From: Oscillospiraceae bacterium
GTDB taxonomy: Bacteria > Bacillota > Clostridia > Oscillospirales > Ruminococcaceae
Assembly (NCBI GenBank): GCA_024699425.1
Contig: JAILPP010000028.1
Location: 1-43,778, forward strand
DNA length: 43,778 bases
Direction: 5' to 3'
The translations under genes and the position numbers were made by a program. Below are positions 1 to 43,778 of the stretch, piece by piece. The stretch's first letter is position 1; each line of letters starts with the position of its first letter. Below the pieces are notes generated by a model. That model saw nothing but the letters and a program-made list of their open reading frames with translations, made no database searches and had not been told where the DNA came from.

Positions 1-187
1 GACTGACGGGGACTTCATTGAGCCGGATCTTCGCCTTACATCGTGTGAGCTGTTCGTAAAGATGAAAGGTCAGACCGCAGCGGTTCTGGGTATAAAAAAT
101 GTGAAGTGCATCTTCCTCACCCAGTTCTTCGAGACCTTTCAGTCCTTCGATGTAGACATTCTCATAGTCTACGAGATAAATCGCCAT
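1..187 (-). CDS. PIN-like domain protein, 5' part only (3' end outside window)
   Basis: The 62 visible residues begin MAIYLVDYENVYIEGLKG, an N-terminus typical of PIN-like/NYN nuclease-fold proteins: the Asp-Tyr-Glu-Asn segment supplies the first acidic metal-binding residue. A hydrophobic strand, HIFYTQN, follows. The start at 187 is fixed by an ideal ribosome site (AGGAGGTGA, 192-200) and by a consensus promoter just upstream. The remaining acidic residues lie beyond the window edge, so nuclease activity cannot be judged. PIN-like proteins of this kind usually act on RNA, but the substrate here is unknown. It is transcribed from its own promoter, separately from the GH3 gene upstream. Confidence 0.7.
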   Translation of the reverse strand, partial: MAIYLVDYENVYIEGLKGLEELGEEDALHIFYTQNRCGLTFHLYEQLTRCKAKIRLNEVPVS

Positions 188-214
188 AATTTCACCTCCT
201 TATGTGATTTTCCG

Positions 215-257
215 CAGAGAAGCGGCAGGTGATGCAGAGTCCCTTACCGCTTCTCTG
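215..257 (-). promoter_or_regulatory. 5' leader hairpin of the PIN-like gene
   Basis: CAGAGAAGCGG (215-225) and CCGCTTCTCTG (247-257) form a perfect 11-bp stem with a 21-nt loop. On the minus strand the stem begins about where transcription from the promoter at 262-290 should start, and it ends before the ribosome site at 192-200. There is no T-run after it, so it is more likely an mRNA-stabilising or regulatory leader structure than a terminator. Confidence 0.5.
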
Positions 258-261
258 TTCT

Positions 262-290
262 ATTATACCATGTGTACACTTCTTTGTCAA
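262..290 (-). promoter_or_regulatory. Consensus sigma-A promoter for the PIN-like gene
   Basis: Reading the minus strand: TTGACA (290-285), a 17-nt spacer, then TATAAT (267-262). Both hexamers match consensus exactly. The -35 box overlaps the stop codon of the GH3 gene (287-289). Confidence 0.85.
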
Positions 291-2311
291 GTTTCGTCAG
301 TTTCCGTGATCTCAGCGGATTCTGTTTCCTCCTGACCGTAGTGCAGACCTGTTCCTCTCGGATAGATGAGCTTATTTGTGTAGTGATACAGTTCATTGAC
401 ATCGTAGACATCGACAGGCAGTTTTCCTGTCGGTTCATTGCCGCCGAACACCGTATACAAAGCAGCGATGAGATTCGGACCGTAGGCAGCCACGGGCTTG
501 GAGAAGTTGGGTTTATCCTTCATTCCCTTTGCCAGATAGCAGGCAAGCGCCGCATCTGCATCGGGATAGCGTGCGAGGTCATAGGGGAGCTGTGCGCTGA
601 CCAGAACAGATTTCACACCGACTTCCTTTGCAGCGGAGAGCAGCGCATCGAGATAAGCGGCATTACCGCCCTCTTCGGAAATGGGGTCAAGTTCCTCCGC
701 ATCGTACAGGGCAGACACGGCGACCACCGTCGATGCGTCCCCGATTTTTTCTGCAACTTCTTCGGGCTTGGCATCTTCAAAGCAGACACAGCGAATTTCC
801 GCTTCTTTGGGGACTTTTCCGTCAGCTCTGAGCTGTTCCACGGCGTATTCGAGAGAATTCAGCTCCGACTTGTAGGGGCAGAACAGAACGGTTTTGCCGC
901 TGCCGTCAAGAGGCAGGAGACTGCCTTCATTTCTGACCAGCGTGACCGTCTGCAAGGCGATCTCCATTTCTGTTTCGTGATGTGCCTTGGAACCAATCGA
1001 CTCCTTTGCGGCTTTGATGCGGGCAGCGGTTTCCTCTTCGGTGGGGTGAGTCGGCGGGAGAAGTCCGTATTTTTCCTTGAGTGTGAGAATGCGGCGGACG
1101 GACTGGTTGATGCGTTCTATGGGAATATCGCCGTTTTCCACCATCTGTTCAATCCCTGAGATATAGTCCCAGATCTGTTCCAGCGCTTCCTCATTGGAAG
1201 TGTCCACGGGAACGAGCAGCATATCCACGCCTGCATTGATGGCGAGCTTTGCGGTATCCATCGGTGCAAAATGCACTCTGACGGCATCCATATCGAGTGC
1301 ATCGGTGATGACAACGCCGTCATAGCCCATGCGCTTGCGGAGAAAGCCGTCGATCAGATCATCTGAGAGTGTCGCAGGCAGAATCACAGAAGAACCGTCA
1401 CTGATCGACGTATAAGTATCTTTTTCGACCTGCGGGAACTGGATATGTGCTGTCATAATCATATCCGCATCGTTCATGACCGCAGTACGGAACGGGATCA
1501 GCTCCCGTTCTTCAAGTCTTGCAGTATTTTTGTTAATAAGCGGCAGACCGGTGTGGCTGTCGGTATCCGTATCACCGTGACCGGGGAAATGCTTGACAGC
1601 CGCAATGACGTGCTGCTGTGCAAGACCTTGGATAAAGGCGCAGCCGTGTTTTGTGACCGTCTGTGCATCGTCCGAGAAAGAGCGCACACCGATGACAGGA
1701 TTTTCGGGATTGTTGTTGACATCAAGGCAGGGGGCAAGATCGGTATTGATGCCGAGTGCTGCCATTTCTTCGCCGAGGAGTGCCGCCGTCTGCTGTGTCA
1801 GTTCTTCGGAATCGGCAGCGCCGAGTGCCATACTGCCGCAGGTCTGACAGCCCATTGTGAGGCGGGAGATCTGACCGCCCTCATTATCCGCAGCGATCAG
1901 GAGCGACGTTCTGCCGCCCTGTGCGTTGGCATTCTGCATGGAGTCGATCAGGCGGACGGACTGTTCGGTGTTCTCCAGATTTTCGTCAAAGAGGAGAATG
2001 CCGCCCAGATGATGGGAACGGATCGCCGCAAGCTGGGACTCGTTCAATTCTGTAACAGGTGAGCTGTTCTCTCCCCAGCAGCGAAATGAAAGCATGAGCA
2101 TCTGACCGATCTTTTCCTTGAGGTTCATATCGGCAAGCAGTTGTGCGGGGCTTGCGGATTCGCCTGTGAGCATATTGGCATAAGGTGCAGTAATGACCGT
2201 CAATGTTTCCTCGGTAGGTTCAACAGATGCGGGTGCGCTTCCTGCGCAGCCTGTAAACGCCATCAGGCAGGCGGTCATAAGTGCGGATACAGCATGACGT
2301 TTCAGTAGCAT
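287..2311 (-). CDS. Glycoside hydrolase family 3 lipoprotein (beta-N-acetylhexosaminidase type)
   Basis: A 674-aa exported lipoprotein. Residues 1-22 are a signal peptide ending in a lipobox (FTGC, lipidated Cys22). The GH3 N-terminal barrel carries the NagZ-type signature KHFPGHGDTDTDSH (240-253), whose Asp/His pair acts as acid/base in this subfamily, and the nucleophile region VVITDALDMDAV (Asp337). After about residue 440 a second alpha/beta domain follows, as in long Gram-positive NagZ/YbbD enzymes. The family removes terminal beta-linked N-acetylglucosamine, typically from muropeptides, so a role outside the membrane in wall turnover or glycan scavenging is likely. It has its own promoter (2357-2385). 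The exact substrate is not visible; an N-acetylglucosamine phosphorylase variant cannot be ruled out. Confidence 0.9.
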   Translation of the reverse strand: MLLKRHAVSALMTACLMAFTGCAGSAPASVEPTEETLTVITAPYANMLTGESASPAQLLADMNLKEKIGQMLMLSFRCWGENSSPVTELNESQLAAIRSHHLGGILLFDENLENTEQSVRLIDSMQNANAQGGRTSLLIAADNEGGQISRLTMGCQTCGSMALGAADSEELTQQTAALLGEEMAALGINTDLAPCLDVNNNPENPVIGVRSFSDDAQTVTKHGCAFIQGLAQQHVIAAVKHFPGHGDTDTDSHTGLPLINKNTARLEERELIPFRTAVMNDADMIMTAHIQFPQVEKDTYTSISDGSSVILPATLSDDLIDGFLRKRMGYDGVVITDALDMDAVRVHFAPMDTAKLAINAGVDMLLVPVDTSNEEALEQIWDYISGIEQMVENGDIPIERINQSVRRILTLKEKYGLLPPTHPTEEETAARIKAAKESIGSKAHHETEMEIALQTVTLVRNEGSLLPLDGSGKTVLFCPYKSELNSLEYAVEQLRADGKVPKEAEIRCVCFEDAKPEEVAEKIGDASTVVAVSALYDAEELDPISEEGGNAAYLDALLSAAKEVGVKSVLVSAQLPYDLARYPDADAALACYLAKGMKDKPNFSKPVAAYGPNLIAALYTVFGGNEPTGKLPVDVYDVNELYHYTNKLIYPRGTGLHYGQEETESAEITETDET

Positions 2312-2356
2312 TGGAAACTTCCTTTCTTGGAGAAATCGAAATACTTCATCTCATTT

Positions 2357-2385
2357 AGTATAGCACACGCAGAAATATTTGTCAA
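2357..2385 (-). promoter_or_regulatory. Sigma-A promoter for the GH3 gene
   Basis: Minus strand: TTGACA (2385-2380), 17-nt spacer, TATACT (2362-2357). It lies in the 85-nt gap between aroC and the GH3 gene, so the two are transcribed separately. I see no terminator after aroC. Confidence 0.8.
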
Positions 2386-2396
2386 TGAAAATGCGG

Positions 2397-3497
2397 TTAC
2401 ACTTCCTTCACAGCGAGCCAGTCCGTGCCGTAGCGGGTTGCCAGCACATCGCAGAGAACGAGTGCCGTCACGCTGTCCACGACCACACGGGCACGGTGAA
2501 TGATCGCCGGGTCATGCCGTCCGTGAATTTGCAGAACGGCATTTTCCTGCTTCATGAAATCCACAGTTTCCTGTTCTTTGTAAATTGAGGGCGTAGGCTT
2601 GACGGCGCAGCGGAACGTGATGGGAGCGCCGTTGGAAATACCGCCGTTGATGCCGCCGTTGTGATTTGTCACGGGGGTGACCTTACCGTCCGTCATGCGG
2701 AACGGGTCATTGTATGCACTGCCTTTTGCGTCGATCAGATCAAAGGCATCTCCGAACTGCACGCCCTTGACAGCGGGAATCCCGAACAGCGCATGGGAGA
2801 GCATACTTTCCAGCGTATCGAACCACGGTTCACCGACCCCCGCAGGCATACCGATGACAGCGGTTTCAAGCATTCCGCCGATGCTGTCACCTTCTTCCGC
2901 GACAGCTTCCATTTTAGCATACATCGAATCGGCAGCCGTCTGATCGAGTACGGCAAAGGGCATTTGGGAAAGGACAGCAATGTCCTCTTTCAGATTGCCG
3001 AACGGACGGTCACAGATGCCGCCGCAGCGGGCGATATGCGTACCGATGCAGATGCCTTTCTGCCGCAGTGCGGTCAGTGCGATTGCGCCGCCTGCCACGA
3101 GTCCTGCGGTAATGCGTCCGCTGAAATGCCCGCCGCCCCGATAGTCCTCGAAGCCGTGATATTTGCAGTAAGCGGTATAATCGGCATGACCGGGACGTGC
3201 AAGCGCTCTTGTGGCGGAATAGTCCTTGCTGCGGGTCTGTGTATTGGGGATCATGATGCAAAGCGGTGTGCCTGTGGTTTTCCCCTCAAAGACACCGCTG
3301 ACGATGTGGTAATCGTCCTGTTCCTGCCGTGCGGTGGAAATTTTCCCCGCAGGGCGGCGCAGGGTAAGCTGTGCATCTATAAATGCTTTGTCCACGGGAA
3401 TGCCGGGTGCAAGTCCGTCGAGTACCACGCCGACAGCTTCCCCGTGACTTTCCCCGTAGATCGTGACGGCAACGCTGTTTCCGAATGTATTTTTCAT
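2397..3497 (-). CDS. aroC: Chorismate synthase
   Basis: A 366-aa cytosolic enzyme that converts 5-enolpyruvylshikimate-3-phosphate to chorismate, the last common step of aromatic amino acid synthesis, using reduced FMN. Family signatures are all present: GESHGEAVGVVLDGLAPG near the N-terminus, the central GRITAGLVAGGAIA, and the C-terminal NHNGGINGGISNGAPI with FRCAVKPTPSI. The length is normal for the family. The start at 3497 has AAGGAG seven bases upstream. The gene stands alone here, with no other shikimate genes nearby, and is driven by a consensus promoter divergent from the MBOAT operon. Confidence 0.97.
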   Translation of the reverse strand: MKNTFGNSVAVTIYGESHGEAVGVVLDGLAPGIPVDKAFIDAQLTLRRPAGKISTARQEQDDYHIVSGVFEGKTTGTPLCIMIPNTQTRSKDYSATRALARPGHADYTAYCKYHGFEDYRGGGHFSGRITAGLVAGGAIALTALRQKGICIGTHIARCGGICDRPFGNLKEDIAVLSQMPFAVLDQTAADSMYAKMEAVAEEGDSIGGMLETAVIGMPAGVGEPWFDTLESMLSHALFGIPAVKGVQFGDAFDLIDAKGSAYNDPFRMTDGKVTPVTNHNGGINGGISNGAPITFRCAVKPTPSIYKEQETVDFMKQENAVLQIHGRHDPAIIHRARVVVDSVTALVLCDVLATRYGTDWLAVKEV

Positions 3498-3554
3498 ATG
3501 TCTTTACTCCTTATCGTCCATAGAATCCATGATTTGCATAAAATTTCTGTTCTG

Positions 3555-3583
3555 ATTATAACATAAACAGAGAGTTATGTCAA
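3555..3583 (-). promoter_or_regulatory. Consensus promoter for aroC
   Basis: Minus strand: TTGACA (3583-3578), 17-nt spacer, TATAAT (3560-3555), both exact consensus. Its -35 box is only 11 nt from the -35 box of the divergent promoter at 3595-3623. Confidence 0.85.
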
Positions 3584-3594
3584 TATCTCTTTCA

Positions 3595-3623
3595 TTGACA
3601 ATCTGCCGTCAATATGCTATAAT
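3595..3623 (+). promoter_or_regulatory. Consensus promoter for the MBOAT-SGNH operon
   Basis: TTGACA (3595-3600), 17-nt spacer, TATAAT (3618-3623), both exact consensus, back to back with the aroC promoter. Transcription should start near 3630. Confidence 0.85.
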
Positions 3624-3638
3624 AAGTGTATCACCACT

Positions 3639-3666
3639 GCATGGCTGCTGTTTATGGCAGCCATGC
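3639..3666 (+). promoter_or_regulatory. 5' leader hairpin of the MBOAT operon
   Basis: GCATGGCTGC (3639-3648) pairs perfectly with GCAGCCATGC (3657-3666) around an 8-nt loop. It lies about 10 nt after the predicted transcription start and about 40 nt before the start codon. No T-run follows. An mRNA-stabilising leader is the simplest reading. Confidence 0.45.
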
Positions 3667-3707
3667 TTGCGGATAGAGATAACAGAACAAAAGCAGGAGT
3701 GATCGTT

Positions 3708-5108
3708 TTGGTATTCAGCAGTCTGGAATTTTTATTTTTCTTTCTGCCTGTTTTTTTCGCTGTTTACGCCGCCGTGCCGGGAAACAAGCTGAAAAATGCA
3801 GTAATCTTCATCGGAAGTGTCATCTTTTACAGTCTTGGTGTTCTGGAAACGTGGGTGTATATCCCACTGTTTTTGCAGACAATACTCATCAATTATCTGC
3901 TGGGCATTCTCATGGATGCGAGCAGGAAACACGCAAAGCTGCTTCTGATACTGGGCATTCTCTATAATGTCTGGTGGCTGTTGTTTTTCAAATATTCGGG
4001 GTTCTTCCTGACGAATCTCAACACCGCACTGCACACGCAGTTCACCGTGCGGGACATTCTGCTGCCCATCGGCATCAGTTTCTACACGTTCCAGAACATT
4101 TCGTACATTGCGGACGTATATCGGGGAGACACGCCGCCTGAGCCGAATTTTATCAACTACGGAGCTTATATCTCGATGTTCCCGCAGCTCATTGCAGGAC
4201 CGATCGTCAGCTACCGCACCGTGCGGGAAGATCTGCTCACACGCACGCACACCCTTGACAAACTGGACAAGGGTCTGCGCACATTCATTGCGGGACTCGG
4301 ATTCAAAGTGCTGATCGCGAATCAGCTTGGCGGACTCTGGAACGATCTGAACGTCACGGGTTATGACTGCATTTCCACGCCGCTTGCATGGATGGGCATC
4401 GCGGCGTTCTCGTTCCAGCTTTATTTTGATTTCATGGGCTATTCCCTGATGGCGATCGGGCTGGGCTTGATGATGGGCTTTCATCTGCCGCAGAATTTCG
4501 ACCAGCCCTACCAGTCGGTGACGATGACGGAATTCTGGCGCAGGTGGCACATCACACTCGGCGCATGGTTCCGGGACTACATCTATATCCCGCTGGGCGG
4601 CAACCGTCACGGCACGCTGCGAACCGTCTGCAATCTGCTGGTTGTCTGGCTTCTAACGGGCTTCTGGCACGGTGCAAGCTGGAATTTCATTCTGTGGGGA
4701 CTGTTCCTGTTTGTGATCCTGATCTCCGAAAAATTCCTCACGGGCAAGATTCTGAACCACTACCGCACACTGGGACATTTTTATATGTTCCTGCTGATCC
4801 CGCTTTCATGGACGCTGTTCGCCGTGACCGATCTGCACAGTCTCGGAACGTATCTGCTGCGTCTTTTGCCGTTCCTGCCGCATGAAGAATTTATGTTTGC
4901 CCCTGCGGACTATGCAAATTCGTGGGAGACGTACTGGAAATATTTTCTTGCCGCTGTGCTGTTCTGCACGCCGTTTCCGGAATGGGTCGGGAAACGTCTG
5001 AAAAAAGCGAAGATCGTCACCGCAGTCTGGTACGGTGCAATTCTTCTGTCCGCAATCTATTGTATGTACAAGGGTCTGAATGACCCGTTCCTGTATTTCC
5101 GTTTCTAA
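3708..5108 (+). CDS. MBOAT family membrane O-acyltransferase (AlgI/DltB-like)
   Basis: A polytopic membrane protein of about 466 aa. The start is taken as TTG at 3708 because AGGAG (3695-3699) sits 8 nt upstream and the resulting N-terminus, VFSSLEFLFFFLPVFF, is the usual one for AlgI-type proteins; an in-frame ATG at 3654 has no ribosome site. Hallmarks are the conserved FWRRWHITLGAWFRDYIYIP loop and the WLLTGFWHGASWNFILWG segment with the invariant MBOAT histidine. The family moves acyl, usually acetyl, groups across the membrane to extracellular polymers with the help of a secreted SGNH partner. Here two such partners follow immediately, the first ribosome site overlapping this stop codon. 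Alginate-like exopolysaccharide, peptidoglycan or teichoic acid are all possible acceptors; the sequence does not decide. Confidence 0.92.
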   Translation: MVFSSLEFLFFFLPVFFAVYAAVPGNKLKNAVIFIGSVIFYSLGVLETWVYIPLFLQTILINYLLGILMDASRKHAKLLLILGILYNVWWLLFFKYSGFFLTNLNTALHTQFTVRDILLPIGISFYTFQNISYIADVYRGDTPPEPNFINYGAYISMFPQLIAGPIVSYRTVREDLLTRTHTLDKLDKGLRTFIAGLGFKVLIANQLGGLWNDLNVTGYDCISTPLAWMGIAAFSFQLYFDFMGYSLMAIGLGLMMGFHLPQNFDQPYQSVTMTEFWRRWHITLGAWFRDYIYIPLGGNRHGTLRTVCNLLVVWLLTGFWHGASWNFILWGLFLFVILISEKFLTGKILNHYRTLGHFYMFLLIPLSWTLFAVTDLHSLGTYLLRLLPFLPHEEFMFAPADYANSWETYWKYFLAAVLFCTPFPEWVGKRLKKAKIVTAVWYGAILLSAIYCMYKGLNDPFLYFRF

Positions 5109-5120
5109 GGAGGAATGACC

Positions 5121-6104
5121 ATGAAAACGGCTGTCAAAATCGGCAGTATCGTGCTTCTGAGTACCTGTATGCTGGTGACCTCTCCGCTGATTGCGGGAAG
5201 TGTCGTCCGCAGCAGTCCCGTAATCCCCGCCGCAGAAGAACCCGTTTCCGAAACCGAACCGCCGACGGAGGAAACCACCGAACCTGTCACCGAACCGCCC
5301 ACCGAACCGCCCCCGGAACCGCTTGCATTTTCTGTCGGAGACGAATCCTATTTTGAAGATGCGCTGTTGATCGGTGATTCGCACATCGGACAGCTCAGGC
5401 AGTACGGAACGCTGCACGAAGCGGATTATCTGTGCGGTGCAGGGCTTACCACGCAGATGCTCCTTGACGATGAACCGATGGAAGGAACGACATTTTCCGA
5501 AAAGCTCGCTTCCCGCAGTTACGGTAAAATTTACCTGATGGTAGGATTTCATGAGACAGCGGAGGACAAGGAGACATTCCGTTCCCATCTGCGCCGTCTG
5601 GCAGATCAGATACGGGAAGCCCAGCCGGAAGCGTTCCTGTTCCTGATGGCAAACCAATACCTCACCAAGACCGCAACGCTCACAGACACCCTGCACGACA
5701 GTGCTTCTCTGCGTTCCCTGAATGCGGTGATGCAGTCTATGGAGGACGGGCAGACGATCTTTTACCTTGACAGCAATCCGCTGTACGATGACGGCTACGG
5801 TTTTCTGTCGCCTGATGCGTCCTCGGACGGTGCGCATCTCCGTCAGGAGCTGTACCCCGAACTGTGTACATGGCTTTGTGAACATGTCATCATCCTGCCC
5901 GAACCGGAGGAGGAAAAGCCCCTCACCTTCGGCGATGCCGTCAATGCACTCCGCCAAGGCAAACAGGCGGCAAGAGAAAGCTGGGAAGATGCCGTTCTGG
6001 TCATAAGCGGCGATGCAATACAGAAGCAGTCAGGGGACAGCACCGCACCGTGGACACCGGGTCAGGAAGATCTGCTTGCAAATGACTGGAGGATCGTGGA
6101 GTGA
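5121..6104 (+). CDS. Secreted SGNH-hydrolase-like protein with C-terminal DUF2829/Tad2-like domain (first paralogue)
   Basis: 327 aa from ATG 5121, chosen because AAGGAGG (5107-5113) is 7 nt away; the ATG at 5115 is too close. Residues 1-30 are a signal peptide or anchor, and 31-68 a Pro/Glu/Thr-rich linker. Residues 70-260 form an SGNH fold: IGDSH with the candidate nucleophile Ser87, and SSDGAHL with the Asp236/His239 pair. The usual block III Asn is replaced by His144 (VGFHET). Residues 268-327 read LTFGDAVNALRQGKQAARES followed by APWTPGQEDLLANDW, which resembles the DUF2829 pattern (FGxAL...GxxxxRxxW...PW..xQxDLLAxDW). The neighbouring MBOAT suggests a role as extracellular acetyltransferase or esterase. 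The loss of the oxyanion Asn makes weak or different catalysis possible. The terminal domain assignment is by eye. Confidence 0.8.
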   Translation: MKTAVKIGSIVLLSTCMLVTSPLIAGSVVRSSPVIPAAEEPVSETEPPTEETTEPVTEPPTEPPPEPLAFSVGDESYFEDALLIGDSHIGQLRQYGTLHEADYLCGAGLTTQMLLDDEPMEGTTFSEKLASRSYGKIYLMVGFHETAEDKETFRSHLRRLADQIREAQPEAFLFLMANQYLTKTATLTDTLHDSASLRSLNAVMQSMEDGQTIFYLDSNPLYDDGYGFLSPDASSDGAHLRQELYPELCTWLCEHVIILPEPEEEKPLTFGDAVNALRQGKQAARESWEDAVLVISGDAIQKQSGDSTAPWTPGQEDLLANDWRIVE

Positions 6105-7240
6105 GCAACATGAAAAAAAAGACAGGAAATCACGGCAGAATGATCGCAGGGCTTGTGATCGTCCTGCTGTGCTATGCAGGCTCTGCGCCGTTTGTGTATA
6201 AGCAGTTGTGGGAACAGAAAACCACGGCGGCAGAAGTCACCAACGGGGAAAGTCCCACCGAATCCGAAATTCCGACCGAAACCGAAACCGAATCTGAAAC
6301 GGAAACAGAAACGGCAGCAGAATCCGAAACCGAAGCCCCCACCGAAACCACAGAACCTGTCCCGCTGGAATTTGTCACGAGTGATGCCTCTTATTTTGAC
6401 GATGCCTTTTTCATCGGAGATTCCCGCATGGTGGGCATTTCCATGTTTGGCAAGATGCCGAATGCGGATTTCTTCTGTACGGCGGGGCTGTCCTCATGGG
6501 GCGTACTCAGCGGCACACGCATCAAGGGCAAGTCTGTCGATGATTATCTGAATACAAAGCAGTACGGAAAAGTCTACATCATGCTGGGCATCAACGAAAC
6601 GGGAGATATGCCCCGCTACAAAGAGAACATTGCCAAACTCTTTGACAAGGTGCGGGAATCGCAGCCCGATGCGCTGATTTTCATGATGGCAAATCTGCAC
6701 GTTTCCGCCGCAGTCAGTCAGGCACGTCCGAACATCGGCAATGCACGGCTCAACGAAGCAAATGCCTACATCGAATCCCTGACGGACGGGCAGACAAGTT
6801 TTTACATTGACGTAAATCCGCTGTTTGACGATGAGAACCACTGTCTGCCTGCTTCCAAAAGCGGTGACGGCATTCATCCGGGCGGCATGGATTATGCAAA
6901 ATGGGCAGAATGGCTGTTCACGCAGACGATCACGGAAGAAAGCCGTCCGAGGGAACTGCAAAGTTTCGGTGATGCGCTTGACCATGTGCTGGAAGGCGGT
7001 TATGCAATGCGTGAGGAATGGGAAGAGGGACAATTTCTGTGTCTTATCACCCCGACCGTGCAGATCGGCGAAGAGGAAAACGCCTTTGACTGCGTGGCAT
7101 ACCGCACAGCGGACGGCAGGTATCTCCCGTGGACAGCCGCGCAGGAGGACTTGCTGGCAGAGGACTGGATCCTGCTCCACCATATGCCCGACCCCGTGGA
7201 GACGGAAACGCAAGAAGAAACAGAAAATCAGGTGGAATAA
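6101..7240 (+). CDS. Secreted SGNH-hydrolase-like protein with C-terminal DUF2829/Tad2-like domain (second paralogue)
   Basis: 379 aa from GTG 6101, overlapping the previous stop by 4 nt (GTGA); an ATG at 6110 is an alternative start. Residues 12-33 form a signal anchor and 45-88 a linker of repeated Glu-Thr/Glu-Ser. The SGNH fold then shows a full set of blocks: IGDSRM (Ser108), LGINET (Asn165) and SGDGIHPGG (Asp256, His259). Residues 287-360 carry the DUF2829-like module: SFGDALDHVLEGGYAMREEW at its start and LPWTAAQEDLLAEDWILL at its end. It is clearly a paralogue of the gene before it, but with intact catalytic motifs, and is the better candidate for the active extracellular partner of the MBOAT acyltransferase. 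A terminator follows; the stop codon lies in its loop. Confidence 0.82.
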   Translation: MSNMKKKTGNHGRMIAGLVIVLLCYAGSAPFVYKQLWEQKTTAAEVTNGESPTESEIPTETETESETETETAAESETEAPTETTEPVPLEFVTSDASYFDDAFFIGDSRMVGISMFGKMPNADFFCTAGLSSWGVLSGTRIKGKSVDDYLNTKQYGKVYIMLGINETGDMPRYKENIAKLFDKVRESQPDALIFMMANLHVSAAVSQARPNIGNARLNEANAYIESLTDGQTSFYIDVNPLFDDENHCLPASKSGDGIHPGGMDYAKWAEWLFTQTITEESRPRELQSFGDALDHVLEGGYAMREEWEEGQFLCLITPTVQIGEEENAFDCVAYRTADGRYLPWTAAQEDLLAEDWILLHHMPDPVETETQEETENQVE

Positions 7241-7254
7241 CCACCTGATTTTTT
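7226..7254 (+). terminator. Rho-independent terminator of the MBOAT-SGNH operon
   Basis: AATCAGGTGG (7226-7235), loop AATAA (containing the TAA stop), CCACCTGATT (7241-7250) and a T-run to 7254. The 10-bp stem is perfect. Confidence 0.9.
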
Positions 7255-7260
7255 ATGCTG

Positions 7261-7416
7261 TAAATGAGTACAGGCTGTCAATATACAAAAGCGATGCGGG
7301 TGCAGGGCGGTCACCGCCCTACTCTGTATAAGCGACCAGCCGCGCTCGTGCCGCTCTGGCTGTCTGCTTTTGCCGAGGGGGTTTGGGGGACGAGCAGCCC
7401 CCCAATATCTGCATCA
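7261..7416. repeat. GC-rich intergenic stretch with two hairpins, possible dispersed repeat
   Basis: No convincing gene. AGGGCGG-tca-CCGCCCT forms a tight hairpin near 7304-7320, and TTGGGGG...CCCCCAA forms a second near 7382-7404. The composition (C/G-rich with long G and C runs) differs from the flanking genes. This could be a palindromic repeat found elsewhere in the genome; only a whole-genome comparison can say. Confidence 0.35.
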
Positions 7417-8004
7417 TCAGTAAATTCTGAGTCCCCAGCCGTCCCAGATCCAGCGTGTCTGCGTGCCGTCGGGGGCAAGAATGCAGACGGTGCTGTCAGG
7501 TTCGACAGTGATTTTCCTGCCGAATACAGGCATGGCGGACGACATCCAGAGGGGATCGAGACGATCGGGGCGGGACACGTCCCACTGATAGATGAATAAA
7601 TGTTCGGAATACAATGTCTTGTTGTCGGGTTCTTTCCAGAAGGGCTGATGTTCCCCGAAGCTCCCTTTTTTCCAGACGTGCAGGAGAACTTCCTCAAAGC
7701 CGTCCCTGTCCGCATCGAAGAAGAAGCAGTCCGCCGTGAACCATGATTCGTCCGTTGTAAAGCGGAACGTTTCCCCCTCCAGCGTGAGCATTCCGTCATG
7801 CAGATGCACCGTGCATTCCTCATCACCGCCGACGGCATGAACGGTATGCAAATCTTCCTGTTCGCTGAGGATCACCCACGAAGGCAGATGGGAACGCCGT
7901 TCCTCCTCATGTGTGAGAATGCCGCCGCAAAGCATCGGCAATGCGGCGGCACAGAACACGCAGATCAGAAATCGGCATCGGCGGGCATCAATACTGATCT
8001 GCTT
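7417..8004 (-). CDS. Small exported protein of unknown function with an FG-GAP-like DxDxDG motif
   Basis: 195 aa if started at ATG 8004 (MKQISIDARRC); ATG 8016 is equally possible and neither has a strong ribosome site. Translation is probably coupled to the upstream DUF3160 gene, whose end it overlaps by 17 nt. A basic N-terminus and a hydrophobic stretch (FLICVFCAAALPMLCGG) form a signal peptide or anchor. The body contains FFFDADRDGFEEVLLHVW, an acidic DxDxDG loop followed by a hydrophobic strand as in FG-GAP/VCBS calcium-binding repeats, then Trp-rich segments and a C-terminal WDGWGLRIY. I do not recognise the family. The overlap suggests it works with the DUF3160 lipoprotein. Confidence 0.65.
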   Translation of the reverse strand, partial: KQISIDARRCRFLICVFCAAALPMLCGGILTHEEERRSHLPSWVILSEQEDLHTVHAVGGDEECTVHLHDGMLTLEGETFRFTTDESWFTADCFFFDADRDGFEEVLLHVWKKGSFGEHQPFWKEPDNKTLYSEHLFIYQWDVSRPDRLDPLWMSSAMPVFGRKITVEPDSTVCILAPDGTQTRWIWDGWGLRIY

Positions 8005-10264
8005 CATAAGGCGAGACATACACAATATCTCTGTACCAGTCGGGCAGGCGCAGATTCTTGTCACGTTCCATCACGCCGTCCTCATCCGGATACATACCGA
8101 GCATTCCGTGCCATTCGGTATCAGTGAGGCGTTCCGAAGCGGGCTGTTCAAACTGATAGAACGAATAGGTCATACCCGAAGCGATTTTCAGCTTGCCGTC
8201 CACTTCCACAATGACATAGATCCGCATGGGCTTACCTGTACCGACTTCCAGACACCAGCCGTTCGGGTCGGTAGCGATGTCGGCAATGATCGGAGACGGA
8301 TGCACATCGACACTGTGATATTTTTCTTCGGGAAATTCGCCGTCCATGACTTCCTGCCAGAAATGTTCAAGCTGTCCGCCGTAAGTGCGGATGAGTTCAA
8401 ATTCCTCCTCATCGGGCAGTACGCCTTTGAGTTCTTTTTCAGCGATGGTCTGGAGTTTTCCGGCAAGCTCTGCCAGAATGTCCAGATTCTGCCTGTCGTG
8501 TGCATCGAGCATCTGATAGCCCGAAAGCCCCTCTGACGTGGATTCTACGAGAGAGCGCAGGCGTGCGAATACCAGCGGTTCGGCTTCCACAAAACCTCTG
8601 TCGTCGTAATCGGGAATCTCACCGCCGCCCATTTCGCCCATAAACTGCTTGGAATAGAGAATGGTGTCATGTTTGAGTTCTGCATAGCTGCTCTCAAAGG
8701 TCATGAGCGATTTTTTCAGCCATGCCTCCGAGCGCATGAAAGGCGGATAAGATTCGTTCTTTTCGTCCAGCAGGGGGCGCAGCGTATAGATCCACGACGA
8801 ATAGAGGCTGGCAGTCCATGTAGACTTTGCGGCATTGTGGACAGAAGTCCGCAGGCTTTTCATCTGGTCATCGTAATTGGGATAGTCGGTCTTGCCCGCA
8901 TCTTCGAGAATTTGCAGTGCGGTATCCGAGCCGAGTGCGGCGGGGAAATCGAGTGCATCGGGCAGGAGCCGTCTTTCGCCGCTATCGCTTTCTTTGACCT
9001 GACGGTAGCAGAGTTTTGTAAAGCAGGACTCGTCAATGGAAAAGCGCTGTCCCATGAAGCGGAAGCCTTTCTGTGCCGATTTTGCTTCCTCATCGGAATC
9101 CGCCGCATAGACGGGAACGGAATTGATAACAGGTGACGGCAGATGGCGGCAAAGTTCCTGAAATGCATTCCAGTGTTCTTCTTTGCCCACGAGTGACTCC
9201 GCAGTGCAGTCCTTGCCGTACACGGCATCAATGACGGGCTTTTCCTCATAGTAGCCGAAATCGTCCGAAGTGCCTGCAAAGAACGAAGTGACCGTGTAGA
9301 TATGCTCCCACTTTGCGAGGGCATCTCCGTCCATTGCGAGGGTGATGAGAACAGAAGCACGGTTGAGCGTGTCGTTGTCCTGTGTAAAGCCCATACGCCC
9401 GTACCACATCATCGCCTTGAAATAGCGTTTCAGCTCCTCAGAGGAATCATAGTAGCCTCTCGGGATATACTGGGTATAATCCTCCTGCACACCTTCCATG
9501 ACATCTGAAAGGGCAATACCGCCCGCATCGGAGATCTTTTGCAGTTCGGAGGAGACTTCCGTCTGTACGGCATCGGGAACGGAAGCAGAGGAGTCGAGCA
9601 GAGAAGCCCCGACAGCGAAGAAAGCAAGTTCTGTTTTCGCCGCTGTTTCCCATTCTGTTCCTTTGAGCGCCTCGTAATGTGACTGTGCCGCCGCAAGCAT
9701 CTGCTCTGAAACGTCGAGCAGCTCCTTGCTCAGATGCTCACGCTCCAGTTTTTTGAGCAGATAGGAGAAGTACAGGTGATAGGTGTGCATCATGGAATCG
9801 ACTGTGACATAATTTGCTCTGAGGTCATAGCGGTTTCTCTCGTAGTCCTCAAAGAATTCGGGCATAAAGCCGGGTTCGAGATAGAAGCCGTTCTCTGCGA
9901 GAAGCTGTTTGCACTTTGCATCCTGTACCGCATATTCATAGCCGCCGACATACACATTGGAGAGATCGGAAGCGGGGGTCTGCCAGTTGACGGAAGTCTC
10001 CCCCTCCGAACCGTCCGCAGAGAAGGCATCGGAGAGCAGCGCAGGGCGAGCCATATAAGCGATCGAATCGGGTTTCACATCGGGCGCTTTGTCCGGAACA
10101 GCGGGTGCTGTCTCTGCGGGCATTGCTTCCGTCACAGCGGACGTATCCGCCGCAGGTTGGGCTGTTTCCGTGGGTGAACCTGTAGGCTGTTCCGATGTTG
10201 CGTGACTGCATCCGGAAAGCACAAGCGCAAGACACAGAAGCAGTGCGGACATTTTTCGGTTCAT
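7988..10264 (-). CDS. DUF3160 family lipoprotein
   Basis: A 758-aa surface lipoprotein. Residues 1-19 are a signal peptide with lipobox LSGC, followed by a Thr/Pro/Ala-rich linker to about residue 65. The remainder matches the DUF3160 pattern as I know it: an early VTVDSMMHTYHLYFSYLLKK segment, a central RFMGQRFSID and LYSSWIYTLRPLL, and a C-terminal part with NGWCLEVGTGKP and SGMTYSFYQFEQP. The biochemical role of the family is not established. It has a consensus promoter (10297-10325) and AAAGGTG as ribosome site, and is transcribed with the overlapping small gene downstream. Confidence 0.8.
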   Translation of the reverse strand: MNRKMSALLLCLALVLSGCSHATSEQPTGSPTETAQPAADTSAVTEAMPAETAPAVPDKAPDVKPDSIAYMARPALLSDAFSADGSEGETSVNWQTPASDLSNVYVGGYEYAVQDAKCKQLLAENGFYLEPGFMPEFFEDYERNRYDLRANYVTVDSMMHTYHLYFSYLLKKLEREHLSKELLDVSEQMLAAAQSHYEALKGTEWETAAKTELAFFAVGASLLDSSASVPDAVQTEVSSELQKISDAGGIALSDVMEGVQEDYTQYIPRGYYDSSEELKRYFKAMMWYGRMGFTQDNDTLNRASVLITLAMDGDALAKWEHIYTVTSFFAGTSDDFGYYEEKPVIDAVYGKDCTAESLVGKEEHWNAFQELCRHLPSPVINSVPVYAADSDEEAKSAQKGFRFMGQRFSIDESCFTKLCYRQVKESDSGERRLLPDALDFPAALGSDTALQILEDAGKTDYPNYDDQMKSLRTSVHNAAKSTWTASLYSSWIYTLRPLLDEKNESYPPFMRSEAWLKKSLMTFESSYAELKHDTILYSKQFMGEMGGGEIPDYDDRGFVEAEPLVFARLRSLVESTSEGLSGYQMLDAHDRQNLDILAELAGKLQTIAEKELKGVLPDEEEFELIRTYGGQLEHFWQEVMDGEFPEEKYHSVDVHPSPIIADIATDPNGWCLEVGTGKPMRIYVIVEVDGKLKIASGMTYSFYQFEQPASERLTDTEWHGMLGMYPDEDGVMERDKNLRLPDWYRDIVYVSPYEADQY

Positions 10265-10296
10265 GTACCGTCACACCTTTCTTTATCTGATAATTT

Positions 10297-10325
10297 ATTA
10301 TAGCATAATAATTGTTTCCTGTCAA
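10297..10325 (-). promoter_or_regulatory. Consensus promoter for the DUF3160 gene
   Basis: Minus strand: TTGACA (10325-10320), 17-nt spacer, TATAAT (10302-10297), both exact. The GGGGAAC repeat block begins 8 nt upstream of the -35 box. Confidence 0.85.
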
Positions 10326-10332
10326 TCCTCAC

Positions 10333-10609
10333 GTTTCCCGTGGGGAACATGGGGAACATTGGGGAAAATGATGTTCCCCGCATTTAATGGCTATATACAG
10401 CCGTTTTCTGACCCTTGGGGAACTGGGAAACAAAAAACAGATATGAATTATACAGAAAAAACTTTTTTCCCGAAATCAGGTTCGGAATATTTTTTTCTAT
10501 CTACACAATGCATATTTCCGAAAAATGTTCCCCAGTTCCCCACGCATAAAAAAAAGCACGCAATACAGCCATTATTGACCCCTATTTTTGGGGAACACGA
10601 TGTTTCCCG
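10333..10609. repeat. Cluster of GGGGAAC/GTTCCCC repeats in a gene-free stretch
   Basis: Seven exact copies of GGGGAAC or its complement lie at 10342, 10351, 10373, 10417, 10527, 10535 and 10590. Near-copies are GGGGAAA (10361) and GGGAAAC (10425), and the block is bordered by GTTTCCCG at 10333 and 10602. A longer imperfect direct repeat is visible: ATACAGCCGTTTTCTGACCC (10395) versus ATACAGCCATTATTGACCCC (10563), each between a GTTCCCC and a GGGGAAC. No protein gene is supported here. It may be a degenerate mobile-element remnant, an iteron-like protein-binding array, or a structured transcript end for the kinase operon. Confidence 0.65.
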
Positions 10610-10622
10610 AAGCAAGGCGGGA

Positions 10623-13295
10623 CTATTTTTCCATCATCATCAGTCCGAACGTACCGGGTCCGCAGTTGACAGCGATTGCAGGAGAAGCCTTCCGGAAATA
10701 CACCGTTTCAAACGAAGCATATTCCCCGATCTCTGCACGGATCCAGTCCATGTCCCGCTTGGTCAGACCCACATAGGTGACGAGCAGGATATGTGGGTCA
10801 TAGCGCAGCGGCTGACGAAACACACCGCTGATATACCGTCTCCACGCCCGTTCCCGTGAACCGATGCAGAAACCGCCGATCACGACTTTGCCTTTTTTCA
10901 TCCGCAGAACGGGGCGAAGAAGCAGTGATCTTGTCAGATCACAGACCTGCTGATTGACCTGTCCTGCCCTTGCCATGAAGCTCAGATCATCGACGATGAA
11001 ACTGGTATGCACCTTTTCCCGAAGCCGTTCCAGACGTTCTGTGATCTCAGCGGGACTTCTGCCGTTCTCCGCCATGCGTGCGGCTTCAAGGGCAAGCAGT
11101 CCCTGACCGCCTGACAGATGCCATGTATCCACGACCGTCACGTTTTCAAATGCCTGTGCCGCTTCCATTGCCGCAGGACAGCCGCTGTGTGCGACCTTGC
11201 CCGAAACGGAGAGATGTATCACTTGATTCGCCCTTGTAAGCTGTCTTGCAAAGAACATCTCGCAGGTCTGCACATCAGGGGAAAGCGTTTCGACCTTGTG
11301 GGCGGCATCCTGCATATAACTCAGCAGCCCCTTGGTTTCGATCTCAATGCCGTCCTTGAACGTTCCTTCCTCCGTGCAGACCATATGCGGAATGACGGCG
11401 ATCTGATGGCGTTCGAGCAGTTCTGACGGCAGATCTGCGATACTTTCCGTTGTGACTGCCACGGGGATTCTGCGCTGTGTCGTCTGCATCCATGAAATCG
11501 TATCCGTGAGGATCTCCGTATCTTCTCCCGTGACATAGACCAGATCATTGGGGAGCAGGCGGTAGAGTTCACGTTCGAGCGTATCGCCGCTGATGGGTTT
11601 GACCAGATAGCCGTCAAAGCCCTCTTTCGCATACAGTGCGCAGTTTTCAGCGCCTGCATTGGCAGTCAGGGCAGCGATTTTTGCTTTTTTGCAGCGTCCG
11701 CCGACTTGTGACAGGATACGGCGGCGGCATTCCAGACCGTCCATTTCGGGCATGAGGTGATCCATTAAGATCACATGGTATTCCGTGTCGAGGGTTTTAC
11801 GGAGTGCCTCTGCGCCGCCGGAAGCGGTGTCGATCTGCATTCGGGTATCCCGCAGGAGCTTGGTCACGACGAGCAGATTGGAAGCATTGTCGTCCACAAC
11901 GAGAATTTTCGCATCCGGTGCTTCAAAGGTTTTCTGATACTGATTTCTGTGTGTGAGAATATGCCGTGTCTCCAGATCGAGTTCCCCGATGCACTGTTCG
12001 CTGATGACTTCCTGCGGCAGATCAATCATGAACGTAGAGCCTTCGGTATAGACGCTGTTGACCGTGATCTCCCCGCCCATGAGATCGACAAACTGACGGA
12101 CAATGGAAAGTCCCAGACCCGTCCCTTCGATATGGCGGTTCTTCTCCTCGTCCACACGGCGGAACGCAGTAAACAGGAACGGGATATTTTCTTTCTTGAT
12201 GCCGATGCCCGTATCGCTGACGGTATACAGGATATGCAGCTTGCTGCCTTCTCGTCTGCCGCACTGAATGGAGAGCGAAACAGAGCCTTTCTTGGTGTAC
12301 TTGATAGCGTTGTTCAGCACGTTGATGAGAATCTGCTTGATGCGCACCTCATCCCCGAACAGCTCCGCAGGAATATCGGGTGCTACGTTCACATGAAAGG
12401 CAAGCCCTTTTTCCTTGGCACGCAGCCAGAGCATTCCCACGATCTCCGAGAGCATATCTCCGGGGCGGTAGACTGCGGGGTTGAGCTTCATCTGCCCCGA
12501 CTGGAATTTGGACATATCCAGAATATCATTGATGAGATGCAGCAGGAGCTTGCTTGCCGACTGGATATTGGCGGCATCTTCTGCCACCTCGTCGGAGATA
12601 TTCTCACGCAGTATCATTTCATTCAGTCCGATGATGGTATTGATGGGTGTGCGGATCTCGTGGCTCATGCTGGAGAAGAACTGGTTCTGTGCCGCATTGA
12701 GATTCTCGATCTGTCTGCGCTGTTCCTCGGCACGTCTGCTGGCGTTGATATAGAGACGGCTCTCATACATGATCATCAGACTCAGGGCAATGCCGATCAT
12801 GGTCAGAGCCACAAGCGAATCGAGATGTTCGGAAAACGGGTCACTGCGCCGCACCCATTCCGGATGCACATAGGAGACCGAATAGCACACCGCCGCCGTC
12901 AGTGCATTGCCGAGCGTAAAGATCATTCTTGCTCTGCCTGACAGGATCATGCTGATGAACACATAGTTATACAGAAACCAGACAGGCGCACACCCGCTGA
13001 TGCCGCCGTTGAAGAAGTAAATGCCGGGCAGGTACAGGAACACGACCAGAAAGGCAGTGACGACCGAACCGATACGGATTCTGTTGACAGCGACCGACCC
13101 GACCGAAACCAGCAGAAACAAAGCCATCATCACCGCAACAACGAGGATATTGGTCATACTGCCGCCCATCACAACGATCTCTGCGATCGTGATGAGCAGT
13201 GTGAACGTTGTCACGCCGATATTGAGGATGAACAGCCGTTCCTGAATGTCCCTCTGTTCGCTGAGAAGCCGTTCCTTCCATTTTTCAAGGTTCAT
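10623..13295 (-). CDS. Hybrid sensor histidine kinase with receiver domain fused to a C-terminal DegV (FakB-like) domain
   Basis: 890 aa from ATG 13295, preceded by GGGGAGG; the upstream stop is 1 nt away. Several membrane segments occupy about residues 25-180. The HisKA box is SSMSHEIRTPIN (His212), and the HATPase has NNAIKY, DTGIGI and GTGLGLS. A receiver domain follows with VVDDN and phospho-acceptor Asp512 in LMDHLMPEMDG. From about residue 610 to the end the protein is a DegV domain: IPVAVTTESIADLPSELL, TLSPDV, LSVSGKVAHSG, DTWHLSGGQGLLALEAA, and FIVDDLSFMARAGQVNQ. DegV/FakB proteins bind a fatty acid and present it to FakA. Here that module hangs from a sensor kinase, suggesting lipid sensing or lipid-dependent output; this is inference. 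It is the last gene of a three-gene operon. Confidence 0.88.
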   Translation of the reverse strand: MNLEKWKERLLSEQRDIQERLFILNIGVTTFTLLITIAEIVVMGGSMTNILVVAVMMALFLLVSVGSVAVNRIRIGSVVTAFLVVFLYLPGIYFFNGGISGCAPVWFLYNYVFISMILSGRARMIFTLGNALTAAVCYSVSYVHPEWVRRSDPFSEHLDSLVALTMIGIALSLMIMYESRLYINASRRAEEQRRQIENLNAAQNQFFSSMSHEIRTPINTIIGLNEMILRENISDEVAEDAANIQSASKLLLHLINDILDMSKFQSGQMKLNPAVYRPGDMLSEIVGMLWLRAKEKGLAFHVNVAPDIPAELFGDEVRIKQILINVLNNAIKYTKKGSVSLSIQCGRREGSKLHILYTVSDTGIGIKKENIPFLFTAFRRVDEEKNRHIEGTGLGLSIVRQFVDLMGGEITVNSVYTEGSTFMIDLPQEVISEQCIGELDLETRHILTHRNQYQKTFEAPDAKILVVDDNASNLLVVTKLLRDTRMQIDTASGGAEALRKTLDTEYHVILMDHLMPEMDGLECRRRILSQVGGRCKKAKIAALTANAGAENCALYAKEGFDGYLVKPISGDTLERELYRLLPNDLVYVTGEDTEILTDTISWMQTTQRRIPVAVTTESIADLPSELLERHQIAVIPHMVCTEEGTFKDGIEIETKGLLSYMQDAAHKVETLSPDVQTCEMFFARQLTRANQVIHLSVSGKVAHSGCPAAMEAAQAFENVTVVDTWHLSGGQGLLALEAARMAENGRSPAEITERLERLREKVHTSFIVDDLSFMARAGQVNQQVCDLTRSLLLRPVLRMKKGKVVIGGFCIGSRERAWRRYISGVFRQPLRYDPHILLVTYVGLTKRDMDWIRAEIGEYASFETVYFRKASPAIAVNCGPGTFGLMMMEK

Positions 13296-13296
13296 A

Positions 13297-15864
13297 TCAT
13301 TCCTCCCCTTCCGGTGCAAAGATCAGGATTTCATCATCCGCACTGCTGCGGTTCTGTTCGGGCAGGAATTGCATGACACCGCTGTCCTGATCGGGGTCGG
13401 CTGCGGCACAGATGGTTTCCGTCAGGCGGTCATACAGTGTCATGACCTCGGCATGATGCGATTCAATGTATGCAAAGCGCTGTTCCTTGGCGGCAAATTC
13501 GAGAGACCGTGCCTGTTCGGAAAGGGTCGAACAGCCGATCATCATGGAAGTACTTTTGAGCGCATGAACAAGGATCTCATAATTCTTGTAATCCTTGAGG
13601 GAGAAGAATTTTTCCATATCCGCCCGTTTGACCGCCGCCTCCGATGCGAACTGGAGCAGCAGCGAACGGTAAAACTCCTCATCATTCTGACAGTAATCCA
13701 GACCCGTTGCGACATCGACACCCGCAAGGCGCAGGGCATCCAGCCACGTCATATCCTGACCCGACGGGAGCTGCAATTCCTCCTCTGTCTCTGCGGGCGT
13801 GATCTTCTCGGCATCGTAGGAAACCAGCGATTTCGGGAGAACCCGTTGCAGGACACGTTCCAGCTCTCTTAATTCGATGGGCTTGCTGACGAACCCGTCA
13901 AAGCCCTCTGCGAGAAATGTCTCCTTTGCGGTGCTGACCGCATTGGCAGTGAGCATGACAATGGGCGTATCCCCGCCTGTGCGGATTCCGTCGGCACGGA
14001 TTCGCTTCATCGCTTCGATGCCGTCCATTTCGGGCATCATATGATCCATGAACACAATATCAAACCGCCTTGTGCGGCAAAGTGCAATCGCCTCATGACC
14101 GGAGTGCGCCGTTGTGACCTGAATGCCGTAGCGTTTGAGAATGCTTCTGGCAACGGTCAGATTCATCAGTTCGTCATCGACAACAAGAGCCTGTACACCG
14201 TCGCACCGCAGATGATAGGTCACATCTCCCGTCTCATCGGGATCCTGATTCAATACCGCCGCTACGGGGAAACAATAGAACGGCTTATACATGATCCTCG
14301 CCTTTGAACCGTGCGGCAGCATGAAATCTGCATCGGCAATCACGATCACAATGATTCTTGCAGCGATCTTCTCGATCAGCGCAGGGTCACTCCGATACTC
14401 ATATTCACTGACAAACAGGTGAGAAAGCCGTACCGTCCGCAGGAGTTTTTTGAGATTTTCGGCATTTTCCACACGATGCATCTGCACGCCCAGTCCGCCG
14501 ACCATATTGCGCACCATATTGTTATAATATTCTCTGACATTCGGATCTTCAAAGCGTTCAAAGCGCAGATACGCACCGAGGCAGAACTGTTCCCGACGGC
14601 GCACGGACATACAGCCCGAAGGGTCAATGACCCGCTGCGGCAGACTGACACAGACCTTTGTGCCAACACCGGACTTGCTCGTCAGTGTGATAAATCCGCC
14701 GAGTGATGCAACAAATCCCGACACGATCGCAAGCCCAAGTCCCAGACCGCTGACGCTGCGGCTTCTTCCGGAATCGACCTGATAGAAACGGTCAAAAATG
14801 CGTTCCGTCTCCTCTTCCGTCATGCCGATGCCGGTATCCTCGACCTCAATGAAGAGGTTGACACCATACGTCTGCGGAATGGCAGAAATGCGCACATACA
14901 CGCCGCCCGTGCGGGTATATTTCAGACCGTTCATCAGAAGATGCCGCAAAATCTTGCGCAGTTTGCTGACATCCGTATGCAGCACAGAGGGAATGGCGGG
15001 GTCAACGTCAATGACCAGTTCGACCGCTGCCGATTTATGGGGGCGCAGTTCCGTGACCAGATCACTCAGCACGGAGGCGAGCATATAATCCTCTTCATTT
15101 CTTGCGAGCTTTCCGCGGTCGATCTCGGAATAATCGAGAATATCGCTGATCTGTTCGGAAACACGCTGTCCTGCGGACTGTACGGAGCGCAGGTCGCTGA
15201 GAATTTCCTCATTCTGTTCCTTGTCGATGCAGATGCCCGTCAGACCGACCACCGCATTGATAGGGGTACGAAGTTCATGGGATACATTGGCAAGGAAATC
15301 GTTCAGGCGGTTGCCCGCATCGGTGAGGTGTTCAATTTCCCTGTGTGTACTGCTGAGAACCTGTGTCCACTTGTCAATGATCGTGCGGGAAAACCAGCCG
15401 ATCATAAAGATCATGCCCAGATGCAGCAGCGACCGTGTGACAAACAGCGCATCAAAGGGCGTTCCGTCCTTTGCAAGCTGCATGAGTTCATAGGTCATTG
15501 TCACATAATATGTGATCTGACAGAACGTAATCAGCAGTTTATTGCCCGTCATGGTATACATCATAATGACCGCCGCCATCACAACGGCAAGGTCAAAGGT
15601 CGAAGTCTGATGAATGCCGTAGAAGAAGAAGCACGCCATCATCATTGCAGAATTGAGCCATTGCCGCTGGTCATCTGTCAGGATTCCCAGAATATGCATG
15701 ACCCACCCGCCGATGACACTCAGCCCGATGAGAAACAGTACCCACGTTTCCCAGCCGAGCAGCAGGGACTCTCCGATCAGAATGACGGCAAACAGCGTAT
15801 AGCTGATGAGTATCATCAGGTGTGCGGTATGGAACAGCTCATGCGTTTCTTTTTTTCTTGCCAT
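13297..15864 (-). CDS. Hybrid sensor histidine kinase (membrane, HisKA-HATPase, pseudo-receiver, receiver, Hpt)
   Basis: 855 aa. The N-terminal 160 residues hold about six membrane segments. HisKA: LANVSHELRTPIN (His196). HATPase: MNGLKY (Asn312), DTGIGM, SGLGLGLA. A region at about 424-545 looks like a receiver without its acidic pocket (a Ser/Glu-containing strand where the phospho-Asp should be). The true receiver begins QALVVDDELMN, with Asp607 in FMDHMMPEMDG. The C-terminal Hpt domain has LVHALKSTSMMIG (His767). The order suggests a His-Asp-His relay within one protein that could pass phosphate to the HD-GYP response regulator encoded upstream (2-nt gap) and exchange with the DegV-linked kinase downstream (1-nt gap). 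The stimulus is unknown. Confidence 0.92.
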   Translation of the reverse strand: MARKKETHELFHTAHLMILISYTLFAVILIGESLLLGWETWVLFLIGLSVIGGWVMHILGILTDDQRQWLNSAMMMACFFFYGIHQTSTFDLAVVMAAVIMMYTMTGNKLLITFCQITYYVTMTYELMQLAKDGTPFDALFVTRSLLHLGMIFMIGWFSRTIIDKWTQVLSSTHREIEHLTDAGNRLNDFLANVSHELRTPINAVVGLTGICIDKEQNEEILSDLRSVQSAGQRVSEQISDILDYSEIDRGKLARNEEDYMLASVLSDLVTELRPHKSAAVELVIDVDPAIPSVLHTDVSKLRKILRHLLMNGLKYTRTGGVYVRISAIPQTYGVNLFIEVEDTGIGMTEEETERIFDRFYQVDSGRSRSVSGLGLGLAIVSGFVASLGGFITLTSKSGVGTKVCVSLPQRVIDPSGCMSVRRREQFCLGAYLRFERFEDPNVREYYNNMVRNMVGGLGVQMHRVENAENLKKLLRTVRLSHLFVSEYEYRSDPALIEKIAARIIVIVIADADFMLPHGSKARIMYKPFYCFPVAAVLNQDPDETGDVTYHLRCDGVQALVVDDELMNLTVARSILKRYGIQVTTAHSGHEAIALCRTRRFDIVFMDHMMPEMDGIEAMKRIRADGIRTGGDTPIVMLTANAVSTAKETFLAEGFDGFVSKPIELRELERVLQRVLPKSLVSYDAEKITPAETEEELQLPSGQDMTWLDALRLAGVDVATGLDYCQNDEEFYRSLLLQFASEAAVKRADMEKFFSLKDYKNYEILVHALKSTSMMIGCSTLSEQARSLEFAAKEQRFAYIESHHAEVMTLYDRLTETICAAADPDQDSGVMQFLPEQNRSSADDEILIFAPEGEE

Positions 15865-15866
15865 GC

Positions 15867-16871
15867 TTAGTATTCCCTCATTGTAAAATCCGGGTCTTCA
15901 TCAATCATATTCAGCATAATATCAGCAAATTTCGGGTCGAACTGGACACCCCTTCCGTCAGCGATTTCCCGACGGGCTTCCGCCTGTGTTTTCGGGCTGC
16001 GGAAACTGCGGGAGCTTGTCATAGCGTCATAGGCATCTGCGACGGCAAGGATTCTTGCCTCTTCGGGGATCTCCTCACCGGAAAGCCCGTCGGGGTAGCC
16101 TTTTCCGTTATAGCGTTCATGGTGCCATCTTGCGCCTGCGGCAAGTTTTGGATTCTGTCGGATGCTGCGGAGGATTCTTGCGCCCATGACGGGGTGATTG
16201 CGTATGACCTCAAACTCCTCATCGGACAGCTTGGCAGGTTTATTGATAATGGTTTCGGGTACGCCGATCTTTCCGACATCGTGCAGCAGACCCATGAGAT
16301 AGATTTCTTCCTGCGCCGCTTCGGAATACCCTGCCCGCCGTGCGATCTCACGGGCATACGCCGCAACACGCCCGGAATGTCCTGTTGAATAGGAATCCTT
16401 GGCATCAACGGCATCGGTCAGGGCACGCACCACATCTGTGAGCAGCTCACAGCGTTCCTGTGCCTTGCAGTCCTCAACGGCAAATTTTCCGCGCAGTGCC
16501 GTCAGTTCGAGAATATGCTGAACCCTGAGCAGCAGCACTTCGGGGACAAAGGGCTTGACAATGTAATCCGCCGCACCGAGGGAAAGCCCCGTACTTTCGC
16601 TGCCCTTGGATTCGTCCGCCGTCAGGAAAATGACGGGAACTGCCGCCGCACCGCCCTGCAAGCCCCGTATTTTGCGGAACGTTTCAAAGCCGTCCATATC
16701 GGGCATTTTGATGTCCAGCAAGATCAGGTCAGGCAGATGCTCTCCGAGGTAATGCAGCAGCGCCCTGCCCGAACGCAGGGCAGTGACGTGCATACCGTTC
16801 CTGCTCAGGATATGCCCCGCTATTTTGAGATTTGCCGTATCATCATCGACAACAATGATTCGGTACGCCAT
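15867..16871 (-). CDS. Response regulator with HD-GYP phosphodiesterase domain (RpfG-like)
   Basis: 334 aa. Residues 1-120 form a receiver: IVVDDD, phospho-acceptor Asp53 in LLDIKMPDMDG, and VKPF. Residues 140-320 are an HD-GYP domain with the metal ligands His197-Asp198 in LLHDVGKIG, RNHP, the HHERYNGKGYPDGL motif (GYP at 258-260) and VADAYDAM. All expected motifs are present, so it is probably an active cyclic-di-GMP phosphodiesterase controlled by phosphorylation. It is the first gene of the operon, directly behind the promoter at 16909-16937, and the two hybrid kinases that follow are its likely phosphodonors. No GGDEF cyclase is encoded in this window. Confidence 0.93.
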   Translation of the reverse strand: MAYRIIVVDDDTANLKIAGHILSRNGMHVTALRSGRALLHYLGEHLPDLILLDIKMPDMDGFETFRKIRGLQGGAAAVPVIFLTADESKGSESTGLSLGAADYIVKPFVPEVLLLRVQHILELTALRGKFAVEDCKAQERCELLTDVVRALTDAVDAKDSYSTGHSGRVAAYAREIARRAGYSEAAQEEIYLMGLLHDVGKIGVPETIINKPAKLSDEEFEVIRNHPVMGARILRSIRQNPKLAAGARWHHERYNGKGYPDGLSGEEIPEEARILAVADAYDAMTSSRSFRSPKTQAEARREIADGRGVQFDPKFADIMLNMIDEDPDFTMREY

Positions 16872-16908
16872 ACAAATCCTCTCCCTCCGCCCGGTTTTTC
16901 TCTCTTAT

Positions 16909-16937
16909 ATTGTAGCATATTTCACAGAATATGTCAA
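16909..16937 (-). promoter_or_regulatory. Promoter of the HD-GYP/hybrid-kinase operon
   Basis: Minus strand: TTGACA (16937-16932), 17-nt spacer, TACAAT (16914-16909). GGCGGAGGGAGAGG precedes the start codon at 16871. Confidence 0.8.
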
Positions 16938-16993
16938 CAGAGACCGAAGATTCAAAGGCAGCATTTCTCCGCCGAAGGATCTCCGATCTCTGT
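16937..16993. repeat. Inverted repeat between the S41 gene and the kinase-operon promoter
   Basis: The 15-nt arms at 16937-16951 and 16979-16993 pair along their full length on the minus strand if two G-T wobbles are allowed, with a 27-nt loop. One arm abuts the -35 box of the kinase operon. It could be a transcript end structure for the S41 gene (though no T-run follows) or an operator. Confidence 0.35.
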
Positions 16994-16999
16994 CTCCTG

Positions 17000-18193
17000 T
17001 TATTCTTTTTTCTCTGCGAACGCCGCAACAGCCGCTGCAAGCTGCGGATCTGTCTCAGGGTCGAACGCCTCAATATCGGTATCCTCCCCCGTTTCCACGG
17101 TCTGATCGGGTTCAAGCCCGATGCCGTGATAGCATTCCGAACGTGTCGTCCGATAGGTTGCCACGGTCAGTGTGAGAGCGCCGCCGTCCGCCATACCTCT
17201 GGTCGTCTGCATCACGCCCTTGCCGAAGGTTTTCTTCCCGATGAGCTTTGCATCTTTGAAGTCCCGCAGGGAAGCCGCAAACAACTCCGCCGCACTTGCG
17301 GAATTTTCATTGACAAGCACGATCATGGGCAGATCTGTCTCCTCGGCATCGGAGACAATGATATTTTCGGTCACGCCGCTGCGGTACTCTGCCACAGCGA
17401 TGACACCTTCGGGCAGCAGGGGGTCAAGCATATTCTGGAGCGAATCCGCCAGACCGCCGCCGTTATTGCGCACATCAAAGAGCAATGCATCTGCGCCGTT
17501 GGCAATGATGTCCTCCAGCGCCTCGCGGAACTGTTCATCGGTATTCTCACGGAAGCGGAGAATGCGGATATATCCGATATGCCCGTCGATCAACTGTGAT
17601 TTGACGGTAATAGAGTCAAACTCCTTGCGGGTGATGGAATAGTCCTTATCCTTGCCGTCACGCCGCACGGTGAGTTTTACCACGGTATCGGGATCGCCCC
17701 GCACCATTTCCACGGCATCGACGTATTCCATATCTGCAAAGCTCTTGCCCTCGACCGCAACGATCAGATCGCCCGCAAGCAGACCGCTTGCCTCTGCGGG
17801 AGAGCCTTCTGCGACTTCGACAATTTCTGCGAAGCCCTCCTCCGTCCGCTGAACCGTCACACCGATGCCGATGGACTTACCGGAATCCCGCTGCTGCAAT
17901 GCCGAATATTCCTCATCTGTGAGATACTGGGAATACGGGTCATCCAGACCGTAGACATAGCCTTTCAGAATGCCGTCCATCAGCAGTTGTTCATCGAGTT
18001 CCTCCTGATAGAAATTTTCTCTGACATAGGTATCGAGAGCCTCCAGACGGGAATACTTTTCCGCCTTTTCCTTGACCGCCTGCACCTTGGTATTGAAGCG
18101 TTGCAGGGAGAGAAAGGAAGTCACGATAAACGTCAGCGCACAGACAACCGCCATTGCACTGATCGTCACGCCGAGACTGACCTTTTTATTCAT
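17000..18193 (-). CDS. S41 family carboxyl-terminal processing protease (CtpA/CtpB-like)
   Basis: 397 aa with an N-terminal membrane anchor (residues 8-30), so the catalytic part is outside the membrane. Residues 105-190 contain a PDZ domain (GIGVTVQ, GSPAEASGLLAGDLIVAVEG). The protease domain has VRNNGGGLADSLQ, then VNENSASAAELFAASL with nucleophile Ser300 and GKKTFGKGVMQ with Lys325 and Gln329, spaced as in CtpB. It cleaves C-terminal tails of exported proteins; in other bacteria it often controls wall hydrolases. It is the last gene of the ftsE-ftsX-M23 group (16 nt after the M23 gene), which makes the M23 hydrolase or its partners plausible substrates. Confidence 0.93.
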   Translation of the reverse strand: MNKKVSLGVTISAMAVVCALTFIVTSFLSLQRFNTKVQAVKEKAEKYSRLEALDTYVRENFYQEELDEQLLMDGILKGYVYGLDDPYSQYLTDEEYSALQQRDSGKSIGIGVTVQRTEEGFAEIVEVAEGSPAEASGLLAGDLIVAVEGKSFADMEYVDAVEMVRGDPDTVVKLTVRRDGKDKDYSITRKEFDSITVKSQLIDGHIGYIRILRFRENTDEQFREALEDIIANGADALLFDVRNNGGGLADSLQNMLDPLLPEGVIAVAEYRSGVTENIIVSDAEETDLPMIVLVNENSASAAELFAASLRDFKDAKLIGKKTFGKGVMQTTRGMADGGALTLTVATYRTTRSECYHGIGLEPDQTVETGEDTDIEAFDPETDPQLAAAVAAFAEKKE

Positions 18194-18209
18194 AGTCGGG
18201 GTCTCCTTA

Positions 18210-19781
18210 TCAATAATTCAGAAATTCGCTCGGATCTGTTGCTGTGCCGTTCTTTCGTATCTCAAAATGCAGATGGAATCCTGTAGACCAGCCCGTAGAA
18301 CCGACATAGCCGATCGTATCGCCCTTATTTACATAATCGCCGACAGACACCACAATGCGTTCCATATGTCCGTACAGCGTGGAATATGTACCGTCATCGT
18401 GCTGAATGATGACATGATTGCCGTAGCCGTTGCCGCAGCAGTTGGAGTCCTTGCCGTAATTATGGGAGCAGCTCGATACGGCACGGATCACCTTGCCGGA
18501 ACGGGATGCTGTGACATCTGCGCCCTTATTCTGTGCAATATCAATGCCTTTATGCAGTGTTCCCCAGCGGTAGCCGTAAGTACTGGACACATAGTAATGA
18601 CCGGGGCAGGGCCATGCGAACTCGGAACCGGAATGGCTGTTATCCGCACCGCCGGAAGATTTCGGGGCATCTGTTTCGGGAGACGCATTATCAACATTTT
18701 TGACCGCAGGGGAAGCGACATTCTCATCCGGCATCGGAATCTGGAACGTCGGCTGCGGAATCTGGAGCGCACTCTGCTGCGCCTGTGCCTGAGCTTGTGC
18801 TTCCGCCTGTTTTGCGGCGGCGACCATAGCGTCAGCCTGTGCCTGCTGTGCAGCCTTCAGAGCTGCTTCCTGAGCCGCTTTGCGGGCAGCCTCTTCCGCT
18901 GCTTTTATGGCAGCTTCCTCGGCAGCTTTGCGGGCGGCTTCTTCGGCGGCACGTTTTTGTGCTTCCCGCTTGGCTTCCTCTTCCGCACGACGGATCGCCT
19001 CACGGATCTCAGATTCTGCCTGTTCTGCGAGTTTATTCTTGGCTTCCAGATCCTGTATGGAGGAATTGACGAGTTTCTTCTCTTCTTCGAGGCGTTTATG
19101 TTCGAGTTCGGAATCCGCATAGGAGCGCTGCAAATCGCTCATAGACTCTTTCATTTCGATCTGTTTGGACTCCCGTTCCTGCTGTGCTTCCAGTGCCATC
19201 GCCTTCTGCTGTTCAAGGAGGGTGAGATTGGCATGGTAGGAATCGAGTTCGTCTTTCAGCGAGGTGACCAGTGCATCATCATGTCTTGCGACGCAGGAGA
19301 TCATCTCATACTTGGAAAGCAGATCATAGAAATCCGTTGCACCGACCAGTGCAGAAGCAAGGCTGTCATTGCCGCTGACGTACATTGCCCGCAGGCGGAG
19401 TTTGAACTCATCCAGCCCCTGATCTATGACCTGTTCCTGAACAGCAATGGTTTCTTCCATGTCGGCGATCTCGTCATTGAGTGCGGCAATATTTTCCTTA
19501 ATGCCGTCAAGCTCCGTATCGAGAATATAGAGATTGCCTTCCAGCACGTTGATCTTGGCAGTCAGGGTTGTCTGATAGACTTTCTCTTTCTTCTGACTTT
19601 CGCTGAACTGGTTCAGTTTAGCCTCATACGCCTGAATTTTCTTTTTATTGGCTTCCCGCTGTGCTTCCAGTTCGGCGATGGTTGCCGCCTTTGCGGGGAC
19701 TTTTCTGACGGGCTGCACACCGCAAAGGCAGGCAAAAGCCGTCAGGACAGCAAGGATGCGTTTTACATTTTGTTTTCTCAT
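18210..19781 (-). CDS. Secreted coiled-coil M23 peptidase, FtsEX-linked wall hydrolase (EnvC/PcsB-like)
   Basis: 523 aa. A signal peptide (residues 1-32) is followed by a coiled coil of about 300 residues, rich in Ala, Glu, Lys and Gln, with a low-complexity AAEEAARKAAEE stretch and an AQAQAQAQ run. The C-terminal M23/LytM domain contains HKGIDIAQNKG and GFHLHFEIRKNG, supplying the zinc-binding His and Asp residues, so the domain appears catalytically competent. Coiled-coil hydrolases or activators encoded next to ftsEX (EnvC, PcsB, CwlO) are gated by FtsX during septum splitting, and the gene order here argues strongly for that role. It may be a hydrolase itself (degenerate EnvC types lack the metal ligands; this one does not). 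Confidence 0.92.
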   Translation of the reverse strand: MRKQNVKRILAVLTAFACLCGVQPVRKVPAKAATIAELEAQREANKKKIQAYEAKLNQFSESQKKEKVYQTTLTAKINVLEGNLYILDTELDGIKENIAALNDEIADMEETIAVQEQVIDQGLDEFKLRLRAMYVSGNDSLASALVGATDFYDLLSKYEMISCVARHDDALVTSLKDELDSYHANLTLLEQQKAMALEAQQERESKQIEMKESMSDLQRSYADSELEHKRLEEEKKLVNSSIQDLEAKNKLAEQAESEIREAIRRAEEEAKREAQKRAAEEAARKAAEEAAIKAAEEAARKAAQEAALKAAQQAQADAMVAAAKQAEAQAQAQAQQSALQIPQPTFQIPMPDENVASPAVKNVDNASPETDAPKSSGGADNSHSGSEFAWPCPGHYYVSSTYGYRWGTLHKGIDIAQNKGADVTASRSGKVIRAVSSCSHNYGKDSNCCGNGYGNHVIIQHDDGTYSTLYGHMERIVVSVGDYVNKGDTIGYVGSTGWSTGFHLHFEIRKNGTATDPSEFLNY

Positions 19782-19826
19782 AACTGATTGTCTACCGCCT
19801 TTTTGCAGAGACAGGCAAGCTGTCTC

Positions 19827-20732
19827 TTAAACGTTGATATATTTTCTGATACTGATCGAACTGCCGAGCGCACCGATCATCGCGCCGCCGAAAATATAGC
19901 ATCCGGCTACCTGCAAATAGATGTCCGAAAACCTGATAATATTTCCCATACCGATAATGGAGAGCAAGGCACTCTGTTCTTCCAGCGTATTGACCACGGA
20001 AGTATAGACGAGCCATGTAATGCCGAGTGCCAGCAGACCCGCAAAGAATCCGGTAATCATGCCCTCAATGAAGAACGGGAAACGAATGAAAGCATCTGTT
20101 GCGCCGACGTATTTCATGATCTGGATCTCCTCACGGCGGGAGTAGACCGAAGCCTTTGTCGTGTTGGAGATGATGACCATGGAAACAATGACCATTGCCA
20201 GCACGAGCGCACCCATGACCCACATGAGGATCTTGCGAAGCTGTACCAGAATATTGACAAAATCATACGGCGCACGAATGGAATAGATATGGTCAAATGT
20301 GCGGATGACAGCGATGGTATTGGTGATCTGACCGATGTCCTCCACGCGGATACGATAGGCATCGACGAGGGGGTTATCATCGCCGAGGGATTCAAACAGC
20401 ACCTGATAATCCGCCATGCTCTGTTTTAGGGAAGCGTAAGCCTCCTCTTTGGAATAGAAGAGAACCTCCGCCACATTCGGCACTGTGCGGAGATCGTTGC
20501 CGATCTGTGAGATCTCCTCATCGGTGGTATTATCCTCCAGGTAAACGATGACCTCATTCTTGGATTCCACGCCGCCGATGATCGAAGTGGCATTCCAGTA
20601 GGCAAGCACCGAAATGCCCACGAGCAGCAGAGACACGAGCAGAACGCAGAACGAAGCAAAAGCCATCATACGGTTTTTCCACACATTGTCAACGCCCTGC
20701 CCGACCAGATACTTGATACCGCTAATCTTCAT
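19827..20732 (-). CDS. ftsX: Cell division ABC transporter membrane protein FtsX
   Basis: 301 aa with the FtsX layout: a cytoplasmic N-terminus (YLVGQGVDNVWKNRMMAFAS), one membrane helix, a large extracellular domain (about residues 50-165) and three C-terminal helices. RREEIQIMKYVGATDAFIR is the conserved FtsX/MacB cytoplasmic loop. Its start lies inside ftsE (11-nt overlap). With FtsE it forms an ABC complex that does not transport but transmits ATP hydrolysis to an extracellular wall hydrolase, here presumably the adjacent M23 protein. Confidence 0.96.
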   Translation of the reverse strand: MKISGIKYLVGQGVDNVWKNRMMAFASFCVLLVSLLLVGISVLAYWNATSIIGGVESKNEVIVYLEDNTTDEEISQIGNDLRTVPNVAEVLFYSKEEAYASLKQSMADYQVLFESLGDDNPLVDAYRIRVEDIGQITNTIAVIRTFDHIYSIRAPYDFVNILVQLRKILMWVMGALVLAMVIVSMVIISNTTKASVYSRREEIQIMKYVGATDAFIRFPFFIEGMITGFFAGLLALGITWLVYTSVVNTLEEQSALLSIIGMGNIIRFSDIYLQVAGCYIFGGAMIGALGSSISIRKYINV

Positions 20733-21420
20733 CTGTGCCTCCTAAGATCTCATCGTAAACGACCTCGCCGTCCACGATATTGATGATACGTCCGCCGAAA
20801 TGCCGTACCAGATCATGCTCATGCGTGACCATCAGGACAGTCGTGCCGCATTCATTGATACCCTTGAGCAGATCCACGATCTCATAGGAAAGCTCCGGGT
20901 CAATATTACCTGTCGGCTCATCGGCAATGATGAGCTTGGGGTCATTGACCAGTGCCCGTGCGATGGCAACTCTCTGCTTTTCGCCGCCGGAAAGTTCTGT
21001 CGGATAGGAATTGGTTTTTGCCTGCAAGCCGACCAGACTGATGACATAGGGGACACGTTTGCGGATGTACTTGGTGGGGGCATCAATGACCCGCAGCACG
21101 AAAGCAATATTGTCATAGACTGTCATTGTCGGGATCAGGCGGAAATCCTGAAACACGATACCGATGGTACGACGCAGTTCGGGTATTTTATTGCGTTTCA
21201 GCTTGGAAAGGTTATACCCGTTGACCATGACCTTTCCTTCCGTGGCATCGATTTCTTTCAGCAAAAGCTTGATCATGGTACTCTTGCCTGCGCCGGACGA
21301 ACCGACCACGAAGGCGAAGTCACCATCATTGATCTTCAGGCTGACATGATTGAGTGCATCCACGCCGCTGGAATAGGTTACGGACACATCCTTCAGTTCT
21401 ACCATAGTTTTTGTTGACAC
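20722..21420 (-). CDS. ftsE: Cell division ATP-binding protein FtsE
   Basis: 232 aa ABC ATPase: Walker A GSSGAGKST, signature LSGGEKQRVAIARAL, Walker B LIIADEPTGNID, switch His in MVTHEHD. The FtsE-type N-terminus VELKDVSVTYSSGVDALNHV is present. The start is uncertain: GTG 21420 has AGAAAG upstream; ATG 21405 has only a distant AGGTG. It pairs with FtsX (overlapping gene). I see no consensus promoter directly upstream, only the terminator-like hairpin after the CdaR-type gene, so expression may depend on readthrough. Confidence 0.96.
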   Translation of the reverse strand: MSTKTMVELKDVSVTYSSGVDALNHVSLKINDGDFAFVVGSSGAGKSTMIKLLLKEIDATEGKVMVNGYNLSKLKRNKIPELRRTIGIVFQDFRLIPTMTVYDNIAFVLRVIDAPTKYIRKRVPYVISLVGLQAKTNSYPTELSGGEKQRVAIARALVNDPKLIIADEPTGNIDPELSYEIVDLLKGINECGTTVLMVTHEHDLVRHFGGRIINIVDGEVVYDEILGGTDED

Positions 21421-21472
21421 CTGTCTTTCTCTGCTGGGCAGATTCGCATCTGTCTTTTTGGCAAAAATTTAG

Positions 21473-21510
21473 CCTGAACCCTGTCCGCAGGAGGCGGACA
21501 GAGCATCAGG
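21473..21510 (-). terminator. Terminator-like hairpin between the CdaR-type gene and ftsE
   Basis: On the minus strand CCTGA-(tgct)-CTGTCCGC pairs with GCGGACAG-(ggt)-TCAGG. A short T-run (TTTTT) follows after CTAAA. It may terminate or attenuate transcription entering ftsE. Confidence 0.6.
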
Positions 21511-21528
21511 CAGGGGCTGCATGAAAAC

Positions 21529-22614
21529 TCAGAACTTTGTGGGATTTGCCTGCAAGTATTTCTTTACCATGAGAGCGATCTTGAAGATGATCGCATGGTC
21601 AAACTCACGCAGGTCAAGACCTGTGAGCTTCTTGATCTTTTCCAGACGGTACACGAGGGTATTTCTGTGTACGAAGAGCTTTCGGGACGTTTCGGAAACG
21701 TTCAGATTATTCTCAAAGAAGCGCTGAATGGTGAACAGTGTTTCATGGTCGAGGCTCTCAATGCTGCCGCGCTTGAACACCTCATGGAGGAACGTTTCGC
21801 AGAGCGTGGTAGGCAGGTGATAGATCAGTCTTGCAATGCCGAGGTTATCGTAGCTGACAATGATCTTGTCCGTATCGAACACCTTGCCGACTTCCAGTGC
21901 GGTCTGTGCTTCCTTGAAGGAACGGGCAAGATCCTTGACACTGGTGACAGCCGTACCGATGCCGACATTCACACGGGTATAGAACTCACTGGACAGCGTA
22001 TCTGCGATCGAACGTGCAAGTTTTTCGAGGTCTTTGGAATCCACGCTGGACTTGATCTCCTTGACAAGCACGATGTCGTTTTCGGTGATGTTGAACACAA
22101 AGTCCTTGTTCTTGTCGGGGAACAGGTTCTGAATGACATCATACGCAGAGATCTCATTGGTAGAGACAATGCGGATCAGCAGAACGACACGGCTGATCTC
22201 GGAATTGAAGTGCAGTTCTCTTGCCTTGATGACGATATCACCGGGCAGGACATTATCCAGCACGACATTCTTGATAAAGTTATTGCGGTCGTATTTCTCG
22301 TCATAATACTGCTTGATGTTGGAAAGGGTGATAGCAAGGATGCTTGCATACTTGGAGGCTGTTTCATCGGTACCTTCCACGAACACAGCATAATCGGGCT
22401 TCTGATGAGCGCCGAACGGCTTGTAGGTGTAACCGTCACGGATGAAAATGTCGTGGCTGTCACTGAGATCCAAAGATACAAATTCGTTGGTAGTACCAAC
22501 CTTGGTGAGATCGCTGCAGGCAATAATAGTAGCATTTTCGTCTACGACACCAATGGTAGCGTCCATTGTGTCGCGCATCTGGTGTACGAGCCCCTGGAAC
22601 AGTCTGTTGGACAT
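21529..22614 (-). CDS. CdaR/PucR-type transcriptional regulator
   Basis: 361 aa. The N-terminal part (residues 1-135) resembles the sugar-diacid recognition domain: LVHQMRDTMDATIGVVDENA and KPDYAVFVEGTDE. The middle (140-280) is a GGDEF-like fold without the signature. The C-terminus is a PucR-type helix-turn-helix (NVSETSRKLFVHRNTLVYRL). Proteins of this class sense sugar acids or related signals in Gram-negatives; in Firmicutes the ligand is usually unknown. It is divergent from parC and upstream of ftsEX. No sugar-acid catabolic gene is nearby, so its target is not evident. Confidence 0.85.
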   Translation of the reverse strand: MSNRLFQGLVHQMRDTMDATIGVVDENATIIACSDLTKVGTTNEFVSLDLSDSHDIFIRDGYTYKPFGAHQKPDYAVFVEGTDETASKYASILAITLSNIKQYYDEKYDRNNFIKNVVLDNVLPGDIVIKARELHFNSEISRVVLLIRIVSTNEISAYDVIQNLFPDKNKDFVFNITENDIVLVKEIKSSVDSKDLEKLARSIADTLSSEFYTRVNVGIGTAVTSVKDLARSFKEAQTALEVGKVFDTDKIIVSYDNLGIARLIYHLPTTLCETFLHEVFKRGSIESLDHETLFTIQRFFENNLNVSETSRKLFVHRNTLVYRLEKIKKLTGLDLREFDHAIIFKIALMVKKYLQANPTKF

Positions 22615-22903
22615 AAGCTAACTTCCCTTCTTTTGTTAAATTTTACCATGCACTCGGTGGATTCTACTTTACTATAAAATAGTACCATAAATTTATGTAT
22701 ACAATATGAACAAAGTGTTAATTTTCGATGTATTTCCGTTAAAACAGCAAATAATTTGAAAATACTTTGTCTAATCGTCACAAAAACAAATGCTCTGCTG
22801 TAACCGTGCTGTAATTTGTTTCGGTGAAATCGACTACAATCTGATTTTTTTGCGCAAGCGTGGATCCGTGAAAGCAACGCAGCCCGCAGAACAAATCAGG
22901 GAC
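22615..22903. other. AT-rich intergenic region upstream of the CdaR-type gene
   Basis: No gene supported. It holds the leader of the CdaR-type gene (ribosome site GAAGGGAAG near 22624) and a small palindrome TACTATTTTATAGTA near 22670. No consensus promoter for the minus strand is obvious; the promoter may be non-consensus. Confidence 0.5.
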
Positions 22904-22932
22904 TTGACAAAATCCGCAGATTATGTTACTAT
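22904..22932 (+). promoter_or_regulatory. Promoter for the parC-like gene
   Basis: TTGACA (22904-22909), 17-nt spacer, TACTAT (22927-22932), with a TG one base before the -10 hexamer (extended -10). The start codon is at 22975. Confidence 0.8.
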
Positions 22933-22974
22933 ATAGTGAGTACGCTATTTTCCCAGAAACAGGAAGGAAACAAG

Positions 22975-25203
22975 ATGGCAAGAAAAAAAGAACCACCAAA
23001 GAAAACGAAACCAACCATGGATGCGTGGTTTGAGGGTGCGGGCACGACGCAGGAAGAAGCGATCACGGACACACTCCGTGAAAACTATCTTCCGTATGCC
23101 ATGAGTGTCATTATCTCCCGTGCATTGCCGGAGATCGACGGTTTCAAGCCCTCGCACCGCAAGCTCCTTTATACCATGTACAAAATGGGACTGCTCAACG
23201 GTCCCCGCACGAAATCCGCGAACGTTGTAGGGCAGACCATGCGTCTGAATCCGCACGGCGATCAGGCAATTTATGAAACAATGGTGCGTCTGACCCGTGC
23301 CAATGAATGTCTGCTCCACCCCTATGTGGACAGCAAGGGAAATTTCGGCAAGCACTATTCCCGTGACATGGCATTTGCCGCTTCCCGATACACGGAAGTC
23401 AAGCTCGCCCCGATTGCGGAGACGCTCTTTTCGGAGATCGACCGTGAGACGGTGGATTTCGTCCCGAACTATGACAATACCATGCAGGAACCTTCCCTGC
23501 TCCCTGCGACATTTCCGAGCATTCTGGTCAATGCGAACATGGGTATTGCGGTTTCGATGGCAAGCAATATCTGCCCGTTCAATTTGCAGGAGCTTTGCGA
23601 TACTTGCATCGCCCTGATGAAGAATCCGCAGCATGACATTCTTTCCACACTGAAAGGTCCTGATTTTCCGGGCGGCGGCTATATTCTCTATGATGAAGCC
23701 GAACTCCGCAAGGTATACGAAACGGGGAGAGGCTCGATCCGTCTGCGTTCCAAGTGGAATTATGACAAGGCGGCGGGCTGTATCGAAGTGACGGAGATCC
23801 CATACACCACGACACTGGAGCAGATCAAGGACAAGATCGCAGAACTTGTCAAGGCGGGAAAGCTCAGGGAAGTGACCTACGCCCGTGATGAGATCGACGT
23901 GAACGGATTCCGTCTTGCAATCGACATCAAGCGAAGCACAGATCCGGAAAAGCTCATGCAGAAGCTCTTCCGCATGACACCGTTGCAGGACAGTTTCGGC
24001 TGTAACTTCAACATTCTGATCGGCAACACGCCGAAAGTCATGGGCATCCGTGAGATTCTGGAGGAGTGGCTTTCGTTCCGTGAGGAATGTGTGCGCCGCC
24101 GTGTTTACTTTGATCTGACCAAAAAGAAAGACAAGCTCCACCTGCTGGAAGGTCTGAAAAAGATTTTGCTGGACATTGACAAGGCGATTGCCATTATCCG
24201 TGCAACGCCGGAAGAAGCGCTGGTTGTCCGCAATCTGATGGAGGGCTTTGAGATCGACGATATTCAGGCGGAATATGTCGCCGAGATCAAGCTGCGCCAC
24301 CTGAACCGTGAATACATTCTGCAAAAAATCGCAGATGTGGACAAACTCCGTGACGAAATTGCCGACATGGAGGACATTCTTGCCAATCCGAAGCGAATCC
24401 GTAAGATCATCGAAAAAGAGCTGAAAGAGACTGCCAAAAAATACGGACAGCCCCGCCGCACGATGTTCTACTACGGTGCGGAGGAAGAAGAAGTCACGAT
24501 TGAGGACGATACGCCGGATTATCCCGTCAACCTGTTCCTGTCCAAAGAGGGCTATTTCAAGAAGATCACGCCGCAGTCCCTGCGCATGAGTGGGGAGCAG
24601 AAGGTCAAGGAAGGCGATTTGATTTCCCAGCAGTTCGAGGCATCGAACAAGACGGAGCTTCTGTTCTTCACGAACAAGGCGCAGGTCTACAAATGCAAGG
24701 CATCGTTATTTGAGGACGGCAAGGCATCAGGTCTTGGCGACTACATCCCCGTCAAGCTGGGATTTGATGAAGGCGAGCAGATCGTGAGCATGATTCCGAC
24801 AGATGACTACATGGGAACGGTGCTGTTTGTCTACGAAAACGGCAAGGCATCGAAAGTGCCTCTGTCCGCCTATGCCACGAAGAACAACCGCAAGCGTCTG
24901 ACAGGAGCCTGCTCGGACAAATCCCCGCTGGTGAAGCTGTTTCTTCTGAAAGAGGAGAGCAATCCGCTGCTGCTGCGTTCCTCTGCAAACCGAATGATTC
25001 TCTTTGACACGGAGATGATCCCTGAAAAGGCATCCCGTTCCTCGCAGGGAGTCAACGTCATGACCCTGAAAGCAGGTCAGACCGTGACATCTGCAATCAT
25101 TCCGGAACCCGAAACACTGGACGGGCTGAAAACCTACCGTGTCAAAAACATTCCCGCCACGGGAAAAATCGCCGTTGACGGTGAACAGCTTTCCTTATTC
25201 TGA
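22975..25203 (+). CDS. DNA topoisomerase IV/gyrase subunit A (ParC-like)
   Basis: 742 aa from ATG 22975 (AGGAAGGA upstream). A basic tail MARKKEPPKKTKPTM leads into the type IIA topoisomerase breakage-reunion domain: YLPYAMSVIISRALPEIDG, DGFKPSHRKLLYTMYKMG and the catalytic tyrosine in ASRYTEVKL. A coiled coil follows (RHLNREYILQKIADVDKLR). The C-terminal part is shorter and more divergent than the GyrA six-bladed domain and lacks a clear GyrA box (QRRGGKG), which favours ParC over GyrA. It passes one DNA duplex through another with an ATPase partner (ParE/GyrB), which is not encoded in this window. Transcribed alone from its own promoter and terminator. Confidence 0.88.
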   Translation: MARKKEPPKKTKPTMDAWFEGAGTTQEEAITDTLRENYLPYAMSVIISRALPEIDGFKPSHRKLLYTMYKMGLLNGPRTKSANVVGQTMRLNPHGDQAIYETMVRLTRANECLLHPYVDSKGNFGKHYSRDMAFAASRYTEVKLAPIAETLFSEIDRETVDFVPNYDNTMQEPSLLPATFPSILVNANMGIAVSMASNICPFNLQELCDTCIALMKNPQHDILSTLKGPDFPGGGYILYDEAELRKVYETGRGSIRLRSKWNYDKAAGCIEVTEIPYTTTLEQIKDKIAELVKAGKLREVTYARDEIDVNGFRLAIDIKRSTDPEKLMQKLFRMTPLQDSFGCNFNILIGNTPKVMGIREILEEWLSFREECVRRRVYFDLTKKKDKLHLLEGLKKILLDIDKAIAIIRATPEEALVVRNLMEGFEIDDIQAEYVAEIKLRHLNREYILQKIADVDKLRDEIADMEDILANPKRIRKIIEKELKETAKKYGQPRRTMFYYGAEEEEVTIEDDTPDYPVNLFLSKEGYFKKITPQSLRMSGEQKVKEGDLISQQFEASNKTELLFFTNKAQVYKCKASLFEDGKASGLGDYIPVKLGFDEGEQIVSMIPTDDYMGTVLFVYENGKASKVPLSAYATKNNRKRLTGACSDKSPLVKLFLLKEESNPLLLRSSANRMILFDTEMIPEKASRSSQGVNVMTLKAGQTVTSAIIPEPETLDGLKTYRVKNIPATGKIAVDGEQLSLF

Positions 25204-25207
25204 ACAG

Positions 25208-25239
25208 ATCCCCGTTGCCGCAAGCGACGGGGATTTTTT
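25208..25239 (+). terminator. Rho-independent terminator of the parC-like gene
   Basis: ATCCCCGTTGC (25208-25218), loop CGCAA, GCGACGGGGAT (25224-25234), then six T. The stem is 11 bp with one wobble. Confidence 0.92.
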
Positions 25240-25241
25240 GG

Positions 25242-25274
25242 CAACAAAAGACCCCCTGTCGGAAGACAGGGGGT
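25242..25274 (-). terminator. Terminator of the sugar ABC operon
   Basis: ACCCCCTGTC (25251-25260) pairs with GACAGGGGGT (25265-25274) around GGAA. On the minus strand it is followed by CTTTTGTT. It ends the operon converging on parC. Confidence 0.75.
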
Positions 25275-25308
25275 AAAAACAAGATGTTTTGCAAATTGTG
25301 CGGAGAAA

Positions 25309-26238
25309 TTACTCCTTGACACCACCGAGTGCAACACCGGCGATGATGAACTTGGACAGAATGAAGTACACAATAACGATCGGCAGAATGGAAAGGGTTA
25401 CGCAAAGGAAGTTGACACCGTTGTCGATGTTCTTATCGAATGCGAGAACCTTGGAAACCATGATCGGCACAGTTGCCAGCTTCTCATTCTTGAGGATCAT
25501 GTTCTGTGTATAGTAGTTGTTCCAGTTTGCAACGAAGGCGAAAATTGCCTGTACGGCAATTGCCGGCTTCATCATCGGGATAGCGATGGTAAGGAATGTG
25601 CGGAACTCGCCGCAGCCGTCGATACGGGATGCCTCAACAATATCCAGCGGGAAGCTCGACTTCATGTAGGAAACCATGAAGAAGATAACCGCAGGCGCAG
25701 CAATCGCAGGAACGATCAGCGGGATAAAGTTGTTGATGAGGTGCAGAGAGTACATGAAACGAACAAAACCTGCGGAAGATACCTGTACCGGGATCATCAT
25801 AACAGCGATGATGAAGGTATAGGCAGCGCTGTTGAGTTTGAACTCATAAACCGTCAGACCATAAGCAGTCATTGCAGAGAAGAACACTGTCAGGAGTGTT
25901 GTGCAGCCTGCAATGATAAGGCTGTTGAAGTAACCTTGTCCGACATTGAAGGCATTGTGATACTGTGTCGCAACACGCTTCAGGGACTTGGAGGCATCAT
26001 CCGGCAGGTTATTCATCAGGGTTTTGAAATTATTGCCCAGAGAACTGCCGAACCAGAAGTTAGACGGATTTGCAGACAGGTGCATATGATCGTGTGTAGA
26101 GTTTACGATCAGGATATAGATCGGTACAAGACAGATCAGCGTCAGAATGACACACACAGCAAAGATGCAGGCAGACTTTGCAATGATCTTTGCATGGTAA
26201 TTGTCCTTGGGCTGACCGTAATCCGATTTCAGACTCAT
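25309..26238 (-). CDS. Carbohydrate ABC transporter permease (MalG type)
   Basis: 309 aa with about six membrane helices. The EAA loop is EASRIDGCGEFRTFLTIAIP, the site that docks the ATPase, and VANWNNYYTQNMIL is typical of MalG-like subunits. The gene overlaps the MalF-type permease by 4 nt (ATGA). It forms the membrane channel of a sugar importer with the two preceding genes. Substrate specificity cannot be read from it. Confidence 0.93.
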   Translation of the reverse strand: MSLKSDYGQPKDNYHAKIIAKSACIFAVCVILTLICLVPIYILIVNSTHDHMHLSANPSNFWFGSSLGNNFKTLMNNLPDDASKSLKRVATQYHNAFNVGQGYFNSLIIAGCTTLLTVFFSAMTAYGLTVYEFKLNSAAYTFIIAVMMIPVQVSSAGFVRFMYSLHLINNFIPLIVPAIAAPAVIFFMVSYMKSSFPLDIVEASRIDGCGEFRTFLTIAIPMMKPAIAVQAIFAFVANWNNYYTQNMILKNEKLATVPIMVSKVLAFDKNIDNGVNFLCVTLSILPIVIVYFILSKFIIAGVALGGVKE

Positions 26239-27269
26239 AGTGTCAGACCTCCTTGCTTCATCTTAGCTTTATACTGCTTTTCAGCCTTCTTGCGCTGTTT
26301 CTTCTTGGCAATGGCATCCTTGTCACGGTTCATATAGAACGTAATGGAGCCGAGTACCGCAGTAATTGCAAAGATAATGATAGAGGCTGCACCGGCGTAA
26401 CCGTAGCTTGCCTGTTCAACAGTACCCTTGTTGAAGTTGTAGTAGATGTACACAGCAACAGTTTCAAGATGCTTGGAGAACTGTGCGCCGTTGTGGAACA
26501 GATACGGAATATCGAACATCTGCAAACCACCGATCATGGAAGTAACGAGCGTGTAAACCATGATAGGCTGAAGCAGCGGCAGCGTGATCTTGAAGAACTG
26601 CTGACCCGAGTTTGCGCCGTCGATATCGGCAGCCTCAAACAGGGAGGGGTTAATGCCCATGATACCGGACATCAACATAATCATTGTGTTACCGAACCAC
26701 AGCCATGTCTGAATGAACATAACCATAATCTTGGCATTGGTCGGGTCGGCGATGAACTGAATTGGTTCAGCCATACCGAGCTTCATCAACGTAGCATTGA
26801 TGAAGTAATACTTGGAGTCACCGAACAGGTTTACATACAGAGCAGCAACAGAAGCCGCAGTGATGATGTTCGGCATGTACATAACGATTTTGAAGAATCC
26901 CTTACCGGGGAGCTTGACCTTCGCATCCGTGAACCATACCGCCAGCAGCAGTGACAGAAGGATCTGCGGAATGAAGTTACCAAACCAAAGAATAAATGTG
27001 TTACCGAGCGCTCTTGCGAACTCCTCATGAGTTGCAGCAGCACCGGCAGCGGAACCACGACCAAACAGGATCGTAGAATAATTGTCAAAACCTACCCAAT
27101 CCGCATTTGCGGCCTGGTTGCCCTTAAAGGACAGAATAAAAGTGTAGATCAGCGGCCAAACCTGGAAAAAGCAATACACAAGGAAAAAAGGTGCAATGAA
27201 CATATATCCATATTTGGCGTAAGAAATTGCCTTGATACGACGCTGTGCAGCAGACGCCATGCTATTCAC
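26235..27269 (-). CDS. Carbohydrate ABC transporter permease (MalF type)
   Basis: 344 aa with about six membrane helices after a short basic N-terminus. The EAA loop EAADIDGANSGQQFFKITLP and the preceding WLWFGNTMIMLMSGIMGI mark the MalF-like subunit. A basic tail (KKKQRKKAEKQYKAKMK) ends the protein. It is separated from the binding-protein gene by 97 nt containing a strong hairpin, which could lower its expression relative to the binding protein. Confidence 0.93.
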   Translation of the reverse strand: MNSMASAAQRRIKAISYAKYGYMFIAPFFLVYCFFQVWPLIYTFILSFKGNQAANADWVGFDNYSTILFGRGSAAGAAATHEEFARALGNTFILWFGNFIPQILLSLLLAVWFTDAKVKLPGKGFFKIVMYMPNIITAASVAALYVNLFGDSKYYFINATLMKLGMAEPIQFIADPTNAKIMVMFIQTWLWFGNTMIMLMSGIMGINPSLFEAADIDGANSGQQFFKITLPLLQPIMVYTLVTSMIGGLQMFDIPYLFHNGAQFSKHLETVAVYIYYNFNKGTVEQASYGYAGAASIIIFAITAVLGSITFYMNRDKDAIAKKKQRKKAEKQYKAKMKQGGLTL

Positions 27270-27296
27270 CCTCTCGACATAATATTACAACACGTC

Positions 27297-27326
27297 GCCT
27301 ATGGGGGCACAATATCCCCCACAGGC
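27297..27326 (-). promoter_or_regulatory. Intercistronic hairpin between binding-protein and permease genes
   Basis: GCCTATGGGGG (27297-27307) and CCCCCACAGGC (27316-27326) form an 11-bp stem with one wobble and an 8-nt loop. No T-run follows on the minus strand. Such structures commonly stabilise the 3' end of an abundant upstream mRNA or act as partial terminators. Confidence 0.6.
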
Positions 27327-27366
27327 TCCGTATTGGTTTTGTTAAGGTTGACTAATTCTATTAAAA

Positions 27367-28815
27367 TTACTCAGCAGACAGATCGGGGTTATCAGCAGTA
27401 GCCTGTGCAGTGAACTTGCTCAGGATGGTATCAGTATCCTCGCTGATGTTGTCCTTCAGAGTGTTCAGGAAGGTATCCTTCAGGTTCTGGTCATACTTGG
27501 AGATGGAGTCTGACATCTTGATGCCGGCAGCAACGTCAGAAAGAACAGCGAACTGATCCTGACCACCCAGCAGAGTGTTGGAGTTAGTGCCATCAGCAAC
27601 GATCTTATCCATAGCAGCCTTGTTGTTTACAAAGTCACCGGAGTACAGAGCGTACTTCTCCATGGAAGCAGCGTCAGAAGTGAAGTACTTAACAAACTTG
27701 GAAGCCTCAGTAGCAGTGTTGCAGTTCGGGGATACGCAGAGCCAAGAACCGCCCCAGAAGAATGTCTGCGGACCGAGAACGATTCTCCAGTTGCCGGCAT
27801 TGCCGCCGTTCTGCTCAAGCTGTGCGCCCTCACCGAGACACCATGTGGAGTAGAAGTAACCCAGAGTCTCGCCGTTCAGACCAACGTTGGTCCAGTCAGT
27901 GGTCCACTGCTGAACATCCGGATTTACATAACCGTTGTCAACGTAGCCCTTAACCATGTCGGTAAATTCCTTAGCAACATCAGTCTTGATGGTTGTGCCG
28001 TCTACCCACGGAGCGTTCTTAGCAGTAGAGAATGCCTGCCACAGACCACCGATGGTTGCGCACATGGTAACCTTGCCCTCAGACTTCTCCTTCAGCTCAG
28101 CAGCAGTAGCCTCGAACTTGGACCAGTCAGAGATCTTATCCTGCATAGCAGCCTCGTCCTCAACGCCCAGATACTCCTTAGCGATATCGGTGTTGTAAGC
28201 GAAACCACCTGCAGCAGCCTGCCAGGAAGCAGCCTTCAGAACGCCGTTGTTGTCTGTACCGATCTCAACAGTGTACTGATAAGCATCCTTGTAATCATCA
28301 GCAGTGATGCCCAGATCAGACAGAGGAGCAGACATGCTGTCATCGTTGATGTAGTTCAAAATCCAGCCTGCCTCAGCTACGAACAGGTCAACGTCATCGC
28401 CGCTGTTCAGGTATGTAGCATACTGAGTGGAAGCCTCTGTACCGTTACCGCCGCAGTTCTGATAAACAACTGTTGCGTCAGGATTGTCCTCGCCGTAAAC
28501 ATCGAACATGTTCTGCAGGTCAGCATCAGTCCAGCATACGATGGTCAGAGTGTCATCGGTATCGGGGAGATTTACAGCAGCGGAGCCGGCGTCCTCAGCG
28601 GGAGCCTCGTTGCCGCCGTCAACAGCGGGAGTTTCATCGCCGCCGTCAGCCGGTGCAGCAGTGGTGTCCTCAGCCGGTGCATCAGTATCAGCAGCAGCCG
28701 GGGCATCAGTAGCAGCCGGAGTGGTAGATTCTGCGGGCTTACCGCAGGCAGCAAATGCGGAAGTTGCCATTGCCAGAGTGGCAAGCAGTGCCAGAGTTCT
28801 TGTAAGTTTGCTCAT
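27367..28815 (-). CDS. Sugar ABC transporter substrate-binding lipoprotein
   Basis: 482 aa. Signal peptide 1-23 with lipobox FAAC (Cys24) is followed by a long Ala/Asp/Glu/Thr/Pro linker (about 25-83) that would span the thick wall. The type 1 extracellular solute-binding domain follows: LTIVCWTDADLQNMFDVY, GDDVDLFVAEAGW and a C-terminal tail of helices. Aromatic residues (WLCVS, FFWGGSW, TTDWTN) are typical of oligosaccharide-binding sites. The narrow, repetitive codon choice (cag, gca, aac) suggests high expression. It is preceded by the LacI-type regulator and followed by two permeases. No ATPase gene is present, so a shared MsmX/MsmK-type ATPase elsewhere is assumed. Confidence 0.93.
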   Translation of the reverse strand: MSKLTRTLALLATLAMATSAFAACGKPAESTTPAATDAPAAADTDAPAEDTTAAPADGGDETPAVDGGNEAPAEDAGSAAVNLPDTDDTLTIVCWTDADLQNMFDVYGEDNPDATVVYQNCGGNGTEASTQYATYLNSGDDVDLFVAEAGWILNYINDDSMSAPLSDLGITADDYKDAYQYTVEIGTDNNGVLKAASWQAAAGGFAYNTDIAKEYLGVEDEAAMQDKISDWSKFEATAAELKEKSEGKVTMCATIGGLWQAFSTAKNAPWVDGTTIKTDVAKEFTDMVKGYVDNGYVNPDVQQWTTDWTNVGLNGETLGYFYSTWCLGEGAQLEQNGGNAGNWRIVLGPQTFFWGGSWLCVSPNCNTATEASKFVKYFTSDAASMEKYALYSGDFVNNKAAMDKIVADGTNSNTLLGGQDQFAVLSDVAAGIKMSDSISKYDQNLKDTFLNTLKDNISEDTDTILSKFTAQATADNPDLSAE

Positions 28816-28841
28816 TGGTATTTTCCTCCTTAAGATATATC

Positions 28842-28868
28842 TATTATATTTCCCTGTGAAATATAATA
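28842..28868 (-). promoter_or_regulatory. Perfect inverted repeat in front of the binding-protein gene
   Basis: TATTATATTTC (28842-28852), CCTGT, GAAATATAATA (28858-28868): an 11-bp perfect repeat. On the minus strand its second arm contains TATAAT. A -35 hexamer 17 nt upstream is poor. It may be an operator covering a -10 box, or a leader hairpin. Confidence 0.5.
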
Positions 28869-28886
28869 TGCGGTGGTTTACGGCGC

Positions 28887-29897
28887 TCAGAGCTGCGCCA
28901 CGGTCTCTCCCTCCAGAAGCTGAACATCGACGTTGCTGATGCGCTCCCGTTCGGGAATATTTTCTTTCTGAAGCATCCGGAGCATGATCTCGGCGGCACG
29001 GATGCCGATGGTCTCGGTATCCTGACGAATGGTTGTGAGAAGCGGTCCTGTCATACGCAGGATCGGATTACCGTCAAAGCCGATCACAGAGATCTCCTTA
29101 CCGGGGGTCAGCCCCGCATCACGGATCGCAGTCATACCGGCAACAGCGCAGATATCATCCGGATAGAGGATACAAGTCGGACATCCGGGATCGGAAAGAA
29201 GCAGCTGTGTCAGTTGGTATGCAAGTTCGGGATGGAGGTACTTGCCTTCGAGAAAGAGATTACCGGGTACTTCAAGCCGGTGCGCCTTCATGGTGTTCAG
29301 AAACGCATCTTTTCTTGCATCTGTAACCTGTGAAGGTTCGCCATAAATGAAAGCGATCTGTTTATGCCCTTTGCGGATGGCATAGCCGCAGGCTTCGGCA
29401 ATCCCTTTTGCATTGTCGGAAGCGACCGCATACCTGCCTTCGCCCACATAATCAACGGAAACAACAGGCAGTTCACTGGCAAGCAGGGTCTGCACATCGG
29501 CGGATTCAAAATCCACACAGGCAGCGAACACGCCGTCCACATTGCGGTACATACAGTGTTCGTAGTAGGAATACGTCTGACTGCCGATCTGGTTGCTGAT
29601 GAACGTGAGGTCATAGCCGCTGCGTTCCATTGCGACCTTAAAGCTGTCCAGAACGGAAGCGAAGAAGTAATGCTGCAAACCTCTGTCAGCCTTGTCCACC
29701 ATCAGGACACCGATATTGTAAGTCCTGTTCGTTTTCAAAGCTCTTGCCATAGCATTGGGCAGATAGCCGAGCTGCTTGGCAGTTTCCCGCACGCGGTCAC
29801 GGGTTGCAGGGTTGACATCTTCACGATTATTGAGTGCCTTGCTGACGGTTGCCGTTGAAACACCGCACGCCTGGGCAATGTCTTTAATTGATACCAT
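28887..29897 (-). CDS. LacI family transcriptional regulator
   Basis: 336 aa. The N-terminal helix-turn-helix is textbook LacI: SIKDIAQACGVSTATVSKAL, then ATRDRVRETAKQLGYLPNAMA. The periplasmic-binding-like effector domain follows (YNIGVLMVD, PVVSVDYVGEGRYAV, ISVIGFDGNPI, TTIRQDTETIG). It is 71 nt upstream of the sugar-binding protein gene and in the same direction, so it is very likely the local repressor, released by the imported sugar or a derivative. A promoter and flanking repeats (29959-30012) suggest autoregulation. Confidence 0.94.
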   Translation of the reverse strand: MVSIKDIAQACGVSTATVSKALNNREDVNPATRDRVRETAKQLGYLPNAMARALKTNRTYNIGVLMVDKADRGLQHYFFASVLDSFKVAMERSGYDLTFISNQIGSQTYSYYEHCMYRNVDGVFAACVDFESADVQTLLASELPVVSVDYVGEGRYAVASDNAKGIAEACGYAIRKGHKQIAFIYGEPSQVTDARKDAFLNTMKAHRLEVPGNLFLEGKYLHPELAYQLTQLLLSDPGCPTCILYPDDICAVAGMTAIRDAGLTPGKEISVIGFDGNPILRMTGPLLTTIRQDTETIGIRAAEIMLRMLQKENIPERERISNVDVQLLEGETVAQL

Positions 29898-29958
29898 CAG
29901 AACACCCTCTGATCTTTCTTTCCGCCGCCGGACATTTCAGATCCGTTTCGGGCAGATT

Positions 29959-30012
29959 TGCTTTCACTAAAATAAATATACAACACTTTGCGAAGAAAGT
30001 CAATGCTTTCAC
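29959..30012. repeat. Pair of TGCTTTCAC repeats flanking the LacI-gene promoter
   Basis: The 9-mer TGCTTTCAC occurs at 29959-29967 (near the transcription start) and 30004-30012 (next to the -35 box), 45 nt apart. The second is part of GAAAG-N6-CTTTC (29995-30010). Candidate operator half-sites for the LacI-type protein. Confidence 0.4.
29975..30003 (-). promoter_or_regulatory. Promoter of the LacI-type regulator gene
   Basis: Minus strand: TTGACT (30003-29998), 17-nt spacer, TATATT (29980-29975). Confidence 0.75.
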
Positions 30013-30366
30013 CCACTCTTTTACTTTTTTTGAAAGTGATGCACAAATTTCAACAGAAAATTTTATGCATAACAACGGGAAAAATGACCTATTTTATAAA
30101 TTGTTACAAAACGGTTACCGACACAGATTTTTAGATATATTGCACGGAAAACCATGTCACCGACGCTTGAAAGCGGCTTTTTTCTTCTCTTGTTTATTGC
30201 ACATTGCACAAAACCGCTATGTCTGCTCCGAAGCGGCAGCGGAGGCATATTCGGCAGTTTGTCCGTATGTTTTCAACAGAAGCACGGAAAACAGCTTGCG
30301 GTGCGCTGCATAAAACGGACAATTTCCGCCGATACTAAGCGCAAACAACGAAAGGAGCCAAAATCT
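30013..30366. other. Intergenic stretch upstream of the DUF421 gene
   Basis: No gene supported. On the plus strand a short stem CGCT-TGAA-AGCG followed by TTTTTTCTTCT lies near 30163-30186 and could end a short leader transcript. The ribosome site AAGGAG of the DUF421 gene is at 30352-30357. No consensus promoter is visible. Confidence 0.4.
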
Positions 30367-31047
30367 GTGACGATCATACTCATACGGACATTGATCCTTT
30401 ACTGTATAGTCATCTGTTCCGTGCGTCTGATGGGCAAGCGGCAGCTTGGCGAACTGCAACCATCGGAGCTTGTCATCACCATACTGGTATCGAACATTGC
30501 AACGCTGTCACTGGAGGACGAAGAGATCCCGCTGCTGCACGGCATTCTGCCGATTCTTGCGCTTGTATGCTTTGAAGTGCTTGTCTCGTGGGCGAGTCTG
30601 AAATCGGTGAAGTTCCGCCGTCTGGTGTCGGGGAGTCCGAAGATCATCATTGAAGACGGCATCATCGACCAGAAGCAGTTGCACGAGCTGCGTTTTTCCG
30701 TCGATGATCTGATGACTTCCCTGCGGATGAACGGCGTTTTTGATCTCAGCGACGTGCAGTTTGCGATAGTAGAGACGACAGGCAGTGTTTCAGTGTGTCT
30801 GAAACCTGCACGGCAGCCTGCGGAACGGGGTGATGTGGGAGCCGCAGAAGAGACGATTCCGCCGCATCTGATCGTTGCAGACGGGCAGCTTCGCCGTCAG
30901 GCATTGAACGCAGCGGGGCTGACCCCCGAATGGGTGCAGAACATTCTGCGAAAGCAGGGGCTTGCGCTGCGGGACGTATTTCTGATGACGGCAGACCGTT
31001 CTGCGAAATACGTTCTGATCCGTAACGAAGGGAGGGGGAAAGCATGA
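30367..31047 (+). CDS. DUF421 (YetF-like) membrane protein
   Basis: 226 aa from GTG 30367, chosen because AAGGAG lies 9 nt upstream and the next residues, TIILIRTLILYCIVICSVRL, are the family's first membrane helix. Three N-terminal helices are followed by the soluble DUF421 domain (ELQPSELVITILVSNIATL, PKIIIEDGIIDQKQLHELRF, DDLMTSLRMNGVFDLSDV). In Bacillus this family influences spore germination or membrane organisation; the mechanism is not settled. It overlaps the next gene by 4 nt, a pairing frequently seen for DUF421 with DUF4363. Confidence 0.88.
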   Translation: MTIILIRTLILYCIVICSVRLMGKRQLGELQPSELVITILVSNIATLSLEDEEIPLLHGILPILALVCFEVLVSWASLKSVKFRRLVSGSPKIIIEDGIIDQKQLHELRFSVDDLMTSLRMNGVFDLSDVQFAIVETTGSVSVCLKPARQPAERGDVGAAEETIPPHLIVADGQLRRQALNAAGLTPEWVQNILRKQGLALRDVFLMTADRSAKYVLIRNEGRGKA

Positions 31048-31421
31048 GTCGTTTTCTGACGAGCATCGGAATCCTGACCGTTCTGATCGTGATCTGTATC
31101 CTGTCGCTGCTGCTGCTGAAAAGCGAATGCGGAAACTACCGTAACGGGATTGCAGAGACAGCCGCCGCAATTTCGGTCGGTGACACGGAAGCGGCGCTTG
31201 CGGCGTATGACCGACTGGATGCGGACTGGAAGCATTTTGAGGATGTGACAGGCATATTCACGGACGGCAGCAAGCTGGATGCCGTGCGCATACACATGGC
31301 AGTACTGCGCCCGCTGATCGAAAGCGGAAGTACGGAAGCCGCCGCCGAGCTGGAATGTGTCCGACGGCTCGTTGCGAGCATCTATGAAGAAGAGCTGCCG
31401 TATTTCTGGCATATACTGTGA
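31044..31421 (+). CDS. DUF4363-like small membrane protein
   Basis: 125 aa. One N-terminal membrane helix (ILTVLIVICILSLLLL) is followed by an extracytoplasmic helical domain (DTEAALAAYDRLDADWKHFE, SGSTEAAAELECVRRLVASI). The layout and the position directly after a DUF421 gene (ATGA overlap) match the DUF4363 family. It probably works with the DUF421 protein; no biochemical role is known. Confidence 0.78.
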   Translation: MSRFLTSIGILTVLIVICILSLLLLKSECGNYRNGIAETAAAISVGDTEAALAAYDRLDADWKHFEDVTGIFTDGSKLDAVRIHMAVLRPLIESGSTEAAAELECVRRLVASIYEEELPYFWHIL

Positions 31422-31435
31422 CGGTATTTCAGCAA

Positions 31436-31460
31436 AAGGATCGGCACAGAGCCGATCCTT
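31436..31460. terminator. Hairpin terminator between converging genes
   Basis: AAGGATCGGC (31436-31445), ACAGA, GCCGATCCTT (31451-31460). On the minus strand it is followed by TTTTGCTG, so it chiefly ends the AbrB-type gene; on the plus strand it lies 14 nt after the DUF4363-like stop. Confidence 0.75.
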
Positions 31461-31466
31461 CAAGAA

Positions 31467-31715
31467 TCAAGTGTCAAGATCATTCAATGCGGCAAGGCAC
31501 TTGCGGCAGATCTTCTTGTCACGGAAATCCACAAGATCGTCCGAACCATTGCACAGGACGCAGTAGACCTGACTTTTTCTGAGAAGAATCGTGTCGCCTT
31601 CGAGAAAGATCTGAAGGTAATCATTCTGATTAATGTCGAGTGTCTTACGCAGTTCCTTCGGAAGGACAAACCTGCCGAGGGAATCAATCCGTCTGAAAAT
31701 TCCGGTGCTTTTCAT
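31467..31715 (-). CDS. AbrB/SpoVT-type DNA-binding protein with C-terminal zinc ribbon
   Basis: 82 aa from ATG 31715 (AGGAGG 10 nt upstream). Residues 1-47 are a SpoVT/AbrB swapped-hairpin DNA-binding domain: GIFRRIDSLGRFVLPKELRK and LQIFLEGDTILLRK. The rest carries two Cys pairs (Cys52/55 and Cys70/73), a small zinc ribbon in place of a longer sensory domain. It is a small transition-state-type regulator. It follows yebC by 22 nt and is probably cotranscribed. The target genes are unknown. Confidence 0.88.
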   Translation of the reverse strand: MKSTGIFRRIDSLGRFVLPKELRKTLDINQNDYLQIFLEGDTILLRKSQVYCVLCNGSDDLVDFRDKKICRKCLAALNDLDT

Positions 31716-31737
31716 GATGTCAAATCCTCCTGAATTG

Positions 31738-32475
31738 TCAATTGTCGTCTTCTGGCATTTCCCAGTTGTGATATACATTCTGCACGTCGTCATTCTCTTC
31801 CAGCATATCCAGCAGTGTTGTCATTTTCTTAACGGCATCATCGTCGTCAAGTTTCGTATAAGTGGAGGGGATTTTTTCAGCCTCAGCCGAAATGATCGTA
31901 TAGCCTTTTGCGGTAAGTGCCTCACGCATTGCATGGACCTGCGTGGGGTCGCATTCCATCGTAATGACATCTTCTTCCACGGTGAGGTCATCGCCGCCGC
32001 AGTCGAAGCAGTCCTCCATCGCCTTATCCTCATCAATGCCTGTATTCTCGCAGACGATGATTCCCTTTTCGGAGAACATGAACGAAACGCAACCGGTCGT
32101 ACCGAGATTTCCGCCGTACTTATCGAAATAGTGACGAATATCGCCGGCAGTGCGGTTTTTGTTATCGGTCAGGCACTCAACGATCACGGCAACGCCGGAA
32201 GGACCGTATCCCTCATAGACGAGGGATTCATAATTCGCCTTGCTGCCCTCACCGGAAGCCTTTTTGATGAGGCGGTCGATGTTATCGTTGGGCACATTGT
32301 TGGACTTTGCCTTAGCGATCAGATCACGCAGCTTGGCATTATTGTTCGGATCGGGGCCGCCCTCCTTGATGCAGACGATCATTTCGCGGCCGATCTTGGT
32401 AAAGATCTTCGCCTTGACTGCATCTGTCGCTTCCTTTTTCCGTTTGATATTATTCCATTTGGAATGTCCAGACAT
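31738..32475 (-). CDS. yebC: YebC/PmpR family regulatory protein
   Basis: 245 aa from ATG 32475 (AGGAG 8 nt upstream; an in-frame GTG 9 nt earlier is less likely). The family hallmark MSGHSKWNNIKRKKEATDA opens the protein, followed by GGPDPNNNAKLRDLIAKAKS and VYEGYGPSGVAVIVECLTDN. YebC proteins were first called transcriptional regulators; more recent work links them to translation of proline-rich stretches. It sits downstream of obgE and mrnC in a translation/ribosome cluster, which fits the latter. Confidence 0.95.
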   Translation of the reverse strand: MSGHSKWNNIKRKKEATDAVKAKIFTKIGREMIVCIKEGGPDPNNNAKLRDLIAKAKSNNVPNDNIDRLIKKASGEGSKANYESLVYEGYGPSGVAVIVECLTDNKNRTAGDIRHYFDKYGGNLGTTGCVSFMFSEKGIIVCENTGIDEDKAMEDCFDCGGDDLTVEEDVITMECDPTQVHAMREALTAKGYTIISAEAEKIPSTYTKLDDDDAVKKMTTLLDMLEENDDVQNVYHNWEMPEDDN

Positions 32476-32497
32476 ATTATTCACTCCTATATGTATT

Positions 32498-32516
32498 CGC
32501 AGGGAGCCGCCCTGCG
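32498..32516 (-). promoter_or_regulatory. Intercistronic hairpin between mrnC and yebC
   Basis: CGCAGGG (32498-32504), AGCCG, CCCTGCG (32510-32516). No T-run follows, so it is more likely an mRNA processing or stability element than a terminator. Confidence 0.4.
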
Positions 32517-32526
32517 GTCGGCAAAC

Positions 32527-32925
32527 TTAAAGAAAACACTCTTTGTTTTCCCAGACAGTCCCGAACAGCATTTCAATGCGTTCCGTATTCCCTGTCAAAT
32601 ACAAATAACCGAACACAGCCTCAAAGCCCGTAGCCTTCCGATAATCTGCGGGGTCAGCATTTTTGGAAGGAGTCCCGCCTGCATTGCGTCCCCGACGGTA
32701 CACAGCGAGTTCCGCGTCGTTCATTGCATCCTGTAAGAAATCGGCAGCCCTCGCCTGAAATGCGGCGCAGACATAGCGAATCTTCTCGGAATGCAGAGAA
32801 CCGACCGGACGGTTTGCCTCTGCTGTCAGAGCGCAGCGCACCTGAATTTCATACACGCTGTCGCCCAGAAAAGCGAGAGTCAGCGGACTGTACTGTTTCG
32901 CCGTATCTTCTGACAAATACTTCAT
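32527..32925 (-). CDS. mrnC: Mini-ribonuclease III
   Basis: 132 aa from ATG 32925, one base after the obgE stop, so translation is likely coupled. A lone RNase III catalytic domain: PLTLAFLGDSVYEIQVR with acidic residues Asp22 and Glu26, and TGFEAVFGYLYLTGNTER with the second acidic cluster. The double-stranded RNA-binding domain of full RNase III is absent. In Bacillus the enzyme matures the 3' and 5' ends of 23S rRNA with ribosomal protein L3 as cofactor; the neighbouring obgE and ribosomal genes fit. Confidence 0.93.
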   Translation of the reverse strand: MKYLSEDTAKQYSPLTLAFLGDSVYEIQVRCALTAEANRPVGSLHSEKIRYVCAAFQARAADFLQDAMNDAELAVYRRGRNAGGTPSKNADPADYRKATGFEAVFGYLYLTGNTERIEMLFGTVWENKECFL

Positions 32926-32926
32926 C

Positions 32927-34204
32927 TTAATTGATAAAATCAAATTCAAAGCCGTAGATATTCACCGTATCGCCCTCCTGAATCCCCATTTCCAGCAATT
33001 TGTCGATCACGCCGCTGGAGCGCAGGACTCTCTGGAAGTACTGAAGCGACGAATAATCCTCCATATTGACCGTTCGCAGAATCGGCTCGATCCACACGGC
33101 ATCGACATAATACACGCCGTCCTCGACCTCGACATCAAATTCCTGACGGTTGGAGACTTTGCGGATCCACTCTTCCTGAGAAACGGGCTGTGCCTCGTAG
33201 ACCTTGACAGGCGGCAGCGTGGAGAGTTTTTCGCCCACAGCGTCCATCAGTTCTTTTGTACCCGATGTTGTCGCCGCCGAAATGGTGAAGAACGGGAAGC
33301 CCTTATCCTCGATATAATTTTTCAGCCGTGTGATCTGCGATTCGTCCGCCATATCGGACTTATTGGCAGCGACGATCTGCGGGCAGACAGCGAGCTGTTC
33401 GCTGAAATTGGCAAGTTCAAGATTGATCTTCTCGAAATCATCGATCGGGTCACGGCCTTCGCAGCCTGAGACATCCAGCACATGAACGATCAGGCGGCAG
33501 CGTTCGACATGACGCAGGAACTCATGTCCCAGCCCCACGCCCTCGCTTGCGCCCTCGATCAGACCGGGAATATCCGCCATCACGAAAGAGCGTTCATCAT
33601 CGAGGCGCACCACGCCCAAAACGGGAGTCAGCGTTGTGAAGTGATAATTTGCGATCTTGGGCTTTGCGGCGCTGACCACGGAAATGAGGGTAGATTTCCC
33701 GACATTGGGAAAACCGACAAGTCCGACATCAGCGAGCAGTTTGAGTTCCATTGAGATCTCGAAGCTCTCACCGGGGAAGCCGGGTTTAGCAAACCGCGGG
33801 ATCTGTCTTGTAGAGGTAGCGAAGTGCTGATTGCCCTTGCCGCCTCTGCCGCCGTGGGCGAGGATGTGGGGGAGATCATCGGACATATCCGCCATAATGC
33901 GACCTGTCTCGTTGTCACGGATGAGAGTGCCGCGGGGAACTTTGATGACAAGATCTTCCGCACTTCTGCCGGTGCAGCGTTTGCTGCTGCCGTTCTCACC
34001 GTTCTCGGCGCAGAATTTGCGTTTATAGCGGAAATCAATGAGCGAGGACATACCGTCATCGACGACAAAAACGACATTGCCGCCCTGACCGCCGTCGCCG
34101 CCGTCGGGACCGCCCGCAGCCACATATTTTTCACGGTGAAAAGAAACGGCACCATCGCCGCCGTTTCCGGCTTTAATTCGTATTGTAGCCTTATCGACAA
34201 ACAT
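32927..34204 (-). CDS. obgE: GTPase ObgE/CgtA
   Basis: 425 aa in three parts: the glycine-rich Obg fold (1-158; GNGGDGAVSFHREKYVAAGG, GGRGGKGNQHFATSTRQIPR), the GTPase (GFPNVGKSTLI, DIPGLIEGASEGVGLGHEFL, ANKSDM) and the C-terminal OCT domain of Gram-positive types (KVYEAQPVS...YYVDAVWIEPILRTVNMED). It acts in late 50S ribosome assembly and the stringent response. Ribosome site AAAGGATG. A terminator separates it from rpmA, so it probably receives partial readthrough. The mrnC start follows its stop by one base. Confidence 0.97.
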   Translation of the reverse strand: MFVDKATIRIKAGNGGDGAVSFHREKYVAAGGPDGGDGGQGGNVVFVVDDGMSSLIDFRYKRKFCAENGENGSSKRCTGRSAEDLVIKVPRGTLIRDNETGRIMADMSDDLPHILAHGGRGGKGNQHFATSTRQIPRFAKPGFPGESFEISMELKLLADVGLVGFPNVGKSTLISVVSAAKPKIANYHFTTLTPVLGVVRLDDERSFVMADIPGLIEGASEGVGLGHEFLRHVERCRLIVHVLDVSGCEGRDPIDDFEKINLELANFSEQLAVCPQIVAANKSDMADESQITRLKNYIEDKGFPFFTISAATTSGTKELMDAVGEKLSTLPPVKVYEAQPVSQEEWIRKVSNRQEFDVEVEDGVYYVDAVWIEPILRTVNMEDYSSLQYFQRVLRSSGVIDKLLEMGIQEGDTVNIYGFEFDFIN

Positions 34205-34248
34205 AGCGTGCCATCCTTTCGGGCTTTAAAGTCATTTAATCTGTTCAA

Positions 34249-34290
34249 GAAAAAAGCCCGGACTTCATTTGTGTTCCAAAAAAGCCCGGG
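34249..34290 (-). terminator. Terminator between rpmA and obgE
   Basis: On the minus strand CCCGGGCTT (34290-34282) pairs with AAGTCCGGG (34265-34257) with one wobble, followed by CTTTTTT. The run CCGGGCTTTTTT occurs twice, so the 5' arm carries its own T-run. Confidence 0.65.
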
Positions 34291-34302
34291 ATCCTTCTCT
34301 GC

Positions 34303-34584
34303 TTAGTTCTCTGCGTAAACGCTGACCTTCTTGCGGTCTCTGCCCCAGCGCTCAAACTTTACTCTGCCGTCGATCATAGCGAACAGGGTATCATCGGAGC
34401 CAATGCCGACGCCCTCACCGGGATGGATATGTGTACCGCGCTGACGAACGAGGATATTGCCTGCGGAAACGAACTGACCGTCCGCACGCTTTACGCCGAG
34501 TCTCTTGGACTCGGAATCTCTGCCGTTCTTGGTAGAACCCATACCTTTCTTGTGAGCGAAAAACTGCATACTGATTCTCAGCAT
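34303..34584 (-). CDS. rpmA: Ribosomal protein L27 (precursor with Prp-cleaved N-terminus)
   Basis: 93 aa. The N-terminus [20 protein letters not shown] carries the Firmicute-specific extension; Prp protease cuts after the MQFF segment so that mature L27 begins AHKKG and can reach the peptidyl-transferase centre. The conserved body follows ([35 protein letters not shown]). The prp gene lies 6 nt upstream. GGAGGTG precedes the start codon. Confidence 0.97.
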
Positions 34585-34590
34585 AACTTT

Positions 34591-34911
34591 TTACACCTCC
34601 GTAATATGAATTGTGATCGTTCCCGGATAGTCCTCCGAGAGAAATTCCAGATGCTGATACAGCCCGTCGAGGACACGGGAAGCGTTCCCGTTTTCGGGCG
34701 AACCGAGCCGGACAGTGATGGTGTCACCGTCCGCTGATTCCTCGTCCTGTTCCTGAAACGATTCGGTAATCAGGATCGTAGCAAGCTGCACAGCCGAGGA
34801 AACTGCGGCACAGACGATACTGTTCCGATCGCTTGCCGCCTGTCCTGCATGACCACTGATCGTGAACCCGCAGAACCTGCCATTCTTTCTTTGAAAAACA
34901 GCGTTCGTCAT
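34591..34911 (-). CDS. prp: Ribosomal-processing cysteine protease Prp
   Basis: 106 aa. The catalytic His lies in SGHAGQA and the catalytic Cys in VCAAVSSAV, the two-residue signature of Prp (YsxB). It removes the N-terminal extension of L27, whose gene is next. It starts 3 nt after the rplU stop codon, completing the standard rplU-prp-rpmA order. The protein ends ITIHITEV. Confidence 0.95.
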   Translation of the reverse strand: MTNAVFQRKNGRFCGFTISGHAGQAASDRNSIVCAAVSSAVQLATILITESFQEQDEESADGDTITVRLGSPENGNASRVLDGLYQHLEFLSEDYPGTITIHITEV

Positions 34912-34914
34912 GTC

Positions 34915-35226
34915 TTAGCCGTTGATGGCTTCGATCTGTACCTGTGTGTACGGCTGTCTGTGACCGATCTTGCGCTGCTTGCCCTTCTTCGGCTTGTAGG
35001 TGAAGACGGTGATCTTCTTCGCCTTACCGTTCTTGAGAACCTTAGCGGAAACGGTTGCTCCATCAACGTAGGGTGCGCCGACCTTGAGACCATTCTCTGC
35101 GCCGACTGCTACGACCTTGTCGAAGGTGACTGCGGAATCAGCCTCAACGTTCAGCTTTTCGATGAAAACGATATCGCCTTCCTGAACACGAACCTGCTTG
35201 CCGCCTGTTTCGATAACTGCATACAT
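34915..35226 (-). CDS. rplU: Ribosomal protein L21
   Basis: 103 aa from ATG 35226 ([20 protein letters not shown]), the normal L21 length; in-frame codons further upstream belong to the leader. The C-terminus [20 protein letters not shown] is the rRNA-binding tail. First gene of rplU-prp-rpmA, behind a promoter and a structured leader. Confidence 0.97.
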
Positions 35227-35312
35227 AGTGTTTGGCACCTGCCTTTTCATGAACTCGCTGTGACGGGCGGCAGTCGAAAACGATTGCACTTGATGAGCCT
35301 GACACATGCGGC
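35227..35312 (-). ncRNA. L21 leader (autoregulatory 5' leader of rplU)
   Basis: The 86-nt transcribed leader ends in CATGAAAAGGCAGGTGCCAA close to the start codon, resembling the conserved end of the L21 leader RNA found upstream of rplU in Firmicutes, and the upstream part can fold. In that family L21 is thought to bind its own leader. Assignment is from position and end sequence only; a covariance-model search would settle it. Confidence 0.6.
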
Positions 35313-35318
35313 TTCTTT

Positions 35319-35347
35319 ATTTTACCACAAATCGGACAGATTGTCAA
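35319..35347 (-). promoter_or_regulatory. Promoter of rplU-prp-rpmA
   Basis: Minus strand: TTGACA (35347-35342), 17-nt spacer, TAAAAT (35324-35319). Confidence 0.8.
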
Positions 35348-35386
35348 GGGGGTCTGCAAAAAAAGATCAGACTAATTCATGTACGG

Positions 35387-35415
35387 GTGCGCCGCCCGCA
35401 AAGCGGGCAGCGCAC
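35387..35415 (-). terminator. Strong hairpin downstream of the small peptide gene
   Basis: GTGCGC-c-GCCCGC, loop AAA, GCGGGC-a-GCGCAC: 12 pairs with one symmetrical mismatch. It starts 4 nt after the stop of the small gene at 35419-35592. The T-run (TTTTTTT) is about 20 nt further on, so it is only terminator-like. Confidence 0.45.
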
Positions 35416-35418
35416 GGT

Positions 35419-35592
35419 TCAGATGGCAGGTCTCGGATTGCGGTGCGGCGGGAAATAGGGCAGCACGTCCTGATAGCTGTTCCGTTCGGCGGCATCGGGG
35501 TGCCCCGATGGGATCAGACCGGTCATTTCGGCAGCAGCGCCGCTGCAAAGGAGGGTTTCCTCTTCGGGATCATTGGCAAACGGTTTCCGCAA
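35419..35592 (-). CDS. Small uncharacterised protein (57 aa)
   Basis: TTG start at 35592 with an excellent ribosome site (AAAGGAG, 8 nt upstream). The predicted peptide opens RKPFANDPEEETLLCSGAAA, continues EMTGLIPSGHPDAAE, and ends in a Pro-rich YFPPHRNPRPAI. It has one Cys, is acidic in the middle, and shows no signal peptide or membrane segment. It stands alone between rplU and yicC with a hairpin behind it. I do not recognise the family. The ribosome site and terminator-like hairpin are the reasons to call it a gene. Confidence 0.55.
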   Translation of the reverse strand: MRKPFANDPEEETLLCSGAAAEMTGLIPSGHPDAAERNSYQDVLPYFPPHRNPRPAI

Positions 35593-35683
35593 GTTGCTCA
35601 CTCCTTTCGGTGTTTTCGTTAGGATGCCCAAAAGGCGGGAATTCATGCAGTCGATAAATATGGAAAAATTCATCAGTTACCAC

Positions 35684-35712
35684 TTGATTTTTTTCCCGAA
35701 ATATGATATACT
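35684..35712 (+). promoter_or_regulatory. Promoter of the yicC-gmk-rpoZ-priA cluster
   Basis: TTGATT (35684-35689), 17-nt spacer, TATACT (35707-35712). A small stem TGCGG-AATACG-CCGCA (35732-35747) lies in the leader. Confidence 0.7.
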
Positions 35713-35822
35713 ATTATAATTAGGGCAACTATGCGGAATACGCCGCACCTACACTTATATATAATCTCTGCCGGAAGCGGCGGAGCGATAGATTTTATTT
35801 TAACGTAAAGGAGCGAAACAGT

Positions 35823-36650
35823 TTGATCAGAAGCATGACAGGCTACGGGCGTGCGCAGGAGCAGATCGACGGCAAGGATATCCTTGTAGAGGTCAAATCG
35901 GTCAACTCCCGCTATCTGGAACAGAACGTCCGCATCGGCAGAAACTACACCTACCTTGAGGAAGATCTGAAATCCCTTGTGAAGACCCGCATCTCCCGCG
36001 GCAAGGCAGAGATCTCCGTTTCCGTCACGCTCATCGAGGGCAAGAAGGCAGATATCCGTGTCAATGACGAGATCGTGCAGGGGTATCTCAATGCGATGAA
36101 AGCCTACAACGAAGCCGCCACCGACGGTTATCGGCTTGATGCCGATGTTCCCGTCTCCAATTCGATGCACTGGGCGACCCTGATGCAGCTTCCTGATGTA
36201 TTCCGTGTGGAGAAGGCGCAGGAGGACGAAGAAGCGGTCAGTGCAGCGGTAATGAGCGTAGCGGAGAAGGCACTTGCCGCCTTTGTTTCCATGCGGGAAA
36301 CGGAGGGGCAGAAGCTGCATGAGGACATTCTGAACCGACTGGAAATTCTCAGCGACCGTGTCAGCATTGTCGAAAAGGAAGCGCCGGGACTGACGGAAAA
36401 ATATCGTGAGCGACTTTATGCCCGCATTTCCGAACTGCTGGGCAGTACTGCGATTGACCAGCAGCGCATTCTCACGGAAGCGGCGATCTTCTCGGAAAAG
36501 ACCGCAGTTGACGAGGAAACTGTCCGCCTGCACAGTCACATTGCACAGATGCGTGCGATGCTGAACGAAGAGGGCGGCGTAGGCAGGAAACTGGATTTTC
36601 TTGTGCAGGAAATGAACCGTGAAGTCAACACGATCGGCTCAAAAGTGTAG
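35823..36650 (+). CDS. yicC: YicC family protein, C-terminus cut by an in-frame TAG
   Basis: 275 aa from TTG 35823 (AAAGGAG upstream; MIRSMTGYGRAQ is the standard N-terminus). The body is clearly YicC: DILVEVKSVNSRYLE, SRGKAEISVSV, and FLVQEMNREVNTIGSK near the end. The family, a metal-dependent endoribonuclease linked to RNA turnover, normally continues about 30 residues after TIGSK. Here TAG (36648-36650) interrupts, but the same frame goes on for 26 codons (DVSITAVVVEMKSEIEKIRE...IQNIE) to TAA at 36729, which is exactly the missing conserved tail. The conserved end of DUF1732 is therefore lost unless the stop is an error or read through. Upstream of gmk as in many Firmicutes. Confidence 0.88.
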   Translation: MIRSMTGYGRAQEQIDGKDILVEVKSVNSRYLEQNVRIGRNYTYLEEDLKSLVKTRISRGKAEISVSVTLIEGKKADIRVNDEIVQGYLNAMKAYNEAATDGYRLDADVPVSNSMHWATLMQLPDVFRVEKAQEDEEAVSAAVMSVAEKALAAFVSMRETEGQKLHEDILNRLEILSDRVSIVEKEAPGLTEKYRERLYARISELLGSTAIDQQRILTEAAIFSEKTAVDEETVRLHSHIAQMRAMLNEEGGVGRKLDFLVQEMNREVNTIGSKV

Positions 36651-36731
36651 GATGTGAGCATCACAGCCGTTGTTGTTGAGATGAAATCCGAGATTGAAAA
36701 GATCCGTGAGCAGATCCAGAATATCGAGTAA
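36651..36731 (+). pseudogene. Detached 3' tail of yicC after the in-frame stop
   Basis: 26 codons in the yicC frame ending in TAA 36729-36731, encoding the conserved family C-terminus (VVVEMKSEIEKIREQIQNIE). An alternative local reading with one A added to the AAAA run and one G removed after TAG would give GSKSVDVSIT, closer to homologues. This points to two small compensating changes or sequence errors. Confidence 0.7.
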
Positions 36732-36744
36732 AGGAAGTATCATA

Positions 36745-37317
36745 ATGAGTAAAGGAAAACTGATCGTAGTATCTGCGCCGTCCGGCTGCGGCAAGGGTAC
36801 GATTCTGGGAAAGATTCTAAAAGATAAAAAACGTTTTTACTATTCGGTATCCGCCACGACCCGCAAGCCCCGTGAGGGCGAGATCGACGGTGTGCATTAT
36901 ATTTTTATGACAGAAAACGATTTCCGTCAGAAAGTTGCCGAAAACGCATTTCTGGAACACGCCACATACTGCGGCAACAGCTACGGCACGCTGAGTGCCC
37001 CGATCGACGAGCATCTGAATGCGGGACAGAATGTAATTCTGGAAATTGAAGTACAGGGTGCAATGCAGATTCGTGAGAAGCGTCCGGATGCCCATTTTGT
37101 TTTCATTGCGCCGCCGAGCCTTGATGTGCTGCGGGATCGCCTGACAGGGCGGGGCACGGAAGATCCGGAGATCATTGCCAAGCGAGTCATTCAGGCAGAA
37201 CTGGAGCTGAGTTATCAGCATTTCTATGATTACTGCGTTGTCAATGACGACCTGAAGAAAGCAATCTCGGATTTTCTTGCCGTAGTCCGTGCCATCGAGC
37301 TTCGTGTAGAAAAATAA
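36745..37317 (+). CDS. gmk: Guanylate kinase
   Basis: 190 aa from ATG 36745 (AAGGAAG upstream). P-loop SAPSGCGKGT, GMP-binding segment SVSATTRKPREGEIDGVHYI, then LEHATYCGNSYGT, VILEIEVQGAMQIRE and the lid RLTGRGTEDPEIIAKR. It phosphorylates GMP to GDP, feeding GTP and (p)ppGpp pools. In the standard gmk-rpoZ-priA order. Confidence 0.97.
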   Translation: MSKGKLIVVSAPSGCGKGTILGKILKDKKRFYYSVSATTRKPREGEIDGVHYIFMTENDFRQKVAENAFLEHATYCGNSYGTLSAPIDEHLNAGQNVILEIEVQGAMQIREKRPDAHFVFIAPPSLDVLRDRLTGRGTEDPEIIAKRVIQAELELSYQHFYDYCVVNDDLKKAISDFLAVVRAIELRVEK

Positions 37318-37326
37318 CCGCAAACG

Positions 37327-37357
37327 GGCATCTCTCCGTATACAGCGGAGAGATGCC
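37327..37357 (+). promoter_or_regulatory. Intercistronic hairpin between gmk and rpoZ
   Basis: GGCATCTCTCCG (37327-37338), loop TATACAG, CGGAGAGATGCC (37346-37357): a perfect 12-bp stem with no T-run after it. Likely an mRNA processing or stability element. Confidence 0.6.
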
Positions 37358-37381
37358 GAGAATCAGAAAGGAAGATGTATC

Positions 37382-37597
37382 ATGTTAAGACCTGCGCTGA
37401 CTCAGCTCATCACCAAGAATGAAAGCTGCTATTCCCTTGTCATCGGTGTGGCAAAGCGTGCAAGAGAGATCGCCGATGAACTGTACCGCAACGAGCAGAC
37501 GCTGGAGGAAAAGCCGGTCAAGACGGCTGTTGACGAATTTGCAAGAGGAGAATACAAGATCATAGAAATGCCTGACTCCGAAAAGAACGCCCAGTAA
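37382..37597 (+). CDS. rpoZ: RNA polymerase omega subunit
   Basis: 71 aa: MLRPALTQLITKNESCYSLV, then VAKRAREIADELY, and KTAVDEFARGEYKI, the conserved omega core that clamps the beta-prime C-terminus. AAAGGAAG precedes the start. Ends one base before priA, so the two are probably translationally coupled. Confidence 0.93.
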   Translation: MLRPALTQLITKNESCYSLVIGVAKRAREIADELYRNEQTLEEKPVKTAVDEFARGEYKIIEMPDSEKNAQ

Positions 37598-37598
37598 A

Positions 37599-40052
37599 GT
37601 GGGATACGGCAGGCATATTGCCGCAGTCGCTGTCCATGCGGCAAATTTTCCCCACGACATTCTCTACAGCTATATCATCCCATCGGAACTGTACCGTGAC
37701 GGTCTGGAAGGCTGTCGTGTTGTCGTGCCGTTCGGCAGGGGCAACCGCCGTCAGATCGGGATGATTCTGAACGTATCGGAAGAGGGACCGGACACCCGTC
37801 AGAAGCTGAAAAAGATCCTGTCCGTAGCAGATGCCGCACCGGTTCTCAACGAAGAACAGCTTCTTCTGACAGCGTGGCTGCGGGAGAACACGTTCTGCAC
37901 CTATTACGATGCGATCTGTGCGCTTCTGCCGGCAGCATTGCAGCTCCGTCTGAAAGAGCATTACACGCTTTCGGATGCAGCGGAGCCGGTAAAGGATCTC
38001 AGTCCGAACGCCTCGCAACTTTATGCACTTCTGCGGCGAGCCCGTTCGCAGAAAGAGCTGGATACGCTTCTGGACGAACAGGACACGGCAGAAAAGCGAA
38101 AGACGATCCGCGAGCTGACCGAAAAGAGAATATTGTTTTCGGTCAGCAGCACATCGCAGCGTGGCAAGGGCAAAAAGCTCCGCATGATCCGTCTTTGCAC
38201 CGAAACGGAGGAAACGCACTCCGTCACCGTCAAGCAGCAGCAGGTACTGACCGCACTGGAAGAATTTGGTGACATGGAGGAGAAAGAGCTTTGCTATATC
38301 TGTAGTGTCGGCAGCACAGTGATCGGCACACTTGTCAGGCGTGGTGTCCTGAGCCGTTATGAAACCGACCCGCCGGAAGAAGAGGAAGCGGAAACGGCAG
38401 AAGTCTTGCCGCCTCTTACGCTTTCCGACGAACAGCAGCAGGTATTTGACCGTGTTGCACCGCATCTTGAAACGAATCAGCCGAAGTGTTTCCTGCTGCA
38501 CGGCGTAACGGGCAGCGGTAAGACTTCGGTTTTTGAGGCACTGATCGCCCGTACACTGGAGCTTGGGAAATCGGTGCTGATGCTTCTGCCGGAGATCGGG
38601 CTGACGCCGCAGACGCAGCGTCGGTTCCGCAGGCGGTTCGGCAATCGTGTCGCAGTCGTCCACAGCAGTCTGTCGCTGACGGAGCGCCGCCGTGCCTATG
38701 AACGTGCCCGCACAGGTCAGGCAGATATTATCATCGGCACACGGTCGGCGGTATTCACGCCCGTTCCGCATCTCGGACTGATTATCATGGACGAGGAAGG
38801 CGAGCGTTCCTACAAATCCGAAGCCGCCCCCCGTTACGACACGATACAGGTAGCGAAGCAGCGCTGTAAATATCACGGTGCTGTCCTGCTCCCCGCCTCA
38901 GCGACACCGACACTGGAGAGCTACTACAATGCGCAGAAAGGCATTTACGAGCTGCTGGAAATGAAGCAGCGATACGGAAATGCCCCCCTTCCCGCCGTGA
39001 CGACAGCAGACATGAATCTGGAACGGATGAACGGGAACGACTCCGAGTTCAGCGAATGCCTGATAGAAGCGCTCCGTGAGAATCTGGAACGGGGCGAACA
39101 GAGCATTCTGCTGCTGAACCGACGGGGCTATCACACGATCATACAATGTGCCTCATGCAGTCTGCCCGTTTATTGTGAGCATTGTTCTGTTCCCATGACG
39201 TATCACAAGCCGGACAACAATCTGCACTGTCATTACTGCGGCGCCGTGCGGCAGATGCCGCAGACGTGTCCGAACTGCGGCAGTGTGCATCTGCGGCGCA
39301 TGGGATTCGGCACGCAGCGTCTGGAAGACGAAATTGCCGCACGTTTCCCGACGGCAAGACTTCTGCGCATGGATGCCGACACGATCCGTTCCCGTCACAC
39401 CTACGAAGAAAATTTCGAGGCATTCCGCAGCGGAAAGTATGACATCATGCTTGGCACGCAGATGATCGGCAAGGGACTGGATTTTCCGAACGTAACGCTG
39501 GTCGGAGTCCTGAGTGTCGATAAAGCGCTTTTTTCGGGAGATTTCCGAAGTTATGAGCGCACATTCTCGCTGATTACGCAGGTTGTCGGCAGAGGCGGGC
39601 GGGGCAGCAAGCCGGGACGGGCGATCTTACAGACGTTCATGCCCGATCATTACGTTCTGCGCCTTGCTGCAAAGCAGGATTACGAGCGTTTTGCGGCGGA
39701 AGAATTTTCCATCAGGAAAGCGCTTCTGTTCCCGCCGTTCTGTGACATCTGCGTGATCGGCATCAGCGGCGAATCGCTTCCGGAAGTAGAGACGGCTGCA
39801 CAGAAACTTGTGGAATGCATGAAAGAGGAACTCGCCGCACGGCAGGAAAAGCTGCCTCTGCGGGTACTGGGGCCTGTGCCGTTCACCTATCGTATGATAA
39901 AGGGCAAGTATCGTTTCCGCATCATCATCAAGTGCAAGAATAACGTGAATTTCAGGCGTTTTCTCCGTGACATGCTGCAAAATGCGGGAAGTGTGCGGGA
40001 GATTGCACGAGTACACGTCTATGCGGACATGAACGGCAGCATCGGAGGATAA
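37599..40052 (+). CDS. priA: Primosomal helicase PriA
   Basis: 817 aa from GTG 37599. An N-terminal DNA-binding domain (about 1-110; FPHDILYSYIIPSEL, RVVVPFGRGNRRQIGMIL), winged helix, and superfamily 2 helicase with Walker A GVTGSGKT (302-309), GTRSAVF, and SATPTLES. Eight cysteines in CASCSLPVYCEHC and CHYCGAVRQMPQTCPNC bind two zincs. QVVGRGGRG is the arginine-finger region. The DExH box reads DEEG (398-401) instead of the common DEEH. It reloads the replisome at stalled forks. Followed by def. Confidence 0.96.
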   Translation: MGYGRHIAAVAVHAANFPHDILYSYIIPSELYRDGLEGCRVVVPFGRGNRRQIGMILNVSEEGPDTRQKLKKILSVADAAPVLNEEQLLLTAWLRENTFCTYYDAICALLPAALQLRLKEHYTLSDAAEPVKDLSPNASQLYALLRRARSQKELDTLLDEQDTAEKRKTIRELTEKRILFSVSSTSQRGKGKKLRMIRLCTETEETHSVTVKQQQVLTALEEFGDMEEKELCYICSVGSTVIGTLVRRGVLSRYETDPPEEEEAETAEVLPPLTLSDEQQQVFDRVAPHLETNQPKCFLLHGVTGSGKTSVFEALIARTLELGKSVLMLLPEIGLTPQTQRRFRRRFGNRVAVVHSSLSLTERRRAYERARTGQADIIIGTRSAVFTPVPHLGLIIMDEEGERSYKSEAAPRYDTIQVAKQRCKYHGAVLLPASATPTLESYYNAQKGIYELLEMKQRYGNAPLPAVTTADMNLERMNGNDSEFSECLIEALRENLERGEQSILLLNRRGYHTIIQCASCSLPVYCEHCSVPMTYHKPDNNLHCHYCGAVRQMPQTCPNCGSVHLRRMGFGTQRLEDEIAARFPTARLLRMDADTIRSRHTYEENFEAFRSGKYDIMLGTQMIGKGLDFPNVTLVGVLSVDKALFSGDFRSYERTFSLITQVVGRGGRGSKPGRAILQTFMPDHYVLRLAAKQDYERFAAEEFSIRKALLFPPFCDICVIGISGESLPEVETAAQKLVECMKEELAARQEKLPLRVLGPVPFTYRMIKGKYRFRIIIKCKNNVNFRRFLRDMLQNAGSVREIARVHVYADMNGSIGG

Positions 40053-40082
40053 ATCGTTACAGATCAAGGATGGAGGAAATTT

Positions 40083-40553
40083 ATGGCAATCCGTAGAATT
40101 CTGACAAAAGAGGAAGACGTGCTGCACGTCAAGTGCAGACCGGTGGAAAAATTTGATGATAAACTGCACCAGCTTCTGGACGACATGATCGAAACGCTGC
40201 GCAAGGCGCAGGGCGTAGGACTTGCGGCACCGCAGGTCGGGATCCGCCGCAGGATCGCGGTCATCATTCTTTCGGAGGAAGATGACCCGATCGAACTGAT
40301 CAATCCGGTCATCAGGAAAAAAAGCGGGAAGCAGCGTGATGTAGAGGGCTGTCTGTCCTGTCCCGACCAGTGGGGTTATGTGACCCGTCCGAACAGATGC
40401 ACCGTCCGTGCGCAGGACAGAAACGGCGAATTTTTCGAGCTGACACTGGAAGGACTCGGTGCAAGGTGTGCCTGCCACGAGATCGACCACCTTGACGGCA
40501 AGCTGTTTCTGGAGCTTGTCGAGGAATTTGTAGACCCTTCTGAGGAGGAATAA
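40083..40553 (+). CDS. def: Peptide deformylase
   Basis: 156 aa. The three metal-site motifs are intact: GVGLAAPQVG, EGCLSCPD (Cys ligand) and CHEIDHLDG (two His ligands and catalytic Glu). It removes the formyl group from nascent N-terminal Met. GGAGG precedes the start. It is paired with fmt, which adds that formyl group, 5 nt downstream. Confidence 0.97.
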   Translation: MAIRRILTKEEDVLHVKCRPVEKFDDKLHQLLDDMIETLRKAQGVGLAAPQVGIRRRIAVIILSEEDDPIELINPVIRKKSGKQRDVEGCLSCPDQWGYVTRPNRCTVRAQDRNGEFFELTLEGLGARCACHEIDHLDGKLFLELVEEFVDPSEEE

Positions 40554-40558
40554 ACCGT

Positions 40559-41488
40559 ATGAAGATCGTGTTTATGGGAACGCCGGAATTTGCCGTAGCC
40601 CCTCTGGAAGCGCTGGCAGCCGCAGGGCACGACATTGCCGCCGTATTCACGCAGCCCGACAAACCCAACGGCAGAAAGATGAAGCTGATCCCCTCAGCGG
40701 TCAAGAAAGCCGCCGTGCAGCGTGAAATCCCGGTATTCCAGCCGAACTCTCTGCGCAGGGGCGAAGAGGCGGAACAGGCGCTTGCCGTCCTGAAAGAGCT
40801 TGCACCCGACTGCATCGTGGTCGCCGCTTACGGGCAGATACTTCCCCTGTCAGTGCTGGAACTGCCGAAGTACGGCTGTATCAACATTCACGCCTCACTT
40901 CTGCCGAAATACCGTGGCGCTGCGCCCATTCAGCACGTCATTCTCGACGGTGAAGCAGAGACAGGCGTGACCATCATGCAGATGGCGGAAGGGCTTGACA
41001 CGGGAGATATGCTGCTGAAAGGAGCCATTCCGATCGGGGAGAACGAAACCGCCGACGAACTGCACGACTGTCTTTCCGCCCTCGGTGCGGAACTGATCGT
41101 GCAGGCAATGACGGCACTGGAACAGGGAACACTCACGCCCGAACCGCAGGACGATTCCCTTTCCTGCTATGCGTCGATGATTACCAAGAGTATGTCAGCG
41201 CTGGATTTCAACCGTCCCGCACAGGAACTGCATCGGGTGATCTGTGCCCTGACGGGATTTACCGTTCTGGACGGCAAGCGTCTGAAAGTCTACAGAAGTC
41301 TTGTCGAGCCGCAGAAAACGGATGCGCTCCCCGGCACAATCATAGATTCTGACCGCTTTACGGTTGCGTGCGGCGGCGGCAGTCGTCTCACGCTGACAGA
41401 AGTACAACTGGAGGGCAGCAAGCGGATGCAGACCGTGGACTTCCTGCGCGGCAAGAAGCTCACAAGCGGCGCTGTGCTGGGCGAGTGA
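40559..41488 (+). CDS. fmt: Methionyl-tRNA formyltransferase
   Basis: 309 aa. N-terminal Rossmann-like domain starting MKIVFMGTPEFAVAPLEALA, the formyl-tetrahydrofolate site GCINIHASLLPKYRGAAPIQ, then the C-terminal tRNA-binding barrel (RLKVYRSLVE). It formylates initiator Met-tRNA. The ribosome site GAGGAGGAA lies over the def stop. The stop codon overlaps the next start (TGATG). Confidence 0.97.
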   Translation: MKIVFMGTPEFAVAPLEALAAAGHDIAAVFTQPDKPNGRKMKLIPSAVKKAAVQREIPVFQPNSLRRGEEAEQALAVLKELAPDCIVVAAYGQILPLSVLELPKYGCINIHASLLPKYRGAAPIQHVILDGEAETGVTIMQMAEGLDTGDMLLKGAIPIGENETADELHDCLSALGAELIVQAMTALEQGTLTPEPQDDSLSCYASMITKSMSALDFNRPAQELHRVICALTGFTVLDGKRLKVYRSLVEPQKTDALPGTIIDSDRFTVACGGGSRLTLTEVQLEGSKRMQTVDFLRGKKLTSGAVLGE

Positions 41489-42777
41489 TGACAGAAACCG
41501 CAAGATCGCTGGCAGTGCGGCTGCTGCTGCGGACGTTCACAGCGGGCAGCTATTCCAACCTGCTGCTCGATCAGGCTTTGGAAACCTCAAAGCTGAACGC
41601 CGCAGACAAACGCCTGTGTGCCATGCTGTACTACGGCGTGACGGAACGTTTCCTCACGCTGGAACACATCGCAGGCTGTTACACGAGCCGACCTCTGCAC
41701 AAGCTTGACCGTGAAGTACGCTTCATACTGTATCTCGGATTTTACCAGCTTCTGTACTGTGAAAAAATCCCCGACCGTGCCGCTGTGAGTGAAACTGTCG
41801 CGCTGACGGGCGTATTCCGCAAGAAAAGCGCATCGGGCTTTGTGAATGCTGTGCTGCGCAGTTTTCTGCGTGACGGCAAGGTCATTCATTATCCGAAGGA
41901 CAAATGGCAGCGAAAGCAGGCGGAATATTCCGTCCCTGCCGAACTGATTCAAAAAGTCACAGAGCAGCACGGGGAAGAAATGGCAGACCGTTTTTTTACA
42001 AACGCCCTGCTCCCGCCGCCCATGACAATTCGTCTGAATCCGCTGCGGGCAACAGCAGACGACATTGCGGAGCTTTCCCCCCGACCGTGCGAAGCGATGG
42101 AACACGCCTATTTCACGCAGGCAGCCGACATAGCGGGGACGGAAAGTTTCCGCAAGGGATATTTTCATGTGCAGGACTTAGCGCCGCAGCTTTGTTGTCA
42201 GGCGCTTGCGCCGCAGGCGGGAGAAACGGTCTTTGATGTCTGTGCAGCCCCCGGCGGCAAGACATTCACGATTGCCGAAATGATGCAGAATCAAGGCATT
42301 GTGTACGCATTCGACCTGCACCCGAACCGTGTACGTCTGATTGCGGAGGGAGCGACCCGTCTGGGACTGGACTGTATCCGTGCAAAAGTGCAGGATGCAA
42401 AGGTACACCGCAGTGATCTGCCGCAGGCAGACCGCATACTGTGTGATGTCCCCTGTTCGGGACTTGGCGTGATTCGCCGTAAGCCTGAGATCAAATACAA
42501 AAAATTACAGGAATTTGCGGGGCTGCCCGAAGTGCAGTACGCCATACTGGACAACGCATCGGGCTATCTGAAAGCGGGCGGAACGCTGGTCTATGCGACC
42601 TGTACGGTTCTGCGTGAGGAAAACGAATCGGTTCTGGAGCGATTTCTTGCGGCGCACCCTGACTTTTCGCCTGTTCCGCTGACAGAATACGGAACAGATC
42701 AATGCTGGAAAACATTTACCTGTGCCGATTATGATTGTGACGGCTTTTTTGTGGGCAAACTGAAAAAGGAGGGGTGA
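41488..42777 (+). CDS. rsmB: 16S rRNA (cytosine-C5)-methyltransferase RsmB
   Basis: 429 aa from ATG 41488, overlapping the fmt stop by one base. An N-terminal NusB-like RNA-binding domain (VRLLLRTFTAGSYSNLLLDQ, YLGFYQLLYCEKIPDRAAVS) precedes the SAM methyltransferase: DVCAAPGGKTFTIAEMM, CDVPCSGLGVIRRKPEIKY (active-site Cys) and YATCTVLREENE (second Cys). It methylates C967 of 16S rRNA. Upstream of rlmN as in Bacillus. Confidence 0.95.
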   Translation: MTETARSLAVRLLLRTFTAGSYSNLLLDQALETSKLNAADKRLCAMLYYGVTERFLTLEHIAGCYTSRPLHKLDREVRFILYLGFYQLLYCEKIPDRAAVSETVALTGVFRKKSASGFVNAVLRSFLRDGKVIHYPKDKWQRKQAEYSVPAELIQKVTEQHGEEMADRFFTNALLPPPMTIRLNPLRATADDIAELSPRPCEAMEHAYFTQAADIAGTESFRKGYFHVQDLAPQLCCQALAPQAGETVFDVCAAPGGKTFTIAEMMQNQGIVYAFDLHPNRVRLIAEGATRLGLDCIRAKVQDAKVHRSDLPQADRILCDVPCSGLGVIRRKPEIKYKKLQEFAGLPEVQYAILDNASGYLKAGGTLVYATCTVLREENESVLERFLAAHPDFSPVPLTEYGTDQCWKTFTCADYDCDGFFVGKLKKEG

Positions 42778-42779
42778 TC

Positions 42780-43778
42780 GTGGGCGAAAAGCGAGACATT
42801 CTGTCCATGAGCCTTCCGGAGCTTCAGGAAGTGCTGACCGCCATGGGAGAACCGCGTTTCCGTGCAGGTCAGGTATACCGCTGGCTGCACCTGAAAAAGG
42901 TCACAACGTTTGTGGAAATGCTTGACATACCCGCCAAACTGCGTGACAAATTGGATGCAGAGTTTTGTATAAAAAGCCTATTTATTGCCAAAAGGCTTGC
43001 ATCATCACTGGATGATACGGTAAAATACTTATATAGGCTTTCCGACGGGCAGTATGTGGAAACAGTGCTGATGCACTACCACAACGGCTGGCGGCTCTGC
43101 ATCTCCACGCAGGTGGGCTGCAAGATGGGCTGTGCGTTCTGCGCCTCGACGATTGCGGGCTATGTACGGAATCTGACCCCCTCTGAAATGCTGCTTCAAA
43201 TCGACGAAACAGAGCGTGATGCGGGCGTGACGATCTCCGGACTTGTTCTCATGGGCATCGGAGAACCGATGGATAATTTTGAAAATGTTGTCCGGTTTCT
43301 GGAACTGCTCTCCGCACCGGAGGGCAGGGGCATGAGCCTGCGGCACGTCACGGTATCGACCTGCGGCATTGTGCCGCGCATCCGTGAGCTTGCCGACAAA
43401 AAAACCGGACTGACCTTAGCGGTATCGCTGCACAACCCGACCAACAGCGGGCGGAGTGCGGTGATGCCCGTCAACCGCCGCTATCCGCTTGAAGAGCTGA
43501 TGGAGGCGTGCAGATACTACTTTCAGACCACGGGACGGCGTGTTACCTTTGAATATGCCGTCATGGAAGGCGAAAACGACAGCAGATCCGATGCTGAAGC
43601 GCTTGCAAGACTGCTGCACGGGCAGGGGGCACACGTGAACCTGATCCCCGTCAACAGTGTAAAAGAGCGCAGCTACCATGCGACCCGCAGGGCAGCACAG
43701 CAGTTCATGCAGCGTCTGGAAGCGCTGGGCGTACACGCCACCGTCCGGCGGACACTCGGCAGCGATATTGAAGCTGCC
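42780..43778 (+). CDS. rlmN: Dual-specificity RNA methyltransferase RlmN, 3' end outside window
   Basis: 333 residues visible from GTG 42780; AAGGAGG lies 7 nt upstream, over the rsmB stop. Radical-SAM cluster Cys114/118/121 (CKMGCAFCAS) with the family's VLMGIGEPMDNFENVV and RHVTVSTCGIVPRIREL, SLHNPTN, NLIPVN. It methylates C2 of A2503 in 23S rRNA and A37 of some tRNAs. The second catalytic Cys, normally near residue 340-355, falls beyond the window end. In Firmicutes prpC and prkC commonly follow. Confidence 0.96.
   Translation, partial: MGEKRDILSMSLPELQEVLTAMGEPRFRAGQVYRWLHLKKVTTFVEMLDIPAKLRDKLDAEFCIKSLFIAKRLASSLDDTVKYLYRLSDGQYVETVLMHYHNGWRLCISTQVGCKMGCAFCASTIAGYVRNLTPSEMLLQIDETERDAGVTISGLVLMGIGEPMDNFENVVRFLELLSAPEGRGMSLRHVTVSTCGIVPRIRELADKKTGLTLAVSLHNPTNSGRSAVMPVNRRYPLEELMEACRYYFQTTGRRVTFEYAVMEGENDSRSDAEALARLLHGQGAHVNLIPVNSVKERSYHATRRAAQQFMQRLEALGVHATVRRTLGSDIEAA

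Follow-up and report, generated by a model that had tools for sequence, protein, structure and literature searches.

Tandem SGNH Proteins with C-Terminal Tad2-Like Modules in a Putative MBOAT-SGNH Acyltransferase Cassette

Introduction

Known pairs of an MBOAT protein and an SGNH protein include the peptidoglycan O-acetyltransferase PatA/PatB, and also DltB/DltD, AlgI/AlgJ/AlgX and PatB1. In the available part of the source describing them, they have in common a C-terminal FXYXXF motif in the MBOAT protein and a membrane-anchored SGNH protein carried on a linker (PMC12148441). PatA, an MBOAT protein, loads an acetyl group on the tyrosine of this C-terminal motif, from which it passes to a serine of the SGNH protein PatB. 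The same acyl relay has been proposed for other MBOAT-SGNH pairs, and PatB is presented, in the available sections of the same source, as having no canonical carbohydrate-binding domain (PMC12148441). Transfer by PatB has been carried out with a synthetic hexapeptide.

A second line of work concerns Tad2 of phages. The forms treated in the accessible text of two articles are small intracellular sponges (PMC12043709, PMC11722364). Ligands of these Thoeris anti-defence proteins are gcADPR, His-ADPR or cyclic dinucleotides; SPO1 Tad2 is reported not to bind 3'3'-cGAMP (PMC11722364). Here, both lines meet in a cassette from an Oscillospiraceae bacterium of a small set of gut bacteria with kinship to Ruminococcus, in which an MBOAT gene is followed by two SGNH genes, P1 and P2, each ending in a Tad2-like module. 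What is new here is a known type of acyltransferase with an unexpected appended fold.

Results and Discussion

Organization of the Cassette

The window (the whole stretch of DNA that was analysed, 43,778 nucleotides) contains the three genes of the cassette on the forward strand, in the order MBOAT, P1 and P2 (Table 1). The true start of the MBOAT gene is likely the TTG at 3708, since an AGGAG lies at 3695-3699 and several relatives align from residue 19. If P2 starts at the GTG at 6101, the gene overlaps the TGA stop codon of P1 by four bases; the alternative start is the ATG at 6110. The surroundings look chromosomal: the cassette lies between a family 3 glycosidase and a chorismate synthase at one end and, at the other, hybrid histidine kinases and a DUF3160 protein.

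Two of the neighbors deserve a separate mention. The family 3 glycosidase (287-2311; PF00933, 305.6 bits) has an N-terminus that resembles a lipoprotein signal by eye. One of the hybrid histidine kinases (10623-13319; HisKA, HATPase_c and receiver domains) carries a C-terminal DegV domain (PF02645, 138.8 bits, residues 620-897), which we take to be a fatty-acid-binding fold. A link between lipid sensing and a phosphorelay is possible in this protein.

Table 1. Coordinates of the cassette genes and of their Tad2-like modules in the window.
Feature	Position	Strand	Observations
MBOAT O-acyltransferase	3654..5108	+	PF03062, 100.6 bits; C-terminus FLYFRF = acyl-shuttle motif FXYXXF
P1	5115..6104	+	Hydrophobic stretch (about residues 9-27); E/T/P/S-rich linker; SGNH (GDS, GFHE replacing GxNE, DGAH); C-terminal Tad2-like module
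Tad2-like (PF11195) module of P1, short form	5925..6098	+	PF11195 match
P2	6101..7240	+	Hydrophobic stretch (about residues 14-32); E/T/P/S-rich linker; SGNH with all blocks (GDS, GINE, DGIH); C-terminal Tad2-like module
Tad2-like (PF11195) module of P2	6962..7174	+	PF11195 match; module model mean pLDDT 91.7

Enzyme Parts and Predicted Topology

Judged by sequence and by likeness to the described pairs, the genes most likely encode an MBOAT-SGNH envelope O-acyltransferase, since P1 and P2 follow an MBOAT that ends in the acyl-shuttle motif. The initial annotation had already placed an MBOAT partner beside the SGNH genes, and the PF03062 match bears this out. Among the best 80 of 432 related loci, a hexapeptide of the FXYXXF pattern forms the C-terminus in all 78 MBOATs found. 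The window MBOAT is DltB-like in sequence, far under the DltB cut-off (158 bits against NCBIfam TIGR04091, for which 375 are set).

The SGNH domain of P2 scores 44.5 bits against PF13472, above the cut-off of 32.9, and its catalytic blocks are complete. P1 reaches 21.4 bits, under the same cut-off, and is assigned to the family because it groups with the other P1 rows (SH-aLRT support 90) inside the clade of fused proteins (99). In the window P1, the serine and Asp/His blocks are retained. The block III asparagine is lost in this protein and kept in the four complete P1 genes of other loci.

Both proteins share one layout: a short positively charged start, a hydrophobic stretch, a linker rich in Glu, Thr, Pro and Ser, the SGNH domain and the C-terminal module. 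A signal peptide had been read ahead of the linker; a single hydrophobic stretch is indeed present, but it may be an N-in/C-out membrane anchor and not a cleaved signal peptide. The net charge ahead of the stretch is +2 in P1 and +4 in P2, and the P2 model begins with one helix (residues 10-47). The SGNH and module parts are predicted to be extracellular, because of the N-terminal hydrophobic stretch and the known topology of MBOAT-SGNH pairs, as given in the available text of PMC12148441; with the Glu/Thr/Pro/Ser-rich linker, this agrees, as a prediction, with the earlier placing of the module outside the membrane.

The C-Terminal Modules Belong to the Tad2-Like Family

Profile searches identified the C-termini of both proteins as members of PF11195 (DUF2829/Tad2-like), well above the curated Pfam cut-off of 25 bits: P1 matches over residues 271-328 (E 2e-11, 44.7 bits) and P2 over residues 288-358 (E 3.2e-14, 53.6 bits). 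This upholds the family assignment that had been made by eye, together with the starts given for the modules: the profile matches start at most 3 bases from the positions first proposed (5922 and 6959). Five further genomes of the genus have corresponding genes in which the family also scores above its cut-off. Solved Tad2 chains are matched weakly by sequence (best E 4.6e-5 and 0.0027 for the two proteins). In PHROGs, the modules fall into phrog_872 and phrog_1048, both of unknown function. PADLOC gave no match for the window proteins, NCBIfam gave nothing above cut-off for P1 and P2, and no carbohydrate-binding family was found in the modules by Pfam or NCBIfam.

A further profile was built from 45 phage rows alone, with 1000 shuffles of each protein tail as controls. 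The phage rows stem from 45 of at least 80 loci, were found with one DMLAEDW-end pattern and confirmed against the module of locus L022, so that the sample leans towards the near kin of L022. This profile gives 32.8 bits for P1 and for P2 each. From the shuffled tails, 999 and 978 were reported, with best scores of 7.0 and 5.5 bits, and none attained the real score.

Locus L022 itself (5501-6610) holds a single open frame with a GH25 lysozyme, a CW_7 wall-binding repeat and a Tad2-like part, its 5' end cut by the contig edge. In the viral contig L200, whose best segment is 62% identical to L022, a stop codon precedes the Tad2 part, which opens as a separate frame, so the fusion in L022 looks like a recent one-off; with the two parts separate in L200, L022 was discarded as support for a wall role of the module. 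Other loci show further arrangements. A 252-aa protein (L193:1249-2007) has two Tad2-like segments by eye and no hydrophobic start, and a similar doubling is suggested on inspection in L209, L212 and other viral loci. Many phage Tad2 domains (L202, L228, L257, L270 and others) are preceded by an N-terminal region of the form YIGTKxIxAxPMTRGxY ... DGYxSWSPxxVFExAYR.

Structure prediction gives the same picture for P2. The full-length model, computed from alignment A3 (50 sequences, zero phage rows), has a mean pLDDT of 87.1; the SGNH domain reaches about 98 and the module 84-92. With Foldseek, SGNH esterases stand at the top for this model; the catalytic domain of PatB is found at rank 42 and Tad2 chains at ranks 44-46 and 49, beginning with SPO1 Tad2. 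A second model, of the P2 module alone, included the 45 phage rows in its alignment and shows two helices (8-16 and 67-71). It matches 20 PDB chains at E<=0.001, every one a Tad2 from SPO1 or Myroides (probability 1.00, target-normalised TM 0.63-0.79). The P2 module is thus predicted to have the Tad2 fold, as had been supposed.

Distribution of the Fusion

Within the genus, PF11195 is part of this SGNH protein in six of 37 genomes (G000, G014, G025, G028, G034 and G035). Tandem pairs stand behind the same MBOAT in five of these six; the contig of G025 breaks off within the first gene. The tandem SGNH-Tad2 fusion first noticed in the window is therefore repeated elsewhere in the genus, and the suggested search for further fusions turned up five more genomes.

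A scan of genome contigs gave 432 relatives, of which the best 80 were kept. On the fetched stretch, 75 of these 80 loci show a single SGNH gene and lack the module (E<0.01, filters off). The other five (L111-L115) are tandem-fusion loci of the window's genus, from the same genomes as the five other than the window's in the genus search, and are counted once. In 78 of these best 80 loci, an MBOAT gene directly precedes the SGNH gene, at a distance of no more than 378 bases; the stretches of the remaining two, L111 and L181, are cut by a contig end. When the neighbors of the fused loci are compared, the cassette genes alone are common to them; weak matches aside, G028 and G034 are the one pair in which other genes match too.

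The fused loci L111-L115 are all labelled as metagenome-assembled genomes, and the window genome is 66% complete in 152 contigs. Such data could let an assembly or binning error join a phage gene to a bacterial one. Six genomes that were assembled separately however show the same architecture, and corresponding copies from different fused loci share 35-69% identity; we regard an artefact as barely conceivable.

A phage-encoded fusion was looked for and rejected: among 50,697 phage records, five match P2, none past residue 305 of 379. In viral contigs, 32 stretches match a pattern and none is a relative; among plasmids, one record matches, over residues 87-277 only. The samples of the order (394 genomes), class (391) and phylum (398), which overlap, contain seven PF11195 genomes each, the window's included, and no other long frame that carries the module. 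The longest PF11195 frame in these samples outside the window is 255 aa (G799) and the rest have at most 221 aa; the G799 protein was inspected and the remainder judged by frame length. A search of the literature on Tad2/Thoeris, on DUF2829 and on Tad2 with SGNH, covering mainly open-access journal papers, showed no report of such a fusion.

Sequence Changes in the Fused Modules

The core of the family is conserved in the fused modules. Residues F289, R304, W307, W344, L352, A353, D355 and W356 are invariant in all 12 fused modules and in all 45 phage rows. Glu349 is found in 12 of 12 fused modules versus one of the 45 phage rows.

A marked difference lies in the motif GWNG, which overlaps a conserved tryptophan and was taken as the mark of a sponge-type Tad2. 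It is present in 45/45 phage rows and absent from 12/12 fused modules, although it is not universal in the family, being missing also from four of the 11 non-window rows of alignment A2 (one of the four keeps WNG). All five PDB alignments examined, from seven matches in all, contain it. The motif is positioned between beta1 and beta2. As described in the accessible part of PMC12043709, the gcADPR pocket is lined, among other parts, by the beta1-beta2 loops of two protomers, helix alpha3 is named as part of the Tad2 pocket, and binding of cyclic dinucleotides depends on an insertion between beta2 and beta5. Alignment columns 57-77, occupied in most phage rows and empty in 11 or 12 of the 12 fused modules, may correspond to this insertion.

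With GWNG gone from every fused module, binding of Thoeris signals by them appears unlikely, which fits the initial annotation in its view that the ligand is not an immune signal. A broader possibility is that the modules still bind a nucleotide-type ligand, now outside the cell, as a signal sponge or as a sensor of released nucleotides. The conserved core columns, which include the stretch that forms pocket helix alpha3, would suit such a role. Against it stand the missing GWNG, at the expected beta1-beta2 loop of the gcADPR pocket, and the empty columns 57-77. We also know of no source of such a nucleotide ligand outside the cell, and consider this explanation very unlikely.

Origin of the Module and Selection

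The SGNH tree was calculated from 50 of 86 rows, including 39 of the 75 single-SGNH rows. In it, the 11 fused copies group as a single clade (99), as do the P2 copies (99), and a branch with support of 90 sets the P1 copies apart. The module tree (57 rows, 12 fused and 45 phage) places the 12 fused modules on one side of a branch versus the 45 phage modules with support of 98/93; many of its rows are long, the joining of the window P1 with P2 drew a program warning about long branches, and P1 modules are not separated from P2 modules. The simplest history suggested by these sequences is that fusion took place once and the resulting gene then duplicated, with the module retained in all 12 copies seen. 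The source of the module was probably a phage or prophage gene, because the family normally occurs there.

In both trees, the window P1 has the longest end branch, with lengths of 1.44 (SGNH) and 3.03 (modules). Because of this strong divergence and the lost block III asparagine, the window P1 may be a weak or dead enzyme. Judged by the long branches, the short module and the missing asparagine together, this protein may now serve a purpose other than ordinary catalysis.

Selection was estimated between G028 and G034. For P1 and P2, respectively, dN/dS is 0.07 and 0.13 in the SGNH domains, 0.22 and 0.27 in the modules and 0.30 and 0.40 in the anchor plus linker, against 0.09 in the MBOAT, all of them rough figures since dS (0.84 to 2.11) is partly saturated. 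The module evolves faster than the SGNH domain and nearer to the rate of the anchor plus linker, so selection on it seems to be weaker. On these rough figures, the modules are constrained, less so than the enzymes.

This rate, almost as fast as that of the linker, would suit a neutral or nearly neutral passenger, in which a phage gene was read into the end of an SGNH gene and left a folded, unimportant tail. Another genome of the genus offers a comparable one-off fusion, in which a GH25 lysin frame continues into a Tad2 module. Nevertheless, all 12 copies seen keep the module despite their long branches. Nine columns never vary among the 12, one of them being Glu349, which is nearly absent from the phage rows, and dN/dS is well below 1. 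We therefore find a mere passenger improbable.

Proposed Role of the Module

Our proposal is that the cassette encodes an envelope O-acyltransferase in which a phage-type Tad2 fold, once fused and then duplicated, is reused as an extracellular accessory module; we hold this with evenly balanced confidence. The MBOAT would place an acyl group on the tyrosine in its own C-terminal FLYFRF tail. A membrane-anchored SGNH protein would take it over on its serine and pass it to an extracellular glycan. The Tad2-type fold, probably derived from a phage or prophage gene, would have joined the C-terminus of the SGNH protein in a single event, before duplication of the resulting gene. The module has lost the loop that lines the immune-nucleotide pocket of phage Tad2 and would have been reused outside the membrane, most likely to hold the acceptor polymer, by analogy with AlgX, and less likely to hold partner proteins together.

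The nucleotide-sugar-like or wall ligand of the initial annotation is one of at least two live options, protein-protein pairing being the other and the chief competitor of our proposal. As a pairing device, the module would join P1 to P2, or either to the MBOAT, into a two-headed acyltransferase, much as Tad2 protomers assemble; Tad2 is a tetramer according to the available text of PMC12043709. Both copies carry the module at the four two-SGNH loci and at L111, where the contig end cuts the first gene; the 75 single-SGNH loci among the best 80 of 432 lack it. P1 and P2 are possibly translationally coupled through their overlap. However, the fusions look like one event, so the co-occurrence of fusion and duplication is a single evolutionary observation and counts once. 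The dimer contacts of Tad2 are moreover located on helix alpha2 and strand beta2 in the same part of that source (PMC12043709), and the P2 module model seems to lack a clear counterpart of alpha2. Pairing appears unlikely to us on this balance.

The accessory-module reading can be taken further: the Tad2 fold would have been turned into an extracellular glycan-binding module that positions tandem, MBOAT-fed acyltransferases on a cell-wall acceptor, with an origin in phage immune evasion. In this specific form, the proposal is tentative, and we would sooner doubt it than rely on it. More generally, an accessory module of this kind would be new to MBOAT-SGNH acyltransferases, with a bearing on how such enzymes find their polymer, and would show a fold that passed from phage counter-defence into the biochemistry of the cell surface.

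Tad2-like proteins invite an anti-defence annotation. A match to PF11195 need not by itself mean anti-Thoeris activity, because the use seen here is chromosomal, apparently surface-exposed and conserved within a clade, in an envelope-modifying enzyme.

Comparison with Known Systems

Compared with pairs of the PatA/PatB type, the window has two SGNH proteins for one MBOAT, each with a C-terminal Tad2-like module. The alginate O-acetyltransferase AlgX resembles P1 and P2 as an SGNH-type acyltransferase with an extra module, which is carbohydrate-binding in the available part of PMC9487903. It differs from them in belonging to another, circularly permuted SGNH family and in the fold that is appended.

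The GH25-CW_7-Tad2 frame of L022 (G026:C292) is similar in that a wall-acting enzyme of the same genus has a C-terminal Tad2-like module, but it is a phage-type lysin. The phage Tad2 proteins (SPO1 gp34.65, SptTad2 and ModTad2) and AcrIIA7 belong to the same PF11195 family as the fused modules and share with them the R..W and W-x(7)-LAxDW core; by Foldseek, the phage Tad2 chains also have the fold predicted for the P2 module. In contrast to phage Tad2, the fused modules are without GWNG throughout and form the C-termini of predicted surface enzymes, those of the window lying among chromosomal genes.
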